Source: Candidatus Uhrbacteria bacterium (GTDB lineage Bacteria > Patescibacteriota > Patescibacteriia > 2-12-FULL-60-25). Taken from it: 59,522 nucleotides of DNA. The position numbers and the translations under genes were made by a program. Shown piece by piece: positions 1 through 59,522 of the stretch; within the stretch, counting starts at the first letter, position 1, and the number at the start of each line of letters is the position of its first letter. The notes under the pieces were generated by a model, which saw nothing but the letters and a program-made list of their open reading frames with translations, was not told the DNA's origin and did no database searches. The stretch covers positions 1 to 59,522 of the forward strand of contig JAHBAS020000001.1 in the NCBI GenBank assembly GCA_018499965.2, given 5' to 3'.

Positions 1-1024
1 GAAGGATGTCGTCTTCACTTAATTCCTTTCGTTTGATTTGGAGCAGGTCCGACGGTTCCAAGATCATTTCCACGAATCGGTTCTTTCCGTTTTCGCGTTT
101 CATGCATAGGAGCGCACGGAAATTCGGAAACGGTTCAAGCGGATATAGTTGAAGATATCGATACCCGCCTTCATGGAGCGCTGAAACGGTGATCGTTGCG
201 CAATCAAGTCCGTCTTCACGTAGTCCCCATTTTGGTTCCATCATCATTTCGAGCCACATGTCTTCGTAGGCTGAGCACCAGGCGTCTGGGCTGGCTCGCA
301 TCGCCTCTGCGAGTTGAACGAGAGATGTATCCTTGTCAGCTGACTTTCGCAGGAGTTTATCGATCATGCGATCGAGCCAATCTGCAAGATCGTCCGGTGC
401 GGGGATGAGGATTTGGTGGAGTTGGTCATCTCCATTGCTGACATCTAGGACCTTCCATCCCTTTTCCCATGACGCGTAGGCGATGACATTGATACTTTGG
501 CTCATGAGCCCGAAGACGCAGATGATTTCGTGGAGTGCGGACACGTCTCCTGATGCGCGTGATTGCCGCAGGAAGTTCGTCCAAGTATGCGTGCTGCCCA
601 TCGGTCCTGTTTCCATGATGGTCGTGATGGCGATGAGCGCATTGCTTGGCTTGTCCGATAGGTCTTGGTTGAGCTGAACATCCATAACGTCCGTCAGTCG
701 TTGGATGGTCGCGAACGATGCTGCGTATTCGTCCTCGTACGCTCCGAAGATGACAGCGAAGCAATCGGCATACTCTCGGCATGCAACGAACGCTTCGAGG
801 GTGTTTTCTAGCTGCTTGAGGGGAATTTCTCGCGCTCGCCGACGGATTCCTTGAACGAGATCAATGATCTTGTGGCGATGTGCTTGCATCGTTGAGACGT
901 CTACGATCGCCAGGACGTATGGCAACGTTCTCGGCATATCGATGAACAGTTGGCCCATGATTCGGCGGACACGGTTGTGGTTCTGCTGGAGGATGATTTT
1001 TTTCCATTGTGCACGATCAGCCAT
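1..1024 (-). CDS. Hypothetical protein, partial (C-terminus beyond the window edge)
   Basis: An open frame runs on the minus strand from an ATG at 1024 to base 1 with no stop, giving about 341 residues; the end lies outside the window. The protein begins MADRAQWKKIILQQNHNRVR. It looks soluble: no signal peptide or membrane segment, many charged and aromatic residues, probably mostly helical. I do not recognise a family. A GAGG Shine-Dalgarno sits 6 nt before the ATG (complement of 1031-1034), and a 7-bp hairpin (1061-1083) lies in the likely leader. It is divergent from the dTMP kinase gene. The length of continuous open frame and the ribosome site make it a real gene; its function is unknown. 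Confidence 0.75.
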   Translation of the reverse strand, partial: MADRAQWKKIILQQNHNRVRRIMGQLFIDMPRTLPYVLAIVDVSTMQAHRHKIIDLVQGIRRRAREIPLKQLENTLEAFVACREYADCFAVIFGAYEDEYAASFATIQRLTDVMDVQLNQDLSDKPSNALIAITTIMETGPMGSTHTWTNFLRQSRASGDVSALHEIICVFGLMSQSINVIAYASWEKGWKVLDVSNGDDQLHQILIPAPDDLADWLDRMIDKLLRKSADKDTSLVQLAEAMRASPDAWCSAYEDMWLEMMMEPKWGLREDGLDCATITVSALHEGGYRYLQLYPLEPFPNFRALLCMKRENGKNRFVEMILEPSDLLQIKRKELSEDDIL

Positions 1025-1060
1025 TGAGTACCTCATTTTACTGTGAAGGTTCGTCCAGAA

Positions 1061-1083
1061 GCCTTGAATCAAAGAATCAAGGC
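1061..1083 (-). other. Leader hairpin upstream of the partial minus-strand gene
   Basis: GCCTTGA and TCAAGGC form a perfect 7-bp stem around a 9-nt loop, about 37 nt upstream of the minus-strand start at 1024. It could be a small 5' UTR structure. No uridine tract follows on either strand, so a terminator is unlikely. Confidence 0.35.
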
Positions 1084-1195
1084 GGTAATCCAAATTGTTT
1101 TATGAAAGCTCATTTTTTTCGTTTCGTCAAGTCTTCGTCGTTCCGGCTTATGATCCGAGAAGCCTCAAGTTTTTGCCTCCTCGCGACATCTCTGC

Positions 1196-1201
1196 CATGA
1201 T
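1196..1201 (+). promoter_or_regulatory. Possible -10 box for tmk
   Basis: CATGAT lies 9 nt before the tmk ATG. The following AGTCG resembles the context of the TATGAT box before the GerMN lipoprotein gene (18585). No clear -35 is visible. Confidence 0.3.
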
Positions 1202-1210
1202 AGTCGGCGT

Positions 1211-1840
1211 ATGTCTCGTGGCATGTATATCGTTTTTGAGGGCGTGGTTGGTACGGGCAAGACCACGCAAGCCAAGCTTCTCGTTGAGCGATTGAAGCAG
1301 CAATATCCTGATCGTGAGGTCGTGGGGACGCGGGAGCCGGGCGGGAGTGAGATCGCCGAGGCGATTCGTGTGCTTGTGCAGGGAACGCCGTTTACGGAAA
1401 ACATGGATCCGATTTGCGAGGCGTATTTGTATGCGTCCGCGCGAGCGCAGTCATTGCGTGCCGTGGTCCTTCCCGTCATTGAGCGCGGTGGCATTGTGGT
1501 GGCGGATCGCAGTTTTTGCACGAGCGTGGCATGGCAAGGTGCGGCACGCGGACTTGGGACCGAGCTCGTGTTAAGGATTAACGAGAGCGCGATTCAGGGA
1601 TGTTTGCCGGATGCGGTGATTGAAATCGATCTTGATCCGGTGATCGGATTGCAGCGGACATTCGATAAGAACGGGGACAAGTTCGAATCTATGCCGGTTG
1701 AATTTTTCCATGCCTGCGCGCGAGGATATCAAGAACTTTCTGAGCATCCGATGTTCGCTGGCAAATGGCATCGCGTGAGCGGCGAGGGGAGTATCGAAGA
1801 CGTTTCCGCGCGGATTCGGGAGATCGTCTCTGTGAAATGA
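1211..1840 (+). CDS. tmk: Thymidylate (dTMP) kinase
   Basis: Cytosolic kinase making dTDP from dTMP with ATP, in dTTP synthesis. The 209-residue length fits bacterial Tmk (about 205-215). The P-loop EGVVGTGKTT is at residues 10-19, TREPGGSEIAEAIR follows near residue 40, and a DRS...AWQG segment near residue 97 matches the family's DR(Y/S)...AYQG dTMP site. Two positions differ from consensus: the usual acidic residue in EG-x-(D/E)-G of the P-loop is Val, and the DRY tyrosine is Ser. The start is the ATG at 1211, with a possible -10 box 9 nt upstream and no Shine-Dalgarno. DedA follows after a repetitive spacer. The call rests on ordered motifs and length. Confidence 0.92.
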   Translation: MSRGMYIVFEGVVGTGKTTQAKLLVERLKQQYPDREVVGTREPGGSEIAEAIRVLVQGTPFTENMDPICEAYLYASARAQSLRAVVLPVIERGGIVVADRSFCTSVAWQGAARGLGTELVLRINESAIQGCLPDAVIEIDLDPVIGLQRTFDKNGDKFESMPVEFFHACARGYQELSEHPMFAGKWHRVSGEGSIEDVSARIREIVSVK

Positions 1841-1853
1841 GTGGGCGGTGATT

Positions 1854-1914
1854 GCGAATTGAGAATTACGTATTACGAATGAATCCGTAATCCGTAATCC
1901 GTAATCCGTAATTT
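1854..1914 (+). repeat. Degenerate word-repeat spacer (GTAATCC words)
   Basis: Between tmk and the DedA gene, ATTACG-type words are followed by four tandem copies of TCCGTAA. The two halves are reverse complements with about one mismatch over 13 nt, so the spacer folds into a hairpin. Similar word-built spacers occur elsewhere in the window. It may act as a weak terminator or be neutral filler. Confidence 0.7.
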
Positions 1915-1922
1915 CATCCCCC

Positions 1923-2591
1923 ATGGACTCCATCATTGAATTTTTCCAGAAGCTCCAACACCTCGAAGATTTGATTCGTTGGGGTGGATACACGGCATTG
2001 GCATTGATCGTGTTTGCAGAAACCGGATTGCTTATCGGATTTTTCCTGCCTGGGGATTCGTTGCTCGTCACTGCGGGGCTTTTGGCTTCACGCGGCTATC
2101 TGAACGTCTGGATTCTGTTCGGGTTGCTTTCGGTGATGGCTATTGCGGGTGATGCGGTGGGGTATTGGTTTGGACGCGTAACCGGTCCGAAGATTTTTAC
2201 CAAAGAGAAGTCAATCCTTTTTGCACGTGATCATCTTATCCATGCGCAGCACGTGTACGAGAAGTACGGAAACCGTATCATTATTTTGGCGCGCTTCATG
2301 CCGATCGTTCGAACGTTCGCACCGATCGTGGCAGGTGTGGGTCAGATGCCATATGCACGATTCCTTTCGTATAACATCATCGGTGGAGTTGCGTGGATCG
2401 CTTCCATGCTCGGTGCCGGATACCTTCTCGGCAACGTGGTTCCGGATGTCGACAAATACCTTCACTGGATCATCATCGCGATCATTGTCGCATCGTTGCT
2501 CCCAGCCATCGTCGAATTCATCCGCTACCGCTTGCAGCGTAAGCGTGAGCTTGTAGAGCAAGTCATCATAAATACGGAACGGGAGAAATAA
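1923..2591 (+). CDS. DedA family (VTT domain) membrane protein
   Basis: Integral membrane protein of the DedA/SNARE-associated family; characterised members transport undecaprenyl phosphate or phospholipids and support envelope integrity. The 222 residues are typical. Seen: the re-entrant motif FAETGLLIGFFLPGDSLL near residues 36-53, GDAVGYWFGRVTGPKI near 78-93, and the signature RFMPIVRTFAPIVAG near 122-136 with conserved Arg residues, then a C-terminal membrane helix and a basic tail. It follows tmk by 82 nt of word repeats and is followed by repeat families B and A. In this envelope-rich window lipid-carrier recycling is a reasonable role, but the substrate is inferred from family only. 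Confidence 0.9.
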   Translation: MDSIIEFFQKLQHLEDLIRWGGYTALALIVFAETGLLIGFFLPGDSLLVTAGLLASRGYLNVWILFGLLSVMAIAGDAVGYWFGRVTGPKIFTKEKSILFARDHLIHAQHVYEKYGNRIIILARFMPIVRTFAPIVAGVGQMPYARFLSYNIIGGVAWIASMLGAGYLLGNVVPDVDKYLHWIIIAIIVASLLPAIVEFIRYRLQRKRELVEQVIINTEREK

Positions 2592-2594
2592 GTT

Positions 2595-2638
2595 CCCCTC
2601 ATTTCAACTTGTTGAAGGGAGGGGCTAGGGGTGGGTTT
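2595..2638 (+). repeat. Palindromic repeat family B, copy 1
   Basis: A 44-bp element with a hairpin (TTCAAC/GTTGAA) inside CCCCTC...GGGAGGGG, then a TAGGGGTGGGTTT tail. The reverse complement recurs at 37687-37730 with six differences, four of which are paired compensatory changes in the inner stem. It lies just after the DedA gene, before a family A copy. Confidence 0.8.
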
Positions 2639-2660
2639 GGGATAGGTACAAAATTCTCAG

Positions 2661-2703
2661 CACCGCGCTCAAGTCCCCTGACAAGGGGATTTAGGGGTTC
2701 TAT
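2661..2703 (+). repeat. Palindromic repeat family A, copy 1
   Basis: The core TCCCCTGACAAGGGGA palindrome is followed by a TTTAGGGGTTCT tail. The 43-bp stretch is nearly identical to 38921-38963; further copies are at 44374-44405 and, inverted, 59462-59493. It is intergenic, between the DedA gene and the terminator of the minus-strand proline-rich gene. Confidence 0.85.
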
Positions 2704-2748
2704 ATTAAAACACCCTCCGACCAACACTTGCGTGAGGAAGGAGGGTGT
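2703..2748 (-). terminator. Rho-independent terminator of the proline-rich protein gene
   Basis: On the minus strand ACACCCTCC (complement of 2740-2748) pairs with GGAGGGTGT (complement of 2710-2718), followed by TTTTAATATA. It sits about 50 nt past the stop codon at 2800. Confidence 0.85.
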
Positions 2749-2799
2749 CGAGGCTAGAGGGTGAAAGTTCATGGGAAAGCGTTGCTCTCCCGGGGTGTG

Positions 2800-5157
2800 T
2801 TAGTGTTCTCCGACGTTGCGTTGCTCGGAGGTGTTTTGTTGATTGGGTTCCGATTCCGGTTTCTGATGGAACGTCCAGAGAGCGAGCCAGACGATCCCGA
2901 CGCCGAGGACGAGGATGGTTGCGTAGAGGAACATCCCGTCCGTTTTCGGTTGCGGTGCGGAATGCTCCTTCGTGGCTGCCATTGGAGCGGTCGGTGGGCA
3001 AGGGGTATTCGTCAGAGGAAACGTTGGTGGCGTTGCCAGTGGCGAACCGTTCATGCTCGGCTGCATACGTTTTGCGCATGCGGCAATGACTTGTCCGTAG
3101 ACACCTTCCACGCTTGGGGGATTGTCCGCTTCCATGGCTTTTCGGACCGTATCCCGAATGCTGCGAACGTCTTCGACGCTCGTGAGTTCATCTTCCACGT
3201 CTTGGAGGAGTTTCTTCGCATTTCTGAGAAGGACTTCTTCCTTGATGAACGTGGTCGGAATTCCGGCCTGTTTTGGAACCGCGACCATGACCACGTCTTT
3301 TGGCGTTGCTGCCGGTCGAGGAGGCTCTTGCACTCGTTGGGGTGCGGGGGGCTTGCTCGATGGAGCTGCTGGTGGACTTTGTCGTGATGCGGGTGGTTTC
3401 GCTCCTTGTGAAGGTGGCGGTGGAACTTGGACGGGTCCGAGATCCAATCCGGTTGGAATGGGTGGGGTTCCGAGTGGACGTCGTCCTTCTCCGCTTGCCC
3501 TTTGCGATGATGGCGGGGGCGGGGAAAGCCGTGGTGGTTGCGCTGGTGGCGCTCCGGATCCATTCGCTGCCAGTGGAAGCGGCGTTCCTGGTGCCGGTAC
3601 TGGTGGGGTTGATGGGAATTGAAGTCGTGGTGGATGACTTGATCCTCGTGCTGCCTGTATTGGAGGCGGCAGTGGACTTTGGCGTATCATCACCGTTCCT
3701 CCTTTTGTTGGCGGTTTGGACGAGAGGGCTCGTCCTGGCGCAGGTTGAGGTGATGCAGCGGGCGTTTGTGACGCTGATGCTGCGGGGGGATTGGACGGCG
3801 GAAGTTGCGCAATACGTTGATCGCACATTTCCTTGATCCGTTGCGAGACCTTGTGGGCTCCTTCGAGAACTTCAGCGCGCTCCAGCCTTTTTTGCATTGC
3901 TTCTGACAATGCTCGAAGACCTTTGCGATCATTGCTCTCGTTGATCATGGTATTGATCAACCGGTCGGCACATACGAAGTAGATTCGTTTGTAACCGGCT
4001 TTGACGGTTGGAAGTACCTCGGGGTCCGTGAGCTTGCTCTCGGCGTTGTAGATCAGGCTGCCGAGTTGATCGATCGGCATGTCTGATTTTTCTGCTCGCT
4101 CGAGGTCGTCTCGTACCAATTCATCCTGAAGTTCGGATGAGTAAGAGAGCCCTCTGGCGCTCTTGTTCTGCGCTTGCTCCTGAAGCTTTTCAGGATCGAC
4201 GATCACGGACTTGTCGATATCCAATTGGCTTGGTCGTGGCGGCGGCGTAACGTCTCCCGTTTGCGCAGGGGGCTGCGTATTCGTGAGTGCTTTTCGTGCT
4301 GCTGCCGCTGCGGTTGCAAGTCTGGGGCTCGTTTGTTCTGCTGCGTCGTCTTGCTCCAGAAGATCGTCTGGATCAAGTGTTTCCAACTCCGGTTTTGTCG
4401 TCGGAGCTGGTTGTGGTTGTCGAGGTCCGTTCGTTGAACATTGTCCGAATGATTTCATCTGCGAATTCTCCTCGATGAGTTCTTCATCATCGACGAATAG
4501 GGTTGGTGTCGATGCGACGACTGGCATGTGATGTCTGAGTGCCCGAAGATCTGCGGCGCTCAACGGTATGCCGTTACGTGTCATGGAGACGACGCGTACT
4601 CCGTCTGGATCTACGCGATCAACGTGTTCCTCCAAGCTTGGTGCCGGAGGAGGTGTTTGCGGGGCTGATGTCGTCATGATCATGGTGCCGCCCTTCCTCG
4701 CACTTGGTGGTGGAGGCATGGGTCGCATCATGGTCGGTGCATGTGCCAGCGTATTTCGGACTGGAGCGGGTGGGGCTTTGCGAGCTCCTCCCTCAAGGCC
4801 AATGGTACGCTTTTGTACGACCGGGGTCATGGCGACTCCGGCGACGACATTTGCAATCTCGGTTGAGGTCATGGGTGGAAGCACGGGTGTTCCGATCTTC
4901 ACGGGTACGTGTGGTACCGGTGATGGAGCGGGGACGGGTGCGACGAGACCCAAGGTCGTTTCTCTTCTGCTGGGAAGAGATGGAGCGCATCGAGGTGCTG
5001 GCGGCGGTGCAATGATAGAGACATTGCCCATACCGAGTCGCGTTCCTCGTGGCGGCGGCGGTTTAATCCGACGTCGTTCTCCACTCGTATGACTGTCGGA
5101 TTCGGAGAAATGAGATGATTGTTCTGCTTCACTGCTCTGCGATTGTCGAAGATTCAT
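2800..5157 (-). CDS. Large proline-rich protein with a C-terminal membrane anchor
   Basis: A 785-residue protein of unknown function. Most of it is low-complexity, rich in Pro, Ala, Ser and Gln with many PPPP and PAP runs. Two less biased charged blocks stand out, near residues 290-420 (it includes DVDKSVIVDPEKLQEQ-like helical sequence and CADRLINTM) and near 610-680 (VLLRNAKKLLQDVEDELTSV). One hydrophobic helix spans about 741-763 with a 22-residue polar tail, and there is no N-terminal signal, so a tail-anchored protein with a long cytoplasmic region is the simplest topology. The gene stands alone, convergent with the DedA gene and divergent from gpmI, with its own terminator. Long open frames on the other strand are side effects of its GC-rich repeats. 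Confidence 0.8.
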   Translation of the reverse strand: MNLRQSQSSEAEQSSHFSESDSHTSGERRRIKPPPPRGTRLGMGNVSIIAPPPAPRCAPSLPSRRETTLGLVAPVPAPSPVPHVPVKIGTPVLPPMTSTEIANVVAGVAMTPVVQKRTIGLEGGARKAPPAPVRNTLAHAPTMMRPMPPPPSARKGGTMIMTTSAPQTPPPAPSLEEHVDRVDPDGVRVVSMTRNGIPLSAADLRALRHHMPVVASTPTLFVDDEELIEENSQMKSFGQCSTNGPRQPQPAPTTKPELETLDPDDLLEQDDAAEQTSPRLATAAAAARKALTNTQPPAQTGDVTPPPRPSQLDIDKSVIVDPEKLQEQAQNKSARGLSYSSELQDELVRDDLERAEKSDMPIDQLGSLIYNAESKLTDPEVLPTVKAGYKRIYFVCADRLINTMINESNDRKGLRALSEAMQKRLERAEVLEGAHKVSQRIKEMCDQRIAQLPPSNPPAASASQTPAASPQPAPGRALSSKPPTKGGTVMIRQSPLPPPIQAARGSSHPPRLQFPSTPPVPAPGTPLPLAANGSGAPPAQPPRLSPPPPSSQRASGEGRRPLGTPPIPTGLDLGPVQVPPPPSQGAKPPASRQSPPAAPSSKPPAPQRVQEPPRPAATPKDVVMVAVPKQAGIPTTFIKEEVLLRNAKKLLQDVEDELTSVEDVRSIRDTVRKAMEADNPPSVEGVYGQVIAACAKRMQPSMNGSPLATPPTFPLTNTPCPPTAPMAATKEHSAPQPKTDGMFLYATILVLGVGIVWLALWTFHQKPESEPNQQNTSEQRNVGEH

Positions 5158-5270
5158 TTTCGCCTCCCTGATTTTGGGGGTTGAGTTGGTTTTGTGTCTT
5201 CGGGCGGTTTACCAGAAGAACCAAAGATCATAGCAGAAAATGGCCATTTTGTCAACCCTATTGTACGTTC

Positions 5271-5299
5271 TTGTGCGTTTCTCGTTTTCCTTCTATCCT
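5271..5299 (+). promoter_or_regulatory. Probable promoter of gpmI
   Basis: TTGTGC (5271-5276) and TATCCT (5294-5299) are 17 bp apart, 14 nt before the gpmI ATG. The leader would be very short. Confidence 0.4.
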
Positions 5300-5313
5300 T
5301 ATAGGCAGAAAAT

Positions 5314-6888
5314 ATGCAAAAACAAGCAAAAACAAAGCAAAAAAAAGCGGGGATTCGGCCGGTAACGCTCTTGATCTGGGATGGCTTTGGAATGAGTAAG
5401 AAAAAGGAGGGAAATGCTATTTTGCAAGCAAAGATGCCAACTTTCAATCGACTATGGACCCATTATCCCCATAGTTTGTTGAGTGCGGACGGGGAATCCG
5501 TGGGGTTGCCGCCAGGTCAGGTGGGAAATTCGGAGGCTGGACATATGACGATTGGAGCCGGTCGTCCGGTGGAAACGGACTTGGTACGCATTAACAAAGA
5601 GATCAAGAAAAATACCTTTCATGACAATCCGGCGCTCTTGCGGGCGTCCGCGCATATCACACGCAACCATGGCGTGATGCATCTCATGGGTTTGCTCACG
5701 AACCATAGTTCTGGTCACGCGAACCCGGATCACTTGTATGCGTTGTTGCGTTTCGTGGAAGAGCTTCGTATTCCGCGCGTCATCCTCCATCTGTTTACGG
5801 ACGGTCGCGACACGCCGCAGTACCATGCCGTGAAGTTGGTTCAGGAATTGCAAAAGCGCTTACCGAAGAATGTGTACATCGGGAGCATCATGGGTCGATT
5901 CTATGCCATGGATCGCAACCGGTTTTGGGATCGTACCAAGGCGGCGTATGAGGCATTGATCGGTCACAAGGGACTTCATGCGCGCGATCCGATCGATGCG
6001 ATTGAAAAAGCGTATGCACGCGGAGAATCCGATGAGTTCATCCAGCCGACGTTTATTTGTCCGAACATGACCTGTTTGCGTTGCGTGAATGATCATGACG
6101 CCGTGGTGTTCTGGAATTTGCGAAGCGATCGCGCGCGTCAATTGGTGAAGCCGTTCATGATGCCGCATTTTGAAAAAGATCAGCCCGGAGCGTTCCGTCG
6201 AAGCGCGCGTCGAAAGGACGTGGTGTTCGTGACGCTCACGGAGTTCGGTAGTGATCTTGATGGCGTCATTCCTGCCTATCCAAACCGCGATATCAATGAA
6301 ACGCTCGTTGAAACGCTTTCACGTTTCGATCAGCACTATGTCGCAGAATCGGAAAAGTACGTACATGTAACGTATTTCTTAAACGGCGGGCATGATCAGG
6401 TCCGATTCAATGAAAAGCGTTTTAACATTCCGACGATCCGCGTTGAACGATATGATCAGCGACCGCGGATGCGTGCGATTGAAATCGCCAAGCAAATCGA
6501 AAAGTCTTTGGGGAAGGGTGCGGATTTCGTGTGCGCGAACTTCGCGAATGCGGACATGGTCGGTCATACGGGAAATTTCGCGGCAACCGTGAAAGCTTGT
6601 GAGGCGTTGGATGATGCGCTTGCGATCGTATTCCGCGCCACGCAAAAACATAAAGGTATCGTGATCGTGATGTCTGATCATGGAAATGCGGAATTCGTGC
6701 AACGCGCGGATGGAACGCCAGACACGGAACATAATCCGAATCCGGTTCCGTTCTTGATGGCGGGTCGCGTGCCAAAGTCGCTTCAGCTCCGCACGCGTGG
6801 CGGACTTGCAGACGTATCTCCGACGATTTTGGAACTCATGAATGTGGAAAAACCAAAGGCGATGACAGGTCGTTCGCTTCTTCGATAG
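5314..6888 (+). CDS. gpmI: 2,3-bisphosphoglycerate-independent phosphoglycerate mutase
   Basis: Cytosolic glycolytic enzyme interconverting 3- and 2-phosphoglycerate through a phosphoserine intermediate with two Mn ions. At 524 residues it matches the usual 510-520. Active-site elements are all present: D23 in WDGFG, the nucleophile S73 in GQVGNSEAGH, DGRDTP near residue 165, a RSDRARQ arginine cluster near 270, GHTGN at 417-421, SDHGN at 454-458 and a His in TEHNPNPVP near 475. The first residues are Lys/Gln-rich, so a slightly later start is possible, but a plausible promoter supports the ATG at 5314. A paralogue with these residues replaced begins 1 nt after the stop. Confidence 0.95.
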   Translation: MQKQAKTKQKKAGIRPVTLLIWDGFGMSKKKEGNAILQAKMPTFNRLWTHYPHSLLSADGESVGLPPGQVGNSEAGHMTIGAGRPVETDLVRINKEIKKNTFHDNPALLRASAHITRNHGVMHLMGLLTNHSSGHANPDHLYALLRFVEELRIPRVILHLFTDGRDTPQYHAVKLVQELQKRLPKNVYIGSIMGRFYAMDRNRFWDRTKAAYEALIGHKGLHARDPIDAIEKAYARGESDEFIQPTFICPNMTCLRCVNDHDAVVFWNLRSDRARQLVKPFMMPHFEKDQPGAFRRSARRKDVVFVTLTEFGSDLDGVIPAYPNRDINETLVETLSRFDQHYVAESEKYVHVTYFLNGGHDQVRFNEKRFNIPTIRVERYDQRPRMRAIEIAKQIEKSLGKGADFVCANFANADMVGHTGNFAATVKACEALDDALAIVFRATQKHKGIVIVMSDHGNAEFVQRADGTPDTEHNPNPVPFLMAGRVPKSLQLRTRGGLADVSPTILELMNVEKPKAMTGRSLLR

Positions 6889-6889
6889 T

Positions 6890-8449
6890 ATGACGCGCCC
6901 GAAACCGTTGGTTCTGGTAACGATGAGCGGGGTGGGCGTGAGTCCGACCATGGATGGCAATGCCTTGCGTCAGGCGAAGATGCCGACCTTTTCCCGTTTG
7001 ATTGAAACCTATCCGGCCATGGCGCTTCATGCGGCTGGAACATCCGTTGGTCTTGAAGAAGGGTATGGCGGGAGCGCGCAGGCGGGTCATCGGACGATTG
7101 GTCTTGGTTCCACGTGGTTCGCTTCAAGCGCTCGCATCGGAGAGGCGATTATCCGCGGAACGATTCCTCAGGCGCCAGTGATTAAACGGCTGATACGAAG
7201 CGTGAAGGCATCGGAGGGAGCGATTCATGTGGTGACGCTGCTTTCGTCCGCGGAATGGTATGCGAGACAAGATGCGCTCGAGGCGCTGATTGCCGTGTTT
7301 GAAAAAGATCAACTTCCGGTTCGGTTGCATCTCATTTTAGATGGCATTGATGCGCCGCATGAACGCGGCAAGGAATTGATCGAACGGCTTGAAGAACGGA
7401 TCGCCGGATCGTCCGTAGCCATCGCAAGCGTATGCGGCCGTCGATACGGCATGGATGACACCGCGCATTGGGATCAAACGCGTCAGGCGTTTGAAGCGAT
7501 GTTCCTCAGTCGATCGCCGGAAAAACATTCTTCCGCGTCCCATGCGCTCGCCGCCTCGTACGCGCGAGAAATATACGACGATGCGCTCGTGCCGACGGTG
7601 ATCGGATCCGTGACCCCTTGGAAAGACGGCGATGCCGTATTGTTTTGCCATACGCGTCCTTTCGCCATCCGTCAGCTTGCTGCAGCCTGCGTGCTTCCGG
7701 AGTTCACGTCATTCGATCGTCCGTCATGTCCGGATATTTTTTATGCGTCATTGGTTGAGATCGACAAAGACTATCCTATGCACGTGTGTTTTCCGGCGTT
7801 ATTGCCGGAAGTGTGCCTGGGTCGATGCTTTTCGGATGCAGGATTGCGCCAATTGCGCATTGCGGAAACCGAGCGCTTCGCGCACATCACGGTGTTTTTT
7901 AATGGCATGCAGGATGAGGCATTCGCGGGAGAAGATCGGATGATTTTTTCGAGCCCGCATGTTTCTTCGTATGACCAGGCGCCGAGCATGTCCATGGTTC
8001 CGGTGACGGATGCGGTGGTGAAAGCGGTTGCCGAAGGGCATTACGACGTCATCATCGCAAACCTCGCTGCGCCGGATATCGTTGCACGAAGCGGGAATGA
8101 AGAGGCGATTATCGAGGCGTGCGAATCCATGGATCGCTGCCTGGCACGCATCGTTGAAGCCGTGTTCGCCCTTGAGGGGATGATCGTTTTAGTTGGCGAT
8201 CGCGGTCGCGTGGAATCGTTGTATGATCCGGCAACGGGAAAAGTTCGTCGTCATGGTACGACGAATCCGGTTCCGTGCATCATTGCCAGTCATCGGCATG
8301 AAGGTTTGAAAGCCGTTTCCGGCGATGCAGTGGGCGGGGATTTAGGAATGACGGCTCCTGCTGGGACATTGGCGGATGTCGCACCGACGATTTTAAAACT
8401 CATGGAACTTCCGATTCCAAAAGAAATGACAGGCAGGCCGTTGATTTGA
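6890..8449 (+). CDS. Phosphoglycerate-mutase-like pseudoenzyme
   Basis: A full-length 519-residue paralogue of the preceding gene, aligning without frameshift (for example NALRQAKMPTFSRLIETYP, SVGLEEG, MTGRPLI at the end). Almost every catalytic position is changed: DGFG is SGVG (S13), GNSEAGH is GSAQAGH (the nucleophile is A63), DGRDTP is DGIDAP, RSDRARQ is TRPFAIRQ, GHTGN is ARSGN and SDHGN is GDRGR (R438). I infer it cannot perform the mutase reaction. An intact frame with conserved structural residues argues against a decaying pseudogene. With 1 nt between the genes it is probably made with GpmI, so a regulatory or structural partner is possible; a new activity of this phosphatase-fold protein cannot be excluded. 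Confidence 0.88.
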   Translation: MTRPKPLVLVTMSGVGVSPTMDGNALRQAKMPTFSRLIETYPAMALHAAGTSVGLEEGYGGSAQAGHRTIGLGSTWFASSARIGEAIIRGTIPQAPVIKRLIRSVKASEGAIHVVTLLSSAEWYARQDALEALIAVFEKDQLPVRLHLILDGIDAPHERGKELIERLEERIAGSSVAIASVCGRRYGMDDTAHWDQTRQAFEAMFLSRSPEKHSSASHALAASYAREIYDDALVPTVIGSVTPWKDGDAVLFCHTRPFAIRQLAAACVLPEFTSFDRPSCPDIFYASLVEIDKDYPMHVCFPALLPEVCLGRCFSDAGLRQLRIAETERFAHITVFFNGMQDEAFAGEDRMIFSSPHVSSYDQAPSMSMVPVTDAVVKAVAEGHYDVIIANLAAPDIVARSGNEEAIIEACESMDRCLARIVEAVFALEGMIVLVGDRGRVESLYDPATGKVRRHGTTNPVPCIIASHRHEGLKAVSGDAVGGDLGMTAPAGTLADVAPTILKLMELPIPKEMTGRPLI

Positions 8450-8505
8450 TGTGGGGAGTGGGAGGGGATAGAGGGGAGGGTTTTTTGTTCCTTTCTCCAC
8501 ATCTC
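8450..8505 (+). repeat. Purine-rich word spacer followed by a pyrimidine-rich segment
   Basis: GTGGGGAGTGGGAGG-type purine words are followed by a T tract and the pyrimidine run CCTTTCTCCACATCTC, which can pair back with them. It lies between the second phosphoglycerate mutase gene and nth and may double as a terminator. The style recurs at 10725-10755 and 55401-55490. Confidence 0.55.
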
Positions 8506-8506
8506 T

Positions 8507-8515
8507 TGCTATACT
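8507..8515 (+). promoter_or_regulatory. Extended -10 promoter of nth, leaderless spacing
   Basis: TGC-TATACT ends 6 nt before the nth ATG, so transcription would start at or next to the A of the start codon. No Shine-Dalgarno fits in between. Confidence 0.65.
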
Positions 8516-8521
8516 CACCTC

Positions 8522-9178
8522 ATGACCGATGTCGTTCGCGTTATTTCGATGCTTTCAAAGCGATATCCTCAAAAAGGGGATATGGATTTGGGGAATCCAA
8601 AAGATACGCTCATCGGCGTTTTGTTGAGTGCACGGACCAGAGACTCGCAGGTTTTAAAGATATACCCGGATTTTCAAAAGGCATTTCCGACCTTTGCCTC
8701 GCTTGCCGCTTCGACGCCTCGCGAGATTGAGAAGTTCATTTCAACCATTGGATTGTATCGATCAAAAGCACGGGCGATCCATCAGCTCTCGCAGATGGTT
8801 ATGGAAGAGTACGGCGGGGAAGTCCCGGGTCGTATGGAAGATCTTATCCGTCTTCCGGGGGTGGGGAGAAAAACCGCGAACTGCGTCTTGAGTTACGTGT
8901 TCGGACAGGATACGATTTGTGTGGATACGCACGTGTTTCGTATTGCGCATCGATTAGGTTGGAGTAAGGGAAAGACTCCGGAGCGCGTTGAAGCGGATCT
9001 TGAACGTCTCACGCCGGTAAAATGGCGAAGCGCGATTAATCGCACGTTTGTGCGTTTCGGGCGAGAGATTTGCCAGCCGCAAATCCCAAAGTGTGAAACG
9101 TGTCCAGTGCGTGATTGGTGCGAATACGGAAAGAAACGGAACATTGGCATATCGAAAAAGGCGAAAAAACATTCATGA
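8522..9178 (+). CDS. nth: Endonuclease III (base-excision DNA glycosylase/AP lyase)
   Basis: HhH-GPD glycosylase that removes oxidised pyrimidines and cleaves abasic sites. The 218 residues fit the family. Seen: the helix-hairpin-helix LPGVGRKTANCVL near residues 111-123 with the catalytic Lys, the catalytic Asp in VDTHVFR near 137-143, and a C-terminal iron-sulfur motif CQPQIPKCETCPVRDWC (C-x6-C-x2-C-x5-C). The segment LSARTRD replaces the enterobacterial LSAQATD. It heads an operon: its stop overlaps the PAP2 start (ATGA) and mltG follows by 1 nt. The TATACT box 6 nt before the ATG suggests a leaderless message. Confidence 0.95.
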   Translation: MTDVVRVISMLSKRYPQKGDMDLGNPKDTLIGVLLSARTRDSQVLKIYPDFQKAFPTFASLAASTPREIEKFISTIGLYRSKARAIHQLSQMVMEEYGGEVPGRMEDLIRLPGVGRKTANCVLSYVFGQDTICVDTHVFRIAHRLGWSKGKTPERVEADLERLTPVKWRSAINRTFVRFGREICQPQIPKCETCPVRDWCEYGKKRNIGISKKAKKHS

Positions 9179-9684
9179 CGGAATCTGAAATCATTTTGCG
9201 TTTGCAACAGTCGCTTTCTTCTCCTGCCGGAAGAGCTGGCACGGGATTTTTAGCGCGTTGGGTCATTTATCTTTTCATTCCATACGTTTTTTTCTATCGT
9301 AAAACCATCGGGTGGCGCGGTGTAGGGACGGTGGCATGGACGGCATTGCTCGCATTCGCGCTTTCTACGGGATTGGCGGCATTCATCGGACGCGTGCGTC
9401 CGTATTTGGCGATCGCGGGCGTTGAAGCGATCGTCCCGCCGAATATTCAGCACGGATCGTTTCCATCAAGTCATACGTCCGTTGCGGTTGGCGTGGCTAT
9501 GGCGTTGACGGCATTGAATGTTCCGATCGGCGTGGTGGCTATTTGCGGTGCGATACTCATTGCACTTGGTCGTGTTGCGGCCGGCATGCACTATCCGTCT
9601 GATGTATTGGGCGGCGTGGCGATCGGATTGCTTTCGTATGCCATCGTTCGTGCGGTGCAGTCCGGTATCGCGCATCTTTCCTGA
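9175..9684 (+). CDS. PAP2 family membrane phosphatase
   Basis: A 169-residue integral membrane protein of the type 2 phosphatidic acid phosphatase superfamily, whose members dephosphorylate lipid phosphates such as undecaprenyl pyrophosphate. Motifs seen: GRVRP near residue 73 (the RP of motif 1, without a clear upstream Lys), PSSHTS near 100 (motif 2, usually PSGH) and GRVAAGMHYPSDVLGG near 132-147 (motif 3, with R, H and D). About five hydrophobic segments are present. I chose the ATG at 9175, which overlaps the nth stop; an upstream in-frame start at 9115 would lie inside nth. With mltG next in the operon, a role in recycling the cell-wall lipid carrier is plausible but inferred. Confidence 0.85.
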   Translation: MTESEIILRLQQSLSSPAGRAGTGFLARWVIYLFIPYVFFYRKTIGWRGVGTVAWTALLAFALSTGLAAFIGRVRPYLAIAGVEAIVPPNIQHGSFPSSHTSVAVGVAMALTALNVPIGVVAICGAILIALGRVAAGMHYPSDVLGGVAIGLLSYAIVRAVQSGIAHLS

Positions 9685-9685
9685 T

Positions 9686-10720
9686 ATGAATCGTATTTCG
9701 ATCACCATCATCGCCATTGTTTTCCTCGCCCTCGTTCTCGTTGGGGGGCTTTTCGTGCAATCGGCGTGGTTAAGCGCTGAGCAGGCTGGTGCTCCGATTT
9801 CGATCGTGATTGCCAAGGATCATTCTGCAGAGGATGTCCGCGCATCACTCGTTTCGTCGCGTCTCATCCGTTCCGAGTGGATGTATCGACTCTATGGCGT
9901 ATTTGATTCAGCGGCAACGCAACCGAAGCCTGGAACGTACGTTTTCCGTCCAGGCGCATCGTTCCAAAAAATCGCACAGACGCTTTTTCGTGGACAAGAA
10001 CGGACGGAGGTAACGGCGACGTTCATTGAAGGTAAAACGATTCGGGAAAATGCAGAGGCATTGCAACAGTCAAAGGGCGTTGATCCAGCGGCTTACTATG
10101 CCTTGGTCGGGATGTCGCGCAATGAAAAAACGTTTGATCGGTCGCTCGTCAAAGATTTTGCCTTTCTTGATGCTATCCCAAGTGGCCATTCCCTCGAAGG
10201 ATATTTATTTCCAGATACGTATCGCGTGTGGGAAGACGAATTGCCGGAAGGTTTGATTCGAAAACAGTTAGAGACATTTGCGGAACGGATCATTAAGCCG
10301 AATGGCGATGCGCAGCAGGCGAGTGGAATGACATGGCATCAAATTATTACGCTCGCGTCCGTCGTTGAAGGTGAAGTCCGAACGCCGGAAGATCGAAAGC
10401 TCGTGGCGGATATTTTTCTCCGTCGCATAAAAAACGGGATGCGCCTGCAGAGCGATGCGACGTTGAATTACGTCATGTCTGATCGAAACGATCGTCCGGA
10501 TGCTGAGGATCTCGCCATTGTCTCGCCGTATAACACATACGATCATGATGGGCTCCCGCCTGGTCCGGTGAACAATCCGGCGCAATCTGCGATTGAGGCC
10601 GTGCTGTATCCGACGCCGTCGGATTATTTCTATTTCCTCACCGATAAAAAGGGGAAGGTGTATTACGCTAAAACGTATGAAGAGCATTTGGCGAATAAGT
10701 ATCGGATTTTAGGGCCGTAG
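9686..10720 (+). CDS. mltG: Endolytic murein transglycosylase MltG (YceG family)
   Basis: Membrane-anchored lytic transglycosylase that cuts nascent peptidoglycan strands and sets glycan length. The 344 residues begin with a signal anchor (about residues 5-25), then a LysM-like region (SIVIAKDHSAEDVRASLV) and the YceG catalytic domain. The catalytic Glu lies in ASVVEGEV near residue 230, followed by MRLQSDATLNYV, SPYNTY and LPPGPVNNP, all family hallmarks. The ATG at 9686 is 1 nt after the PAP2 stop; the longer in-frame extension to 9518 overlaps PAP2 and is rejected. Its presence implies peptidoglycan synthesis in this cell. Confidence 0.93.
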   Translation: MNRISITIIAIVFLALVLVGGLFVQSAWLSAEQAGAPISIVIAKDHSAEDVRASLVSSRLIRSEWMYRLYGVFDSAATQPKPGTYVFRPGASFQKIAQTLFRGQERTEVTATFIEGKTIRENAEALQQSKGVDPAAYYALVGMSRNEKTFDRSLVKDFAFLDAIPSGHSLEGYLFPDTYRVWEDELPEGLIRKQLETFAERIIKPNGDAQQASGMTWHQIITLASVVEGEVRTPEDRKLVADIFLRRIKNGMRLQSDATLNYVMSDRNDRPDAEDLAIVSPYNTYDHDGLPPGPVNNPAQSAIEAVLYPTPSDYFYFLTDKKGKVYYAKTYEEHLANKYRILGP

Positions 10721-10724
10721 ATTT

Positions 10725-10755
10725 GGGTGGGGAGTGGGGAGAGGGTAGAGGGGGC
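10725..10755 (+). repeat. Purine-rich word spacer after mltG
   Basis: GGGTGGGGAGTGGGGAGAGGGTAGAG-type words similar to those at 8450 and 55401. The rest of 10756-10839 is AT-rich with no gene seen. Confidence 0.5.
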
Positions 10756-10839
10756 GTTTGATGAGGTTTTTAGAGAATGCTGATTTATGTTATTTTTACG
10801 TATTTTTTGGTTATTTTCTTGCTTTTTAGTCTGCTAGGG

Positions 10840-10870
10840 TTGACATTTTTTGGCAAATATGGTTTACTAT
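10840..10870 (+). promoter_or_regulatory. Promoter of the small secreted protein gene
   Basis: TTGACA (10840-10845) precedes a -10 region around TTTACTAT (10863-10870; 17-19 bp spacing). A leader of about 85 nt with a strong Shine-Dalgarno follows, unlike the short-leader genes nearby. Confidence 0.65.
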
Positions 10871-10961
10871 GCGATCGCTCTTCATACGTGGGAATAGGTT
10901 CCACGGATGGGAATGATGCCCTTTTGACCCCTGAATCATCGATATCAGGAAGGAGATCCTC

Positions 10962-11516
10962 ATGATGGCACAACAGATTTTGTCTGCGACTTTTGCAACG
11001 ATTCTCGCTCTTAGCGTTACGAATAACGCGCATGCTTCTCCGAATGAAGCTGCGGCAAGCCTCCTGGCTTCCGTGGAAGCGGAAGATGCGGATGCGTTTC
11101 CGCAGGTCGTTGAGGCGAATGTTGTTGTTTCGCCCGAAGAACGGTTCCAGTTCGTACAAGATCGCGATCGTTTGGCGAATCGGCTGGAGGCTACGTTGAC
11201 ACGTTGGGTGCTCGGTACGCGAAAAGCGGAAGACGCACTCAAGGTCGCTCGGCTGTTTTACGCGAGTGGAGATGCGCCTGATAAGGCTTTCGAGGAGCTT
11301 CAGAAGCTCCCGGAATTCGCTAAGCGCTTTCCATTGGCGGAATTCGGTGACGATTTCTCCGAGTCCGTCGGTCGCACGAAGCGATTGACATTGCTCGCCG
11401 TCTCCGCGTGGACGATCGTTCACGAACGATTCGTGCGCGAAGAAGGTCTTCTCGCCGAAGCGGCAAGGCGTCGGACCTATGTCCAACCGCCTCCAAGCTT
11501 GTCTACGAGCAAGTGA
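10962..11516 (+). CDS. Small secreted helical protein of unknown function
   Basis: A 184-residue protein starting with two Met, with a signal peptide about residues 1-27 ending near NAHAS. The mature part is charged and probably all helical (EERFQFVQDRDRLANRLEATLTRWV, KAFEELQKLPEFAKRF). No family is recognised. A strong AGGAAGGAG ribosome site lies 6 nt upstream, a consensus promoter at 10840 and a terminator immediately downstream, so it is a single-gene unit. It resembles in organisation the unknown gene at 24857. Location outside the membrane is inferred from the signal peptide. Confidence 0.8.
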   Translation: MMAQQILSATFATILALSVTNNAHASPNEAAASLLASVEAEDADAFPQVVEANVVVSPEERFQFVQDRDRLANRLEATLTRWVLGTRKAEDALKVARLFYASGDAPDKAFEELQKLPEFAKRFPLAEFGDDFSESVGRTKRLTLLAVSAWTIVHERFVREEGLLAEAARRRTYVQPPPSLSTSK

Positions 11517-11526
11517 CACGATGATT

Positions 11527-11578
11527 CAAGGATTTCGCCGGTATATGCATCTTGCGTATGCCGGCCTCCTTGTTTTTT
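11527..11578 (+). terminator. Rho-independent terminator
   Basis: CAAGGA...GCCGGTATATGC pairs with GCGTATGCCGGC...TCCTTG (with G-U pairs), followed by TTTTTT. It ends the unit of the small secreted protein. Confidence 0.85.
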
Positions 11579-11682
11579 AGGGTGAATATGATAGGGTTTC
11601 GCAACGTTCTTTTGCATTTTTTCTGGATGTTTCCGGGGAGAATGCAGGCAGTTTGATCTTTCACAAGAAAGTAGGTTGCTTC

Positions 11683-12894
11683 ATGAATACATCGCGTTCG
11701 CATAATGCCATGCGAGAAGCTTTTGGCATTGATTGGATCGTGTCCCAGCGTATCGGCGTTGATCGTCATACGGGGAAAACCTTGATGATTTCCGGAAGGA
11801 GTATTCGCGCGTCGTCCGACACCTTGTACTTGGCTCTTCGTTCTCGGATGCATATTCGACGAAGCATGAGTAAGGATCATGTGATCGGAAGCGATTTGGT
11901 CGAGATGTTTGCGAATCGGGCGATTATCGTATCGTACATGCACTGGATACAGGATCCGATTCTCGTCGGACAGGAGGTTTCCCAAGATTTGTGTCACGCA
12001 TTCGCTTTCATGTCTCGTTCGCTTCGACGTCGGAGGGTCCGGGAGCTCGTGGCGGCGCACAGAGACATGGATCGAGCCGTTCTGATGACGGATATCATTG
12101 GTCGCCACAATCCTGGAGCGGCGATGATGGCTGCCCGTCGGGCCCTCGAACATGTCGATGAGCGCATTCATCAGATGCAAAGCATGCTTTCGCATATCGG
12201 ATTTGTCGAAGTGCGTCTGTATGCGGAACTTGATCGGCATCGGCGGCTATATGAACGATTACTTGCGGCATTGGGCGGAAGAAAAGGAGATGCGAATCGT
12301 GCCGTACTCATGAAGTCTCATTCACGGTATCGGTCGACGGAGCGCATCGAGCTCGCTATACGGGAAACGTTGAAGTTTGAGCAATTGTTTCGTGGCGTTC
12401 GAGCGCATCCCTTCCGTCGGAATGCCAAGCATACGGCTGAAGACCTCCGCTATCTCGCAAGGGCGTATAAGCGCGTTTTGAATGGAAGGGATACGGAAAC
12501 GGCTTGGAGCAACATCGACAACGGCATCCGTCGATTGCGACAGGGGATTGTGTGGGTTTTTGCCCGACACGAGCTGGAAATGAACGTGATGTTTCCGCTC
12601 GCATTCCTCCTTGCGGATATGGAAGATTATGGCGTGGTGCTTCAGAAGGCGGTCGGTGGAAGTCATGACGAATGCGCGAGCGTGGAGCTTCCTGATTTTC
12701 GAGAACGTGTGACGGGCATCCACGAACGTATGCACGGTATCTATCAGAATATCCGATCCATCCCGCAAGACAAAATCCGCTATTCTCCACAGCCGCAGGT
12801 TCTGGCTCATCTCGTGGAAGCGATGCGATACCTTCAAACGCATGACATAAAGGAGTCGAAAAAGGAGATTGGTCTGGCATTGAGTTCTTTGTAA
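11683..12894 (+). CDS. Hypothetical helical protein
   Basis: About 403 residues, very rich in Arg, His and Met, with many amphipathic helices (RSLRRRRVRELVAAHRDMD, ERIELAIRETLKFEQLF) and no signal peptide or obvious membrane span. No family is recognised. The nearest ATG with a weak upstream TAGG is at 11683; a TTG at 11653 would add ten residues. A TATGAT at 11587-11592 could be its -10. The gene is bracketed by terminators on both sides, so it is probably monocistronic. The high basic content could fit nucleic-acid binding, but there is no motif to support that. Confidence 0.75.
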   Translation: MNTSRSHNAMREAFGIDWIVSQRIGVDRHTGKTLMISGRSIRASSDTLYLALRSRMHIRRSMSKDHVIGSDLVEMFANRAIIVSYMHWIQDPILVGQEVSQDLCHAFAFMSRSLRRRRVRELVAAHRDMDRAVLMTDIIGRHNPGAAMMAARRALEHVDERIHQMQSMLSHIGFVEVRLYAELDRHRRLYERLLAALGGRKGDANRAVLMKSHSRYRSTERIELAIRETLKFEQLFRGVRAHPFRRNAKHTAEDLRYLARAYKRVLNGRDTETAWSNIDNGIRRLRQGIVWVFARHELEMNVMFPLAFLLADMEDYGVVLQKAVGGSHDECASVELPDFRERVTGIHERMHGIYQNIRSIPQDKIRYSPQPQVLAHLVEAMRYLQTHDIKESKKEIGLALSSL

Positions 12895-12914
12895 AGCTTT
12901 TCTTTGACGCTTGG

Positions 12915-12950
12915 CCCGTCGTTCATAGTGATGAACGACGGGTTTTGCTT
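12915..12950 (+). terminator. Rho-independent terminator
   Basis: CCCGTCGTTCA and TGAACGACGGG form a perfect 11-bp stem around a 6-nt loop, followed by TTTTGCTTTTT. Confidence 0.92.
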
Positions 12951-12971
12951 TTTGTGACATGTATCTCGTGA

Positions 12972-12977
12972 TATACT
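12972..12977 (+). promoter_or_regulatory. -10 box of the prepilin gene
   Basis: TATACT ends 12 nt before the ATG, directly after the preceding terminator, so the leader is only a few nucleotides. No good -35 match is seen. Confidence 0.5.
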
Positions 12978-12989
12978 TTATCCTAACGT

Positions 12990-13778
12990 ATGAGGGGTTC
13001 CCGATCGGGATTCACATTGATCGAATTGCTTATTGTGATTGGCATTATTGGCGTACTCGCAACCTTAGCTGTCGTGAATGTTTCATCGTCGCGTGAAAAG
13101 GCTCGTATCGCAAAGGCGGCAGCCTATGCGTCGCAGATGAAGCGCGCAGCCGGAGATATGGCTGTGGCTTTATGGGACATGGATGATTGCATCGGGAGTA
13201 CCGTGGTAGATCGTTCCGGTTTTGGGAATATGGCTTCGGTCGCGAATACCACGTGGATTACGAATACGCCCGCAGAGCAGGGATGCGCGCTTTCTTTTGA
13301 TGGAACGAGTTCATATGTGAGCGCTGGCACGTCTCCTACGCTGAACGTCGCGAATTCGGAATTTTCCGTATGCGCATGGTTTCGGACCGCGGGAACGGGT
13401 GCGAGCGAAATTTTTTCCAACAGTCCGGCGGCGAACGGCGGATTCGCGTTAATGGTCTACATGGGGCATTTGCGTTCCCAGGTGTGGTACAGCGGAAACG
13501 GAAATACCCTTGATGGGGTTACGACGGTGAACGACGATAAATGGCATTACGGATGCCATGTGGTTGAGCCAACGAGAACCGTGCTCATCGTTGATGGCCG
13601 TGTCGATGCGAGCGCTACGCTTACCGGAACAAAAGTTCGAGCCGCAAGCAGCAACATGTTCATCGGCGCCCGTGCAGGCGTTTCGTCTTTCTTTAGCGGA
13701 TCAATTGATGACGTTTCCGTGTATACGAAGGCATTAACCCTTGTTAACGCGACCAAGTCCGTTGCCACGGGGTTGTAG
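12990..13778 (+). CDS. Type IV prepilin-like protein with a LamG/concanavalin-like domain
   Basis: A 262-residue protein with a class III prepilin leader: basic MRGSRSG, then FTLIELLIVIGIIGVLA, with cleavage expected between G7 and F8 and the conserved E5 of the mature form. After the N-terminal helix (to about residue 60) a β-rich region matches the LamG-like jelly-roll pattern (ALSFDGTSSYVSAG, FSVCAWFRT, HLRSQVWYSG, KWHYGCHVV, VDGRVDASATLTG, FSGSIDDVSVY). Such proteins are minor pilins or pseudopilins carrying a glycan-binding head. No pilus assembly genes lie in this window. There are several Cys pairs consistent with disulfides outside the cell. Confidence 0.87.
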   Translation: MRGSRSGFTLIELLIVIGIIGVLATLAVVNVSSSREKARIAKAAAYASQMKRAAGDMAVALWDMDDCIGSTVVDRSGFGNMASVANTTWITNTPAEQGCALSFDGTSSYVSAGTSPTLNVANSEFSVCAWFRTAGTGASEIFSNSPAANGGFALMVYMGHLRSQVWYSGNGNTLDGVTTVNDDKWHYGCHVVEPTRTVLIVDGRVDASATLTGTKVRAASSNMFIGARAGVSSFFSGSIDDVSVYTKALTLVNATKSVATGL

Positions 13779-13819
13779 CGATCTCGACGATTCGTGGCTC
13801 TCGCGATAGGCTTAGGCGC

Positions 13820-15961
13820 ATGACGAAATCGTTTGTCCTCCAGGGCGCTTCGAACGAGGCGTTCGTGCCAATTGATTACGCGGCGGCGCTCAATGAGGAG
13901 CAGCGCAATGCGGTATTGAACGGAGATGGCATTTCTTTAGTGTTGGCAGGAGCGGGTTCCGGGAAAACGCGAACGATCACGTATCGCGTGGCGTACTTGT
14001 TGGAACAAGGCGCGATGGCGGAGCGTATTTTATTGCTCACGTTCACGAACAAGGCGGCGCGTGAAATGCGCGAGCGTATCGAACAATTGTTAGGGACGTC
14101 CATCGATGCGATTTGGAGCGGAACCTTTCATTCTATTGCGCATCGGTTTTTGCGCATGTACGGGGATCGTATCGGGATCAACCCGTCGTTTTCGATTTTG
14201 GATAGCGATGACGCTAAGAGTACGATGAAGCTCGCGATCAAGGATGCGAACATGGATGGCGCAGCCAAGCGTTTTCCATCGCCATCCGTGTGTTTGGATA
14301 TCGTGTCATACGGACGCAATGTGTGTAAGCAGATTTCGGAGGTTTTGGAATTACGCTATCCGCATTTCGTGGAACTCGCGTCGGGCATCGAAGACGTGGC
14401 GCACAAGTATGCGGATCGCAAGCAGCGTGCTAACGCGCTTGATTTCGATGATTTACTCGCAGGCTTTTTATCGCTCGTGGAACATCCGGACGTGGGGCGC
14501 ATGATTTCGGAACGGTTCCAGCACGTGCTCGTGGACGAGTACCAGGATACGAATGCGATCCAGGCCCGCATCGTGCAGGCATTGGCTCGCGTGCATCAAA
14601 ACCTTTTCGTGGTCGGCGATGATGCACAGTCGATCTATGCGTTCCGCGGGGCGGACGTGCGGAATATTTTGGATCTCCCGTCGATTTATCCGCATGCGAA
14701 AGTTTTTACGCTCGTCACGAACTATCGATCCACGCCGCAAATTCTCGACCTCGCGAATGAGAGTTTGCGCCATAATGAAGACCAGTTTCATAAAGATCTC
14801 GTGGCTTTACGTAGCGCAGGTGAGAAGCCGTCTTTAATTCCCGCGTCGTCTGCACGGCAAGAGGCGCAGTACGTAGCCGAACAAATTCTCGCCTTGCGAC
14901 ACCAAGGCGCAAAGCTCGGATCGATCGCCGTCCTGTTCCGTGCGACGAGCCATTCGCAACAATTGGAAATGGAATTGTTAAAACGCGATCTCCCGTATGA
15001 GTATCGCGGCGGGTTGAAGTTGTTTGAACGCGCGCATGTGAAAGACGTGCTTTCGTTCTTGCGCGTCATCCATAACGTCAAGCATGAACAGGCGTGGATG
15101 CGATTGCTTTCCATGCAGGAAGGCATTGGAGCCACGAGCGCGGAACGTGTGGCATCGGAAATTGTTGCGAGCGACGCTTCAATTGAAGACGTGATAAAGA
15201 TTCCTCCATCATCTCTTCGGGCGAAAGCGCGCATCGGTTGGGATCAGCTTTGCGCGGTGTTGCAGATGGCTTTACGTGAAGCGCGCGAGCCTGCGCATTT
15301 GATTCGAGGTGTGGCGAATTCCCCGTATCAGCAACATCTCGAACGGGAGTATCCGAATTGGCGGGATCGTTTGGAAGACATTGAGCAGTTCGCATCGTTT
15401 GCGGAACAGTATCAGGATCTCGAAACGTTTTTAGGAACTGTAACGTTATACGATGACACGATTGCGGTGAAAGATCGTGGCGCATCGTATCAGGAAGATC
15501 GCATGGTCCTTTCTACGGTCCACCAGGCGAAAGGATTGGAATGGGATACGGTGTTTGTGATCCATCTCGCGGATGGATCGTTCCCGAACCGTCGCGCACT
15601 TGCCGAAGAAGGGGGGCTGGAAGAGGAGCGTCGACTGTTCTACGTGGCGGTGACGCGTGCGCGCGTCCAGCTCTTCCTTTCTTACCCACTCACGGTTGGA
15701 GGAGGGGAATCGCTCATGTTCAATCGAGCCTCGCCGTTCATCGATGAAATCGCCCCGCGTTTGATCGATCGTGTCGAACTCCTTTCCGCACGCGGAGGAT
15801 TCGGAGCTTCGTCATCTTCCCAGCCTGCCCCGGGCCGTTCCTGGCATTGGGACGGGGATTTTTCCGATGGCGAAGACGTGATCGAAGTCGATGGCGACGG
15901 AAACCGCCGCCGTACCTCTCCATCCGCTCCAACCACGAAAACCGTTTGGAAGAAGAAGTAG
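13820..15961 (+). CDS. UvrD/PcrA-type superfamily I DNA helicase
   Basis: ATP-dependent 3'-5' helicase acting in repair and replication restart; 713 residues, typical of PcrA/UvrD. Motifs in order: Q motif LNEEQRNAV, Walker A AGAGSGKTRT near residue 43, TFTNKAAREM (Ia), VDEYQDTN near 237 (II), GDDAQSIYAFRGAD (III), LVTNYRST (IV), STVHQAKGLEWDTVF near 560 (V) and EERRLFYVAVTRAR near 600 (VI). The C-terminal 80 residues are Ser/Pro-rich and divergent. It lies 41 nt after the prepilin stop and 48 nt before the MetK-like gene. PcrA, UvrD and Rep cannot be told apart safely here, so no symbol is given. Confidence 0.95.
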   Translation: MTKSFVLQGASNEAFVPIDYAAALNEEQRNAVLNGDGISLVLAGAGSGKTRTITYRVAYLLEQGAMAERILLLTFTNKAAREMRERIEQLLGTSIDAIWSGTFHSIAHRFLRMYGDRIGINPSFSILDSDDAKSTMKLAIKDANMDGAAKRFPSPSVCLDIVSYGRNVCKQISEVLELRYPHFVELASGIEDVAHKYADRKQRANALDFDDLLAGFLSLVEHPDVGRMISERFQHVLVDEYQDTNAIQARIVQALARVHQNLFVVGDDAQSIYAFRGADVRNILDLPSIYPHAKVFTLVTNYRSTPQILDLANESLRHNEDQFHKDLVALRSAGEKPSLIPASSARQEAQYVAEQILALRHQGAKLGSIAVLFRATSHSQQLEMELLKRDLPYEYRGGLKLFERAHVKDVLSFLRVIHNVKHEQAWMRLLSMQEGIGATSAERVASEIVASDASIEDVIKIPPSSLRAKARIGWDQLCAVLQMALREAREPAHLIRGVANSPYQQHLEREYPNWRDRLEDIEQFASFAEQYQDLETFLGTVTLYDDTIAVKDRGASYQEDRMVLSTVHQAKGLEWDTVFVIHLADGSFPNRRALAEEGGLEEERRLFYVAVTRARVQLFLSYPLTVGGGESLMFNRASPFIDEIAPRLIDRVELLSARGGFGASSSSQPAPGRSWHWDGDFSDGEDVIEVDGDGNRRRTSPSAPTTKTVWKKK

Positions 15962-15969
15962 AGCGCATC

Positions 15970-15998
15970 TTGCTAATCTCCTCATTTTCTGCTACGTT
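15970..15998 (+). promoter_or_regulatory. Promoter of the MetK-like gene
   Basis: TTGCTA (15970-15975) and TACGTT (15993-15998, preceded by TGC) are 17 bp apart; the -10 ends 11 nt before the ATG. It partly overlaps the end of the helicase gene region. Confidence 0.55.
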
Positions 15999-16009
15999 CA
16001 GGGATATTT

Positions 16010-17002
16010 ATGCGTATTGCTCGCGTGTGTTCCCCTGGGCATCCGGATCGTGCATGTGACCTGATTGCGGAATCGATCGTGGATGAGTATTTGCGTCGTG
16101 ATCCTACGAGCGCATTGCGAATCCACGTGTCTGGCGGACGAGGATCGCTGTTCGTTTCCGGCGTTGCTTCATCGAAGGCGGATTTCGACGTTGGGTCCGT
16201 GGTATCGCGAACCGCGGCGTCGCTTGGGGTTCGTAATCACATCGACCCTTTCATTTCCATCGAACCGGTTCCTGGGTCGTTTTTACTTGATGCGACGCGT
16301 ACGAGTCATCCGGTGAGCGTGACGGGATACGCCACGCGTGAAACCGAAGAACGCATTCCGTCGCCGGTGCGGCTTGCACGCAAGATCGCCAAGCGATTGG
16401 AAGAGCTTCGTCAGTATGATGCAGAGTGGTTTTGGCTTGAACCGTCTTTTGAAGTGACCGTTGCCGAACGTACGGATGGTGCGCATGAAATCTTTTTGAA
16501 CTGCGTACACGGTGAAATGGAACTCGGGGATGCCCGAAAACGCATCGGTGATGTCGTCCATACGATCGATGATCGTCTTCGCGTGCACGTGAATCGATTC
16601 GGACCTATCCGAAACGGGGGATTGGATTTTGATATCGGATCTTCCGCGATTCCCGATGATCCGTACGGAAGCGGGATTCCCGTTTCCCTTTCTCCGATCG
16701 GTTGCGATCCTTCGCATCCGCGCAAATTCGGTTCCTGGCTCGCACGCGGGCTTGCTCGACGTGCGCTTGAACGGAGCGAGGCGAAAGCGATCATGGTCCA
16801 CGCCGTGTATTTTCCCGGCGATGCGGTTCCAACGTCATTGCGTATTCGTGATGAACGCGGTCGGGACATGATGCAAGACGGCGATGCGACGGCATTGTCG
16901 TACGCGCATCTTGCGGGGAGTTTGCGCCAAGGTCTTTCAACGAATGCGGCGCATTGGGGATATGCCGGAGAAGTCGAGTTGCCGTGGGAAGGCGGAAAAT
17001 AA
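16010..17002 (+). CDS. Degenerate S-adenosylmethionine synthetase-like protein
   Basis: A 330-residue relative of MetK (normally about 385). Homology is seen from end to end: SPGHPDRACDLIAESIVDE at residues 8-26 (family SEGHPDK...ISDA), GYATRETEERIPSP at 106-119, SLRI near the third domain and NAAHWGYAGEVELPWE at the C-terminus (family TAAYGHFGREHFPWE). Key catalytic elements are missing: HPDK has Arg for Lys, the GAGDQG loop before GYAT is RTSHPV, the glycine-rich GGGAFSGKDPTKVDRS segment is replaced by PRKFGSWLARGLARRAL, and the GRK motif is absent. I infer it no longer makes SAM by the usual mechanism. The frame is intact with a good promoter, so it is probably expressed; a divergent active enzyme is possible. 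Confidence 0.8.
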   Translation: MRIARVCSPGHPDRACDLIAESIVDEYLRRDPTSALRIHVSGGRGSLFVSGVASSKADFDVGSVVSRTAASLGVRNHIDPFISIEPVPGSFLLDATRTSHPVSVTGYATRETEERIPSPVRLARKIAKRLEELRQYDAEWFWLEPSFEVTVAERTDGAHEIFLNCVHGEMELGDARKRIGDVVHTIDDRLRVHVNRFGPIRNGGLDFDIGSSAIPDDPYGSGIPVSLSPIGCDPSHPRKFGSWLARGLARRALERSEAKAIMVHAVYFPGDAVPTSLRIRDERGRDMMQDGDATALSYAHLAGSLRQGLSTNAAHWGYAGEVELPWEGGK

Positions 17003-17040
17003 GTCGGTTCGTCGGTGAGCTTTTCCTGTGAAGACCTGCA

Positions 17041-17049
17041 TGCTACGCT
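17041..17049 (+). promoter_or_regulatory. Extended -10 box of the cyclophilin gene
   Basis: TGC-TACGCT ends 10 nt before the ATG at 17060, one of the set of extended -10 boxes in this window. The -35 is weak. Confidence 0.45.
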
Positions 17050-17059
17050 AGTTTTCGCT

Positions 17060-17680
17060 ATGAAACGATCTTTTTCTCTCCTCGTAGCGCTCGGAGCGGC
17101 GACCCTTCTTGTCGGAGCCGGTTGTAGCCAATCTGGCGATCTCACGGGCGGTTTACAGTCTGTGAAGCCTCCTAATGAACCACCTAAACCTGTTCCAACT
17201 ATGCCTATTGAACCAAAGTACGTTTTCCCAGGAGTTTTACCAAAAGAACAAACGGACAAGCGCGTTCGTGTCAAAACGACGAAGGGCGATATCCTGATCG
17301 AACTCCTTCCGGATGAAGGTCCAAAGGCGGCATCGAATTTCGTGTATCTCATCGGAAAAGAATTCTATAACGGATTAACGTTCCATCGCGTTGAACCGAA
17401 TTTCGTGATCCAGGGCGGAGACCCGAGCGGGAATGGCACGGGCGGTCCGGGATACAGCTTCGCGGATGATCCAGTGAATGCGAATTACGATCGCGGGATG
17501 GTGGCTATGGCGAATGCCGGACCAAATACCAACGGGTCGCAGTTCTTTATTATGCTTGACGATGTTCCACTTCCTCCGTTGTATTCCATCTTTGGACGCG
17601 TGGTGGAAGGGATGGATGTCGTTGACCAGATCCGCGTTGGCGATGTCATGACAACGGTCACGATCGAACCAAAGTCATAG
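17060..17680 (+). CDS. Lipoprotein peptidyl-prolyl isomerase (cyclophilin type)
   Basis: Secreted, lipid-anchored proline isomerase that helps exported proteins fold. It has 206 residues. A lipoprotein signal MKRSFSLLVALG...LVGAGC puts the lipidated Cys at residue 22, followed by a Pro-rich linker to about 58. The cyclophilin domain covers 67-206: VKTTKGDILIELLPDEGPKAASNF, FHRVEPNFVIQGGDPSGNGTGG (with the catalytic Arg), NTNGSQFFIM and the closing IFGRVVEGMDVVD. The start chosen is the ATG that opens the signal peptide; an earlier in-frame start at 17015 lacks that sense. A perfect AT-rich hairpin follows the stop. Confidence 0.93.
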   Translation: MKRSFSLLVALGAATLLVGAGCSQSGDLTGGLQSVKPPNEPPKPVPTMPIEPKYVFPGVLPKEQTDKRVRVKTTKGDILIELLPDEGPKAASNFVYLIGKEFYNGLTFHRVEPNFVIQGGDPSGNGTGGPGYSFADDPVNANYDRGMVAMANAGPNTNGSQFFIMLDDVPLPPLYSIFGRVVEGMDVVDQIRVGDVMTTVTIEPKS

Positions 17681-17703
17681 TCGACAAATTTGAAACGTCA
17701 GGT

Positions 17704-17735
17704 AGAATAAGACGAGCGATCGTCTTATTCTTGTA
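17704..17735 (+). terminator. Hairpin terminator
   Basis: AGAATAAGACGA and TCGTCTTATTCT form a perfect 12-bp stem around GCGA, followed by TGTATT. The T tract is modest, but the stem position right after the cyclophilin gene fits termination. Confidence 0.7.
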
Positions 17736-17780
17736 TTAGGGGTGATTGGGAGATGGTCATTGTTTTCATCCGTGTATTTT

Positions 17781-18560
17781 ATGAAACGTCTTCTTATCAT
17801 TGGAGCTACATTTTTCCTCCTCGGGAGTCTCGGGGTGTTTTTGGCATACGAGTATCGCGCAGCGCTTCGGGATTGGACGTATCAAGCAAGCCGCCCTTCG
17901 TTGCCGGTTGCGGAGCCGTATACGGCATCTTCTTCTACGCTGGGTAGCGTCGTTTCGAGTTCGACAAAGCCATCTGGAACGCTTCCGTCCGAAAAGCTTC
18001 TAGATGTGCCGTTTACGAGTCAGGCTCCACATGCGAATTGGGAAGATCCGTATCAAGAAGCTTGCGAAGAGGCCTCGATGATCATGGTTGCGGCGTATTA
18101 CAAAGGAGAGCGCGGCGCTTTGCAGCCGGATGAGGCGGATCGTCGTATTTTACAGTTGATCGATCGTGAAGAATCCAAGTACGGTTATGGGCAAGACGTG
18201 ACTGCGCAACAAGTCGTTGAATTGATCGAAGGAGAGTTTTCGGATTTACGCGCACATGTTTTTCCCATCAAAACCGCAAGCGATATCACGTCGTATATCG
18301 CCAAAGGCATTCCGGTGATCATTCCGGCGGATGGGAAAACTTTGCCGAATCCGAATTTTCGCAACGGAGGCCCGGTGTATCACATGCTTGTCGTGATCGG
18401 ATACACGGGGAGTACGTTCATTACGAATGATCCTGGTACGCGCTTAGGCAAGGAATTTATCTATACGTATGACGAACTTCTTTCGTCGATCCATGATTGG
18501 AACGGGGGAGACGTACGAAACGGCGCGCGTGTTGGCATTGCTATTGAAAAGGCTAAATAG
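17781..18560 (+). CDS. Membrane-anchored C39-like cysteine peptidase
   Basis: A 259-residue protein with an N-terminal anchor (residues 3-22), a Ser/Thr-rich linker to about 75 and a C39-like (Peptidase_C39_2) domain. The domain starts DVPFTSQAPHANWEDPYQEACEEAS: the oxyanion Gln and catalytic Cys (C in EACEEAS, near residue 97) are present. The catalytic His lies in YHMLVVIGY and the Asn/Asp in FITNDPGT. Such proteins are abundant in CPR genomes; their substrates are unknown, perhaps wall peptides or exported proteins. The ATG at 17781 is chosen because the anchor starts there; a GTG at 17742 would add 13 residues. Confidence 0.88.
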   Translation: MKRLLIIGATFFLLGSLGVFLAYEYRAALRDWTYQASRPSLPVAEPYTASSSTLGSVVSSSTKPSGTLPSEKLLDVPFTSQAPHANWEDPYQEACEEASMIMVAAYYKGERGALQPDEADRRILQLIDREESKYGYGQDVTAQQVVELIEGEFSDLRAHVFPIKTASDITSYIAKGIPVIIPADGKTLPNPNFRNGGPVYHMLVVIGYTGSTFITNDPGTRLGKEFIYTYDELLSSIHDWNGGDVRNGARVGIAIEKAK

Positions 18561-18590
18561 TTGCTGATATCGGCTCGTTCAGCGTATGAT
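18561..18590 (+). promoter_or_regulatory. Leaderless promoter of the Gmad2-GerMN lipoprotein gene
   Basis: TTGCTG (18561-18566) and TATGAT (18585-18590) are 18 bp apart, and the -10 ends only 6 nt before the ATG, so the start codon is at or near +1. Confidence 0.6.
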
Positions 18591-18596
18591 AGTCGT

Positions 18597-19562
18597 ATGA
18601 AATCTTTTCGGTTTGTCCTCGTGCCGCTTCTCATGGTCTGCGTTGGCGCAGGGTGTTTGCGCGTTGGAGGGTCTGCGCAGCCGTCTGCAGGAGAGAAGGA
18701 TCCAAAGGATGCGGTAAAATCATTGCCATTTTCTTCTTTTGATGGGCTCGATGGCGCTACGACATCGCCTCCGGTGATCAGCGGTGAAGATGGGGAGAAG
18801 ATTCCGGAAGTTTCGCAAGACGAAGAACCGAAACAAGGTGAGCGCATGAGCGCGTCAAAGAATGTGATCGTGGCGAGTCCAGCAGAGGGGCAAACGTTGG
18901 GGAATCCGTTTATTATTTTGGGGCGTGCACGGGCATTTGAGAACGTGGCGAATTGGCGCGTTCGGGATGATCGCAATACGGTTCTTGCATCAGGGTATTT
19001 CATGACGAACGCTTCGGATATGGGGAAGTACGGCGCATTCCGTATCCGCGCTTTCTTCACGGCTCTTCCGCAAACCGCAACGGGTCGCGTTGAGGTTTTT
19101 ACGCTTTCTCCGCGTGACGGTTCGGAGCAGGATATGGTTTCCACGCCGGTTCGTTTTGAAGAGAAACGAACGGTACTCAAAGTGTTCTATTCGAATGTCG
19201 TGAAAGATCCGAACATGAATCGTTGCGATGAGGTGTATTCCGTCACGCGTCGTGTGGTGTTGACGCAGAATCCGGCTGAAGCTGCGTTGCTCGAGCTTTT
19301 GAAACAGCCGACCACACAAGAACGCGTGGATGGATCTCGAACCTCGATTATTCCCGGCGTTACGCTTCGTTCCCTGTCTGTAGACGCGAATGGCTTGGCG
19401 ATTGCGGATTTTTCGCGTGAGCTTGTGTTCGGACTTGCTGGATCATGCAATGTCGGCGCTTTGAAGGCTCAAATCCGTCAAACGCTCTTGCAATTCCCGT
19501 CAATCAAGGATGTGAAGATCTACGTGGAGGGGCAAGATGCTGAAATCCAAATCCAACCATGA
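18597..19562 (+). CDS. Lipoprotein with Gmad2 and GerMN domains
   Basis: A 321-residue exported lipoprotein. The signal MKSFRFVLVPLLMVCVGAGC puts the lipidated Cys at residue 20. A Gmad2 immunoglobulin-like domain covers about 95-195 (VIVASPAEGQTLGNPFIILGRA...VEVFTLSPRDG), and a GerMN domain about 200-321 (VLKVFYSN..., AALLELLKQPTTQER, LSVDANGLAIADFSRELV, IRQTLLQFPSIKDVKIYVEG). GerMN/Gmad2 combinations occur in spore-germination and sortase-type surface proteins and may bind wall or surface ligands. The stop overlaps the next start (ATGA). A -10 box 6 nt upstream implies a leaderless mRNA. The upstream TTG at 18561 is part of the promoter and is rejected. Confidence 0.9.
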   Translation: MKSFRFVLVPLLMVCVGAGCLRVGGSAQPSAGEKDPKDAVKSLPFSSFDGLDGATTSPPVISGEDGEKIPEVSQDEEPKQGERMSASKNVIVASPAEGQTLGNPFIILGRARAFENVANWRVRDDRNTVLASGYFMTNASDMGKYGAFRIRAFFTALPQTATGRVEVFTLSPRDGSEQDMVSTPVRFEEKRTVLKVFYSNVVKDPNMNRCDEVYSVTRRVVLTQNPAEAALLELLKQPTTQERVDGSRTSIIPGVTLRSLSVDANGLAIADFSRELVFGLAGSCNVGALKAQIRQTLLQFPSIKDVKIYVEGQDAEIQIQP

Positions 19563-19987
19563 ACCTCGTCCTTCTCAGCGGATGCGCAGGTATTGTCGCT
19601 TCCGGTCTCATCATCTTCTTATCACATTTCGCGCATTGGTTCGGCGTCGAGATGTCTTTTGATCCGGATCGCGCGCGATTTTTCGGGTCCTATGTGTCAA
19701 AGCGTGATTCGCATACGATCGGCATCGTCGTCCATGTGCTTCTCTACGCGGCCTTCGGCATGGTTTTTGGCGCATTTGTCTTGAATGACCTTCTTACATT
19801 CCAGTGGTGGCCATTGGGAATCTACGCATTTGCGGTCACGTGCTTTTTAGGAGGCGTCATCGCCCCGCTTGAAGGGCATGGCCTTTTTGGCTGGAAGGAA
19901 GATCATTGGTTTGGTGCAGATCTCTTTTTGATGAATATCGTATGGGCGGCTCTCTTCGGGTTGATCATGTCCGTAATCGGATTGTAG
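19559..19987 (+). CDS. Four-helix membrane protein of unknown function
   Basis: 142 residues with about four hydrophobic segments (LLSGCAGIVASGLIIFLSHFA, HVLLYAAFGMVFGAFVL, WPLGIYAFAVTCFLGGVIAPL, LFLMNIVWAALFGLIMSVIGL) and a conserved-looking loop EGHGLFGWKEDHWFGADLF between the last two. No family is recognised. It overlaps the GerMN lipoprotein stop by 4 nt and the Memo-CapA start by about 45 nt, so the three are translated as a coupled unit. Confidence 0.82.
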   Translation: MNLVLLSGCAGIVASGLIIFLSHFAHWFGVEMSFDPDRARFFGSYVSKRDSHTIGIVVHVLLYAAFGMVFGAFVLNDLLTFQWWPLGIYAFAVTCFLGGVIAPLEGHGLFGWKEDHWFGADLFLMNIVWAALFGLIMSVIGL

Positions 19988-21870
19988 CTGCTGTTCCGTG
20001 GATCGCCCTTGGTCTTGGTTTTTGTATTGGCAGCATTGGTCTTTTTTTCATCCTGCGCGCGCCGCGTTCTTTGCCGATCACGATGGTTTCTGCTCCGCCT
20101 GAATCGTCATCGATATCTCCGCCTGCATCTATCGCATCCGGAACAGTAGCGTTTCAAGAATCTCAAGAGCGTCTTGACGGAGCATTTTCTTCCCAACCCA
20201 CGTGGAATGTCGAAAAGGGGACGCGCGTTTTACTAGTTCCGCATCATCTCGTGGCAGCCCGATATATCGCCGGACTTTTTTCTGCGGCAGCAATGCGTCA
20301 AAAACCCTCGACGATCTACCTCCTCGTTCCAGATCATTTTCAGCGCGGCCGTCGTGCGATCACGATGCTCGGGTCGGATGTTGGGGCGAACGGACGAAAC
20401 TTGACCCGCGATGTTCGTGCATCCGATACGCTCTATTCTGATCTCGGCGATACGCTCGCGTCCGTTGACGATGCGGTTCTTCAAGAAGAGCTCGCAATGC
20501 AGGCGCTGGTGCCGTATGTTGCGCGCGCATTTCCTTCGACGAAGATCGTGGCGCTCACGGTTCGTATTTGCGAAGCGTCGCGCGCACAGAGTTGCGAAGA
20601 CGCTCGTGCGCCGCTCGTTTCCGCTCTCACATCCGCCCTCAAGCGTGATCCCAAAGCCTTGCTGATTTCTTCCGTGGACTTCTCCCACTATCTCCCGGCG
20701 TTCGCCGCGGATTTCCATGACGAACTTGCGCAAGACGTGATCGAGCATCTTGCGGATCGGGAAGTAGATCGCGTTGAACTCGATAGCGCGGATATCCTCG
20801 CAGTCACGCTTAGTGTTGCGCGCGAACTTGGGCTCGGTAATGTCGTGACGCACGCGCATACGAATTCGCTTCGCATCCTGCAATCGAAAATCGCCCAAGA
20901 CTCCACGAGTCATTTCATCGCATCGTTTTCCCCAGGAGAAATTTCTTCCCAAGAAAAAACGACCATGCTTTTTGTGGGAGACATGATGTTCGACCGCGAG
21001 GTGCGCAATCGCATGGCGAGATCCGGCGAGCCGCTCTATCCGTTCGATGGCATCCTGGGTCAGGAAGAGCGATTGATGCGCGGACAAGATGCTGTTATCG
21101 GAAATCTTGAAGGTCCGATTTCTCCCGAACATCTTCCGCCGGTCAAAGAGAATGATTTTGCTTTTGATCCGTCCGTGGCTGCGCTCTTGCGGCGCGTTGG
21201 TTTTACAGCCGTGAGTCAGGCGAATAACCATACGTTAGATCAGGGGCGTGATGCTGCTTCTTCTTCGCGGGCTATTCTCGCATCACAAGGGATCGTCGCC
21301 ATCGGCGATCAGGTTCGCGATACGGCGGATGATGCTTTACGCATATTCGACGTCCGCGGCAAGCGCATCGGCATTCTTTCTTTTAACGTCACGGACAATC
21401 CGCTTGATCGCGATCAAGCCAAACAAGCGGTTGCGCAGGCGCGTCAGGGGTCTGATTCCGTGGTCGTATTTATCCATTGGGGGAATGAGTATCAGGAAAA
21501 GCCGTCCTCCGTGCAAACAGAATTAGGGCATTGGTTTATCGATCAAGGCGTTGATGCGATTATCGGCACGCATCCGCATTGGATGCAGAGCGTCGAAACG
21601 TATCGCGGAAGACCGATCGCGTATTCGCTCGGGAATTTTATTTTCGATCAAGACTGGTCTAAGGAAACGCAATACGGCCTTGCGGTTGGACTGGTTCTTG
21701 AACCATCCGGCGCAACCATGCATTTTTTCCCGATTCATATTGTGAAGAGTCATCCGGTTCTTCTCACGGGCGATGAACGCCAAGTTCGTCTCGATCATCT
21801 CGCGGAGATCTCTGATCCTTCGCTTGCGGAATCCATTCGATCGGGTGTTATGCACACCAAGAAAGAATAA
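19942..21870 (+). CDS. Memo-like domain fused to CapA-type metallophosphatase, membrane-anchored
   Basis: A protein of about 642 residues with one N-terminal membrane helix (about 19-40). Residues about 90-335 resemble the Memo/AmmeMemoRadiSam protein B family (RVLLVPHHLVAARYIAGLF, IYLLVPDHFQRGRRAITML, LISSVDFSHYLP). Residues about 340-640 are a CapA/PGA_cap calcineurin-like domain: TMLFVGDMMFDREV, AVIGNLEGPIS, SQANNHTLDQG, VVFIHWGNEYQEKPSS, DAIIGTHPHWMQSVE and IAYSLGNFIFDQ carry the metal ligands. CapA proteins act in capsule or poly-glutamate handling at the surface. The start is uncertain: ATG 19942 overlaps the previous gene; a TTG at 19906 is the other option. Confidence 0.87.
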   Translation: MGGSLRVDHVRNRIVAAVPWIALGLGFCIGSIGLFFILRAPRSLPITMVSAPPESSSISPPASIASGTVAFQESQERLDGAFSSQPTWNVEKGTRVLLVPHHLVAARYIAGLFSAAAMRQKPSTIYLLVPDHFQRGRRAITMLGSDVGANGRNLTRDVRASDTLYSDLGDTLASVDDAVLQEELAMQALVPYVARAFPSTKIVALTVRICEASRAQSCEDARAPLVSALTSALKRDPKALLISSVDFSHYLPAFAADFHDELAQDVIEHLADREVDRVELDSADILAVTLSVARELGLGNVVTHAHTNSLRILQSKIAQDSTSHFIASFSPGEISSQEKTTMLFVGDMMFDREVRNRMARSGEPLYPFDGILGQEERLMRGQDAVIGNLEGPISPEHLPPVKENDFAFDPSVAALLRRVGFTAVSQANNHTLDQGRDAASSSRAILASQGIVAIGDQVRDTADDALRIFDVRGKRIGILSFNVTDNPLDRDQAKQAVAQARQGSDSVVVFIHWGNEYQEKPSSVQTELGHWFIDQGVDAIIGTHPHWMQSVETYRGRPIAYSLGNFIFDQDWSKETQYGLAVGLVLEPSGATMHFFPIHIVKSHPVLLTGDERQVRLDHLAEISDPSLAESIRSGVMHTKKE

Positions 21871-21924
21871 AAAATATCTTTCTTTCGAAAAACCGTGTAT
21901 CATACCGTGCATATCACGTTCATT

Positions 21925-22122
21925 ATGAAAGTCCCATTCCTCAAAAAGAAGAAGAAATCAATTTTCCCGATGGATTCGGTTTGGTTCCCTCCGCTCCTTA
22001 TCACCATCGGTGTCCTCATCGGCATCTCAATGGTGTGGGTGACCTATTTCTCCTGGGAAGAATTGACCAAGATGTTCCCTCGTCCGTGTAGCACAACCGC
22101 AGGTTGGTATCAGACAAGATAA
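21925..22122 (+). CDS. Small single-pass membrane protein
   Basis: 65 residues: a very basic start (MKVPFLKKKKKSIFP), one hydrophobic helix (PLLITIGVLIGISMVWVTYF) and a short tail ending in Arg. No family is recognised. It stands between the Memo-CapA gene and xseA, with TATCAT at 21899-21904 as a possible -10 box. A GTG at 21895 would extend it by ten residues. The positive-inside charge pattern supports a real protein, with the N-terminus in the cytoplasm. Confidence 0.6.
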   Translation: MKVPFLKKKKKSIFPMDSVWFPPLLITIGVLIGISMVWVTYFSWEELTKMFPRPCSTTAGWYQTR

Positions 22123-22177
22123 GAAAAAGCCTGGAGAGGCGAATACCTATCGGCTATTTTGGTCGATGGGTGTTTTT

Positions 22178-22205
22178 TTGCATTTCCCATCCCGTCCGCT
22201 ACACT
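22178..22205 (+). promoter_or_regulatory. Promoter of xseA
   Basis: TTGCAT (22178-22183) and TACACT (22200-22205, preceded by CGC) are 16 bp apart; the -10 ends 13 nt before the ATG. Confidence 0.55.
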
Positions 22206-22218
22206 CTTGGAACAGCTC

Positions 22219-23409
22219 ATGGTTATGCGCGTCCTCTCCGTCTCTCAATTCCTCGACCTCGTGAATGAAACGCTTAAGGCGCTTTCGGAGTACGAGGTAT
22301 TTGGCGTGGAAGGGGAGGTGAGTGGGTATCGGGTGAGCCAGGGACAGTGGGTGAGCTTTGACCTCAAAGATGATGAGTCGCTCGTGAACGTGTTCATGCC
22401 TATTTGGAAGTTGAAGGTTCCGGTGGAAGACGGGATGAAGGTTCGTGTCACGGGCATGGCGCGTATCTATCAGAAGTACGGGAAGTTTTCGCTTTCCGCG
22501 GAACAGGTGGAGCTCGTCGGAGAAGGGGCGTTGCGAAAAGCTTTGGCTGCGCTTCGTGCGCGATTGGAGAAAGAGGGGCTTTTCGATGTTACGCGCAAGC
22601 GATCGATCCCTCGCATCCCGCATCGTATCGCGCTTATCGCGAGCCGTGAAAGCGCGGCATACGGAGACTTTTGTCGCATTACCAAAGAACGTTGGCCGTT
22701 ATTGGAGATTGATTTGTATCACGTGGTCGTCCAAGGTGAAAAAGCTCCAGCGGATGTGATCTCGGCGGTAGCGACCGCGCAGCAAAAGGCGAAAGATCGT
22801 GCGTATGACGCGATCGTGATTACGCGCGGCGGAGGATCGTTTGAAGAGCTGATGGCGTTTAATGATGAATCGCTCGTTCGGGCTATCCATGCGTCAAAGA
22901 TTCCGACCGTGGTTGCGATCGGACATGAGCGAGATATCACGCTCGCGGAAGAAGTTGCGGATATCCGTGGATCAACACCAACGGATGCGGCACGTCGTCT
23001 CGTTCCGGATCAGCGCGATATCGAGTACGAGATCGCGGCGATGATCGGTCGCGTATCGGAGTCCGTTGAGCGTGAAATCCAGGCTAAGCGTGCGCTCATG
23101 GATCGGATGTTCCATGTGAGTGCTCGTTGGCTGGAACGATATGCGGTGGCGCTTGAACGGTATCGAACATCGATCACTGATGGCCTTGATCGGATGATGA
23201 AATCGTTTTCCGAACGCGTGGTCGGAACGACGCGCTTGCTCAAGTCGCTTGATCCAAAAGCCGTTCTTGGTCGCGGGTACGCGTTCGTGCGTTCTACGTC
23301 CGGCGGAGTGATTGGAAGTGTTGAAGGTCTTTCCAGAGGCCAGAGCGTGGAAGTGCAGTTTAAAGACGGCATCGCTGGCGCGTCCATTCAGGTGATCCGC
23401 AAAACATAG
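22219..23409 (+). CDS. xseA: Exodeoxyribonuclease VII large subunit
   Basis: Catalytic subunit of exonuclease VII, which degrades single-stranded DNA to oligonucleotides. It has 396 residues, somewhat shorter than the enterobacterial 456. An N-terminal OB fold (VFGVEGEVSGYRVSQGQWVSFDLKD; MKVRVTGMARIYQKYGKFSL) is followed by the catalytic domain with RIALIASRESAAYGDF, AIVITRGGGSFEELMAFNDE and PTVVAIGHERDITLAEEVADIRGSTPTDAARRLVP, then a coiled-coil region and a C-terminal β segment. The ATG at 22219 follows a good promoter; a second ATG at 22225 is possible. XseB is encoded 42 nt downstream. Confidence 0.95.
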   Translation: MVMRVLSVSQFLDLVNETLKALSEYEVFGVEGEVSGYRVSQGQWVSFDLKDDESLVNVFMPIWKLKVPVEDGMKVRVTGMARIYQKYGKFSLSAEQVELVGEGALRKALAALRARLEKEGLFDVTRKRSIPRIPHRIALIASRESAAYGDFCRITKERWPLLEIDLYHVVVQGEKAPADVISAVATAQQKAKDRAYDAIVITRGGGSFEELMAFNDESLVRAIHASKIPTVVAIGHERDITLAEEVADIRGSTPTDAARRLVPDQRDIEYEIAAMIGRVSESVEREIQAKRALMDRMFHVSARWLERYAVALERYRTSITDGLDRMMKSFSERVVGTTRLLKSLDPKAVLGRGYAFVRSTSGGVIGSVEGLSRGQSVEVQFKDGIAGASIQVIRKT

Positions 23410-23451
23410 ACGAGCGAGGTCATCTATGCGATTATTTCCCTATTAACTTCT

Positions 23452-23661
23452 ATGGCAAAGAAAACAGGCGATTTTTCATCATCTTTTAAGGAGCTCGAAG
23501 AGCTTGCCTCGTGGTTTGAACATGAGCAGCCGGATTTAGACAAAGGCTTGCAGAAGTTTGAGCGCGCCATGGAACTCGCGTCGCAATGTCGCGAGCAGCT
23601 TTCGAAGGCTGAGCAGAAGATCCAGGAAATCAAAGAACGATTTAAAGAAAAAGTTGATTAG
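23452..23661 (+). CDS. xseB: Exodeoxyribonuclease VII small subunit
   Basis: 69 residues matching XseB, which binds the coiled coil of XseA and activates it: FSSSFKELEELASWFEHEQPDLDKGLQKFERAMELASQCREQLSKAEQKI. The pattern of two long amphipathic helices and the placement right after xseA agree with the family. It probably shares the xseA transcript. Confidence 0.93.
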   Translation: MAKKTGDFSSSFKELEELASWFEHEQPDLDKGLQKFERAMELASQCREQLSKAEQKIQEIKERFKEKVD

Positions 23662-23692
23662 TCATTTACCAATCAATCTTTCCCCTCATCCT

Positions 23693-24037
23693 ATGAAACT
23701 CCTCCTTCGTTGGCTTATCAGTGCAGCAGCGATTTTCGCCGTGCCATACATCGTTCCCGGCGTGCATGTGCTGGATCTCTATACCGCGATCATCGCTGCG
23801 CTCGTGATCGGATTGATCAACCTCGTCATCCGACCGATTCTGATCATCCTCACACTTCCGATTACGATTTTAACACTGGGTCTCTTTACGCTCGTCATTA
23901 ACGCCTTGCTGTTCTGGTTCGTCTCAACGTTCGTGAAAGGATTTTACGTTGACGGCTTCGTAGCGGCCTTGCTTGGTTCGCTCGCATTCTGGGCGATTTC
24001 CTGGATCGGAAACGCCATCGCTGGAACGAAAGACTAA
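23693..24037 (+). CDS. Phage-holin-4-like (YvlD type) membrane protein
   Basis: 114 residues with four hydrophobic helices and the family signature of a conserved N-terminal Arg/Trp segment (LLLRWLISAAAIFAVPYIVPGVHV), then LVIGLINLVIRPILIILTLPITILTLGLFTLVINALLFW. This matches the mycobacterial four-TMS holin superfamily/YvlD group, widespread chromosomal membrane proteins not tied to phage. Function unknown. UMP kinase starts 2 nt after its stop. The ATG at 23693 is used; longer in-frame starts overlap xseB. Confidence 0.85.
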   Translation: MKLLLRWLISAAAIFAVPYIVPGVHVLDLYTAIIAALVIGLINLVIRPILIILTLPITILTLGLFTLVINALLFWFVSTFVKGFYVDGFVAALLGSLAFWAISWIGNAIAGTKD

Positions 24038-24039
24038 CT

Positions 24040-24732
24040 ATGAATTTCTCCAAAAAAGATCCCATCGTGCTCTCGGTCGGTGGTTCGCTTGTGGTGCCCA
24101 AGGAGGGGATTAATGTGACGTATCTCAAAGCGTTGCGATCATTTATCGTGAAGCAGACGAAGCGCGGGTATCGATTTATTATCGTCGTAGGCGGGGGAAG
24201 GACTGCGCGTCAGTATCAAGAGGCGGCGAATGCGCTCGTGCGTCTTGCGGATGAAGATGTGGATTGGCTCGGCATTCATGCCACGCGTTTGAACGGTCAT
24301 CTCTTACGATCGATTTTTCGAGACATCGCCTTGCATTACGTCGTAAAAGATCCGACGCGAAAAATTATGTGGAAGCAGAAGGTATTAATTGCCGCGGGAT
24401 GGAAGCCCGGGTGGTCCACGGATTACGTGGCCGTGAAGCTCGCAAAACAGTATAAATCCCATCTTGTGATTAACCTTTCGAATATCGATGCGGTCTACGA
24501 TCGTGATCCGAATCTTGATCCGGATGCTAAGAAATTTGATGCCATGACGTGGAAGCAATTCCGGGGCGTCGTTGGCCATGAATGGCATCCTGGGGCGAAT
24601 CACCCGTTTGATCCAGTAGCCTCACGTTTAGCGGAAAAACAGGGGATGACCGTGGTTGTTACGGGCAAGGATTTTACGAATATTGATCGTATATTGAGCG
24701 GAAAAACGTTTACCGGGACGGTTATTGGATAG
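24040..24732 (+). CDS. pyrH: UMP kinase, archaeal-type (amino acid kinase family)
   Basis: Cytosolic kinase converting UMP to UDP with ATP. The 230 residues resemble archaeal UMP kinases more than the bacterial PyrH: the glycine-rich start VLSVGGSLVVP near residues 10-20, VVGGGRTARQYQEAANAL, then DWLGIHATRLNGHLLRSI near 76-93, the GWKPGWSTDYVAVKLA segment near 125-140 and NLSNIDAVYDRDPN near 148-161. It is 2 nt after the holin-like gene. Archaeal-type forms are known in CPR bacteria, so this may be the cell's only UMP kinase. Closely related amino acid kinases are the main alternative. Confidence 0.85.
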   Translation: MNFSKKDPIVLSVGGSLVVPKEGINVTYLKALRSFIVKQTKRGYRFIIVVGGGRTARQYQEAANALVRLADEDVDWLGIHATRLNGHLLRSIFRDIALHYVVKDPTRKIMWKQKVLIAAGWKPGWSTDYVAVKLAKQYKSHLVINLSNIDAVYDRDPNLDPDAKKFDAMTWKQFRGVVGHEWHPGANHPFDPVASRLAEKQGMTVVVTGKDFTNIDRILSGKTFTGTVIG

Positions 24733-24766
24733 CGGCGTCGTTCGATTGTTTTGAAGTCAATCAGTC

Positions 24767-24795
24767 TTGACTTTCTTTTTTGGATATGATATGTT
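24767..24795 (+). promoter_or_regulatory. Promoter of the unknown gene at 24857
   Basis: TTGACT (24767-24772) and TATGTT (24790-24795) are 17 bp apart; a leader of about 55 nt with a strong ribosome site follows. Confidence 0.65.
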
Positions 24796-24856
24796 CATTT
24801 GTCATTCTGCGTATTTTACGCACAATGAACCACTTGCCTTGAAAGGAGGCTGTGTC

Positions 24857-25414
24857 ATGCAACTTCACACTGCAGCAGTCCGTTGTGACTCTTCGTCGTT
24901 CGTAGCTCCTCAACGATGCGTCCTGGTCGATAATCGACCGTATTTCCAGGAGGCTTTGGCACGTATCCTGAATCCGGAAACGGTTTTTGATGCCGATCAG
25001 CTTGCTGCGCAACTCAATACGGTTCCCGAACTACGTCGATCTCGGTCCTGGGAAACGGTCATGCTCTCGTGCCAAGATCGCATCGTCTTTGCGTTTCAGA
25101 ACGATGTCGGTCTGTTCGAGTCCGGTTCCAGCCAGTCTTTGGATGCGGGTATTCAGTCGGCGGCCTCCATGTCTGCCATGGTTGCGATGCCAGTTCGTGA
25201 CGGTGATGACCTTTTTATCGTCGTCCGCGATCCTACAAAGGCGCTTCCTCGTGAGTTTGAGGTCGTGTTTTGGTCCATGGCGGCTGGAGATCTTGAGGTG
25301 GAATGTATGGGATTCGTTCCAGATGCGTTCTATGGGAATGGGGATTTTTTCTCCGTAAAGATTCCTTTCGGGGCTATTCAGCGTTTTCTTGCTGTAATGA
25401 CCCCAAAGTCCTGA
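24857..25414 (+). CDS. Hypothetical soluble protein
   Basis: 185 residues (MQLHTAAVRCDSSSFVAPQR...), no signal peptide or membrane span, probably mixed α/β. No family is recognised. It has a near-perfect AAAGGAGG Shine-Dalgarno 8 nt before the ATG, a consensus promoter and a strong terminator, so it is a well-expressed single-gene unit. In-frame sequence upstream to 24767 belongs to the promoter and leader. Confidence 0.78.
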   Translation: MQLHTAAVRCDSSSFVAPQRCVLVDNRPYFQEALARILNPETVFDADQLAAQLNTVPELRRSRSWETVMLSCQDRIVFAFQNDVGLFESGSSQSLDAGIQSAASMSAMVAMPVRDGDDLFIVVRDPTKALPREFEVVFWSMAAGDLEVECMGFVPDAFYGNGDFFSVKIPFGAIQRFLAVMTPKS

Positions 25415-25436
25415 CGGCTTTACGTTTCGTGCGCTT

Positions 25437-25481
25437 GCGGGCGGATTGGTGAACTCACCAACCGCCCGCTTCTGCTTTTTT
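25437..25481 (+). terminator. Rho-independent terminator
   Basis: GCGGGCGG pairs with CCGCCCGC, extended by TTGGTGA/TCACCAA after a bulged A, followed by TTCTGCTTTTTT. Confidence 0.93.
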
Positions 25482-25542
25482 GGCTCAATAATCGATATTT
25501 TTTATGCTCAACATCCCTTTTCTCATGACCTCTTTTCTCATC

Positions 25543-25571
25543 TTGACCAAAATTCGGATTTCCCCTATGAT
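25543..25571 (+). promoter_or_regulatory. Promoter of the rplJ-rplL operon
   Basis: TTGACC (25543-25548) and TATGAT (25566-25571) are exactly 17 bp apart. Transcription from about 25578 would start the L10 leader. Confidence 0.8.
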
Positions 25572-25577
25572 AGGCCC

Positions 25578-25670
25578 ACATCCAAAGATTCGTGTCCAAA
25601 GACAGCAGGGCCCCGATGTCCATCGGGATTAAACCTCAAACCCTGCCGAGGCGCGTCGAAATCTATCATT
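25578..25670 (+). ncRNA. Ribosomal protein L10 leader (autoregulatory mRNA element)
   Basis: The 5' UTR of rplJ carries the conserved L10-leader core: AGACAGCAGGGCCCC, a small hairpin CCCGATGTCCATCGGG, then CCCTGCCGAGGCG, so that CAGCAGGG pairs with CCCTGCCG around the inner stem. In many bacteria free L10(L12)4 complex binds this kink-turn-like element and represses its own operon. A terminator-like hairpin follows at 25683, suggesting transcription attenuation. Placement between a consensus promoter and rplJ supports the call. Confidence 0.85.
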
Positions 25671-25682
25671 TTGATATGAGAT

Positions 25683-25718
25683 CGCCCGCAGGACATCAGT
25701 GTCTCGGCGGGTGTTTTT
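25683..25718 (+). terminator. Attenuator-type terminator in the rplJ leader
   Basis: CGCCCGC pairs with GCGGGTG (one G-U) with a smaller inner stem, followed by TTTTT. Its place between the L10 leader and rplJ suggests conditional termination. Confidence 0.7.
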
Positions 25719-25737
25719 AAAAGGTCGAAAAAGATCA

Positions 25738-25812
25738 GGCTTACGGTCAACGGCTTACGGTCAACGGCGATATCTAAGCGCCTCCCGTGAGTCATCAGCC
25801 GTCAGCCATACG
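25738..25812 (+). repeat. Degenerate word-repeat spacer before rplJ
   Basis: CTTACGGTCAACGG is present twice in tandem, followed by partly complementary words (GTCATCAGCCGTCAGCC). No ribosome binding site is visible before rplJ. The remaining bases of the 25482-25820 gap hold the promoter, leader and attenuator. Confidence 0.6.
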
Positions 25813-25820
25813 TAAACATT

Positions 25821-26438
25821 ATGGCAAAATCTCGTGCACAAAAAGCAGTTACGCTTGAAGCGCTCACGCAGAACTTCAAAGATGCGGTGTCCGTTGCCTT
25901 CGCCGACTATCGTGGAATCACGGTGTCGCAGGTGGATGAACTCCGTAAGAAGATGCGCGCAGCGGATGTTCGCTACATGGTCGCCAAGAAGTCTTTGGTC
26001 ACGCGTGCAGCGAAAGATGCAGGATACGATGTTGATGCCAAGCAGTTCGACGGCATGATCGGCGTTGCGTTCGGCATCAGCGATATCGTGGCTCCGGCCA
26101 AGGTGTTCGGTGATGTTTCAAAGACGACGAGCCTTCAGATCGTCGGCGGTGTCTTTGAAGGCACAGTTGTTGGCAAGGAAAAGATGGTTGCGCTCAGCAA
26201 GCTTCCTTCCCGCCAAGAGCTCCTTGGAATGGTTGTTGGAACGATTTACGCTCCGGTTTCCGCTTTCGTCCGCGTGTTGAATGCGGTTCGTGAAGCTCGT
26301 GAAGCCGGTGCTCCAGCTCCTGAAGTTGCTCCAGCCGTTGAGGCTCCAGCAGCAGAGGTTGCAACGGAAGTCGCTCCAGCTCCAGAAGTCGTAGAAGCTC
26401 CTGTCGCAGAAGTATCAGAGGAATCCCCAGCCGCATAG
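25821..26438 (+). CDS. rplJ: Large ribosomal subunit protein L10
   Basis: Stalk base protein of the 50S subunit that anchors L7/L12 dimers. Residues 1-165 match the family (AVSVAFADYRGITVSQVDELRKKMRAADVRYMVAKKSLVTRAA; ALSKLPSRQELLGMVVGTIYAPVSAFVRVLNAV). The 205-residue length exceeds the usual 165-175 because of a C-terminal tail of about 45 residues made of Ala, Pro, Glu and Val. The gene lies behind an L10 leader and before rplL, the classic order. Codon use is biased as in highly expressed genes. Confidence 0.97.
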   Translation: MAKSRAQKAVTLEALTQNFKDAVSVAFADYRGITVSQVDELRKKMRAADVRYMVAKKSLVTRAAKDAGYDVDAKQFDGMIGVAFGISDIVAPAKVFGDVSKTTSLQIVGGVFEGTVVGKEKMVALSKLPSRQELLGMVVGTIYAPVSAFVRVLNAVREAREAGAPAPEVAPAVEAPAAEVATEVAPAPEVVEAPVAEVSEESPAA

Positions 26439-26471
26439 GCATCCTAAATTCAAAATTTTAACGTTATATCT

Positions 26472-26867
26472 ATGTCCGACGAAATGAAGAACGTAGAGAT
26501 CCCGGAGAAGTTCAAGGCGATCGTGGAAACGATCGAAAAGCTCTCCGTGCTCGATCTCGCCGAGCTCGTAAAGACGCTCGAAGATAAGTTTGGCGTTTCT
26601 GCCGCCGCTCCTGTTGCCGTTATGGCCGCTGGTGGTGCAGCTGCTGCCGAAGAGAAGTCCGAATTCACGGTTGAATTGACCGAAGCCGGATCCAACAAGA
26701 TCGGCGTCATCAAGGCGGTTCGTGAAGTCACTGGTCTTGGTTTGAAGGAAGCGAAGGATCTCGTTGACGGCGCCCCAAAGGTGGTCAAGGAGAACGCTCC
26801 AAAGGCCGAAGCCGAGGAAATCAAGAAGAAGATCGAAGAAGCCGGCGGAAAGGCCGTCCTCAAGTAA
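26472..26867 (+). CDS. rplL: Large ribosomal subunit protein L7/L12
   Basis: Stalk protein that recruits translation factors. The 131 residues show the N-terminal dimerisation helices ([29 protein letters not shown]), an Ala-rich hinge and the C-terminal domain [48 protein letters not shown]. It follows rplJ by 33 nt and ends at a bidirectional terminator. Confidence 0.98.
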
Positions 26868-26883
26868 ATCTTTTTTCAGAGAT

Positions 26884-26918
26884 AAAAAAACGTCCCGAGT
26901 TCATCGGGACGTTTTTTT
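26884..26918. terminator. Bidirectional terminator between rplL and the VUT transporter gene
   Basis: CGTCCCGA and TCGGGACG form an 8-bp stem with seven A upstream and seven T downstream, serving rplL on the plus strand and the convergent transporter gene on the minus strand. Confidence 0.93.
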
Positions 26919-26926
26919 ATCTTTCT

Positions 26927-27646
26927 TTAATTGTGTAAAGCGAACGGATTGAAGTTCGTGCCTTCATCGTAGGTATCCAGACCCTCTTTATGTTTGATGA
27001 TTTTGATGACTTTTTGGGTGATCGGAAGCGCAATGATTTCCCAGACGGTACAGAATGTGACCGTTGTGATAGTGAGAGGGATGATTTCTGCCGCTGTGAA
27101 CCATCCAGCGAAATAGAAGGCAGTAAAGAAAGCGATGCCATTGTCTACCGTTTGTCCGAAAAGCGTCGAGATCACGAGTCTTGCGCCTACAAATCTTCCC
27201 TTCGTCCAAAGTTTCATTTTTGCTACGACATAGGAGTTTGTGAGTTCACCAGAGAAGAATGCGACGATAAATCCAAGCGCGACTATTGGCGCAGATCGGA
27301 AGATGAGATTGAATGCGTCGTTATACTCAAACGAGGGATTGGGTACGAAGCTGTAGATGGACGTTAATATCGTAGAAAGCAACATACACGCAAAACCCGT
27401 CCATACGATTTTTCTCGTTACGCGATACCCGTATACTTCCGTAAAGATATCGGCAAAGATATATACGAAAGGGTAGGCGATGGCGCCTACGGAGAAGACG
27501 AAATGACCAATGTAGAAGGTTTTGAGTGAAGTGAATGTGCCAACGAGGAGAACGGTCACCCAAAGCATGCCGAAGATCCCTAGGTATTTATGAGGCTGTT
27601 GCGCGGAGATGATGGGGTTTGTGATCAATTGTTTGTTTTGATCCAT
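26927..27646 (-). CDS. Queuosine precursor transporter family (YhhQ/VUT) membrane protein
   Basis: A 239-residue protein with about six membrane helices. Family features: IYPFVYIFADIFTEVYGYRVTRK near residues 56-78, FFSGELTNSYVVAKMK near 129-144, RLVISTLFGQTVDNGIAFF near 155-173. Characterised YhhQ/QPTR members import queuosine precursors (preQ0/preQ1 or queuine) for tRNA modification. No queuosine biosynthesis gene or preQ1-type riboswitch is visible here, and the gene is only 16 nt after the PP2C-like gene, so the two may be co-transcribed. The specific substrate is inferred from family. Confidence 0.87.
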   Translation of the reverse strand: MDQNKQLITNPIISAQQPHKYLGIFGMLWVTVLLVGTFTSLKTFYIGHFVFSVGAIAYPFVYIFADIFTEVYGYRVTRKIVWTGFACMLLSTILTSIYSFVPNPSFEYNDAFNLIFRSAPIVALGFIVAFFSGELTNSYVVAKMKLWTKGRFVGARLVISTLFGQTVDNGIAFFTAFYFAGWFTAAEIIPLTITTVTFCTVWEIIALPITQKVIKIIKHKEGLDTYDEGTNFNPFALHN

Positions 27647-27662
27647 AGGGTGGAGGTGTGTT

Positions 27663-29783
27663 TTACGGCAGGATCAATTCGTAGATGGCGTTGCCGTCCA
27701 CGACGTAGAGTTTCTTATTCGCAACATCACCGATCACGTCCGTTGGTCCTTTGAAGGCGGGGGAGGTGAATTGAGCGATGAGGCGGCCTTCTTTGGTAAA
27801 GGTGGCGACGCGCTTTCCGTTCGCGTCGGCAATAGCGATCACGGTGGCGTCTGGGTCGGTCCAGATCTGGTTTCCGTTTTCAAGGACCGGATCAATGGCT
27901 GCGAGGCTAAATCCGTCTTGTCCGCCGTTCGAGAATCGGACCACGCTTCCGTTCTTTTTTAACACGTACACGTTCGAATCGATGGCGATGGATGTGGCAT
28001 TCGAAAGGTCTGCTGCATTCGCTTGAAGGTACTTGCTTCCGGCTCCGAATCCGCCCGAGGCCATTTGATGGCGCCAGATTTGCTGGGATCCTGCATCGAG
28101 AACGTAAAGACGATTCGCGGTATACGTAACCGCATCGGTGATTTCCGTTGCAGACGAAGAGAGGGAGAGATTTGAAACTTCCTTCGTTTCGATATTCACG
28201 GCCGCAAGTGTTTTATCTGAGAACGCAACGATCACAGAAGATTTGCCTGGGGCGAGGCTCGTGATCTCCGGCTTTCCTTCCGGCATGGCAATGTCCACGG
28301 TTTTCTTGTCCGCAGGATTGATCACGGTGATTTTATTTCCGGCACGATCCGCAACGACGATATTGCCTTTCCAGATAATCGGAGAACGGAGCGCTCCATC
28401 TGAAATACCGTCCGTGAGCGCATAGAGTTTTGTTGGGGATTGCGTGGTCACGATACGCTGGAGCTTCTTTCGAATTTCTGCGGCCTGTGTTTTTAATTCT
28501 TCAACAGCTTGTTTTCGAGCGTCTGTCGACGCATCGAGCGCATCAAGTTGCTCCAAGGCATTCGCCATCGACGTTCGTGCACGATCTTCCGAGTACACGG
28601 ATTCGCCCTCGGTCTTTTCAATGGCTGCGCGAATTTTATCGTATGATTCGTTCCATGCATTGCGTTCGGCGGCAATGTTCCGTTGATGCTTGATAATCAT
28701 CGTCGTACCGATGCCTCCGATGGCAAAACAGACTAATGCGATGATGAAGGTCTTTTTGCGTTTCGTGAGCCAGGAACCGAATCCGTCATGCATACCACGA
28801 AGATTGGTCATATTCGCCACGTCGTGGATGCGCTCGCCTCGATGGAAAAATCGTTTCGTGATTTCTCCAACGCGCGTGATGATATTCATCGCTCCGATGC
28901 GGGGCGCATTCGGTTCTCCGAGGCCCGGACGTTTTTCCCCTCGTCCAATGGAGGGCGCGAGGTGTCGGAGCGTTTCCGCTTCGGTTTGTCGGAGCTTTTC
29001 AATGGAGGCCGTGCTTCGTTCTTTGAGCGGTTCTGTATACGTGTCCGTAACCGGTTTCGGAATATCGATTTCTCGGAGCGTGACGACTGTGGCCACGAAA
29101 TCATCCGGCGTTCCTCGGCGTTCAAGGTCCTGTTTGATCTCAAGCGCGGCGGTGACCGGAGGGAGCGTGGTGAGACGCTCACGAAGGCGGAATTCGTTTC
29201 GGATGCGCTCGAAATTTTTCGATCCAGCCATGAGGACATCTCCTGGGGCAAAGTCGCCACAGATGATGTTTGAGAAGACTTTTTCTGGATCGATATCCAC
29301 GCGTTGATCAAGGGACGCGAAAAGGTCGAATGTCTTATAAGAACCGTCCTCCTGCTTTTGGAGGAACATGTTCATTAGGCGTCCGATGCCGGCAAGGCAC
29401 ATGTGGCCATCGGAGAGTTCGATGATGAAAAGGTTGACGCGATTCCAGTTGATCGGAGCCGCTTCTTCGCGGAGGAAGTCGGCCACGGACTTATTGATGT
29501 TCTGAATGACCTTTTCGAAACGCGTGACGGGTTCTTGTTCAATGTTCGTCAAAAGGGTTCGGGCATGTTCCGCTTCGGTGTTCACCACGTCGATCAAACG
29601 ATCGTACATGTACCCAACGCCTTCGATATCGGCGATGACGACAAGCGTGGGGCCTTTTTTGGTCATGCTCGACGGCTCAAAACGAAAGATGCCGACGATA
29701 TTTTCATCGATGCTGCTATTGCTATGCTCGATGTCCGTAATGCGGAATGCGTATTCTTTTTGAGGGGTTGCGTCTTGGCTCAT
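27663..29783 (-). CDS. PP2C-like / transmembrane / β-propeller protein
   Basis: A 706-residue protein in three parts. Residues about 40-240 follow the strand pattern of PP2C (SpoIIE-like) phosphatases (TLVVIADIEGVGYMYDRLID; NLFIIELSDGHMCLAGIGRLMNMFL; GDVLMAGSKNFERI; GTPDDFVATVVTL), but the metal-binding Asp of DG, GD and DN motifs are mostly replaced. A membrane helix lies at about 347-366 (KTFIIALVCFAIGGIGTTMII). Then a coiled coil (370-450) and a six-blade-like repeat domain (about 460-706: SPIIWKGNIVVADRAGNKITVINP, NRLYVLDAGSQQIWRH, KKLYVVDGNAIYELILP). I infer a pseudophosphatase-type cytoplasmic domain and an external propeller. An AGGAAGG ribosome site precedes the start. The function is unknown. 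Confidence 0.75.
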   Translation of the reverse strand: MSQDATPQKEYAFRITDIEHSNSSIDENIVGIFRFEPSSMTKKGPTLVVIADIEGVGYMYDRLIDVVNTEAEHARTLLTNIEQEPVTRFEKVIQNINKSVADFLREEAAPINWNRVNLFIIELSDGHMCLAGIGRLMNMFLQKQEDGSYKTFDLFASLDQRVDIDPEKVFSNIICGDFAPGDVLMAGSKNFERIRNEFRLRERLTTLPPVTAALEIKQDLERRGTPDDFVATVVTLREIDIPKPVTDTYTEPLKERSTASIEKLRQTEAETLRHLAPSIGRGEKRPGLGEPNAPRIGAMNIITRVGEITKRFFHRGERIHDVANMTNLRGMHDGFGSWLTKRKKTFIIALVCFAIGGIGTTMIIKHQRNIAAERNAWNESYDKIRAAIEKTEGESVYSEDRARTSMANALEQLDALDASTDARKQAVEELKTQAAEIRKKLQRIVTTQSPTKLYALTDGISDGALRSPIIWKGNIVVADRAGNKITVINPADKKTVDIAMPEGKPEITSLAPGKSSVIVAFSDKTLAAVNIETKEVSNLSLSSSATEITDAVTYTANRLYVLDAGSQQIWRHQMASGGFGAGSKYLQANAADLSNATSIAIDSNVYVLKKNGSVVRFSNGGQDGFSLAAIDPVLENGNQIWTDPDATVIAIADANGKRVATFTKEGRLIAQFTSPAFKGPTDVIGDVANKKLYVVDGNAIYELILP

Positions 29784-29886
29784 GGGTGTTTGACCTTCCT
29801 GTCCAATATGTTCCAGGAAGGGGAGTGTCTGCTATGGATCGTAGAGGATTATGGCTATTTTGGCTAGGTGGATCAGTGGATGAGAT

Positions 29887-29905
29887 CCCCTCTTGTCAAG
29901 AGGGG
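29887..29905. repeat. Short perfect palindrome
   Basis: CCCCTCTTGTCAAGAGGGG is a 19-nt palindrome in the divergent gap between the PP2C-like gene and the regulator gene. It resembles the stem of repeat family A but lacks its TTTAGGGGTTCT tail. It could also be an operator for the adjacent DNA-binding protein. Confidence 0.55.
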
Positions 29906-29933
29906 TAGAACGAGGCAGGATACAGGTACGGAT

Positions 29934-30533
29934 ATGCTCGAACACCTTTTTGGTTCACGGACGCGTGTGAAGTTGATTTCACTCTTCTTAAGTCAGCCAA
30001 CAGAGCCGATTTTCGTTCGTGAAGTCACGCGACGCGTGTCTACACAGATCAATGCTGTTCGTCGTGAGCTCGCGAATTTGATCTCTTTTGGATTCATTAT
30101 TGAAACTGCAGAAAGCGATGGGGATGCCAAGCGTCCAGGATTGAAACGAAAGTACTATCGATTGAATGCCACGTTTCCACTCTTGTCGGAGATTCGTTCG
30201 CTTCTCACGAAATCACAATTGCTCGTTGAGCATCGCATTGACCACGTCTTAGGCTCTTCCGATGCTGTGCGATACGTGGCGCTCATGGGGGCCTTTCTTG
30301 GCGTGAGTCATTCGCAAATCGACCTCTTCATCATCGGAACGGTGGACAAACAGGCGTTGGAAAAAATCGTGAAGTCCATGGAACAGACCTTGGGGGCGGA
30401 AATCAATTATACCGTCATGCCGTTTACGGAGTATCAGTATCGTAAAGAAATGGCAGACAAATTTTTGTACAGCATCATCGAAGCGCCGAAGAATATTATT
30501 ATCGACCGTCTCGACGATCCGAAGTTTCGATAG
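29934..30533 (+). CDS. Winged-helix regulator with a nucleotidyltransferase-like C-terminal domain
   Basis: 199 residues. The N-terminal half is a winged helix (LEHLFGSRTRVKLISLFLSQPTEPIFVREVTRRV...INAVRRELANLISFGFIIE..KRKYYRLN), typical of ArsR-like regulators. The C-terminal half (about 100-190) resembles minimal nucleotidyltransferases: YVALMGAFLGVSHSQIDLFIIG, LGAEINYTVMPFTEYQYRKEMADKFLYSIIEAPKNIII. The GS and DxD active-site motifs are changed (GA, single Asp), so catalysis is doubtful. Such fusions are common in CPR and archaea. The ATG at 29934 is chosen from the domain start; a GTG/TTG at 29868 lies in the palindromic spacer. It heads the tsaB-glycosyltransferase run. Confidence 0.8.
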   Translation: MLEHLFGSRTRVKLISLFLSQPTEPIFVREVTRRVSTQINAVRRELANLISFGFIIETAESDGDAKRPGLKRKYYRLNATFPLLSEIRSLLTKSQLLVEHRIDHVLGSSDAVRYVALMGAFLGVSHSQIDLFIIGTVDKQALEKIVKSMEQTLGAEINYTVMPFTEYQYRKEMADKFLYSIIEAPKNIIIDRLDDPKFR

Positions 30534-30539
30534 TCCATT

Positions 30540-30944
30540 ATGTGGCTCTTTATTGACTCAAGTGAGCGCGGACGTTTGCGTCTCGCTCACCTTCCGGTCT
30601 TGGGTACGATCCGTGCGCATGATCATGTTGCCGATCGGTATTCGATGATCCGTGAACTTTCCTCTTTTATCCCCGTGAAGCAGCTAAAGGATTTGAAGGG
30701 GATTTGCGTGGTGCATGGACCGGGATCTTTTTCCGCGGTGCGCAGCGGCGTGCTTGCTGCGAATGTGATGGCGCGCATTTTGCGCATCCCGCTTTTCGGA
30801 ATCGATCGAAGTGAAGCCGAAGATCTCGAAAGCGTTCGTGACCGTTTGATGCGAGGATCATATCGCGCTCAAACGTACGTCGCACCAATTTATGATGCGG
30901 AACCGAATATCACGGTCCCGCGTTCTTCTTCTCTCCCATCATGA
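30540..30944 (+). CDS. tsaB: Short TsaB-like protein
   Basis: TsaB (YeaZ) is the scaffold of the TsaBDE complex that makes t6A37 on tRNAs. Residues 1-110 match its first domain: MWLFIDSSERG, a helix, then VVHGPGSFSAVRSGVLAANVMARIL (family GPGSFTGVRIG). The protein has only 134 residues against about 230 in E. coli, lacking the second half. The family is often short in reduced genomes. It overlaps the following glycosyltransferase start by 4 nt (ATGA) and follows the regulator gene by 6 nt. Confidence 0.75.
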   Translation: MWLFIDSSERGRLRLAHLPVLGTIRAHDHVADRYSMIRELSSFIPVKQLKDLKGICVVHGPGSFSAVRSGVLAANVMARILRIPLFGIDRSEAEDLESVRDRLMRGSYRAQTYVAPIYDAEPNITVPRSSSLPS

Positions 30945-32440
30945 GCTCTCCTACGAAACGTCGCATTTACGAAATTCTTCCAGGGGCCATTGTCTGGATC
31001 ACATTGATCGGCTCCGTTGTCCTTTCGTTTACCTATCCGCTCATCGTGATCGGATTCATTATCGTTTTTGATGTTTTCTGGTTGATCCGTATCGGGTATT
31101 ACGCACCATTCCTCCTCATCTCCTGGTGGCGATATCGACGGGCGTTGAAACATGATTGGCAGCAAGATGCCCAGCGATTGCCGGGGTATGACAAGATCAT
31201 GCATTTGATCATGCTTCCGACGTGCGGGGAAGATATCGAGATTATTCGAGGAACGTTGAATACGATTCTCGCAAGCACTACGCCGTGTGATCGCATGATC
31301 ATTTGTTTGGGCGGCGAAGCGCGATTCTACGAACAGTTTTCCGATATCGCGCGTCGCGTCACGGAAGAATATGGATCCCGATTCTGTCGTTTCGTGACGA
31401 CGATCCATCCGAATACGCAATTCGGCATTGATGAAATTCCGGGCAAGGGGAGCAACCTTAATTGGATGGGGCGACATATCGCCCCCATGATCGAAGAGAT
31501 GGGTATTTCTCCGGATCATCTCATCGTGTCTTCGTTTGATGTGGATACGATCATGCATCCGCAGTATTTTTCATGCGTGACCCATGCGTATCTTACATCG
31601 CCGTCTCCAACGCGAAGTTCGTATCAGCCCGTGGCGCTCTATAACAACAATTTGTGGGAGGCGAAGGCTCCGGTGCGCGTGGCGATGTTCGGTACCACTT
31701 TTTGGCTCATGAGCGAGTTGGCCCGTCCGGAACAGATGATGACGTTCTCGAGTCATTCCATGAGTTGGCGCATGTTGCTGGATGTGGGTTTTTGGCAGAA
31801 AGACATCGTATCGGAAGATTCACGAATATTTTTACAGGCATTCGCCCACTACCATGGCGATTATCGCGTGACGCCGATTTACCTTCCGATTTCCATGGAT
31901 TCGGTGGATAGCGTGAGTTATGCCAATTCGTTGCTCGCTCTCTATAAACAGATGCGACGATGGGCATGGGGTGTGGAAAATTTCGTGTTCATGATGGAGA
32001 AGTTCCTCCCGGATCGCAAAATGTCGTTTCGCGTGAAGGCGTTGTATATCTGGAAACAGATCGAAGGCTCGTATACCTGGGCAACCGCGCCGCTTCTCAT
32101 TACGATCCTTGGACGATTGCCGTTCTGGCTGGCATCGGATACGTATCGTTCATTCGCGATGTTTCAGAATACGCCGTTTACCTTGCAGCGACTCATGCAG
32201 TTTTCATTGGTCGGCGCATTTATTTCCGCGGCACTCGCCGTGACCTTGCTCCCTCCTCGTCCGGCGCATGTTTCGCGTCCGTATGCGGCACTCACGATCG
32301 TTCTGCAGTGGGTGTTATTGCCGGTGACGGGAATTTTGTTCGGATCGATTCCTGCGATTGATGCACAAACGCGACATATGCTCGGCGGTCGATTCCGTCT
32401 TGGATTTAATGTGACGCAGAAGAATCGTCGCGCATCATAA
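30941..32440 (+). CDS. Membrane glycosyltransferase, GT2 processive type
   Basis: A 499-residue inner-membrane enzyme with two N-terminal helices (about 15-55), a cytosolic GT-A domain and three or four C-terminal helices. Motifs: VSSFDVDTIMHPQYF (DxD, near residue 202), SEDSRIF (catalytic ED, near 295) and QMRRWAWG (the Q/R-x-x-R-W motif, near 343). This layout is that of cellulose/hyaluronan-synthase-like GT2 enzymes that extrude a polymer. The sugar cannot be told. It starts within the tsaB stop and is followed 2 nt later by another GT2 gene. Confidence 0.88.
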   Translation: MSSPTKRRIYEILPGAIVWITLIGSVVLSFTYPLIVIGFIIVFDVFWLIRIGYYAPFLLISWWRYRRALKHDWQQDAQRLPGYDKIMHLIMLPTCGEDIEIIRGTLNTILASTTPCDRMIICLGGEARFYEQFSDIARRVTEEYGSRFCRFVTTIHPNTQFGIDEIPGKGSNLNWMGRHIAPMIEEMGISPDHLIVSSFDVDTIMHPQYFSCVTHAYLTSPSPTRSSYQPVALYNNNLWEAKAPVRVAMFGTTFWLMSELARPEQMMTFSSHSMSWRMLLDVGFWQKDIVSEDSRIFLQAFAHYHGDYRVTPIYLPISMDSVDSVSYANSLLALYKQMRRWAWGVENFVFMMEKFLPDRKMSFRVKALYIWKQIEGSYTWATAPLLITILGRLPFWLASDTYRSFAMFQNTPFTLQRLMQFSLVGAFISAALAVTLLPPRPAHVSRPYAALTIVLQWVLLPVTGILFGSIPAIDAQTRHMLGGRFRLGFNVTQKNRRAS

Positions 32441-32442
32441 GT

Positions 32443-33510
32443 ATGGAGCATGCCAAGCGTTTCGTCGTGAATATCGTGACTTGGAATTCGGAGCGTTTTC
32501 TTTCGAATCTTTTTGCGTCCCTTGAGGCGCAAACCTCCCAAGAGGTCACGGTCTCTGTGGTGGACAATGCCTCCACGGATGGAACGCAGTCTTGGATTCA
32601 AACGCATCATCCTGAGGTTTCGATGCTGCGCAATTTTCGAAATCAGGGATTTGCGCGTGCGCATAATCAGGGAATGGCGATCGCTTTATCGCGATGGCAG
32701 GAAGATGCGGATCTTTCGCAGCGATACGTGTGCATCCTGAATCCGGATATCGTGCTCGACTCGTCATGTATCGAAGAGATCCTTCGATACATGGATGCGC
32801 ATCCAGATGTTGCGATTGCGGGTCCGAAGCTCTATCGCGCGATTCGACGCATGGACGATGAAACGGATCCATATGCGATCGATCGAACGGATGTGATCGA
32901 TAGTGCGGGGTTGAGCATCAAAAAAACGCGCGCTGTGGTTGATCGCGGCGCAGGGGAGAAGGATGCTGGGCAGTTCGATCGTATTGCGCCGTTCGGTATT
33001 TCCGGGGCAGCCATGGTGATTCGTGCTTCTGCGCTTAAAACGCTCGCGCTTGCGGAGCATGAGATTTTTGACGAGTCCTTTTTTGCCTATAAAGAGGATG
33101 CGGATCTCTGTTGGCGTGCTCGATTGCTCGGTCTTCGCATTGAGCTCATTTCCACGGCTATTGCTTGGCATCATCGTTTTGCTCGTGATCCTGGTGGGGC
33201 GAATCCGTTCTTGGGGATGCTTCGTCTTTTGAAAACCGTGTGGCAACGACCTCCTTTGGTTGTTCGTGCTTCACGTCGGAACCAGATTTGGATGGAATGG
33301 AAGAATGATGATGCCATTAATCGTTGGACACACGCTTTTTGGATCATTTTGCATGGTACCCTTGCCATCGGTGCCAGTTTTATGGTACCCCAGTACCTTC
33401 GGGGCACAATGGAGGCTTGGATGGGCAGGGGTCAAATTTTCGCCAAACGTCGCCTTTTATTGGCCCGCCGAAAGGCTTCTCCTGAGGAGATGCGGAAGTG
33501 GTTTGTGTAA
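32443..33510 (+). CDS. GT2 glycosyltransferase (rhamnosyltransferase-like)
   Basis: A 355-residue GT-A-fold enzyme for surface glycan assembly. Seen: VNIVTWNSERFLSNLFASL at the N-terminus, SVVDNASTDGTQSWI, FRNQGFARAHNQGMAIA, CILNPDIVLD (DxD-like NPD, near residue 105) and the acceptor-side SFFAYKEDADLCWRARLLG near 215. It resembles WbbL-type rhamnosyltransferases. A hydrophobic stretch near residue 300 may attach it to the membrane. It lies in a tightly packed run with the other GT2 genes. Confidence 0.88.
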   Translation: MEHAKRFVVNIVTWNSERFLSNLFASLEAQTSQEVTVSVVDNASTDGTQSWIQTHHPEVSMLRNFRNQGFARAHNQGMAIALSRWQEDADLSQRYVCILNPDIVLDSSCIEEILRYMDAHPDVAIAGPKLYRAIRRMDDETDPYAIDRTDVIDSAGLSIKKTRAVVDRGAGEKDAGQFDRIAPFGISGAAMVIRASALKTLALAEHEIFDESFFAYKEDADLCWRARLLGLRIELISTAIAWHHRFARDPGGANPFLGMLRLLKTVWQRPPLVVRASRRNQIWMEWKNDDAINRWTHAFWIILHGTLAIGASFMVPQYLRGTMEAWMGRGQIFAKRRLLLARRKASPEEMRKWFV

Positions 33511-33527
33511 AAGGGCTAACGGTATTC

Positions 33528-34376
33528 ATGAAAGTCTCGTTTATCACTGTGTGCTATCGCACGCCGAATCTTGTTCGGCTGCTTTTGCGCGGCATTGAAG
33601 AGGCTCGTTTCGCGTTTCCGTTTGAATACATTCTCGTTGATAATGGTGGAGATGGGACCGCAGACATGGTCCGCGAACGATTCCCTTGGGTTACGGTGAT
33701 TGATCCGGGTGCGAATCTCGGTTTTGCAAAGGCGAATAATCTTGCGATTGCGCAGGCGAAAGGGGAATATGTGATGCTCACGAATCCGGATCTCACGGTG
33801 TTTGCCGGAGAAATGGAAAAATTGATTGCGACCGCAGACGCATTGCCTGAGTCCGGCGTATTCGCTCCGTGGATCGAGAGTCCGAACGGGACGCGTCAAG
33901 AAAATTGCGTTCGATTCCCTCACGTGTTGATTCCGGCATACCAGCGTACGATTCTCGGTCGGCTTCCTTGGGGGAAACGGGCATTGCACGCGTATCACAT
34001 GCGAGACGTTGATCATACACTTCTCCATGATGCAGATTCCGTGTACGGGGCCGCGATGTTGATTCGTCAGGATGTGATTCGGAAGATCGGTGGACTCGAT
34101 GAGCGATTTTTCATGTATTATGAAGATGTTGATTTTTGTCGACGGGTTTGGGAAGCAGGATGGAAAGTGACGTTCGTTCCGCATGCGCGATTCGTACACT
34201 ATCATCAACGCGAGAGCTTGATCCGGGCGCCGTGGGAGATTGTGACGAACCGTCTTGTTCGCATTCATATCGCAAGTGCGGTACGATACTTCATGAAGTA
34301 CGCGCGTGCGCCAAAGGAGTACGGAGCGCCCGTTCGCGTCGAACAGGGGCATGGACAAGAACAAGAAACCAATTGA
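33528..34376 (+). CDS. GT2 glycosyltransferase
   Basis: About 282 residues, related to the preceding gene: VSFITVCYRTPNLVRLLLRGI, ILVDNGGDGTADMV, PGANLGFAKANNLAIAQAKGEYVMLTNPDLTVF and GAAMLIRQDVIRKIGGLDERFFMYYEDVDFCRRVWEAG (acceptor-side ED motif). The start used is the ATG at 33528; an in-frame ATG-type start 30 nt earlier overlaps the previous gene. Its 3' end overlaps the DUF4012 start by 26 nt. Confidence 0.88.
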   Translation: MKVSFITVCYRTPNLVRLLLRGIEEARFAFPFEYILVDNGGDGTADMVRERFPWVTVIDPGANLGFAKANNLAIAQAKGEYVMLTNPDLTVFAGEMEKLIATADALPESGVFAPWIESPNGTRQENCVRFPHVLIPAYQRTILGRLPWGKRALHAYHMRDVDHTLLHDADSVYGAAMLIRQDVIRKIGGLDERFFMYYEDVDFCRRVWEAGWKVTFVPHARFVHYHQRESLIRAPWEIVTNRLVRIHIASAVRYFMKYARAPKEYGAPVRVEQGHGQEQETN

Positions 34377-36546
34377 GCCAAAGCCAAATTTTTTAACCTG
34401 TCCAGGCGTGCCAGCCCTCGGATCAGGTGTTTTTGACGTGAATGCGTCCGATGCGCGCATGCCAGGAAATCCACCGCTTCCTCGACCCATTCCTGTTGCC
34501 GTGCCACCAAAGGCTTCTCTACCAAAACCACCACGTCCGGTTTCGGCAAAGCCATCTCGTGCTCCGCGGCGTTCTTTTTGGCGTTTTGGGATGATTTTGG
34601 GGATATCGATTGCGTTTCTTTGTGCGATCGTCCTCGGTCCGGCGCTCGTAGGGCTTATCGGCGCCGGTCTTCATGCTCGAACGGCGATGCGATCCGTGTC
34701 GGATATGAAGGCGGCGATGGAAGCTCGTGATATTGATGAGGCGACGGATGCGATTGATATCGCAGCTTTGAATATCGCGGATATGCGTCGTTCATTGCAG
34801 CAGACTGGATTTTGGCGCGACGTTCCAGGGGTTGGTGTACAAATTCGTGCCATGGAAGAAGTTGCGAATGCCGGATCGGAAACGTTGTCTGGCGCAAAAA
34901 CGGTTCTTAGTGTTGCCCGCGATCTTTTGGGAACGGCCGCGGATGTGGAAGATGCGACGAATGCACTCGTTCCGTCTATTGATCCAGACAGGTCGTTTCA
35001 GGATTTGACCGCAGAAGAAAAGCGAGCCTTGCTTGCAAAGCTTGATTCTTCGCTTCCTGATTTGCGTGCGGCTCAGGCGCGTATCGATGTGGCGCTGGAC
35101 GCATGGAATCGTATTCCGCAAGATCAGCTCGTTGCGCCGTTACGTAAAGCGCTTGCTCCAGTTGCGGAGCAGTTGCCAAGGCTTAAGCAAACGATTGATG
35201 AAGCGATTCCGCTTTTGGAAGTAATGATCCCACTGGCCGGGTATCCGGAAGAATCTCGTTATCTCGTATTGCTCCAGAATGATGATGAGCTTCGTCCAAC
35301 CGGCGGATTCGTGGGCACGATCGGTTTGTTGGACATTGATGGAGGGGATATTAAGACATTTGCTTTTGACGATATCTATACGATCGATAATCCGGTTTCC
35401 GCTACGTGGAACGTTCCGGCGCCAGAACCGATCAAACAATATCTCGGCGTTCCAACGCTCTTCTTGCGCGACACGAATTGGTCCCCGGACTTTCCTACAT
35501 CCGCAGAACGGATCATTGATACGTATACGAAAGAAGTTCAGCTCGGAACGGGGAAGGCTCCCGCACGTCCGACGGGCGTGATCGCCATCAACCCGCCATT
35601 GTTTAAAGAGCTTTTACATATTGCCGGACCGATGACGATCGACGGTATTACATTTGAAGCTGAAACGTTTTTCGATACCTTGGAGTATGAAGTTGAAGTC
35701 GGGTTCTTGAAGAAGGGCATTCCTCGCGATCAACGCAAGGCCGTGCTCACAAAGCTTGGCGATGCTTTGTTCGCAAAACTTACGTCATTGCCGGCATCGC
35801 GATGGCCGGAGTTGTTCGATTTGTTGACGAAGGCTTTTGAGCGTAAGCAGGTGATGATCTATTCCACGTCACCGCAGCTTCTTGCGCGCTTGGATCGTTT
35901 TGATTGGACGGGTCGCGTGAAGCCAGCAGAAGGGGATTACGCCTGGGTCGTTGATGCGAACCTCGGTGCATTAAAGACGGATGCGGTCGTGGATCGATAC
36001 GTTTCGTATCAGCTGGATGCCAAAGATCCTAAAAATCTCATTGCAACGCTGACGCTTCGATATACGAATCGCGCTCAAGCGTACGCTCCGGTGGATGATC
36101 CGATCGCTTTTAAGTACACGCGATATCGAAGCTACACGCGAGTTTACGTTCCGGAAGGTGCGGAGCTTATCTCTTCGGAAGGCGCGATGTTGAACGATCG
36201 ATACAAGACCGGTGGACGCGTGGTTCCGGGTCGCGTTGATGTGACGCGCGAACTTGGCAAAACGGTTTTTGGAGCCTTTTGGTCCATTGAGCCGAAAATG
36301 ACGCAAACCTTGACGTTTACGTATCGACTGCCAGCCGCACTTGGCGATCAGATCGCGCAAGGCGCCTATTCGCTTGACTGGCAGAAGCAGTCGGGGAATG
36401 ATGCCACTGCACTCACCCTTGATATTGCCTTCTCGAAGAACCTCTTAAAGGCTTCGCCGGCAGAGGAACCGGACCAGTGGGGGAATGCCTCGTACCATTT
36501 GCAAACGGATACGTCCGTCGATCGACAGGTAAAAGTTACGTTTTAG
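34351..36546 (+). CDS. DUF4012 family membrane protein
   Basis: About 731 residues: a cytoplasmic Pro-rich start (PPLPRPIPVAVPPKASLPKPP), one membrane helix (about 78-100), a helical region and a large extracellular DUF4012 domain with the hallmark RYLVLLQNDDELRPTGGFVGTIGLLDIDGG near residue 305, then VSATWNVPAPEPIKQYLG and FLRDTNWSPDFP. DUF4012 proteins are common in CPR and actinobacterial envelope gene clusters, but their role is unknown. The GT2 genes immediately upstream suggest involvement in surface polymer assembly. The ATG at 34351 overlaps the GT2 gene; a start at 34306 is less likely. Confidence 0.87.
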   Translation: MDKNKKPIEPKPNFLTCPGVPALGSGVFDVNASDARMPGNPPLPRPIPVAVPPKASLPKPPRPVSAKPSRAPRRSFWRFGMILGISIAFLCAIVLGPALVGLIGAGLHARTAMRSVSDMKAAMEARDIDEATDAIDIAALNIADMRRSLQQTGFWRDVPGVGVQIRAMEEVANAGSETLSGAKTVLSVARDLLGTAADVEDATNALVPSIDPDRSFQDLTAEEKRALLAKLDSSLPDLRAAQARIDVALDAWNRIPQDQLVAPLRKALAPVAEQLPRLKQTIDEAIPLLEVMIPLAGYPEESRYLVLLQNDDELRPTGGFVGTIGLLDIDGGDIKTFAFDDIYTIDNPVSATWNVPAPEPIKQYLGVPTLFLRDTNWSPDFPTSAERIIDTYTKEVQLGTGKAPARPTGVIAINPPLFKELLHIAGPMTIDGITFEAETFFDTLEYEVEVGFLKKGIPRDQRKAVLTKLGDALFAKLTSLPASRWPELFDLLTKAFERKQVMIYSTSPQLLARLDRFDWTGRVKPAEGDYAWVVDANLGALKTDAVVDRYVSYQLDAKDPKNLIATLTLRYTNRAQAYAPVDDPIAFKYTRYRSYTRVYVPEGAELISSEGAMLNDRYKTGGRVVPGRVDVTRELGKTVFGAFWSIEPKMTQTLTFTYRLPAALGDQIAQGAYSLDWQKQSGNDATALTLDIAFSKNLLKASPAEEPDQWGNASYHLQTDTSVDRQVKVTF

Positions 36547-36636
36547 TCCGTAGGAAGCAGGACGTGGGAAGTAGGTCGTAGGAATATCTCTACGACCTAT
36601 CTCTCACTTCCTCTTTTGATCTCCGACCTCTTGTCT
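36547..36636 (+). repeat. Degenerate word-repeat spacer before mreB
   Basis: CGTAGGAAGCAGGACG-type words fold back: GGTCGTAG pairs with CTACGACC around ATATCT, and the flanking purine and pyrimidine words continue the complementarity. It separates the DUF4012 gene from mreB and may terminate the upstream operon. Confidence 0.6.
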
Positions 36637-36638
36637 CT

Positions 36639-37643
36639 ATGTTCGCGAAAAAAATTGGAATTGATCTTGGAACTACCACGGTGCTCGTCTACATGCCGAA
36701 GCGCGGCATTATCATTCATGAGCCATCTGTGGTTGCGATTTCCGTGCATGATAAAAAAGTGCTTGCGGTTGGAAAAGAAGCCAAGGAAATGCTCGGTCGC
36801 ACGCCGGATACGATTGTCGCGAAGCGTCCGTTGAAGGATGGCGTGATCGCGGACTATCGTACGACCGAAGCGATGCTTCGTTATTTCATCAACAAGGCCC
36901 TTGGCGGCATGCGCCTTTTCCGCGTGGAAGTTATGGTTGCGGTTCCGGGTGGCATCACCTCTACGGAACGTCGCGCGGTGATCGATGCCACGATTTCTGC
37001 GGGAGCGAAGTCCGCGTACATCATCAAAGAACCGGTGGTTGCCGCGATCGGTGCGGATATTCCGATCGGTTCGCCATCCGGCCATATGATCATCGATATC
37101 GGCGGAGGTACGAGTGAGATCGCGGTGATCTCTTTGGGCGGCATCATCTCTTCCGCATCTATTCGTATCGGTGGAAACAAGTTGGATGCGGCGATCATGG
37201 AACATGTGCGTCGAAAATACGGATTGGCTGTTGGTGAGCGAACTGCAGAAGATATCAAGATTCAAATCGGGTCCGCATTGTATTTAGAGAATAAATTAGA
37301 GATGCAGGTGAAGGGTCGCGATATGATGAGCGGCTTGCCTCGCGTAGCTACGATCACAAGCGACGACGTGACCGATGCGATCCAGCATGAATTGCAGGGT
37401 ATGGTGGAAGCGATCAAAGATGTGTTGCACAACACGCCGCCGGAACTGTCCGCGGACGTGATGGAAAAAGGCATTGTGGTTTCCGGTGGAACCGCGCAGC
37501 TTCGAAATTTGGATAAGCTTTTCAGCGAAGCCACGGGCGTTCCGGCGTTCATCGCCAACGAGCCGCAGCTCTGTGTGGCAAAAGGAACGGGTATCGCGCT
37601 TGAGAATTTGGAGAGTTATAAGAGGAGTATTTTTTCGTCGTAG
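36639..37643 (+). CDS. mreB: Rod-shape determining protein MreB
   Basis: Actin-like ATPase that forms membrane-associated filaments guiding wall synthesis. The 334 residues fit. Nucleotide-site motifs: KIGIDLGTTTVLVY at 5-18 (phosphate 1), MIIDIGGGTSEIAVISL near 149-165 (phosphate 2) and KGIVVSGGTAQLRNLDKLF near 275-293 (adenosine), plus VPGGITSTERRAVIDA and IKEPVVAAIGADIPIGSPSG. The N-terminal FAKKIGID has only a short lead. With mltG and the DUF4012/GT genes it indicates a rod-shaped, wall-bearing cell. MreCD and RodA are not in the window. Confidence 0.96.
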   Translation: MFAKKIGIDLGTTTVLVYMPKRGIIIHEPSVVAISVHDKKVLAVGKEAKEMLGRTPDTIVAKRPLKDGVIADYRTTEAMLRYFINKALGGMRLFRVEVMVAVPGGITSTERRAVIDATISAGAKSAYIIKEPVVAAIGADIPIGSPSGHMIIDIGGGTSEIAVISLGGIISSASIRIGGNKLDAAIMEHVRRKYGLAVGERTAEDIKIQIGSALYLENKLEMQVKGRDMMSGLPRVATITSDDVTDAIQHELQGMVEAIKDVLHNTPPELSADVMEKGIVVSGGTAQLRNLDKLFSEATGVPAFIANEPQLCVAKGTGIALENLESYKRSIFSS

Positions 37644-37686
37644 AATCCACCTTGGTTTTGCCGTACTCATTGTTCGTGCCGATCTC

Positions 37687-37730
37687 AAACCCACCCCTAA
37701 CCCCTCCCTTCGGCAAGCCGAAAGGAGGGG
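37687..37730 (-). repeat. Palindromic repeat family B, copy 2
   Basis: The reverse complement matches 2595-2638 at 38 of 44 positions. The inner stem is TTCGGC/GCCGAA here against TTCAAC/GTTGAA there, so two base pairs have changed on both sides while pairing is kept. Located between mreB and a GT4 gene. Confidence 0.8.
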
Positions 37731-37759
37731 AGCTTGAAGATGCGACCCCTTTGCTCGCG

Positions 37760-37768
37760 TGCTACACT
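37760..37768 (+). promoter_or_regulatory. Extended -10 box of the GT4 gene
   Basis: TGC-TACACT ends 8 nt before the ATG at 37777, consistent with a leaderless or near-leaderless message. No Shine-Dalgarno is present. Confidence 0.6.
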
Positions 37769-37776
37769 TTTTTCGT

Positions 37777-38907
37777 ATGTTGATTGGAATTGACGCGAGT
37801 CGTGCGAATAAGCCCAAGAAAACCGGGGTGGAATGGTATGCCTTTCATCTGATTGAGGAGTTGAAAAAACTTACGGTTGGCGATAAGCATCAGTGGGCGC
37901 TGTACACGCGCGAGCCGTTGACCGGGGATTTGGCGGTGTTGCCGGAGAATTGGTATGAAGTGCGCGCGGGATGGTGGCCGAAATATCTGTGGACGCAAGC
38001 GCGGATGAGTTGGGAGATGATGCGTCGTCCGGCAGACGTGCTGTTCGTGCCTGCGCACGTGTTACCGCCGATTCGTCCGGAAAAGAGCGTGGTGACGATT
38101 CATGACGTAGGTTTCCATCGCATGCCGCATCTGTATAACAAGCGACAGCGGTTGTATCACGAAGCCACGACGAAAGATATCGTTCGAACCGGCGCGCGTA
38201 TTATTACGGTTTCGGAGTTTTGTGGTCGTGAGATCGTAGAGTTGTATGGAGCGGATCCGGCGAATATCGCGATCACGCATCTTGGAATCGATCACGGTCT
38301 CTATCATCCGATGGATGAAGAAACGATTCATGCCGCTCTTACGAAGTATCGCATTCCAGATCCGTATTTCATGATGATCGGCCGCATGGAGGAAAAAAAG
38401 AACGTGGTTTCGATCGTGAAGGCTTTTGATGCGTTGAAAGCGCAGCGTGGTGTCGGAGACCCGACGGTGCTCGTGCTCTGCGGTCCGAAGGGTTTTGGGT
38501 ATGAAAAAATAAAAGCGGCCATCGAAGCGTCTCCTAACCGTGCACAGATCGTGGAACTCGGATACGTTCCGGAATCAGATGTTCCTGCGCTCGTGGCCGG
38601 TGCGCGCGGATATGTGCACGTGGCTTGGTATGAAGGATTTGGAATCCCCCTCGTGCAAGCGATGGCTTGCGGCTGTCCGGTGATCGCGGCGAATAATAGC
38701 TGTTTGCCAGAGGTCGTTGGAGAGGGGAATGGCATCTTCGTGAAGCCGGATGATATCGATGCGATTGCCGTTGGTATGGAACGTCTTCTTTCGGATCCAT
38801 CATTGGTGGCGGATTTTCGCGCACGAGGCATTGAGCGGGCAAAGAAATTTACGTGGGCAGAAACCGCAAAACAAACTTTGCCAGTGTTAACGGACTGGAT
38901 CGGATAA
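37777..38907 (+). CDS. GT4 family glycosyltransferase
   Basis: A 376-residue retaining glycosyltransferase with the GT-B fold. N-terminal acceptor domain: MLIGIDASRANKPKKTGVEWYAFHLIEEL, VVTIHDVGFHRMPHLY, RIITVSEFCGREIVELYG. C-terminal donor domain: PYFMMIGRMEEKKNVVSIVKAF near 206-228 and the E-x7-E motif YEGFGIPLVQAMACGCPVIAANNSCLPEVVGEGNG near 290-325. It probably adds a hexose to a lipid-linked glycan; the sugar is unknown. It is the last gene before the lipoprotein islet. The ATG at 37777 follows an extended -10; the start at 37759 overlaps that promoter. Confidence 0.92.
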   Translation: MLIGIDASRANKPKKTGVEWYAFHLIEELKKLTVGDKHQWALYTREPLTGDLAVLPENWYEVRAGWWPKYLWTQARMSWEMMRRPADVLFVPAHVLPPIRPEKSVVTIHDVGFHRMPHLYNKRQRLYHEATTKDIVRTGARIITVSEFCGREIVELYGADPANIAITHLGIDHGLYHPMDEETIHAALTKYRIPDPYFMMIGRMEEKKNVVSIVKAFDALKAQRGVGDPTVLVLCGPKGFGYEKIKAAIEASPNRAQIVELGYVPESDVPALVAGARGYVHVAWYEGFGIPLVQAMACGCPVIAANNSCLPEVVGEGNGIFVKPDDIDAIAVGMERLLSDPSLVADFRARGIERAKKFTWAETAKQTLPVLTDWIG

Positions 38908-38920
38908 AGAAACTTTTTAG

Positions 38921-38963
38921 TACCGCGCTCAAGTCCCCTGACAAGGGGATTTAGGGGTTCTAT
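38921..38963 (+). repeat. Palindromic repeat family A, copy 2 (left boundary of the lipoprotein islet)
   Basis: Almost identical to 2661-2703 over 43 bp, and in the same orientation as the copy at 44374-44405. It lies just after the GT4 gene stop. Confidence 0.87.
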
Positions 38964-39154
38964 AAAAAAAAGAAGCCCGGGCTGGTACGGGTGTTCTTGG
39001 GAGTCGGGGAATGGATTTTTAGATTCGCGCTGGGATGTGCGGCTTCACGGGTGAATTGGCGGAAGGCGCGGGCGGAATCTCGTGAAACGAGAGGGTTGAA
39101 GATCAGGGGAAAATGACCAGCTTTAACAGGTTCCCATGAGAACCTCTCTTTCAT
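38960..39154 (-). CDS. Possible small protein, doubtful
   Basis: A minus-strand frame from ATG 39154 gives 64 residues (MKERFSWEPVKAGHFPLIFN...), extendable to 98 residues from 39256. It is rich in Pro, Arg, Ser and Phe, its codon use differs from neighbours, and it ends in the T tract next to repeat A, where AGCCCGGGCT plus eight T resembles a minus-strand terminator. It may be a real small gene, or the segment may be a structured RNA or junk. No ribosome site is clear. The rest of 38964-39319 holds nothing else I can identify. Confidence 0.25.
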   Translation of the reverse strand: MKERFSWEPVKAGHFPLIFNPLVSRDSARAFRQFTREAAHPSANLKIHSPTPKNTRTSPGFFFL

Positions 39155-39319
39155 CGAACGGATGTTCGTATGTGAGAGAAGAAAAGGACGGGTTTTACAA
39201 AGGAACGATGCGGACGTCTGCGCAAACGACCGTATCACGTATTTTTTGGCTATCAAAGTGGATAAGTGGCTTATTTGAGCCTTTTTATGACAAGTTTTAT
39301 TGAATAATGGTTAGTACAC

Positions 39320-39348
39320 TTGACAAATTAGCCTTTTTATGATATTGT
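39320..39348 (+). promoter_or_regulatory. Promoter of lipoprotein gene 1
   Basis: TTGACA (39320-39325) and TATTGT (39343-39348) are 17 bp apart. The leader of about 120 nt includes GGGGCTTCAAAGCCTC, a small hairpin. Confidence 0.7.
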
Positions 39349-39474
39349 TCATGATTCCCATATTGCCTGGAAAGGGTTCTAGGCGGGTTGGGGATGGCAG
39401 TTTACGCACCTTCGAAAGAGGGTTTACAAGATACAAAAGGGGCTTCAAAGCCTCAATAGAAAGCGAGTAACGTC

Positions 39475-41052
39475 ATGAAGAATCTACAGGTTGTGTTCGG
39501 TTTGATCGCTTCATTGGTTGCGCTCAACGGTTGTGCAGACGGAATGTTCCATAGCTGTGAGGAGACGGATAGTTGCGCCGGCGCAGCTGGTCAAGGTGGC
39601 GAAGATTCGTCATCGGAAGCTGGCGGCAAGGCGGCAACGACCACGGCGATCATGGCAACCGGCGGTGCGGTAACGACGACGAGCGCGGGCGGAAGTTCGA
39701 GCTCGACAACGTCATCCACTGGCGGAACGACTGCAACGACAGCGTCCACTGCGCCCGCGTGTGATCCACTGAAGGCCGAGAACTGCGATTGCGGGAACGG
39801 CGTTATCGGTGCTCAGTGGTGGCAGGGCGATTGCAAAGCGAAGAACGCTTGCGTATGTCCGCCATCGACGAATACGGGTACGGGCGGTGCAACGTCAACG
39901 ACGACAACGTCTGTTGCCGGATCATCTTCCGTGACCGCGACTGGTGGTCAATCGTCCGTTGCAACGGGCGGAGCTGGAACGGGTGGCGCAACAACCACCT
40001 CTACGACTCCGACTGGTTCAACGGTGGTCCTGCGCTTCTATGCGCCGGATTCCGTAACGTGGCCGAACTTCGTTCTGGCAGTGACTGGTCTGATGCAAAA
40101 GGACTATTCCTGCACGGGCGATGCGATCTTCCGTGAGTGCACGATTCCGAATGTCAGCCTGGCTTCGTCGCGGCAATTCTATGCTTCGACGGGTTTGACT
40201 GGCGCTGGCTCGTGGGTTCCCGGCAAGGACGGCGTTTCCGGACAAGCGCAAGCGTATGCCAAAGCGGTGTACGTCTATCGTTTGAACGGCAACGTTCTCG
40301 AACCGATGAGTTTCCGTTTCGTCTCTAACCCAGAAGGAACGGGATTCAACTTCGAGTGGTTCGCGAATGGCGTTCGTCCCGGAAACGCGGATGACGATCG
40401 AAGCGGTTTGGCCTCGCCAAATGACTGCAACGACGGCAATCCCACGATCGATAGCGGAAGTCTCTGTTCCGCATCAACGCTTCCCATTACGGGCGGCGGC
40501 GGACCGGATCTCACGACCGGAACTGGTGGCGCTTCAAGCGTTACCGGTGGCGGCGGACCGGATTTGGTCGGCACGGGCGGTACCACGAGCACATCAACGT
40601 CCTCAACGGTTCGCGATGTCCAGATTGACTTCATCCATACGGATACGAATGTCACGCTGAACGGCGACTCGGCAAGGGCGGAGATGATTGCTCCTACGTA
40701 CAAGAGCACCACGTGTTCTTCGATGAACGTGCCTGATCCCGCATGGAACGGTCAGATGATCAAAGGGTGGCGATGTCGCCTCTCATCGGTCGATCTCACG
40801 AAAGAGACGATCATGCAGGGGTATGTCGGCTCGCTCTATCTGGCACGCTACGTTTGCACGACCACGGGTTGTGGAACGAATGAACGGGTTGCTTCAAGTG
40901 ACTTTCGCGCGTACGCATACTACGCCGACGGGTCATCCATGATTCCACTCGCGTCACTCGACCAAGGCCGAGCGAATTGGAGCCGTACGATGTGGCTCCG
41001 CTTCACGGACGATCGCAGCACGGTCCACGCAGTCATTCCGGCATCAATGTAA
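39475..41052 (+). CDS. Surface lipoprotein with Gly/Thr/Ser-rich repeats (islet gene 1)
   Basis: A 525-residue lipoprotein. Signal MKNLQVVFGLIASLVALNGC, lipidated Cys at residue 20. Residues about 35-180 are low-complexity (TTTAIMATGGAV, SSSSTTSSTGGTT, GTGGATSTTTTS) interrupted by a Cys module CDPLKAENCDCGNG...CVCPP. Then two β-rich domains (about 180-320 and 375-525) with paired Cys, separated by an acidic loop NADDDRSGLASPNDCNDGNPTID that resembles MopE-type calcium/metal-binding motifs, and by GGGGPDL/TGTGGASS linkers. I infer a long flexible stalk with two globular heads. The family is not recognised. Downstream lies a 105-bp element shared with islet gene 3. Confidence 0.85.
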   Translation: MKNLQVVFGLIASLVALNGCADGMFHSCEETDSCAGAAGQGGEDSSSEAGGKAATTTAIMATGGAVTTTSAGGSSSSTTSSTGGTTATTASTAPACDPLKAENCDCGNGVIGAQWWQGDCKAKNACVCPPSTNTGTGGATSTTTTSVAGSSSVTATGGQSSVATGGAGTGGATTTSTTPTGSTVVLRFYAPDSVTWPNFVLAVTGLMQKDYSCTGDAIFRECTIPNVSLASSRQFYASTGLTGAGSWVPGKDGVSGQAQAYAKAVYVYRLNGNVLEPMSFRFVSNPEGTGFNFEWFANGVRPGNADDDRSGLASPNDCNDGNPTIDSGSLCSASTLPITGGGGPDLTTGTGGASSVTGGGGPDLVGTGGTTSTSTSSTVRDVQIDFIHTDTNVTLNGDSARAEMIAPTYKSTTCSSMNVPDPAWNGQMIKGWRCRLSSVDLTKETIMQGYVGSLYLARYVCTTTGCGTNERVASSDFRAYAYYADGSSMIPLASLDQGRANWSRTMWLRFTDDRSTVHAVIPASM

Positions 41053-41059
41053 CCCTCAA

Positions 41060-41164
41060 TCACCTCGAGTCATTCTCATATGATTCGTTGTAATCTCCTC
41101 AATCCCTGATTCTCTTGCATGCGTTTTCGAACGCAAGTAATCGAGAGTCAGGGATTTTTGGTTT
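41060..41164 (+). repeat. 105-bp direct repeat downstream of islet gene 1
   Basis: 99 of 105 positions match 44255-44359, which lies downstream of islet gene 3. It contains a conserved 5' part (CATTCTCATATGATTCGTTG) and a terminator hairpin. Confidence 0.92.
41101..41157 (+). terminator. Terminator of islet gene 1
   Basis: ATCCCTGA pairs with TCAGGGAT, with inner CTC/GAG and GCGTT/AACGC stems, followed by TTTTTGG. Confidence 0.88.
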
Positions 41165-41198
41165 GCTAATCCGTACATCCTTCAGACCGTAAATAGCG

Positions 41199-41271
41199 AA
41201 AACCCCCAGATCCTAGACGGATAGGGGGTTCTTATGAAGAGGTTTGGTCCCGCCGTTATTTCAGGCGGGAC
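41199..41271 (-). terminator. Tandem hairpins terminating islet gene 2 (minus strand)
   Basis: On the minus strand GTCCCGCC/GGCGGGAC, then AACCCCC/GGGGGTT, which is followed by TTCGC. Both lie shortly after the stop at 41310 and converge on the terminator of gene 1. The bases between 41165 and 41198 show nothing further. Confidence 0.75.
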
Positions 41272-41309
41272 GTTCTCCCTCTTCTAGTTGTAATTGCAAT
41301 CGTTCGCGA

Positions 41310-42164
41310 TCAGGTGTTGGTGCTACCAGCCGTGGCAGTGGTTCCGCCAACGCTGGTTGCGCCAGCTACTGCGCTGGTGCCACCTGCTGCCGAGGATCCG
41401 CCGGTGCTCGATGCGCCGCCAACTCCAGTGGCTCCACCTGTACCAGTTGCCGCTGATCGGCCGGGTAGTGCCGGGGTGCAGATGTGCGGTAGGGCCGCGA
41501 GGCTTCCTACTTGTCCGATTTGGGATGGTAGGGCCACGGGTATGCACGTTTGACCAGAGGCACATGCCGTTGTGGGACAGGTGTTTGCGTAACAAGCTGG
41601 ACCAGTTGCCGGGCTCAGGATGTAGCAAGCTTCGCCTGTTCCGCAGACCGGGTCCGTGATGGCGCTTCCGCAAAGTTCCACGGCGGTAGGCGACCCAAGT
41701 GTGACGCTGGCGCTGCCAACTCCGAACACTACCTCTTCGATGGTAGTGTCGTAGTAGTACTGCATGTTGATAGCGACCGGTGCTGTCTGACCCACGGCGA
41801 CCACGACCGGCGTCGGAGTGGTTCCGGAGAATGTGCAGCCCGTATAGTTCGAGGAACTGGCCGCTGGAGGCGTACAGACCGGATTGGGGATGCTGACGGT
41901 ATAGGTGTCCGGCAACAGGATGATTTCGATCGGCGCGACGTTGGAGCAGTTCGGATTCGAGACAGTATATACGTTCGAATTCGTGGTACTCGTGAAGACG
42001 ATGTCTCCGGTTACGCAGTAACCAGTGTTGTCGCCCGTCGTCGAGAGTTTCATCTGAGCCGTGCCCATTGACTGTTCGGTCGGGCTGTCGCTGTTGCTGC
42101 AACCGCTGAGGGCTGCTGCGATGATTGCAATTGTGGAAAGACCGAATAGATTGAACTTTCGCAT
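41310..42164 (-). CDS. Surface lipoprotein with Cys module and TGGA repeats (islet gene 2)
   Basis: A 284-residue lipoprotein on the minus strand. Signal MRKFNLFGLSTIAIIAAALSGC, lipidated Cys at residue 22. A β-rich domain (about 40-150; CVTGDIVFTSTTNSNVYTVSN, PIEIILLPDTYTVSIP, VVFGVGSASVTLG) is followed by a Cys module (CGSAITDPVCGTGEACYIL...CPTTACASGQTCIPVA) and a C-terminal tail of Gly/Ala/Thr/Ser repeats (TGTGGATGVGGASSTGG). It is clearly paralogous to the first 240 residues of islet gene 3 but ends after the repeats. AGGAAG precedes the ATG at 42164; a longer in-frame start at 42281 overlaps the promoter. Confidence 0.85.
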   Translation of the reverse strand: MRKFNLFGLSTIAIIAAALSGCSNSDSPTEQSMGTAQMKLSTTGDNTGYCVTGDIVFTSTTNSNVYTVSNPNCSNVAPIEIILLPDTYTVSIPNPVCTPPAASSSNYTGCTFSGTTPTPVVVAVGQTAPVAINMQYYYDTTIEEVVFGVGSASVTLGSPTAVELCGSAITDPVCGTGEACYILSPATGPACYANTCPTTACASGQTCIPVALPSQIGQVGSLAALPHICTPALPGRSAATGTGGATGVGGASSTGGSSAAGGTSAVAGATSVGGTTATAGSTNT

Positions 42165-42207
42165 TTTTCTTCCTTCGCTCCCTTGTGTGCTTGTGTTCAC
42201 GATGCTT

Positions 42208-42224
42208 GTTCCCAACATGGGAAC
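42208..42224 (-). other. Leader hairpin of islet gene 2
   Basis: GTTCCC and GGGAAC form a perfect 6-bp stem with a 5-nt loop in the leader of about 80 nt between the minus-strand promoter and islet gene 2. Confidence 0.5.
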
Positions 42225-42252
42225 CTGACTTGATGAAAGCAACGTGGGTCGG

Positions 42253-42281
42253 ACAGTAGATGAAATTGGAAAACTTGTCAA
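42253..42281 (-). promoter_or_regulatory. Promoter of islet gene 2
   Basis: On the minus strand TTGACA (complement of 42276-42281) and TACTGT (complement of 42253-42258) are 17 bp apart. The 42282-42432 stretch between the divergent promoters is AT-rich with no gene seen. Confidence 0.75.
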
Positions 42282-42432
42282 GCCCCCTTAGTAAAATTTT
42301 ATTTTTTTCTTATCAGTCATAACCCTTTTTGATAAAAATTATGCTTTGTAAAGCTATTTTTTAGGAAAAAGTCTATTTGTATAGAGTATTTGGCAATGTG
42401 CTTTTGATCTTTTCATGAGCTGCCATATATAC

Positions 42433-42461
42433 TTGACTATTTTTCAAGTTTAGTGTACGTT
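42433..42461 (+). promoter_or_regulatory. Promoter of islet gene 3
   Basis: TTGACT (42433-42438) and TACGTT (42456-42461) are 17 bp apart, divergent from the islet gene 2 promoter. Confidence 0.7.
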
Positions 42462-42489
42462 CGCAGCGTTATCGTTTTTTGGATTTTTT

Positions 42490-42519
42490 CGAGTTGCTCC
42501 GAAACCCGCGAGCAACTCG
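42490..42519 (+). other. Leader hairpin of islet gene 3
   Basis: CGAGTTGCTC and GAGCAACTCG form a perfect 10-bp stem around a 10-nt loop in the leader. No T tract follows, so it is more likely a 5' stabiliser or regulatory structure than a terminator. Confidence 0.6.
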
Positions 42520-42572
42520 GGGGTGGAGGATGTAGATAACATGGTAGGTAAACAACAAGAGTGGAGGTCAGG

Positions 42573-44237
42573 ATGAAACCAAGTCAAGCTCTGTTTGCAC
42601 TTTTGACAGTGCTCATGGCGATATTCGCCACGGGCTGTGCAGAAGACAAAATGTCTGGCGACGGCAACGTCGGCAAGGCAAGCGTCGCTCTTCAGTCTCC
42701 GGCAGGGGATTGCGTCACGGGTACGATTCAGATCCGCAATAGCAGCAATGCTATCGTTTCGAGTATCGCCACGGATTGCACGGATGCTTCGCAGGAAGTC
42801 ATTCTCCAGCCCGGCGATTACACGATCGGCATGGCATCGGGGTACACCTGCAATCCTGCAGGAACTCCGGATACGGGATACGTGGATTGCACGTACCTCA
42901 CATCCAATCCGAGTCCGTTCCATGTGAGCGTAGGCGTCCGAACGCAGGTGTCGTTGAACTTCCAGTTCAACTACGAGAATCGGAATGTCGCTGTCGTCTT
43001 TGGCGTGGGGTCGGTAGACCTTACGCTCGGCGATGCCGGTGTTCAGAATCTTTGTGGTTCGGGAACGTCCGCGCGTACATGTACGACGGACGAAGTCTGT
43101 GCGGTGCTAGACAACGTCACGCCTCCGCGGTGCTACACCAAGTGTGGTACCACGGGGATCGCGTGTGCAACCGGACAGGTTTGCATTCCCGTCGCGACGC
43201 AAATCGCGACGACATCAACAGATCCCACGCTCGTTCTCGTTTCGATCGGCTCGCAAGCCAATCTGCAAACGATCTTGCATCTCTGTGCTCCAGGAACGTC
43301 TGGTGCTGGTGGTGCGAGTGGGACTGGTGGTACGTCGGGTGTTGCTGGAAGTAGTTCAGCTGGTGGTTCAACCACGAATGGTGGAACGACTGGCGTTGCC
43401 GGAAGTAGCGGTACCCTCGGCGGCGCATCAAGCGCCGGCGGAACCGTTTCAACCGGTGGCGCGAGCGCAACTGGTGGTACGACGGCTCAGCCGGGCATGA
43501 CTTGCTCTGCTGCAGGCGTAACGGTTAGTTGTACGATCACGAATTGCGCCCAGGCGGCAATTATTTGCACGGACAGTGGAAATGGTCTCGTGTGGGGCGG
43601 ATGCGTATGTCTTTCGTCCGGTACCGGCGGTGCATCGAGCACTGGCGGCACTTCCTCAGTCGGTGGCACGAGTGCAACCGGTGGCGTTACAGCCGCAGGT
43701 GGTACTACGGCAACCGGCGGAACGACTGGTACGGCTGGATCAACGGGTACGCCGTTCCCGGTCGCATGCACGGCAGGGCAGCAAGTGATTCGTTTCGACG
43801 CGAATAACATCGTTGTCGGACCGGTTCATGACGTGCCCTTCCCCGGCAGTAATGCCATTCGGTTCGAAGGCATGCGTGTGTCGCTTGGTACGTGGGGCGC
43901 GTTGTGTTCGGATCTCGATTCGAGCAATTTCACATTCACCTGCGTCACCTCGTGGACATCCGGACTCTGGGAGTTTCAGATGTACATGCCGATGGCAGGT
44001 GCATACGGAAATGAGATCTACTGGGGTGACCGTAATTACTACGGCCCTGGTTGTCCCGCACAATGGGGCGGAAGCGGTTCCACGCTTGGAACACTTACCG
44101 TCGCTCCCTGTTTGGATCAGGCGCATCCGTACACGATCTCACTCGTCGGAAATCTGACGTGGCGCGATCCGAATGCGGCTACGCATTGTGAAGCAAACGA
44201 GATGCTCAGCTACAACGGACAGGTCCTCATTCCGTAG
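42573..44237 (+). CDS. Surface lipoprotein with Cys modules and TGGT/TGGA repeats (islet gene 3)
   Basis: A 554-residue lipoprotein. Signal MKPSQALFALLTVLMAIFATGC, lipidated Cys at residue 22. The first 240 residues align with islet gene 2 (CVTGTIQIRNSSNAIV, EVILQPGDYTIGMASG, VVFGVGSVDLTLGD, CGSGTSARTCTTDEVCAVL...ACATGQVCIPVA). Two low-complexity blocks (about 248-310 and 352-392; SGAGGASGTGGTSGVAG, TGGTSSVGGTSATGG) bracket a Cys module (CSAAGVTVSCTITNC...GNGLVWGGCVC) like that of gene 1. A C-terminal β-rich domain (about 398-554) has several Cys. GGAGG precedes the ATG. The repeat blocks could vary in length between strains. Confidence 0.86.
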   Translation: MKPSQALFALLTVLMAIFATGCAEDKMSGDGNVGKASVALQSPAGDCVTGTIQIRNSSNAIVSSIATDCTDASQEVILQPGDYTIGMASGYTCNPAGTPDTGYVDCTYLTSNPSPFHVSVGVRTQVSLNFQFNYENRNVAVVFGVGSVDLTLGDAGVQNLCGSGTSARTCTTDEVCAVLDNVTPPRCYTKCGTTGIACATGQVCIPVATQIATTSTDPTLVLVSIGSQANLQTILHLCAPGTSGAGGASGTGGTSGVAGSSSAGGSTTNGGTTGVAGSSGTLGGASSAGGTVSTGGASATGGTTAQPGMTCSAAGVTVSCTITNCAQAAIICTDSGNGLVWGGCVCLSSGTGGASSTGGTSSVGGTSATGGVTAAGGTTATGGTTGTAGSTGTPFPVACTAGQQVIRFDANNIVVGPVHDVPFPGSNAIRFEGMRVSLGTWGALCSDLDSSNFTFTCVTSWTSGLWEFQMYMPMAGAYGNEIYWGDRNYYGPGCPAQWGGSGSTLGTLTVAPCLDQAHPYTISLVGNLTWRDPNAATHCEANEMLSYNGQVLIP

Positions 44238-44254
44238 CGTCTCTCGCTCCTTTT

Positions 44255-44359
44255 CACCTCGAATCATTCTCATATGATTCGTTGTAATCTCCTTGATCCC
44301 TGATTCTCTTGCTTGCGTTTTCGAACGCAGGCAATCGAGAGTCAGGGATTTTTGGTTTC
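44255..44359 (+). repeat. 105-bp direct repeat downstream of islet gene 3
   Basis: 99 of 105 positions match 41060-41164, including the terminator hairpin. Confidence 0.92.
44297..44355 (+). terminator. Terminator of islet gene 3
   Basis: The same hairpin as at 41101-41157 (ATCCCTGA/TCAGGGAT with inner stems), followed by TTTTTGG. Confidence 0.88.
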
Positions 44360-44373
44360 TTGTGAGAAATTCC

Positions 44374-44405
44374 AAGCCCCCTGACAAGGGGATTTAGGGG
44401 TTCTT
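44374..44405 (+). repeat. Palindromic repeat family A, copy 3 (right boundary of the lipoprotein islet)
   Basis: CCCCTGACAAGGGG palindrome with the TTTAGGGGTTCT tail, same orientation as 38921-38963. The O-antigen-ligase-like gene promoter begins right after it. Confidence 0.87.
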
Positions 44406-44408
44406 CCG

Positions 44409-44417
44409 TGCTACAAT
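44409..44417 (+). promoter_or_regulatory. Extended -10 box of the O-antigen-ligase-like gene
   Basis: TGC-TACAAT ends 10 nt before the ATG at 44428. The -35 region falls inside repeat A. Confidence 0.55.
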
Positions 44418-44427
44418 GGTCTCATCC

Positions 44428-45882
44428 ATGTCTCATGCATCTGATGCGTCGGGATACGCCACGCTTGGGTGGGGAGTTTTTTTGATCCTTGCCTTAACCG
44501 CCATTCTGATTGTCGCAGGATTGCCATTAGGTCCGATTACGGTTTTGGGTGGCGTTGTTGCGGTGCTTTTTGCGTACGCATATCCCTACATCGCGCTTGG
44601 TTTGATGGCGCTTCTCATTCCTTTTTTAGGCATCTTCGTTCATATTCCTGCAGATGCGCTTTCAATTGGGGCGCGCGTTTTTGGCGGATCGATCGACTTT
44701 TTGCTTGGGGAATTGGTGGCCTATATTCTCCTCATCGTGTGGGGGATGAAAGTGATTGCGTTATGGATAAGTCGTGGGGATTCAAATTGGAAGCCGTGGT
44801 TTCCGCTATTCGGTCCCATGCTTCTCGTTGTCGCAGCGCATCTTTTAACCATCTGGTCGCCGTTTCAACCTGATGCGCTTCTCGTGATCAAGTACACGAT
44901 CCGTCCGGTGTTGTTTTGCTACTTGATCTACGTTGCCTTGCCCGTGAATTTTATCCGTTCGCGTCGTCGGTTGAAATCGATCTTGGGTATTGTGGTGGCA
45001 ACGGGAATTTTTTCCGCGCTCATCGGTTTCGTTTCCCTTTTTAGCTCGCAGAACGCAGGGCAGCTTTTTCCGCGTGCCACTCCATTACCGATGTTCGGCG
45101 TGCATCCGATTGGTGATAATCACAATGTCCTTGCGGAGTGGCTGGCGGTTTGCGTGCCGGCGACGATGGCGTTATGGCTATTAGTTTCATCGTCGCGTAT
45201 CAAGCGCCTTCTTGTGCTTGCGGCGGTTTTTCAAGTCATGATCGGATTGCTCACGTTTGCGCGAACCTATTGGATTGTTTTTGCAGCTGAGGTCTTCCTT
45301 GCCGGATGGCTGGTATGGCGTGAACAACTTCGTCGGTTTGTGCCATACGTTGGCATTGGACTTCTTTTATTGCTTCCGCTTGGGGCGCTTATGGCGGCGT
45401 TTAGCAGCACGGCGCTTGTTGCGAGTTCTACGTCTACGCGCTTTATGATGGCGGAGATTGCGATTTCGCTTTGGCAACAAAGTCCGTGGATCGGTGCGGG
45501 CGCAGGAACGTTCGTTGATCGTATCGGATCGACGGCGCTTTTTACCATTGAATATGGAAATCCGCTTGATGCGCATGGATGGTTGCAAAAATTATTCGCT
45601 GAAACCGGCGTGATCGGATTTGCGGCCGTGGCGTGGTTCGTTTGGTCTGCGTTTCAATTGGTACGTTCGTCACTGCGTTCGACGTTTACGCATGCGCAGA
45701 TGCACGTTGAACGTACGGTGATCCTTTTTCTTTCCATCGGTGCCATCGGTGCGCTTATCTACCAGTTGTTTAATACGAATTATTGGACGGGAAAAATGTG
45801 GTTCGCTTTAGGATTGCTTATCGCAGCAACGCGCGCACTTGCCTCGTCGCATGCTTCCTATGATGACGCCGAACGCTCCTGA
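44428..45882 (+). CDS. O-antigen ligase/polymerase-like membrane protein
   Basis: A 484-residue protein with about twelve membrane helices, matching the Wzy/WaaL-type O-antigen ligase family by topology and by the large external loop after the mid-protein helices (FPRATPLPMFGVHPIGDNHNVLAEWLAV near residue 230; STSTRFMMAEIAISLWQQSPWIGAGAGTFVD near 330, a family signature; NPLDAHGWLQKLFAETGVIGF). Such enzymes join or polymerise lipid-linked glycans outside the membrane. The start ATG is 44428, since an ATG at 44416 lies inside the -10 box. Its 3' end overlaps the next GT4 gene. Confidence 0.88.
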   Translation: MSHASDASGYATLGWGVFLILALTAILIVAGLPLGPITVLGGVVAVLFAYAYPYIALGLMALLIPFLGIFVHIPADALSIGARVFGGSIDFLLGELVAYILLIVWGMKVIALWISRGDSNWKPWFPLFGPMLLVVAAHLLTIWSPFQPDALLVIKYTIRPVLFCYLIYVALPVNFIRSRRRLKSILGIVVATGIFSALIGFVSLFSSQNAGQLFPRATPLPMFGVHPIGDNHNVLAEWLAVCVPATMALWLLVSSSRIKRLLVLAAVFQVMIGLLTFARTYWIVFAAEVFLAGWLVWREQLRRFVPYVGIGLLLLLPLGALMAAFSSTALVASSTSTRFMMAEIAISLWQQSPWIGAGAGTFVDRIGSTALFTIEYGNPLDAHGWLQKLFAETGVIGFAAVAWFVWSAFQLVRSSLRSTFTHAQMHVERTVILFLSIGAIGALIYQLFNTNYWTGKMWFALGLLIAATRALASSHASYDDAERS

Positions 45883-46996
45883 TTCGCGTCCGCTTGTCCT
45901 CCATGTCATTCCTTCACTTGGCATTGGCGGCGCGGAGCGTTTTGTGATTGAGCTTTGCGATCGGTTGCCATGGCATGGATTCCGAACAAAACTTCTCGTG
46001 CTATTTGGCGATGGTCCGCTCCGAACGGACGTACGCATGCGAAACATTCGATGGTCGCAGGTTGCACCTTCGATACATACGAATCGTTTCACGTTTGTAC
46101 GGCATCTCGAACGAAAGATTTTTACGGATATCGATCGTCGTCCGGCGATCGTTCATACGCATTTGTTCGGCGCGGATTTTTGGACGCTTATGGCGCGCGC
46201 TTTGCATGCTCCAGAGCGATTGTTTTCTGAGCAGGGCGTTCCGTATCCTCGTTTTCTTTCCACCGCGCACAATATTGATCATGAAGATTCGGTGATTCGA
46301 CACGCGGTTCGTCGTTTTTCCGTCCACGGATATGAGCGCATCGTGAGCGTGTCTGATGCGGTCCGCGAATATGCGATCAAAAATCTCGGCGCATCGCCAC
46401 GTCGCGTGATGACAATTGATGGCATGAGTTTTTTGGATGCGCCTCCGCGTCCGCCCGTTCCGTTCCATGATCCGCCGCGCTTTGTTACGGTGGCACGTCT
46501 CGTTCCGCAAAAGGGGATTGAGACCGCGCTTCGTGCACTCGCGAACGTTCCTCCGCCATGGCAGTACACGATTCTTGGAGGTGGAGTTTTGGAACGTGAT
46601 TTGAAAGAGCTTGCTGAATCGCTCGGTATCGCTTCTCGCGTCCGATTCATGGGCGCATCGCTTCGTTCGCCCGAGATCTTGGAAGAGTCTGATGTTTTTC
46701 TCTTCCCGTCCCGATGGGAAGGGCTTGGTTCGGCGGTTATCGAAGCGGCATCCATTGGTCTTCCGGCGCTCGTTTCCGATATTCCGGCTCTTCGATCCGT
46801 TTTTCCTGAATCATCGCGACTGCCCGTGGATGATCCAGAGGCGTGGACGAAAGCGATTCGCGCGCTATTGCGTACACCGGATCGCGTGCAAGCATCTGCG
46901 CAAGCGCTCATGCCAGGTATTCGTTCGCGTTTCCATCCGGATACGATCGTGCGACAATACGCAGAGGTTTATCGGGAATTACTAGGTGGTGCATAG
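45851..46996 (+). CDS. GT4 family glycosyltransferase
   Basis: About 381 residues, GT-B fold. N-terminus: VLHVIPSLGIGGAERFVIELCDRLP, IVHTHLFGADFWTLMARAL, YERIVSVSDAVREYAI. C-terminal donor domain: RFVTVARLVPQKGIETALRAL near 220-240, YTILGGGVLERDLKEL and SRWEGLGSAVIEAASIGLPALVSDIPALRSV (E-x7-E) near 292-322. It overlaps the preceding gene; ATGs at 45851, 45860 and 45863 are all possible starts. It probably adds a sugar in the glycan polymerised by the upstream protein. Confidence 0.9.
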   Translation: MLPMMTPNAPDSRPLVLHVIPSLGIGGAERFVIELCDRLPWHGFRTKLLVLFGDGPLRTDVRMRNIRWSQVAPSIHTNRFTFVRHLERKIFTDIDRRPAIVHTHLFGADFWTLMARALHAPERLFSEQGVPYPRFLSTAHNIDHEDSVIRHAVRRFSVHGYERIVSVSDAVREYAIKNLGASPRRVMTIDGMSFLDAPPRPPVPFHDPPRFVTVARLVPQKGIETALRALANVPPPWQYTILGGGVLERDLKELAESLGIASRVRFMGASLRSPEILEESDVFLFPSRWEGLGSAVIEAASIGLPALVSDIPALRSVFPESSRLPVDDPEAWTKAIRALLRTPDRVQASAQALMPGIRSRFHPDTIVRQYAEVYRELLGGA

Positions 46997-47002
46997 CCGT
47001 AT

Positions 47003-48211
47003 ATGCGTATTCTCCACATCAATAAATTTTTTGATCATCGCGGTGGCGTGGAGGTGTATCTCCATCGTCTCATGCGACATCAGGCGGAGGCTGGGCATGA
47101 GGTCCATGCGCTTTCGACGCGCGCGGCGCATAACGTTCCTTCTGCGGATGAATCCTATTTTATCCATCGATTCGATTTTGCGCGTTCCGAAGGGTGGAAA
47201 GAGGATCTTAGAAAAGCCGGAGCTTTTCTTTGGAATAGAGAGGCGCAGCATGCCACGGAACGCGTCTTGCATGACGTGAAGCCGGATGTGATTCACCTTC
47301 ACAATATCTACCACCATTTTTCCACGTCTATTTTAACGCCGATTCGCGCATCCGGAATTCGCTGCGTGCAGACATTGCATGATTTAAAACTCGCTTGCCC
47401 GAATTACAGCATGTTCACGGAAGGAAAAGTTTGCCATCGGTGCAAGGGCGGGCGGTATACGAATGCGATCAAACATCGGTGTTTGGCACGACCGCTTTCT
47501 GCGAATGTTCTCGCAGCTGCGGAAATGACCATGACAAAAGTCGCGCAATCGTATGAACAAACCGTGCATCGATTCATCGCACCATCGGAATTTTTGCGAC
47601 GGACCATGGTTGAGTGGGGTGAGCCAGCGGCGAAGTTCGAAGTGATTCCGAATCCGGCTGATCTCCCACGGTCTCCCGTGGAATCGGGTGGGGGATTTAT
47701 CCTGTACGCCGGACGATTAACGGTGGGGAAGGGATTGGAAACGCTTATTCGCGCATCGGTCGATGTACCGACATTGCCGATCCATATCGCTGGAACGGGC
47801 GTTGACGGAGATCGTCTCCAGCACATCGCTCGATCATTGGGCGCATCGCATATTTCGTTTCTCGGTTTCGTTCCTCCGGATGAGTTGGCGGCGATGCGTG
47901 CAAAGGCTGAAGCGGTGGTGTTGCCATCCGTGCAGTATGAGAATTCGCCACTTGCCATCCTCGAGGCTATGGGCGACGGACTTCCGGTGATCGCCTCTGC
48001 GATCGGAGGAATTCCAGAGCTCGTAGACGATGGAGAGAATGGTATTCTCGCAGCTCCGGGCGACATTGAGGCTTGGACCGAGGCATTACGTCGTTTTGCG
48101 GCTATCCCGGCAGAAGCGCGACGGATTATGGGCGGATGTGGGCGTACGCGTATTGCAAAGCGGCATTTGTGGGTTGATCATTTGAGACAAGTTGAGCGTA
48201 TGTATCGATAG
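47003..48211 (+). CDS. GT4 family glycosyltransferase
   Basis: A 402-residue GT-B enzyme: MRILHINKFFDHRGGVEVYLHRLMRHQ at the start, VIHLHNIYHHFSTSILTPI, FIAPSEFLRRTMVEWG, FILYAGRLTVGKGLETLIRAS near 231-251 and YENSPLAILEAMGDGLPVIASAIGGIPELVDDG near 312-345. A Cys-rich insert between residues 130 and 160 (CPNYSMFTEGKVCHRCKGGRYTNAIKHRC) could bind zinc; such inserts are known in some GT4 enzymes of capsule clusters. It is 6 nt after the previous GT4 gene. The 48212-48342 bases downstream show no gene. Confidence 0.9.
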   Translation: MRILHINKFFDHRGGVEVYLHRLMRHQAEAGHEVHALSTRAAHNVPSADESYFIHRFDFARSEGWKEDLRKAGAFLWNREAQHATERVLHDVKPDVIHLHNIYHHFSTSILTPIRASGIRCVQTLHDLKLACPNYSMFTEGKVCHRCKGGRYTNAIKHRCLARPLSANVLAAAEMTMTKVAQSYEQTVHRFIAPSEFLRRTMVEWGEPAAKFEVIPNPADLPRSPVESGGGFILYAGRLTVGKGLETLIRASVDVPTLPIHIAGTGVDGDRLQHIARSLGASHISFLGFVPPDELAAMRAKAEAVVLPSVQYENSPLAILEAMGDGLPVIASAIGGIPELVDDGENGILAAPGDIEAWTEALRRFAAIPAEARRIMGGCGRTRIAKRHLWVDHLRQVERMYR

Positions 48212-48342
48212 TCGTTGGCGATTTTGAACGCTGTTTTTTTGAATCTTTGATAACGTCTTTTTCTTTTTTTCTCACCTTTCCTGACTGAAGTTGTCGCCGA
48301 GGACCTCGCTCATGCAAAAACCTATTCATGTCAGTGTTTTTC

Positions 48343-48351
48343 TGCTACCTT
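48343..48351 (+). promoter_or_regulatory. Extended -10 box of the glycoside-hydrolase-like gene
   Basis: TGC-TACCTT ends 8 nt before the ATG at 48360; there is no Shine-Dalgarno between. Confidence 0.45.
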
Positions 48352-48359
48352 TTGCGTAA

Positions 48360-50390
48360 ATGAGATGGCAACGAAGCGTGCTTGCTTTGTGTGTCGCTGT
48401 CCTCGTGGGCGCGTCTTTTTTGCATGCGCCTGCTGCTCGCGCCGCGCTTGGTTCACAGTCCGCGCCAAAATTATTGAATCTCTGGTTTGATTGGCAAATC
48501 ACGGATGCGGACGTGGAGCAGCTTTCAAAATGGGATGCGGTCGTGGTCGACATGGACCAGCAGGCCCGATATACGGATCGTATTCGCGCGCTCAAGAAGA
48601 AGAATCCGAATATTAAGATTCTCGCATACATTTCTGCTTCGAATATTGCGGCCGCACGCTTCGTAGAAGAAACGCATTTTCCCGGATACAAGCTTGCGCA
48701 AGCAATTCCGGAATCGTGGTTTTTGCATCGCGGAAAAGAGCGCGTAGGTTTTTGGTCTGGTGCGTGGTTATTGAATGCCGCAGATACTGCGCCTCGTGAT
48801 GCGAGCGGTCGTCGATGGATCGATTTTTTTCCGCAATTCGTGTCGGATGAATTGTGGTCATCAGGATTATGGGATGGCATTTTTCTGGATGACGCCTTGC
48901 CTGGGCCAACGTGGTTCGTTGGAAGCGGATTGGATGTTGATGGGGATGGAAAAGCGGATCCAGATGCGGATGTGAATGCGGCATGGAAGCGGGGATGGAA
49001 AGCCATGGCGCAAGGGTTGCGAGCAAAGCTCGGAGCGTCTGCGATCCTCGTTGGAAATGGTTCTGCTGAGTATGCGTCTGTGCTTAACGGCGTATTGTTC
49101 GAAGATTTTCCAAAGTACGGATGGGCGGAAGGATTCAAGAACTATCAGAACTCCATTGCGAGCAATACGAAGCCAAGTTTTACGGCGATCAATTCCAATG
49201 CGAATAATACGTCCAATCCCTCCAGCTATCGCGAGATGCGTTTGGGATTAGGATCTGCGATGCTTGGCGACGGGTATTATTCTTTCGACTACGGCAATCA
49301 GGATCATGGTCAAACCTGGTGGTACGACGAGTACGATGCCAAGCTCGGGAATCCGATCGGTGCTCCAAGGCTCATGCTTCCTGAAGGAAAAACAGGTACG
49401 ATTGATGGCGTGTGGTGGCGTGATTATGAAAAAGGCGCAGTCGTAGTAAATAGCCTTTCATCTTCCCAGCGTCTCTCGTTGCCAGCGGTGTATGAGCGTA
49501 TCCGTGGCACACAAGATGCGGCGGTGAATAGCGGACGCGCGGAAACGGAAATCACCTTGCAGAGTCGCGATGCGTTGCTGCTCTATCGTCGTACGGAAGC
49601 CTCGACATTGTCTCGTTCGACGTCGTATATCAACGGATCTCTGTTTCGCGTGTATCGCGTGGATGGCACGCAGCTTCGTTCAGCCTTCGTAGCACAGCGT
49701 AGCGATGTGTCAGGAGGTATTCCGGTACTCTCGCACGATCTTGACGCGGACGGTAAGCAGGATCTCGTTTCTGCGAATCAGGGGATGGTGACGATCGTTT
49801 ATGGAAACGGGAAGCGTTCGAGTTTTCGTCCTTTTGGTGTGGCATTCAAGGGTGCGATGTCCCTGGCTGTCGGACATGCGGATCGTGATGCGCAGCTTGA
49901 AATCATCGTTGGCCGCGATGGTGCGAGTACCGTTCGCGTGATGGAATCGAATGGAACGCAGCAGGCGAGTTGGCAGGCGTACGGTGCTAATTTTAAGGGT
50001 GGTACGAGTGTAGGCATCGGAGATCTCGATGGGGATGGTAAACGGGAGATCGTGACCGGAGCCGGTCCTACGGGCGGTCCGCATGTCCGTATTTTCAAAA
50101 CCGATGGAAGCGCGTGGGGCGGGTCCTTTTTTGCCTTTGACGCCAAGGAGCGCGGCGGGGTACATGTGGCCGTAGGTGATATTGACGGAGATGGTAAAGA
50201 TGAGATCGTAACCGGTTCCGGTCAGGGAACGGTGCCACGCGTACGCATCTTTAATGGGAAAGGGGAATTACGTCGGGAGTTCACGCTTGATAATACGCTT
50301 TCAACGCGAGGCGTCGGGATTACGCTCGCGGATATTGATAGCGATAATGGGTTAGATATTCTGGCGTCCGGTCTTCGGATCACGCCATAA
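48360..50390 (+). CDS. Secreted glycoside-hydrolase-like (GHL15/TIM-barrel) protein with FG-GAP repeats
   Basis: A 676-residue secreted protein. The signal peptide (MRWQRSVLALCVAVLVG...ARAA) ends near residue 29. Residues about 36-400 resemble putative glycosyl-hydrolase barrels of the GHL15/GH114 kind: LNLWFDWQITDADVEQLSKWDAVVVDMDQQARY, IKILAYISASN, WDGIFLDDALPGPTWF (acidic residues at strand ends), ILVGNGSAEYASVLNGVLFEDFP. A DVDGDGKADPDADVN loop near 200 is a calcium-binding type motif. Residues about 440-676 hold FG-GAP/VCBS-like repeats (DLDADGKQDLVSANQG, DLDGDGKREIVTGAG, DIDGDGKDEIVTGSG), each likely to bind calcium. It may trim or process the exopolysaccharide; the activity is inferred. 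Confidence 0.82.
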   Translation: MRWQRSVLALCVAVLVGASFLHAPAARAALGSQSAPKLLNLWFDWQITDADVEQLSKWDAVVVDMDQQARYTDRIRALKKKNPNIKILAYISASNIAAARFVEETHFPGYKLAQAIPESWFLHRGKERVGFWSGAWLLNAADTAPRDASGRRWIDFFPQFVSDELWSSGLWDGIFLDDALPGPTWFVGSGLDVDGDGKADPDADVNAAWKRGWKAMAQGLRAKLGASAILVGNGSAEYASVLNGVLFEDFPKYGWAEGFKNYQNSIASNTKPSFTAINSNANNTSNPSSYREMRLGLGSAMLGDGYYSFDYGNQDHGQTWWYDEYDAKLGNPIGAPRLMLPEGKTGTIDGVWWRDYEKGAVVVNSLSSSQRLSLPAVYERIRGTQDAAVNSGRAETEITLQSRDALLLYRRTEASTLSRSTSYINGSLFRVYRVDGTQLRSAFVAQRSDVSGGIPVLSHDLDADGKQDLVSANQGMVTIVYGNGKRSSFRPFGVAFKGAMSLAVGHADRDAQLEIIVGRDGASTVRVMESNGTQQASWQAYGANFKGGTSVGIGDLDGDGKREIVTGAGPTGGPHVRIFKTDGSAWGGSFFAFDAKERGGVHVAVGDIDGDGKDEIVTGSGQGTVPRVRIFNGKGELRREFTLDNTLSTRGVGITLADIDSDNGLDILASGLRITP

Positions 50391-50395
50391 ACGAT

Positions 50396-51994
50396 ATGTG
50401 GTTTCAACGACGTTCTCACTCGGTTTCTTCGCGGGTCTTCATTCAGGGGATGATGGCGGGGTTCGGATTCGCCCGTGTCTTCACTGGTCCGATCCGCGCG
50501 CACTACGAACGTGCGTATAAACGCGTTCGTCGCTTGGCGCGCATCGTTTTTCTTCTTGATGCCGCTTTGATGATCGTTGTGGTCTGTCTCGCTTTGCTGA
50601 TCGTTTCTCTGGTCATTCGTCCGGTGAGCGCTCCAGATATTGATGTGCAATTCGATACGCCGGATATCGCAGCCGCTGCGCCTACGCCGGTTACCATCCG
50701 TTTGCGCTCCACGAGTGACGATTCGCATTCCTTCGTTCGTCTTCGATGGCGATTGCCTTCAGGTGTGCAGATTCTCGATGCATCTGCGCCGTTTGACGCG
50801 CAGGGATTGATTTCTGTTGGTGAGCTTCCGGCTCATGGCGAGCGGGTGATTCATGCGGTTATTCGAGCATTCCATCCGGAAGGAAGTCCGCTCACGTTTT
50901 CTTTTTACGTCGAAACATCGGATCGGGCATGGGGGACGCGTATCTATGGTGCGGACGCGATCCGTGTGGTTCGCGGAAGTGCGGTGACGGTTGATCTTCC
51001 TGAAGGCGCAGATGTTCCGTGCGCCAGTCGTGAAGGAGCGGTCCTTCCGTTGCGTATTCGGAATATTACGGCTCAAATGATTCCTTCTGTAGAGCTTCGT
51101 CCGCTTGAAGCGTCGTCGTCTACGTTAGAGCGTATCGTATTAGGAAATATTTCGCCGCACGAAACACGATTCGTATTCGTGCCGATTGTGGCGTCTGCGG
51201 ACGGGCTTGCACATCTTGATTGGGAGTTATTCGCGACATCTCGATCATTACAAACGGGCTCTTGGTCCGTGCAAACGGTGGATTGGAACGAGGGGGATAT
51301 CGAATCTCCACTTATCGCTCAGCCGGACGTTCCGGCGGAAGTGCGTGTGCGCCACGTCGCAGCCTCGTCTTCGCTTCTCGCTGTTCTTCCATCTTCGGAT
51401 GAACTGTTTTTTGCCCCGATCCTTTCATCTGCATCGTCAATTGAATTGCCGTCATCTGGTTTCGCATCTTCAACGCATCAGCGATGGATGACGGCTATTG
51501 TTTCGGATCGCGATGGGAAGATGTGCTTAGGTCCTGCGACATTTGGTGTTTTCCGATCAGTGTTTCCATTTCGTCAGCGCATTCAGTACACGTCCGAATC
51601 CGGTGATCAGATCGGCGCTGGTCCGATTCCATTCGTAGTTGGCGAGGAGACGCGTATGTGGGTGTTGTGGCATATTGGTCCTATCGATAGCGCATTGCAA
51701 TCAATTCACGTGTCTGCCCGATTGCCGAACGGTGTGACGGCAACTGGCAATGTGATGGCTCCAGACGGCGGCTCGTGGAAAACGGCGGATCGGATTATTG
51801 AATGGAATCTTCCTCGTATGGATACGGATGCGCCTGAAGCCTTGTTCGGATTTGAAATCGCCGTTCGACCTTCGGAAGCGTCGTCTACCATGCCATTAAT
51901 CGGCGAAGCCTTTGTTGATGGCGTAGATGCCTCTACGGAAACCATGCTGCGCGTCCGCGCGCCAGCGCTAGGAGCTGAGGATATTGATAAGTAG
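50396..51994 (+). CDS. Membrane protein with large extracellular β-rich region, unknown
   Basis: 532 residues. A basic N-terminus, one membrane helix at about 50-73 (VFLLDAALMIVVVCLALLIVSLVI), then an extracellular part of about 450 residues with the alternating pattern of several immunoglobulin-like or CARDB-like β domains (APTPVTIRLRSTSDDSHSFVRLRWRLPSGVQILDAS; VLPLRIRNITAQMIPSVELRPLE; VSARLPNGVTATGNVMAPDGG). No family is recognised. It follows the glycoside-hydrolase-like gene by 5 nt, so the two are probably co-transcribed, and it ends at a strong terminator. Confidence 0.78.
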   Translation: MWFQRRSHSVSSRVFIQGMMAGFGFARVFTGPIRAHYERAYKRVRRLARIVFLLDAALMIVVVCLALLIVSLVIRPVSAPDIDVQFDTPDIAAAAPTPVTIRLRSTSDDSHSFVRLRWRLPSGVQILDASAPFDAQGLISVGELPAHGERVIHAVIRAFHPEGSPLTFSFYVETSDRAWGTRIYGADAIRVVRGSAVTVDLPEGADVPCASREGAVLPLRIRNITAQMIPSVELRPLEASSSTLERIVLGNISPHETRFVFVPIVASADGLAHLDWELFATSRSLQTGSWSVQTVDWNEGDIESPLIAQPDVPAEVRVRHVAASSSLLAVLPSSDELFFAPILSSASSIELPSSGFASSTHQRWMTAIVSDRDGKMCLGPATFGVFRSVFPFRQRIQYTSESGDQIGAGPIPFVVGEETRMWVLWHIGPIDSALQSIHVSARLPNGVTATGNVMAPDGGSWKTADRIIEWNLPRMDTDAPEALFGFEIAVRPSEASSTMPLIGEAFVDGVDASTETMLRVRAPALGAEDIDK

Positions 51995-52005
51995 AAATTG
52001 GGTTG

Positions 52006-52052
52006 ATACACGTAGGGGCATGGCATGCCGTGCCCCTACGTGTATATTTTTA
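52006..52052 (+). terminator. Rho-independent terminator
   Basis: ATACACGTAGGGGCA and TGCCCCTACGTGTAT form a perfect 15-bp stem around the loop TGGCATGCCG, followed by ATTTTTAT. Confidence 0.95.
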
Positions 52053-52092
52053 TGGCATTTTCCTAGATTTTTCTCTATATTGTCATCTATCC

Positions 52093-52121
52093 TTGACATT
52101 TTTTGGGGTTTCTGGTAGCTT
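52093..52121 (+). promoter_or_regulatory. Promoter of the GT4 gene at 52197
   Basis: TTGACA (52093-52098) and TAGCTT (52116-52121) are 17 bp apart; TATAGT at 52121-52126 is an alternative -10. The leader is about 70 nt. Confidence 0.6.
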
Positions 52122-52196
52122 ATAGTGTTTTCCGGGGTTCTTGGTTCGCGCGAGCGTTTTGCGTTGGCCTGATCTCTGATTCGGAAAGCGCTATTT

Positions 52197-53390
52197 ATGA
52201 TCGTCACCATGATTGGGCACAAGGGGATTCCGTCGTCTTCCGGCGGGATCGAGCGTCACGTGGAGGAGCTTGCAACCGAGCTCGTCCGTTTTGGCGTTCG
52301 GGTGATTTCATTTGATCGCGCATGGTATGTGGGCGATACGAATCCGGTGGCAGGAATTGAACGTCGATGGAGTCACGGATGGCATACGAAAAATCTTGAT
52401 GCGATTACGCATACGTTCACGGCGATTTTGCTCGCACGTCGAGATCGTCCGGATATCGTCCATCTTCACGGCGTGGGCCCGGCTCTTCTTGCGGGATTTG
52501 CCCGACTCATGCATCCGCGTGCCAAGATCATCGTCACGTTCCATTGTGTTGATCGCATGCATGCGAAGTGGGGTTTTTTTGCAAAGACCATGCTTCGCAT
52601 TGGCGAGTGGTGCGCGTGTCGATGCGCACATCGTACGATTGCGGTTTCGGATACGATCGGCCGATATTGCATGTCCGCCTACGATACGCAGACCGCCACG
52701 ATTCCGAACGGCGTACGTATCAATCCATCTGCCGACGCCTCGCATCTTGCAGATTTTGGCTTGAATCCACGGGGATATTTCGCTCTTGTGGCTCGACTGA
52801 TCCCTCATAAAAATGTTCATGTTGCCATTGAAGCGCATTCGCTTCTCGCAGAACGTCGTCCTGATCTTGCGGCGAAACATCCGCTTGTCGTGATTGGTGG
52901 ATCTTCGTTTACGGATACGTACGCATCCGCGCTTCGTGATCTCGCAAATACCTATCCTCATGTCAAACTCGTCGGCGAACAACGGGGTGACGCATTGCGC
53001 GCCTTGCAGTCACATGCGGTCGCACATGCGATCGTCAGCGCGAGCGAAGGGATGTCCATTGCGCTTCTTGAAGCGATGTCTTATCGCAAGCCATTGATCG
53101 TTTCGGATATTCCGGAGAATACGGATGTTACTTCGCATGATGCGCTTGTCGTTCGATTAAATGACGCCTCGTCGCTTTCTCGTGCCATGGAGAATATGCT
53201 TGATATGACCGATGCTGAACGCGCCCGAATGGGCGATGCGCTCTATGATCGCGTGCGTACGCATCATCATTGGGGTTCGATCGCAGAGCAAACGTTTCAC
53301 GTCTATCAAGAGATCTTGGCTTCGACGGCACTAGCTCTTCATGCCGTAGATGTTTTGAATCGTAAAACGGTCTTGACGTTTTGGTTGTAA
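52197..53390 (+). CDS. GT4 family glycosyltransferase
   Basis: A 397-residue GT-B enzyme. MIVTMIGHKGIPSSSGGIERHVEELATELVRFG with the SGGIE glycine motif, IVHLHGVGPALLAGFARLM, HRTIAVSDTIGRYCM, YFALVARLIPHKNVHVAIEAHS near 193-214, VKLVGEQRGDALRALQSHA and SASEGMSIALLEAMSYRKPLIVSDIPENTDV near 281-312. It is similar to rhamnosyl- or mannosyltransferases of exopolysaccharide clusters. It is monocistronic, with its own promoter and a hairpin spacer downstream. Confidence 0.9.
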   Translation: MIVTMIGHKGIPSSSGGIERHVEELATELVRFGVRVISFDRAWYVGDTNPVAGIERRWSHGWHTKNLDAITHTFTAILLARRDRPDIVHLHGVGPALLAGFARLMHPRAKIIVTFHCVDRMHAKWGFFAKTMLRIGEWCACRCAHRTIAVSDTIGRYCMSAYDTQTATIPNGVRINPSADASHLADFGLNPRGYFALVARLIPHKNVHVAIEAHSLLAERRPDLAAKHPLVVIGGSSFTDTYASALRDLANTYPHVKLVGEQRGDALRALQSHAVAHAIVSASEGMSIALLEAMSYRKPLIVSDIPENTDVTSHDALVVRLNDASSLSRAMENMLDMTDAERARMGDALYDRVRTHHHWGSIAEQTFHVYQEILASTALALHAVDVLNRKTVLTFWL

Positions 53391-53472
53391 TACAAAGGGC
53401 TGATGGTCTACGACTTACGGCCAACGGGATCCCCGTAGACCGTCAACCGTACGCCGTTAGCCCTTGTTTTAA
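53391..53472 (+). repeat. Degenerate word-repeat spacer forming a long imperfect hairpin
   Basis: AAGGGCTGATGGTCTACG... pairs imperfectly with ...CGTACGCCGTTAGCCCTT around GGGATCCC, then GTTTTAATT. The arms are built from variants of a CTACGG/CCAACGG word. It probably terminates the GT4 gene. Confidence 0.65.
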
Positions 53473-53499
53473 TTAGTATCCTCCCTAAACCATCTTTCC

Positions 53500-53528
53500 T
53501 TGCCAAAAACCCTATTTTAAGTTAGTAT
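53500..53528 (+). promoter_or_regulatory. Promoter of the ECF sigma factor gene
   Basis: TTGCCA (53500-53505) and TAGTAT (53523-53528) are 17 bp apart, about 63 nt before the ATG. An upstream TTAGTAT at 53473 repeats the -10 context. Confidence 0.6.
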
Positions 53529-53591
53529 TTCGGCACGTTAAACCATGCGTAGGTTGCCTTCAACGCCAGGGGAGCGACCTATGGTCAACGC

Positions 53592-54164
53592 ATGAATCAT
53601 CCTATAGACAGGTATCTGCTCTTCCGGATTCGGCGTCAGTACGACCCGGAAGCATTCGCCCAATTATATGATCGGTATGTTACAGCGATGTACCGATTTA
53701 TTTTGTTAAAGGTTCCTTCTAAAGAGGATGCGGAAGATATTACCTCTGAAGTTTTTTTGAAATGCTGGAATTACGTGCAAGAACACCGGGAAATCAAGGA
53801 AATCCGTGCGTTATTGTATACGATCGCCCGAAACGCTATTGCAGATTGGTATCGGAGCCGGGCGCAGCACCCGGATCGGAGCCTCGCTGTAACATTTTAC
53901 GTGGATGAAACGTCTACTGATATCGAAGCGGATTTCGCAGATGGAGGAAAAGGCAAATTGCTCGTTGAGGCCCGCGCAGAGCTTTCCCTGGTTATGGGGC
54001 GGCTGGAGCGGTTAAAAGAAGATTATCGGGATGTGTTGATGCTTCGGCTCGTCGACGGGTTGCCCTTCTCCTTGATCGCCAAGATCTTGGACAAAGCCCC
54101 TGGGGCGGTTCGAGTGCTCTACCATCGGGCAAAGAAGGCATTAGACATGTTGAATCAGGAGTAG
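53592..54164 (+). CDS. ECF-type RNA polymerase sigma factor
   Basis: 190 residues with both ECF regions. Region 2: DPEAFAQLYDRYVTAMYRFILLKVPSKEDAEDITSEVFLKCWNYV and IRALLYTIARNAIADWYRSRAQ. Region 4: LERLKEDYRDVLMLRLVDGLPFSLIAKILDKAPGAVRVLYHRAKKAL, a helix-turn-helix for the -35 element. It directs transcription of a limited gene set. The next gene encodes a membrane-anchored DUF5667 protein in the place where an anti-sigma factor is usually found, and the S-layer-like gene follows, making both candidates for its regulon. Confidence 0.93.
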   Translation: MNHPIDRYLLFRIRRQYDPEAFAQLYDRYVTAMYRFILLKVPSKEDAEDITSEVFLKCWNYVQEHREIKEIRALLYTIARNAIADWYRSRAQHPDRSLAVTFYVDETSTDIEADFADGGKGKLLVEARAELSLVMGRLERLKEDYRDVLMLRLVDGLPFSLIAKILDKAPGAVRVLYHRAKKALDMLNQE

Positions 54165-54236
54165 GAATGAAGGAAGTAGATTGCAGGATTAGGGGGTATC
54201 CCTACTCCCAACGCTCTACACCCCACGCCCTAAAAA
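54165..54236 (+). repeat. Degenerate word-repeat spacer between the sigma factor and DUF5667 genes
   Basis: GGAAGTAG and AGGGGG words are followed by CCCTACTCCC and CTACACCCC words; TAGGG/CCCTA pairs around GGTAT form a hairpin core. It may reduce read-through between the two genes. Confidence 0.5.
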
Positions 54237-54239
54237 CTC

Positions 54240-55400
54240 ATGCAACACGACATTCATCGTTCCCTGCGCATGCTGCGGGATCGAGAACGGGGGATCAATC
54301 CTGATCCGGCGTGGGTTTCTGCTACCCGAAGTCGTTTGCTCATGCAGGTTCGGAATACCATTGCGACTCCGGAAGTGGCGGCGAAGAACCGTCGTTTTAT
54401 CGCCATGGCATATCCGAGCCTTCTTCGCGTGGTTCGTGCGCCGGCACTTGTTGTGCTTTCGGTGATCGCGGTTGTGTTTGGCGGATCGCTCGCGTCTGTG
54501 CGGGCGGCGGATCAGTCGTTGCCTGGCGACGCGTTATTCATGTTGAAGTTGGTTACGGAACAGACGCGCATTGCTTTTGAGAAATCGAAAGTCGGAAAAG
54601 TAAAATTGAAAGTTGAATTTACCAAACGTCGCGCGAACGAATTGAAAACGATCGTGACCACGCCGGTTTCAAATAAAGAAGAGCGGGTGAATAAGGCGGC
54701 GGATATTTTGAAACAGGATTTACATACCCTGAAGGAACAGTTGAAGGACGTGAAAGATGATGTTACGGCAAAGAACGATGACGCAGCGGTTGAAGCGGCG
54801 AAGGTGGTTGAAAAAGAAACGGTAGAAGTCGTAAAAACGCTTAAAGAAACCAGCAAGGATGAATTAACATCTGATGCGAAAATGAAGATGGCGGATGCGG
54901 AAGCGCAGGCCGCTGACGTTGGTATTCAGGCGGTTGAGGTTCTCGTAACGGCGAATGCCGCTGACGGGCAAAAGGTGACTTCCGAAGAGTTGGCGATTAC
55001 GATTTCGCAACACGTACAGGTCGTTCAGACAACGGTTGATAGCATTTTGCAGGATTCGGCCTCTTCGTCTCTTGCAATGTTCGCATCTTCAACGGAATCG
55101 ACGACGTCTACCTTGATGAATGCAAGTACGACGGACGCGATGGCAAAAGATGCAGCAGTCACGCTTCAGCAAGTTCAGGTATTGATGGGCGAATCGAATC
55201 CTACGGAAGCGATCACGAAGTTAAAGGAGGCGAGTACGAAGACATTTTTAGCGCAAACGGAAGTCCAAAAAACCGCGGCTGCTTCTCCGGTTGACGGCGC
55301 GGCGCCGGGAGGCAATGCTTCTTCCACTCCGCAGGTTGTGAATAGCGCGCTTGAACCAGAAGAAGAGGATATCGCAACGACAACGAAGAGCGGAGGATAA
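54240..55400 (+). CDS. DUF5667 membrane protein, possible anti-sigma factor
   Basis: 386 residues. A short cytoplasmic part (residues 1-62: MQHDIHRSLRMLRDRERG...), one membrane helix at about 64-85 (APALVVLSVIAVVFGGSLASV), then the DUF5667 signature ADQSLPGDALFMLKLVTEQTRIAF and long charged helices with a coiled-coil character (EERVNKAADILKQDLHTLKEQLKDVKDDV), ending in a Ser/Thr/Ala-rich tail. DUF5667 proteins commonly follow ECF sigma genes in CPR and related bacteria. The cytoplasmic segment could bind the sigma factor, but no zinc-finger anti-sigma motif is seen, so that role is inferred from position. Confidence 0.82.
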   Translation: MQHDIHRSLRMLRDRERGINPDPAWVSATRSRLLMQVRNTIATPEVAAKNRRFIAMAYPSLLRVVRAPALVVLSVIAVVFGGSLASVRAADQSLPGDALFMLKLVTEQTRIAFEKSKVGKVKLKVEFTKRRANELKTIVTTPVSNKEERVNKAADILKQDLHTLKEQLKDVKDDVTAKNDDAAVEAAKVVEKETVEVVKTLKETSKDELTSDAKMKMADAEAQAADVGIQAVEVLVTANAADGQKVTSEELAITISQHVQVVQTTVDSILQDSASSSLAMFASSTESTTSTLMNASTTDAMAKDAAVTLQQVQVLMGESNPTEAITKLKEASTKTFLAQTEVQKTAAASPVDGAAPGGNASSTPQVVNSALEPEEEDIATTTKSGG

Positions 55401-55490
55401 GGGGAGGGGAGAGGCGAGTGGGTAGAGAGGAGTGAAATCCATCCTCCATCTTCTCCTCACGGCCCTCTATCCTTCTTCTCGCTCATCCGA
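55401..55490 (+). repeat. Purine/pyrimidine fold-back spacer before the S-layer-like gene
   Basis: A purine-rich half (GGGGAGGGGAGAGGCGAGTG words) is followed by a pyrimidine-rich half (CTCCTCACGGCCCTCTATCC words) able to pair imperfectly. The rest of the gap, 55491-55655, shows no gene, and no convincing promoter could be fixed there. Confidence 0.55.
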
Positions 55491-55655
55491 TTCGTTCCCT
55501 CGATGTTTCTCGGGGTCATGAATCGGGCGGGGGAGGTGCGGTAACGCCGTACTCAAGCCGTCCAATATCTTAATTGCATCCTCGCCAGGCCATATCTGCT
55601 TAAAGGTCGATGCTGATCGTTTGATCGGCTGCGGATGTGGAAAAATTCACCATAA

Positions 55656-55690
55656 GGCACGCTATGGACCCGATAGGGTCTGAACGTGCC
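55656..55690 (+). other. 5' UTR hairpin of the S-layer-like gene
   Basis: GGCACG/CGTGCC enclose GGACCC/GGGTCT with a GATA loop and small internal bulges. It lies 18 nt before the chosen start codon. Long structured leaders that stabilise the message are known for S-layer genes in other bacteria; here it is an inference. Confidence 0.55.
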
Positions 55691-55708
55691 GACTCCAAAA
55701 TAACTCAC

Positions 55709-58700
55709 ATGCAAACTCTCAAGAAAGTTTTCTCCTCGTTCGTCGCTTTGACGACCGTGGTGTGGTCCGTCGGAGGTGCATTGTTGTTCCCGGGCGCAGC
55801 CCAGGCCGCAACAATCACGCCAGGTGATCTCATCAAGGCCTCAAGCTCTTCTTCCGTGTATTACTACGCAGAAGACGGAAAGCGTTACGTTTTCCCAAAC
55901 GAGAAGACCTATTTCAGCTGGTACAGTGATTTCTCATCCGTGGTGACCATTACGGATGCAGAACTTGCTGCTATCTACATCGGCGGAAACGTTGTGGTTC
56001 GCCCGGGCACCAAGCTCGTGAAGATCACGACCGATCCAAAGACCTACGCCGTTAGCAATGGTTGCGGACTTCTCCACTGGATTCAGACGGAGGATATCGC
56101 AAAGTCGCTCTACGGTGATTCATGGAATCAGCGCATCGTCGACGTCCCGGATGTTTACTTCCAGGACTACGAAATCGGATCCGCTGTCGCATCTGCCATC
56201 CACCCAGATGGTCAGATCATCCATTACGCTTCTGACGCCTCCACGTACTATGTCGTGATGGGCGGTGTGAAGCGCAAGCTCACAAGCTCCGGTATCACAG
56301 CCAACAAGCTCAACACGGCCAATGCAGTGGTGACGACCATCACCTATGCAAACGGAACCGATGTGACGGCTTACGAGGCTGCGATCGGTAAGGTCGCTTG
56401 TGCTGGTGCAACCGTGCAGGTTACGGGTAACGTCAACGTTGCTCTCGCCTCCGACACCCCAGCCGGCAAGACCCTTCCAAAGAACGGTGCTTCGATCGAA
56501 CTCGCAAAGTTCACGCTCACTGCGGATTCGAACGCCGGTCTCATCTCCGGTATCTCCGTGAAGCGCACGGGCGTTGGTGCGTCATCTGACTTCTCCAACG
56601 TATACCTCTACGATGCGGACGGTAACCGTTTGACCACGGGCCGAACCATCAACTCGTCCACAAACGTTGTGACTTTCAACGGTCTCAACCTCTCCATCCC
56701 AGCAAACTCGACAAAGTCGATTGTGTTGGTTGGAGACCTTAGCAACCCATCCACCACTGGTGGCCAGCATGCTTTCCAGATCGCTGACGCGGCTTCTGTC
56801 GTGATCACCGGTACGGGCAAGGTCGGCGGAACGTTCCCAGCAACGGGTAACGTGTTCACCGTCGGTACAATCACTGCTGGTACAGTCACGGTTGATGAGG
56901 GAACAGACCCATCTGACGTCACCATTGGTGCCAAGGATGTGGAAATCGCCAACTTCAAGCTCTCGGCCGCTACGAACGACATCGAAGTCCGCCGTATCGC
57001 GCTCACGATTGATGATGGAGGTGCAACTCTCTCCGACTTCAAGCTCTATCAGGGCTCTGCTGTCGTGGGAACGTCTGCTTCCATGGTGAACGACCTCGCA
57101 GTGATCAACCTTGATCCTGCATACGTCCTCGCCGAAGGCGTGACCAAGACCTTCTCGCTCCACGCGACGGTCGCTGGTCGCTCTGGCTACACCATCAAGA
57201 CCTATGTCGAAAATTCAACGGACGTCATGGCTGTAGATCGTCTCTACAACTCCGGCGCCGCTGTAACGATCGATGAGTACGATGGTGACACCGTTGACAC
57301 GCAGTACAGCGAAATCCAGACGATCGGTGGACAGCTCACGCGAGCGTTCAACGGTCCAGCGACAGGAAACATCACGAAGGGTGGACAGGACGTCGTCTTG
57401 TACAACTTCGCGTTGACCTCTTCGGACAGCGATCTCGATGTCCGCAAGCTTCGCTTCTCCGTCAATGGTAGCGCTGCTACTTCGACGAACTACCTCTCTG
57501 ACTTCAAGGTAAAGAATGTTGACACTGGCGCTGTGGTTGCGGGTCCTCAGGACACGTTCACAGATGCGGCGGAGTTCATCCTCACGGATAGCTTCACCAT
57601 CCCAGCCGGCAAGACCGTCAACCTTCAGGTCACGGGTGATATCGCAAACGACAGCATGGTTGTTGATGATACCTTCGCGGTGTCTCTCGAACCGGTTGTC
57701 GCAGGTGATATCAAGATCGTCAGCTCCAACCAGAACTTGGCTGTGGCCGACATCATCCCGAACACGCAGATCGTGGGTAACACCATGACTGTCATTGCTT
57801 CCAGCCTCTCCGTTTCCTTGGCCGCTACACCAGCTGCCACGACGGTGGTGAAGAAGCAGTCTGACATTCCAACGGCTGGATTCGTATTCACCGCCGGGAA
57901 CGATCAGGGTGCGACGATCTCACAGATCCTCTTGCAGGGTTCTGCCTCCACGACGCCAGCTACTGGCGCCCAGGCACGTGCAAACTTCAACGATGTCATT
58001 GCTTCCTGTGGACTCTATGATGGCAATACGCTCATCAAGTCCGATGGACCTGATTCGACCGGTGTGTTGAGCTTCAGCAGCTTGAACATCGCGATCGCAA
58101 AGGGTGCAACAAAGACGCTCGTTGCCAAGTGTACGACCCTCTCCACCATCACGGGAACCCCAGTGTTCGCTGTTGGTTTGAGCAGCGTGACTGCCCAGGA
58201 CAGTGACTCCAACGAGATCACCGTTTCCACGACAGCTGCTGACAATAACTTGGATGTTGATGGCAACAGGCCAACGATTGCTCAGACGCTCGCCAACAAC
58301 GGTACGGGTAGCCTCTCGATCTCAACAGGTAGCCAGCCAGAATCCACGATCATCCTCGGCGCCGCCGATGTGAAGCTCGCTGAATTCCGCGCGACAGCTG
58401 TTGACGAAGCCATCCAGATCACGAAGGTCCATGTGACCTCCACCGGTAACGCCGCTTCCCTCACGGAAGTGAAGATCCGCGTGAAGGGCTCTGACACCGT
58501 GTATGGAACAGCCGTGCTCGCTTCGGGCGTAAGCTCGAACGTGACCAGCACCCTTACAACGCCTATCGTTGTTGATAAGGATGCCACCAAGACCATTGAG
58601 GTCTGGGGTCACACGGGTTCGGTTGTAAGCCCACTCTCCGCCTCTGGCGCGAAGTCGGGTAACACCATCCTCCTCGCGGTCAAGCCAACCAGCTTCGAAG

Positions 58701-59353
58701 CCTACGGCCTCGCTTCTGGTGAAAAGCTTGCCATCTCGAGCTCGGATGTTTCTGGTAACACCATGGTGCTCCGCAAGAGCAAGCCAACGGTGACGGTTCT
58801 CTCCGTTCCATCGACGCTTTCCTCTGGTGTCCAGAAGGACCTCATCAAGTTCCAGGTCTCTGCAGATGTTGCAGGTGACGTGGCTTGGAAGCAGATCATC
58901 TTCACCGTTTCCACAACGTCGCACGTAACAGGCTTGGCTTCGTTCAAGCTCTACCGCGGCGCCTCGGATATTACGACTGACAGCGTCTCCTCGACATTGT
59001 CTTCGTACAATGGTGCAGGTGTCTACACGCTTACTTTGAAGGACGGTAAGGAAGAAGTTGTGTCCGGATCTGGTGTTACATACACCCTCTCCGCAACACC
59101 AACGCTCACCTCCCCAGCCTCCGGAGATAGCCTTACAACGAAGATCCGCGAGGAAGCAGCTGCAACAACGGTAGTGACGAATACATTCGAAGCATCCGCT
59201 GCATCTGCTGTGATCACAGGTCAAACTGCGGTCAACTCCAGCTTCGTTTGGTCCGATCTTTCCATCCCAGGTTCCCCAGCCGTCGGCAACGCTGACTGGA
59301 CGAACGGTGTGTATGTGAAGGATCTCACCACACAGTCGGCCCTCGTCTACTAA
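55709..59353 (+). CDS. S-layer-like major surface protein
   Basis: A 1214-residue secreted protein. The signal peptide MQTLKKVFSSFVALTTVVWS... ends near AQAA (residue 34). Residues about 37-225 are a duplicated module seen in CPR surface proteins (SSVYYYAEDGKRYVFPNEKTYFSWYSDF; IHYASDASTYYVVMGGVKRKL). Then about six β-sandwich repeats of 120-170 residues follow, each starting like ELAKFTLTADSNAGLISGISV, EIANFKLSAATNDIEVRRIAL, VLYNFALTSSDSDLDVRKLRF, and containing a 'SDFKLY' and an 'IPAGKT' strand. Codon use is strongly biased (AAG, CTC, ATC, CCA), like rplL and unlike neighbours, pointing to very high expression. The ATG that opens the signal peptide is used; a GTG at 55637 is rejected. No anchoring motif is seen. 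Confidence 0.87.
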   Translation: MQTLKKVFSSFVALTTVVWSVGGALLFPGAAQAATITPGDLIKASSSSSVYYYAEDGKRYVFPNEKTYFSWYSDFSSVVTITDAELAAIYIGGNVVVRPGTKLVKITTDPKTYAVSNGCGLLHWIQTEDIAKSLYGDSWNQRIVDVPDVYFQDYEIGSAVASAIHPDGQIIHYASDASTYYVVMGGVKRKLTSSGITANKLNTANAVVTTITYANGTDVTAYEAAIGKVACAGATVQVTGNVNVALASDTPAGKTLPKNGASIELAKFTLTADSNAGLISGISVKRTGVGASSDFSNVYLYDADGNRLTTGRTINSSTNVVTFNGLNLSIPANSTKSIVLVGDLSNPSTTGGQHAFQIADAASVVITGTGKVGGTFPATGNVFTVGTITAGTVTVDEGTDPSDVTIGAKDVEIANFKLSAATNDIEVRRIALTIDDGGATLSDFKLYQGSAVVGTSASMVNDLAVINLDPAYVLAEGVTKTFSLHATVAGRSGYTIKTYVENSTDVMAVDRLYNSGAAVTIDEYDGDTVDTQYSEIQTIGGQLTRAFNGPATGNITKGGQDVVLYNFALTSSDSDLDVRKLRFSVNGSAATSTNYLSDFKVKNVDTGAVVAGPQDTFTDAAEFILTDSFTIPAGKTVNLQVTGDIANDSMVVDDTFAVSLEPVVAGDIKIVSSNQNLAVADIIPNTQIVGNTMTVIASSLSVSLAATPAATTVVKKQSDIPTAGFVFTAGNDQGATISQILLQGSASTTPATGAQARANFNDVIASCGLYDGNTLIKSDGPDSTGVLSFSSLNIAIAKGATKTLVAKCTTLSTITGTPVFAVGLSSVTAQDSDSNEITVSTTAADNNLDVDGNRPTIAQTLANNGTGSLSISTGSQPESTIILGAADVKLAEFRATAVDEAIQITKVHVTSTGNAASLTEVKIRVKGSDTVYGTAVLASGVSSNVTSTLTTPIVVDKDATKTIEVWGHTGSVVSPLSASGAKSGNTILLAVKPTSFEAYGLASGEKLAISSSDVSGNTMVLRKSKPTVTVLSVPSTLSSGVQKDLIKFQVSADVAGDVAWKQIIFTVSTTSHVTGLASFKLYRGASDITTDSVSSTLSSYNGAGVYTLTLKDGKEEVVSGSGVTYTLSATPTLTSPASGDSLTTKIREEAAATTVVTNTFEASAASAVITGQTAVNSSFVWSDLSIPGSPAVGNADWTNGVYVKDLTTQSALVY

Positions 59354-59427
59354 TTTCGTGAGCGTTTGATCCGGTCTTCGGACTAGATTCATCGCAAACA
59401 GTTAGCTAGCGAGAAGTCGTTACGCAG

Positions 59428-59455
59428 AACCCCCGATTTTTTCGGGGGTTTTGCT
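59428..59455 (+). terminator. Terminator of the S-layer-like gene
   Basis: AACCCCCGA and TCGGGGGTT form a 9-bp stem with a T-rich loop, followed by TTGCTTT. It lies 75 nt after the stop. Confidence 0.88.
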
Positions 59456-59461
59456 TTGGTG

Positions 59462-59493
59462 AGAACCCCTAAATCCCCTTGTCAGGGGACTTT
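59462..59493 (-). repeat. Palindromic repeat family A, copy 4 (inverted)
   Basis: The reverse complement reads AAAGTCCCCTGACAAGGGGA with the TTTAGGGGTTCT tail, like copies 1-3. Located downstream of the S-layer-like gene terminator. Confidence 0.85.
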
Positions 59494-59495
59494 GG

Positions 59496-59516
59496 CGCGA
59501 TGCTAAAAGCATCGCG
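59496..59516. other. Perfect hairpin beside repeat A copy 4
   Basis: CGCGATGCT and AGCATCGCG form a 9-bp stem around AAA. It directly abuts the inverted family A copy, where other copies carry only an ACCGCGCTC segment. Confidence 0.55.
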
Positions 59517-59522
59517 TTGATC

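Follow-up and report, generated by a model that had tools for sequence, protein, structure and literature searches.

Structured Elements at the 3′ Ends of Bacterial Genes

Intrinsic terminators consist of a stable stem with a T-run right after it and are placed just past the stop codon. Their stems are usually shorter than ~56 nt and in general slow down 3′ exonucleases. For enterobacteria, sRNAs derived from the 3′ UTR of genes are known. A further class is represented by the intergenic, multi-copy palindromes of the REP/BIME/REPIN and MITE types (PMC3733652; PMC3116915). For REPs, a role in termination and mRNA stabilisation has been hypothesised (PMC3733652).

Here, a 105-bp element, termed E, is described, which is present twice in a lipoprotein locus of an uncultured Candidatus Uhrbacteria bacterium. 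The window analysed comprises 59,522 nucleotides of contig JAHBAS020000001.1. Element E resembles the intrinsic terminators in its stable stem, the T-run and the position just past the stop codon, but it differs in its interrupted stem of ~56 nt, which is longer than usual and preceded by a small hairpin, as well as in the presence of two near-identical copies behind non-homologous genes. With the REP- and MITE-type palindromes, E shares the intergenic location behind genes and the palindromic sequence. These are multi-copy, however, whereas E has two copies; a 32-bp repeat next to it is a better candidate for this class. Similar to the 3′ UTR-derived sRNAs, E forms a terminator-bearing structured 3′ end, which could release a stable fragment; in contrast to them, it is not conserved in the relatives searched and has no known target. 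Among the titles and abstract openings listed for duplicated terminators, 3′ UTR stabilisers and repeats, none deals with this case, and in the literature searched no paper was found joining Uhrbacteria with lipoproteins or a surface protein.

The Lipoprotein Locus

In this locus, a glycosyltransferase gene and a wzy-like gene flank the genes for stalked lipoproteins, and the number and orientation of the genes in the locus vary across Uhrbacteria relatives. The locus may be of relevance for the attachment of Uhrbacteria to other cells. The first gene, lipo1 (39475–41052, + strand), encodes a protein of 525 aa with Gly/Ser/Thr-rich stalks and a lipoprotein-type signal peptide ending in LNGC as judged by eye. 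The second gene, lipo2 (42573–44237, + strand), encodes 554 aa counted from the ATG (the listed ORF begins at GTG 42561), again with a lipoprotein-type signal peptide recognised by eye. Against Pfam, lipo1 gave no hit and lipo2 none above the cutoff. Both are related to genes of locus L074, lipo1 to the lipo1 there and the C-terminal head of lipo2 to the lipo2 there. Residues 88–146 of lipo1 furthermore match the end of a contig (C31) at 44% identity; since this contig ends inside the gene, the tail of the lipo1-like gene is unreadable. The third gene, lipoX (41310–42167, − strand), encodes a 285-aa lipoprotein-type protein paralogous to the N-terminal part of lipo2 (36.5% across 301 aligned positions). 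Its terminator-like hairpin (41200–41231, − strand) is separate from the first copy of E and converges on it.

The initial annotation described the coding sequences in front of the two copies as strongly diverged. They do differ, but this was understated, since blastp with low-complexity masking found no similarity between lipo1 and lipo2 at E ≤ 1e-3.

Identity and Copy Number of the Element

The two copies, E1 (41060–41164) and E2 (44254–44358), both on the + strand, are identical at 99 of 105 positions (94%) in an ungapped recount, which confirms the agreement noted initially. The second interval had been placed at 44255–44359, one base late; as this frame yields just 27/105, the error is a coordinate slip. 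The longest exact run shared by the copies is 30 bases, and they are oriented alike within one locus at a spacing of 3194 bp. Their edges are abrupt, with an ungapped identity outside the 105 bases of 5/20 on the left and 4/20 on the right side.

With a 126-base query around E2, BLAST against the whole assembly recovered E1 at E = 1.2e-41, which excludes a chance origin of the match. The genome-wide search that had been proposed initially, performed by BLAST as well as with a covariance model, revealed two copies in the 1.11-Mb assembly, each behind a + strand lipoprotein gene. Because the assembly is 94.4% complete, an additional copy might be absent from it.

Anatomy and Folding

Element E starts 7 or 16 bases after the stop codon of the lipoprotein gene. 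Its parts are, in order, a short spacer following the stop, the small hairpin HP1, a linker that is mostly unpaired, and the long hairpin HP2 with a T-run. HP1 reads CGAGTCAT-TCTCAT-ATGATTCG in E1 (41066–41087) and CGAATCAT-TCTCAT-ATGATTCG in E2 (44260–44281), giving the common pattern CGARTCAT-TCTCAT-ATGATTCG. HP2 is the long terminator stem, located at 41101–41156 in E1, with a TTCG loop and the T-run at its 3′ end, and at 44295–44350 in E2. The initial annotation mentioned CATTCTCATATGATTCGTTG together with the terminator hairpin in an ambiguous wording; CATTCTCATATGATTCGTTG sits in the upstream HP1, and the terminator is the downstream long stem ending in TTTTT.

The two copies fold with −43.5 and −49.8 kcal/mol (z −7.6 and −9.2), and for neither of them did any of 200 shuffles fold as well. 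HP2 forms the stable stem-loop of an intrinsic terminator in both copies, TTTTT follows directly at its end, and both copies are recognised by the terminator rule used for the lipoprotein tails. A narrower, simple terminator scan of the region listed neither HP2, probably owing to the length and the interruption of the stems. E1 and E2 are predicted to represent the 3′ UTR and intrinsic (rho-independent) terminator of lipo1 and lipo2, respectively.

Five of the six differences between the copies fall on stem positions. Three of these preserve a standard pair in E1 and E2 alike, and the other two oppose each other, forming U-G in E2 and A-A in E1. In HP1, one difference occurs in 22 bases and the pairing is kept. 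The pairing is mostly kept between the copies, yet termination by itself would demand that.

A reading frame of nine codons (ATGATTCGT...TGA) begins in HP1 of both copies; inspection by eye showed no ribosome site, and the frame was set aside. HP1-like palindromes with at most three mismatches were counted 18 times in forward and 19 times in reverse orientation, compared to 1 and 1 for the reversed pattern. Since the word composition differs, nothing was inferred from this excess.

Occurrence in Relatives

No clear copy of E was detected in the 56 relatives of a 57-genome set, nor in the 40 remaining genomes of a 41-genome family set, which overlaps with the former. Conservation in relatives, whose absence the initial annotation had named as refuting its reading, was therefore not found at the sequence level. 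Using the covariance model R1 with stricter filters, the 57-genome set gave one foreign match of 19.2 bits (in G014). This lies antisense within a coding sequence that resembles prfB, as named from its translation by eye; it was for this reason regarded as chance and rejected as a true copy. At the four loci with two same-strand lipoprotein genes (the window, L074, L082 and L084), a tail common to both genes is present only in the window, and in the nearest readable relative the tails of the lipo1 and lipo2 counterparts are unrelated.

Exact 20-mers of E were absent from the genome_contigs and viral_contigs collections. An origin from phages or plasmids was rejected, as no match to phages was obtained and the one weak plasmid match has E 0.08 and spans 30% of the query. 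A known RNA family was rejected as well, since Rfam 15 gave no match at or above the gathering cutoff across the whole window.

Probable Copying of a Terminator Unit Between Neighbouring Genes

We consider it probable that one gene's terminator unit was recently copied locally to the neighbouring gene and was kept because it terminates transcription. Here, E would have arisen once, behind lipo1 or lipo2, and would have been transferred to the other gene by local ectopic recombination or template switching after the split of this lineage from its sequenced relatives. The new copy would have replaced or extended the previous terminator of the recipient gene. It may have been retained since ending transcription would shield the convergent lipoX and the downstream wzy-like gene, and the structured 3′ end left by E would slow 3′ exonucleases. 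A dedicated sRNA or regulator is not needed to account for E.

This agrees in part with the recent gene-end conversion suggested in the initial annotation. The copying is supported, but since no homology is left outside the unit, the copying or insertion of a terminator unit is a better fit than conversion of homologous gene ends. The same fact speaks against local copying, since there is no outside homology to account for its priming, and inspection of the flanks by eye revealed neither a target-site duplication nor flanking microhomology. The edges of E match functional boundaries, as would also be expected if selection had trimmed down a longer, old duplication.

As for the donor, the relative L075 of the same genus has an 18.2-bit match, at the noise level of the match in the prfB-like gene, in the 3′ UTR of its lipo2 counterpart, which is the expected place. 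By direct alignment, this tail reaches z 3.5 with the E2 tail, the highest among 62 comparisons, and 50 of 10000 shuffles were as good with the E2 tail and 433 of 10000 with the E1 tail. In the best local alignment, however, the tails are partly out of register, and an equally high score is reached by 11 of 10334 background windows from the relatives' loci. Within its own genome, the L075 tail is not duplicated; apart from itself it gave only short matches, the best with E 0.012 over 23 bases. These alignments provide a weak hint, not beyond background, that lipo2 may be the original owner and donor of E.

Most likely, one terminator was copied locally, a real yet fairly ordinary event. The case suggests that a whole terminator unit can be copied from one gene to a non-homologous neighbour. 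If further cases came to light in genomes of this small size, copying of this kind would be a simple route for the spread of 3′ ends.

Alternative Explanations

An unlikely alternative origin of E is a recombination junction, at which a 3.2-kb lipoX-lipo2-E2 unit, or an older form of it, joined lipo1-E1 by a single crossover, leaving the repeats as scars of cassette insertion. The direct repeats flank exactly one such unit, lipoX and lipo2 have the N-terminal part in common, the upstream region common to both is partly self-complementary (in an alignment without shuffle control), and gene number and orientation of the locus differ among relatives. However, L074/G003 already has a lipo2 relative downstream of its lipo1 relative, so a recent arrival of lipo2 need not be assumed.

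It is rather improbable that E serves as a source of a stable 3′-derived sRNA, or as a stabiliser co-regulating both lipoprotein mRNAs, with HP1 and the linker as active parts. HP1 stands outside the terminator proper, and its sole difference in 22 bases retains pairing. In a test with random six-substitution variants (four transition weights, 4000 trials each), E2 was more stable than nearly all variants if E1 is taken as the ancestor (P 0.0003–0.0008) and broke fewer pairs than most of them (P 0.007–0.049), a hint that plain copying may not suffice and that selection acts on the structure. With E2 as the ancestor, the values were P 0.20–0.27 for stability and P 0.06–0.25 for broken pairs. 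A promoter-like match (9/12) overlaps HP1 of E2, but the region contains three such matches, fewer than the shuffle mean of 4.9.

Of 24 lipoprotein tails with a terminator, 12 have a proximal hairpin ahead of it, including all three in the window, compared to 16 of 48 other gene ends with a terminator (80 examined; Fisher p 0.21), so the two-hairpin tail was rejected as a lipoprotein trait. The rule used is crude: among the 26 lipoprotein tails examined, it missed the terminator in two (lipo1 of L086 and of L089), and it scores lipo2 of L074 as single despite a second hairpin downstream. The control genes were called with a home-made codon model, omitting scores < 20, gaps < 70 bases and the lipoprotein interval. 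Also the lack of sequence conservation in the relatives searched and of an Rfam family at cutoff argue against such a function. Selection on a 3′ UTR function, the second explanation offered initially, is unsupported, given only two copies found in the genome, none clear in the relatives searched and no common tails at L074, L082 and L084.

A doubtful proposal is that E constitutes a common 3′ module of a variable Uhrbacteria locus for surface lipoproteins, providing a common RNA 3′ end together with homology for exchange, gain and loss of stalk-and-head cassettes. If true, terminators would act as cassette borders for surface variation.

A REP/MITE-like identity of E, as a small element that is mobile or repetitive and sits behind both genes by accident, is very unlikely, despite the palindromic HP2, the sharp edges and a genuine dispersed repeat close to E2. 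Instead of the many copies of a REP/MITE-type repeat, just two were found in the assembly, whereas BLAST listed 33 matches, including the query, for the neighbouring repeat; a target-site duplication was not seen by eye, the 32-bp repeat does not adjoin E1, and this identity of E was rejected. A metagenome-bin artefact, in which two contigs were wrongly merged within E, is hardly credible, as six positions distinguish the copies, their longest exact run is too short to make a false join at the repeat likely, and the order glycosyltransferase – lipo1 – lipo2 – wzy recurs in an independent genome (L041).

The dispersed repeat beside E2 has a copy of its 32-bp core at 44373–44404 (+ strand), 14 bp past E2 and outside E, and this inverted-repeat element merits a separate study.

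Anatomy of the Duplicated 3' Element

The plus-strand genes lipo1 (39475-41052) and lipo2 (42573-44237) encode, as judged by eye, a lipoprotein-type signal peptide and a Gly/Ser/Thr-rich stalk, and both are followed by a 105-bp element, here termed E. The copies E1 (41060-41164) and E2 (44254-44358) are identical at 99/105 positions without gaps, and beyond both edges the identity drops immediately to about chance. This agrees with the repeat described in the initial annotation, apart from its second interval, which had been set one base late. E starts 7 bases after the stop codon of lipo1 and 16 bases after that of lipo2. RNA folding revealed a small hairpin (HP1; 8 pairs around a 6-base loop), followed by a linker and by a second hairpin (HP2) with a long stem, a TTCG loop and TTTTT at its end. 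HP2 is the predicted terminator; the 20 bases quoted in the initial annotation are located partly within HP1 and partly just past it. For stretches of 115 bases, the folding energies are -43.5 (E1) and -49.8 kcal/mol (E2), corresponding to z values of -7.6 and -9.2 against shuffled sequences.

Between both genes lies lipoX (41310-42167, minus strand), a lipoprotein-type gene paralogous to lipo2 in the N-terminal part of the latter, with a terminator-like hairpin of its own (about 41200-41231, minus strand) that differs from E. In the region between the divergent lipoX and lipo2 (42168-42572), approximately 230-240 bases align with their own reverse complement, a value without a shuffle control. 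Together with the shared N-terminal parts, this looks like an old head-to-head duplication including the promoter.

Occurrence of E

Using E2 as query against the whole 1.11-Mb assembly (94.4% complete), E1 was recovered at an E-value of 1.2e-41, followed by just two further matches of 17-19 bases (E 0.2-0.8). A covariance model built from E1 and E2 recovers the same two places, the opposite-strand matches being the HP2 palindromes of these sites. In the 57-genome set, 35 genomes including the own one give some BLAST match at E <= 1, and no clear copy was found in the 56 relatives (best foreign match 20 bases, E 0.0185). The single covariance-model match among these relatives was judged to be due to chance. 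No match at E <= 0.001 was obtained in the other 40 genomes of a 41-genome family set, which overlaps the former, and exact 20-mers of E were absent from genome_contigs and viral_contigs.

The Lipoprotein Locus in Relatives

An alignment of the neighboring wzy-like protein was used as scan query and yielded 21 loci, six of them labelled Candidatus Uhrbacteria, including three from genomes of the same genus (G001-G003). The upstream genes are covered in 19 loci; the sequences of L076 and L090 start only within the wzy-like gene. By eye, 13 of these 19 display long lipoprotein-like genes rich in Gly/Ser/Thr, either one or two, in varying orientation upstream of the wzy-like gene, preceded, where the flank is long enough, by a glycosyltransferase gene and mostly also by a gene which we take to be TrmB-like; the names wzy-like and glycosyltransferase derive from Pfam matches of the window genes. 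In the remaining six, the flanks are short (L075, L085, L088, L091) or the genes are different (L078, L092). The short flank of L075 includes the end of a lipo2 counterpart, whose tail, the stretch 3' of the gene, has a weak likeness to the E2 tail, not above background.

At L074 (same record as G003), relatives of lipo1 (E 3.5e-6) and lipo2 (E 1.3e-17) are adjacent, and their tails are unlike each other and unlike E. A shared tail was found at none of the other loci with two same-strand lipoprotein genes (L074, L082, L084); L084 contains one 38-base inverted likeness outside the tails.

Intergenic duplications between lipoprotein genes are present at L083 (6674-8036; 668 bp at 98%) and L089 (7424-7777; 127 bp at 100%). 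By eye, the lipo1 3' ends of L083, L086, L089 and L093 resemble one another in a purine-rich linker (about AAGGAGG..ACTCGAGGCG) before the last hairpin. At L095 (3365-5059, end of contig C31 of G000), a lipoprotein-like gene with a stretch resembling lipo1 is truncated by the contig end.

Origin and Possible Role of E

The two copies are most simply explained if an entire terminator unit was copied, recently in this lineage, to the neighboring lipoprotein gene. The copy would have been retained because of its predicted action as a terminator, and would change little because its stems must pair. Five of the six differences between E1 and E2 are at stem positions and one is in the linker. Three of the five leave a standard pair in either copy (G-U/A-U, A-U/G-U, G-U/G-C); the remaining two are opposite each other, forming A-A in E1 and U-G in E2. 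When six random substitutions were placed on E2, the stability of E1 was reached in 20-27% and as few broken pairs in 6-25% of trials; placed on E1, they gave a fold as stable as that of E2 in 0.03-0.08% of trials and as few broken pairs in 0.7-5%. Since either copy could be the ancestor, this evidence for selection on the structure is mixed, and such selection is what a terminator would experience anyway.

A fair rival to copying of the terminator unit is a crossover through E, which would have added or rearranged the lipoX-lipo2 segment. A dedicated regulatory function, the 3' UTR role proposed initially next to gene-end conversion, is possible, with little positive evidence in its favor.

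A Dispersed Repeat Next to E2

A palindromic 32-bp repeat, CAAGTCCCCTGACAAGGGGATTTAGGGGTTCT, has one copy 14 bp past E2. In the window it is present at 2670-2701, 38930-38961 and 44373-44404 (plus strand) and at 59462-59492 (minus strand); loci L054-L071 also carry it. In the own genome, 33 BLAST matches are listed at E <= 10, a count that includes the query itself as well as weak matches; 23, again with the query, are at E <= 2e-4. The repeat is frequently lengthened to about 45 bp by CTTAGTACCGCGCT or similar and forms inverted pairs at six places, spanning about 100-220 bp, with a seventh pair of 40 bp. At E <= 1e-4 in the 57-genome set, it occurs solely in the own genome (20 matches) and in genome G032 (one match, 30 bases). 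In its features the repeat resembles a MITE or REPIN belonging to this lineage. A 63-nt inverted repeat (2590-2652/37673-37735) is 83% complementary, and its first arm abuts a copy of the dispersed repeat.
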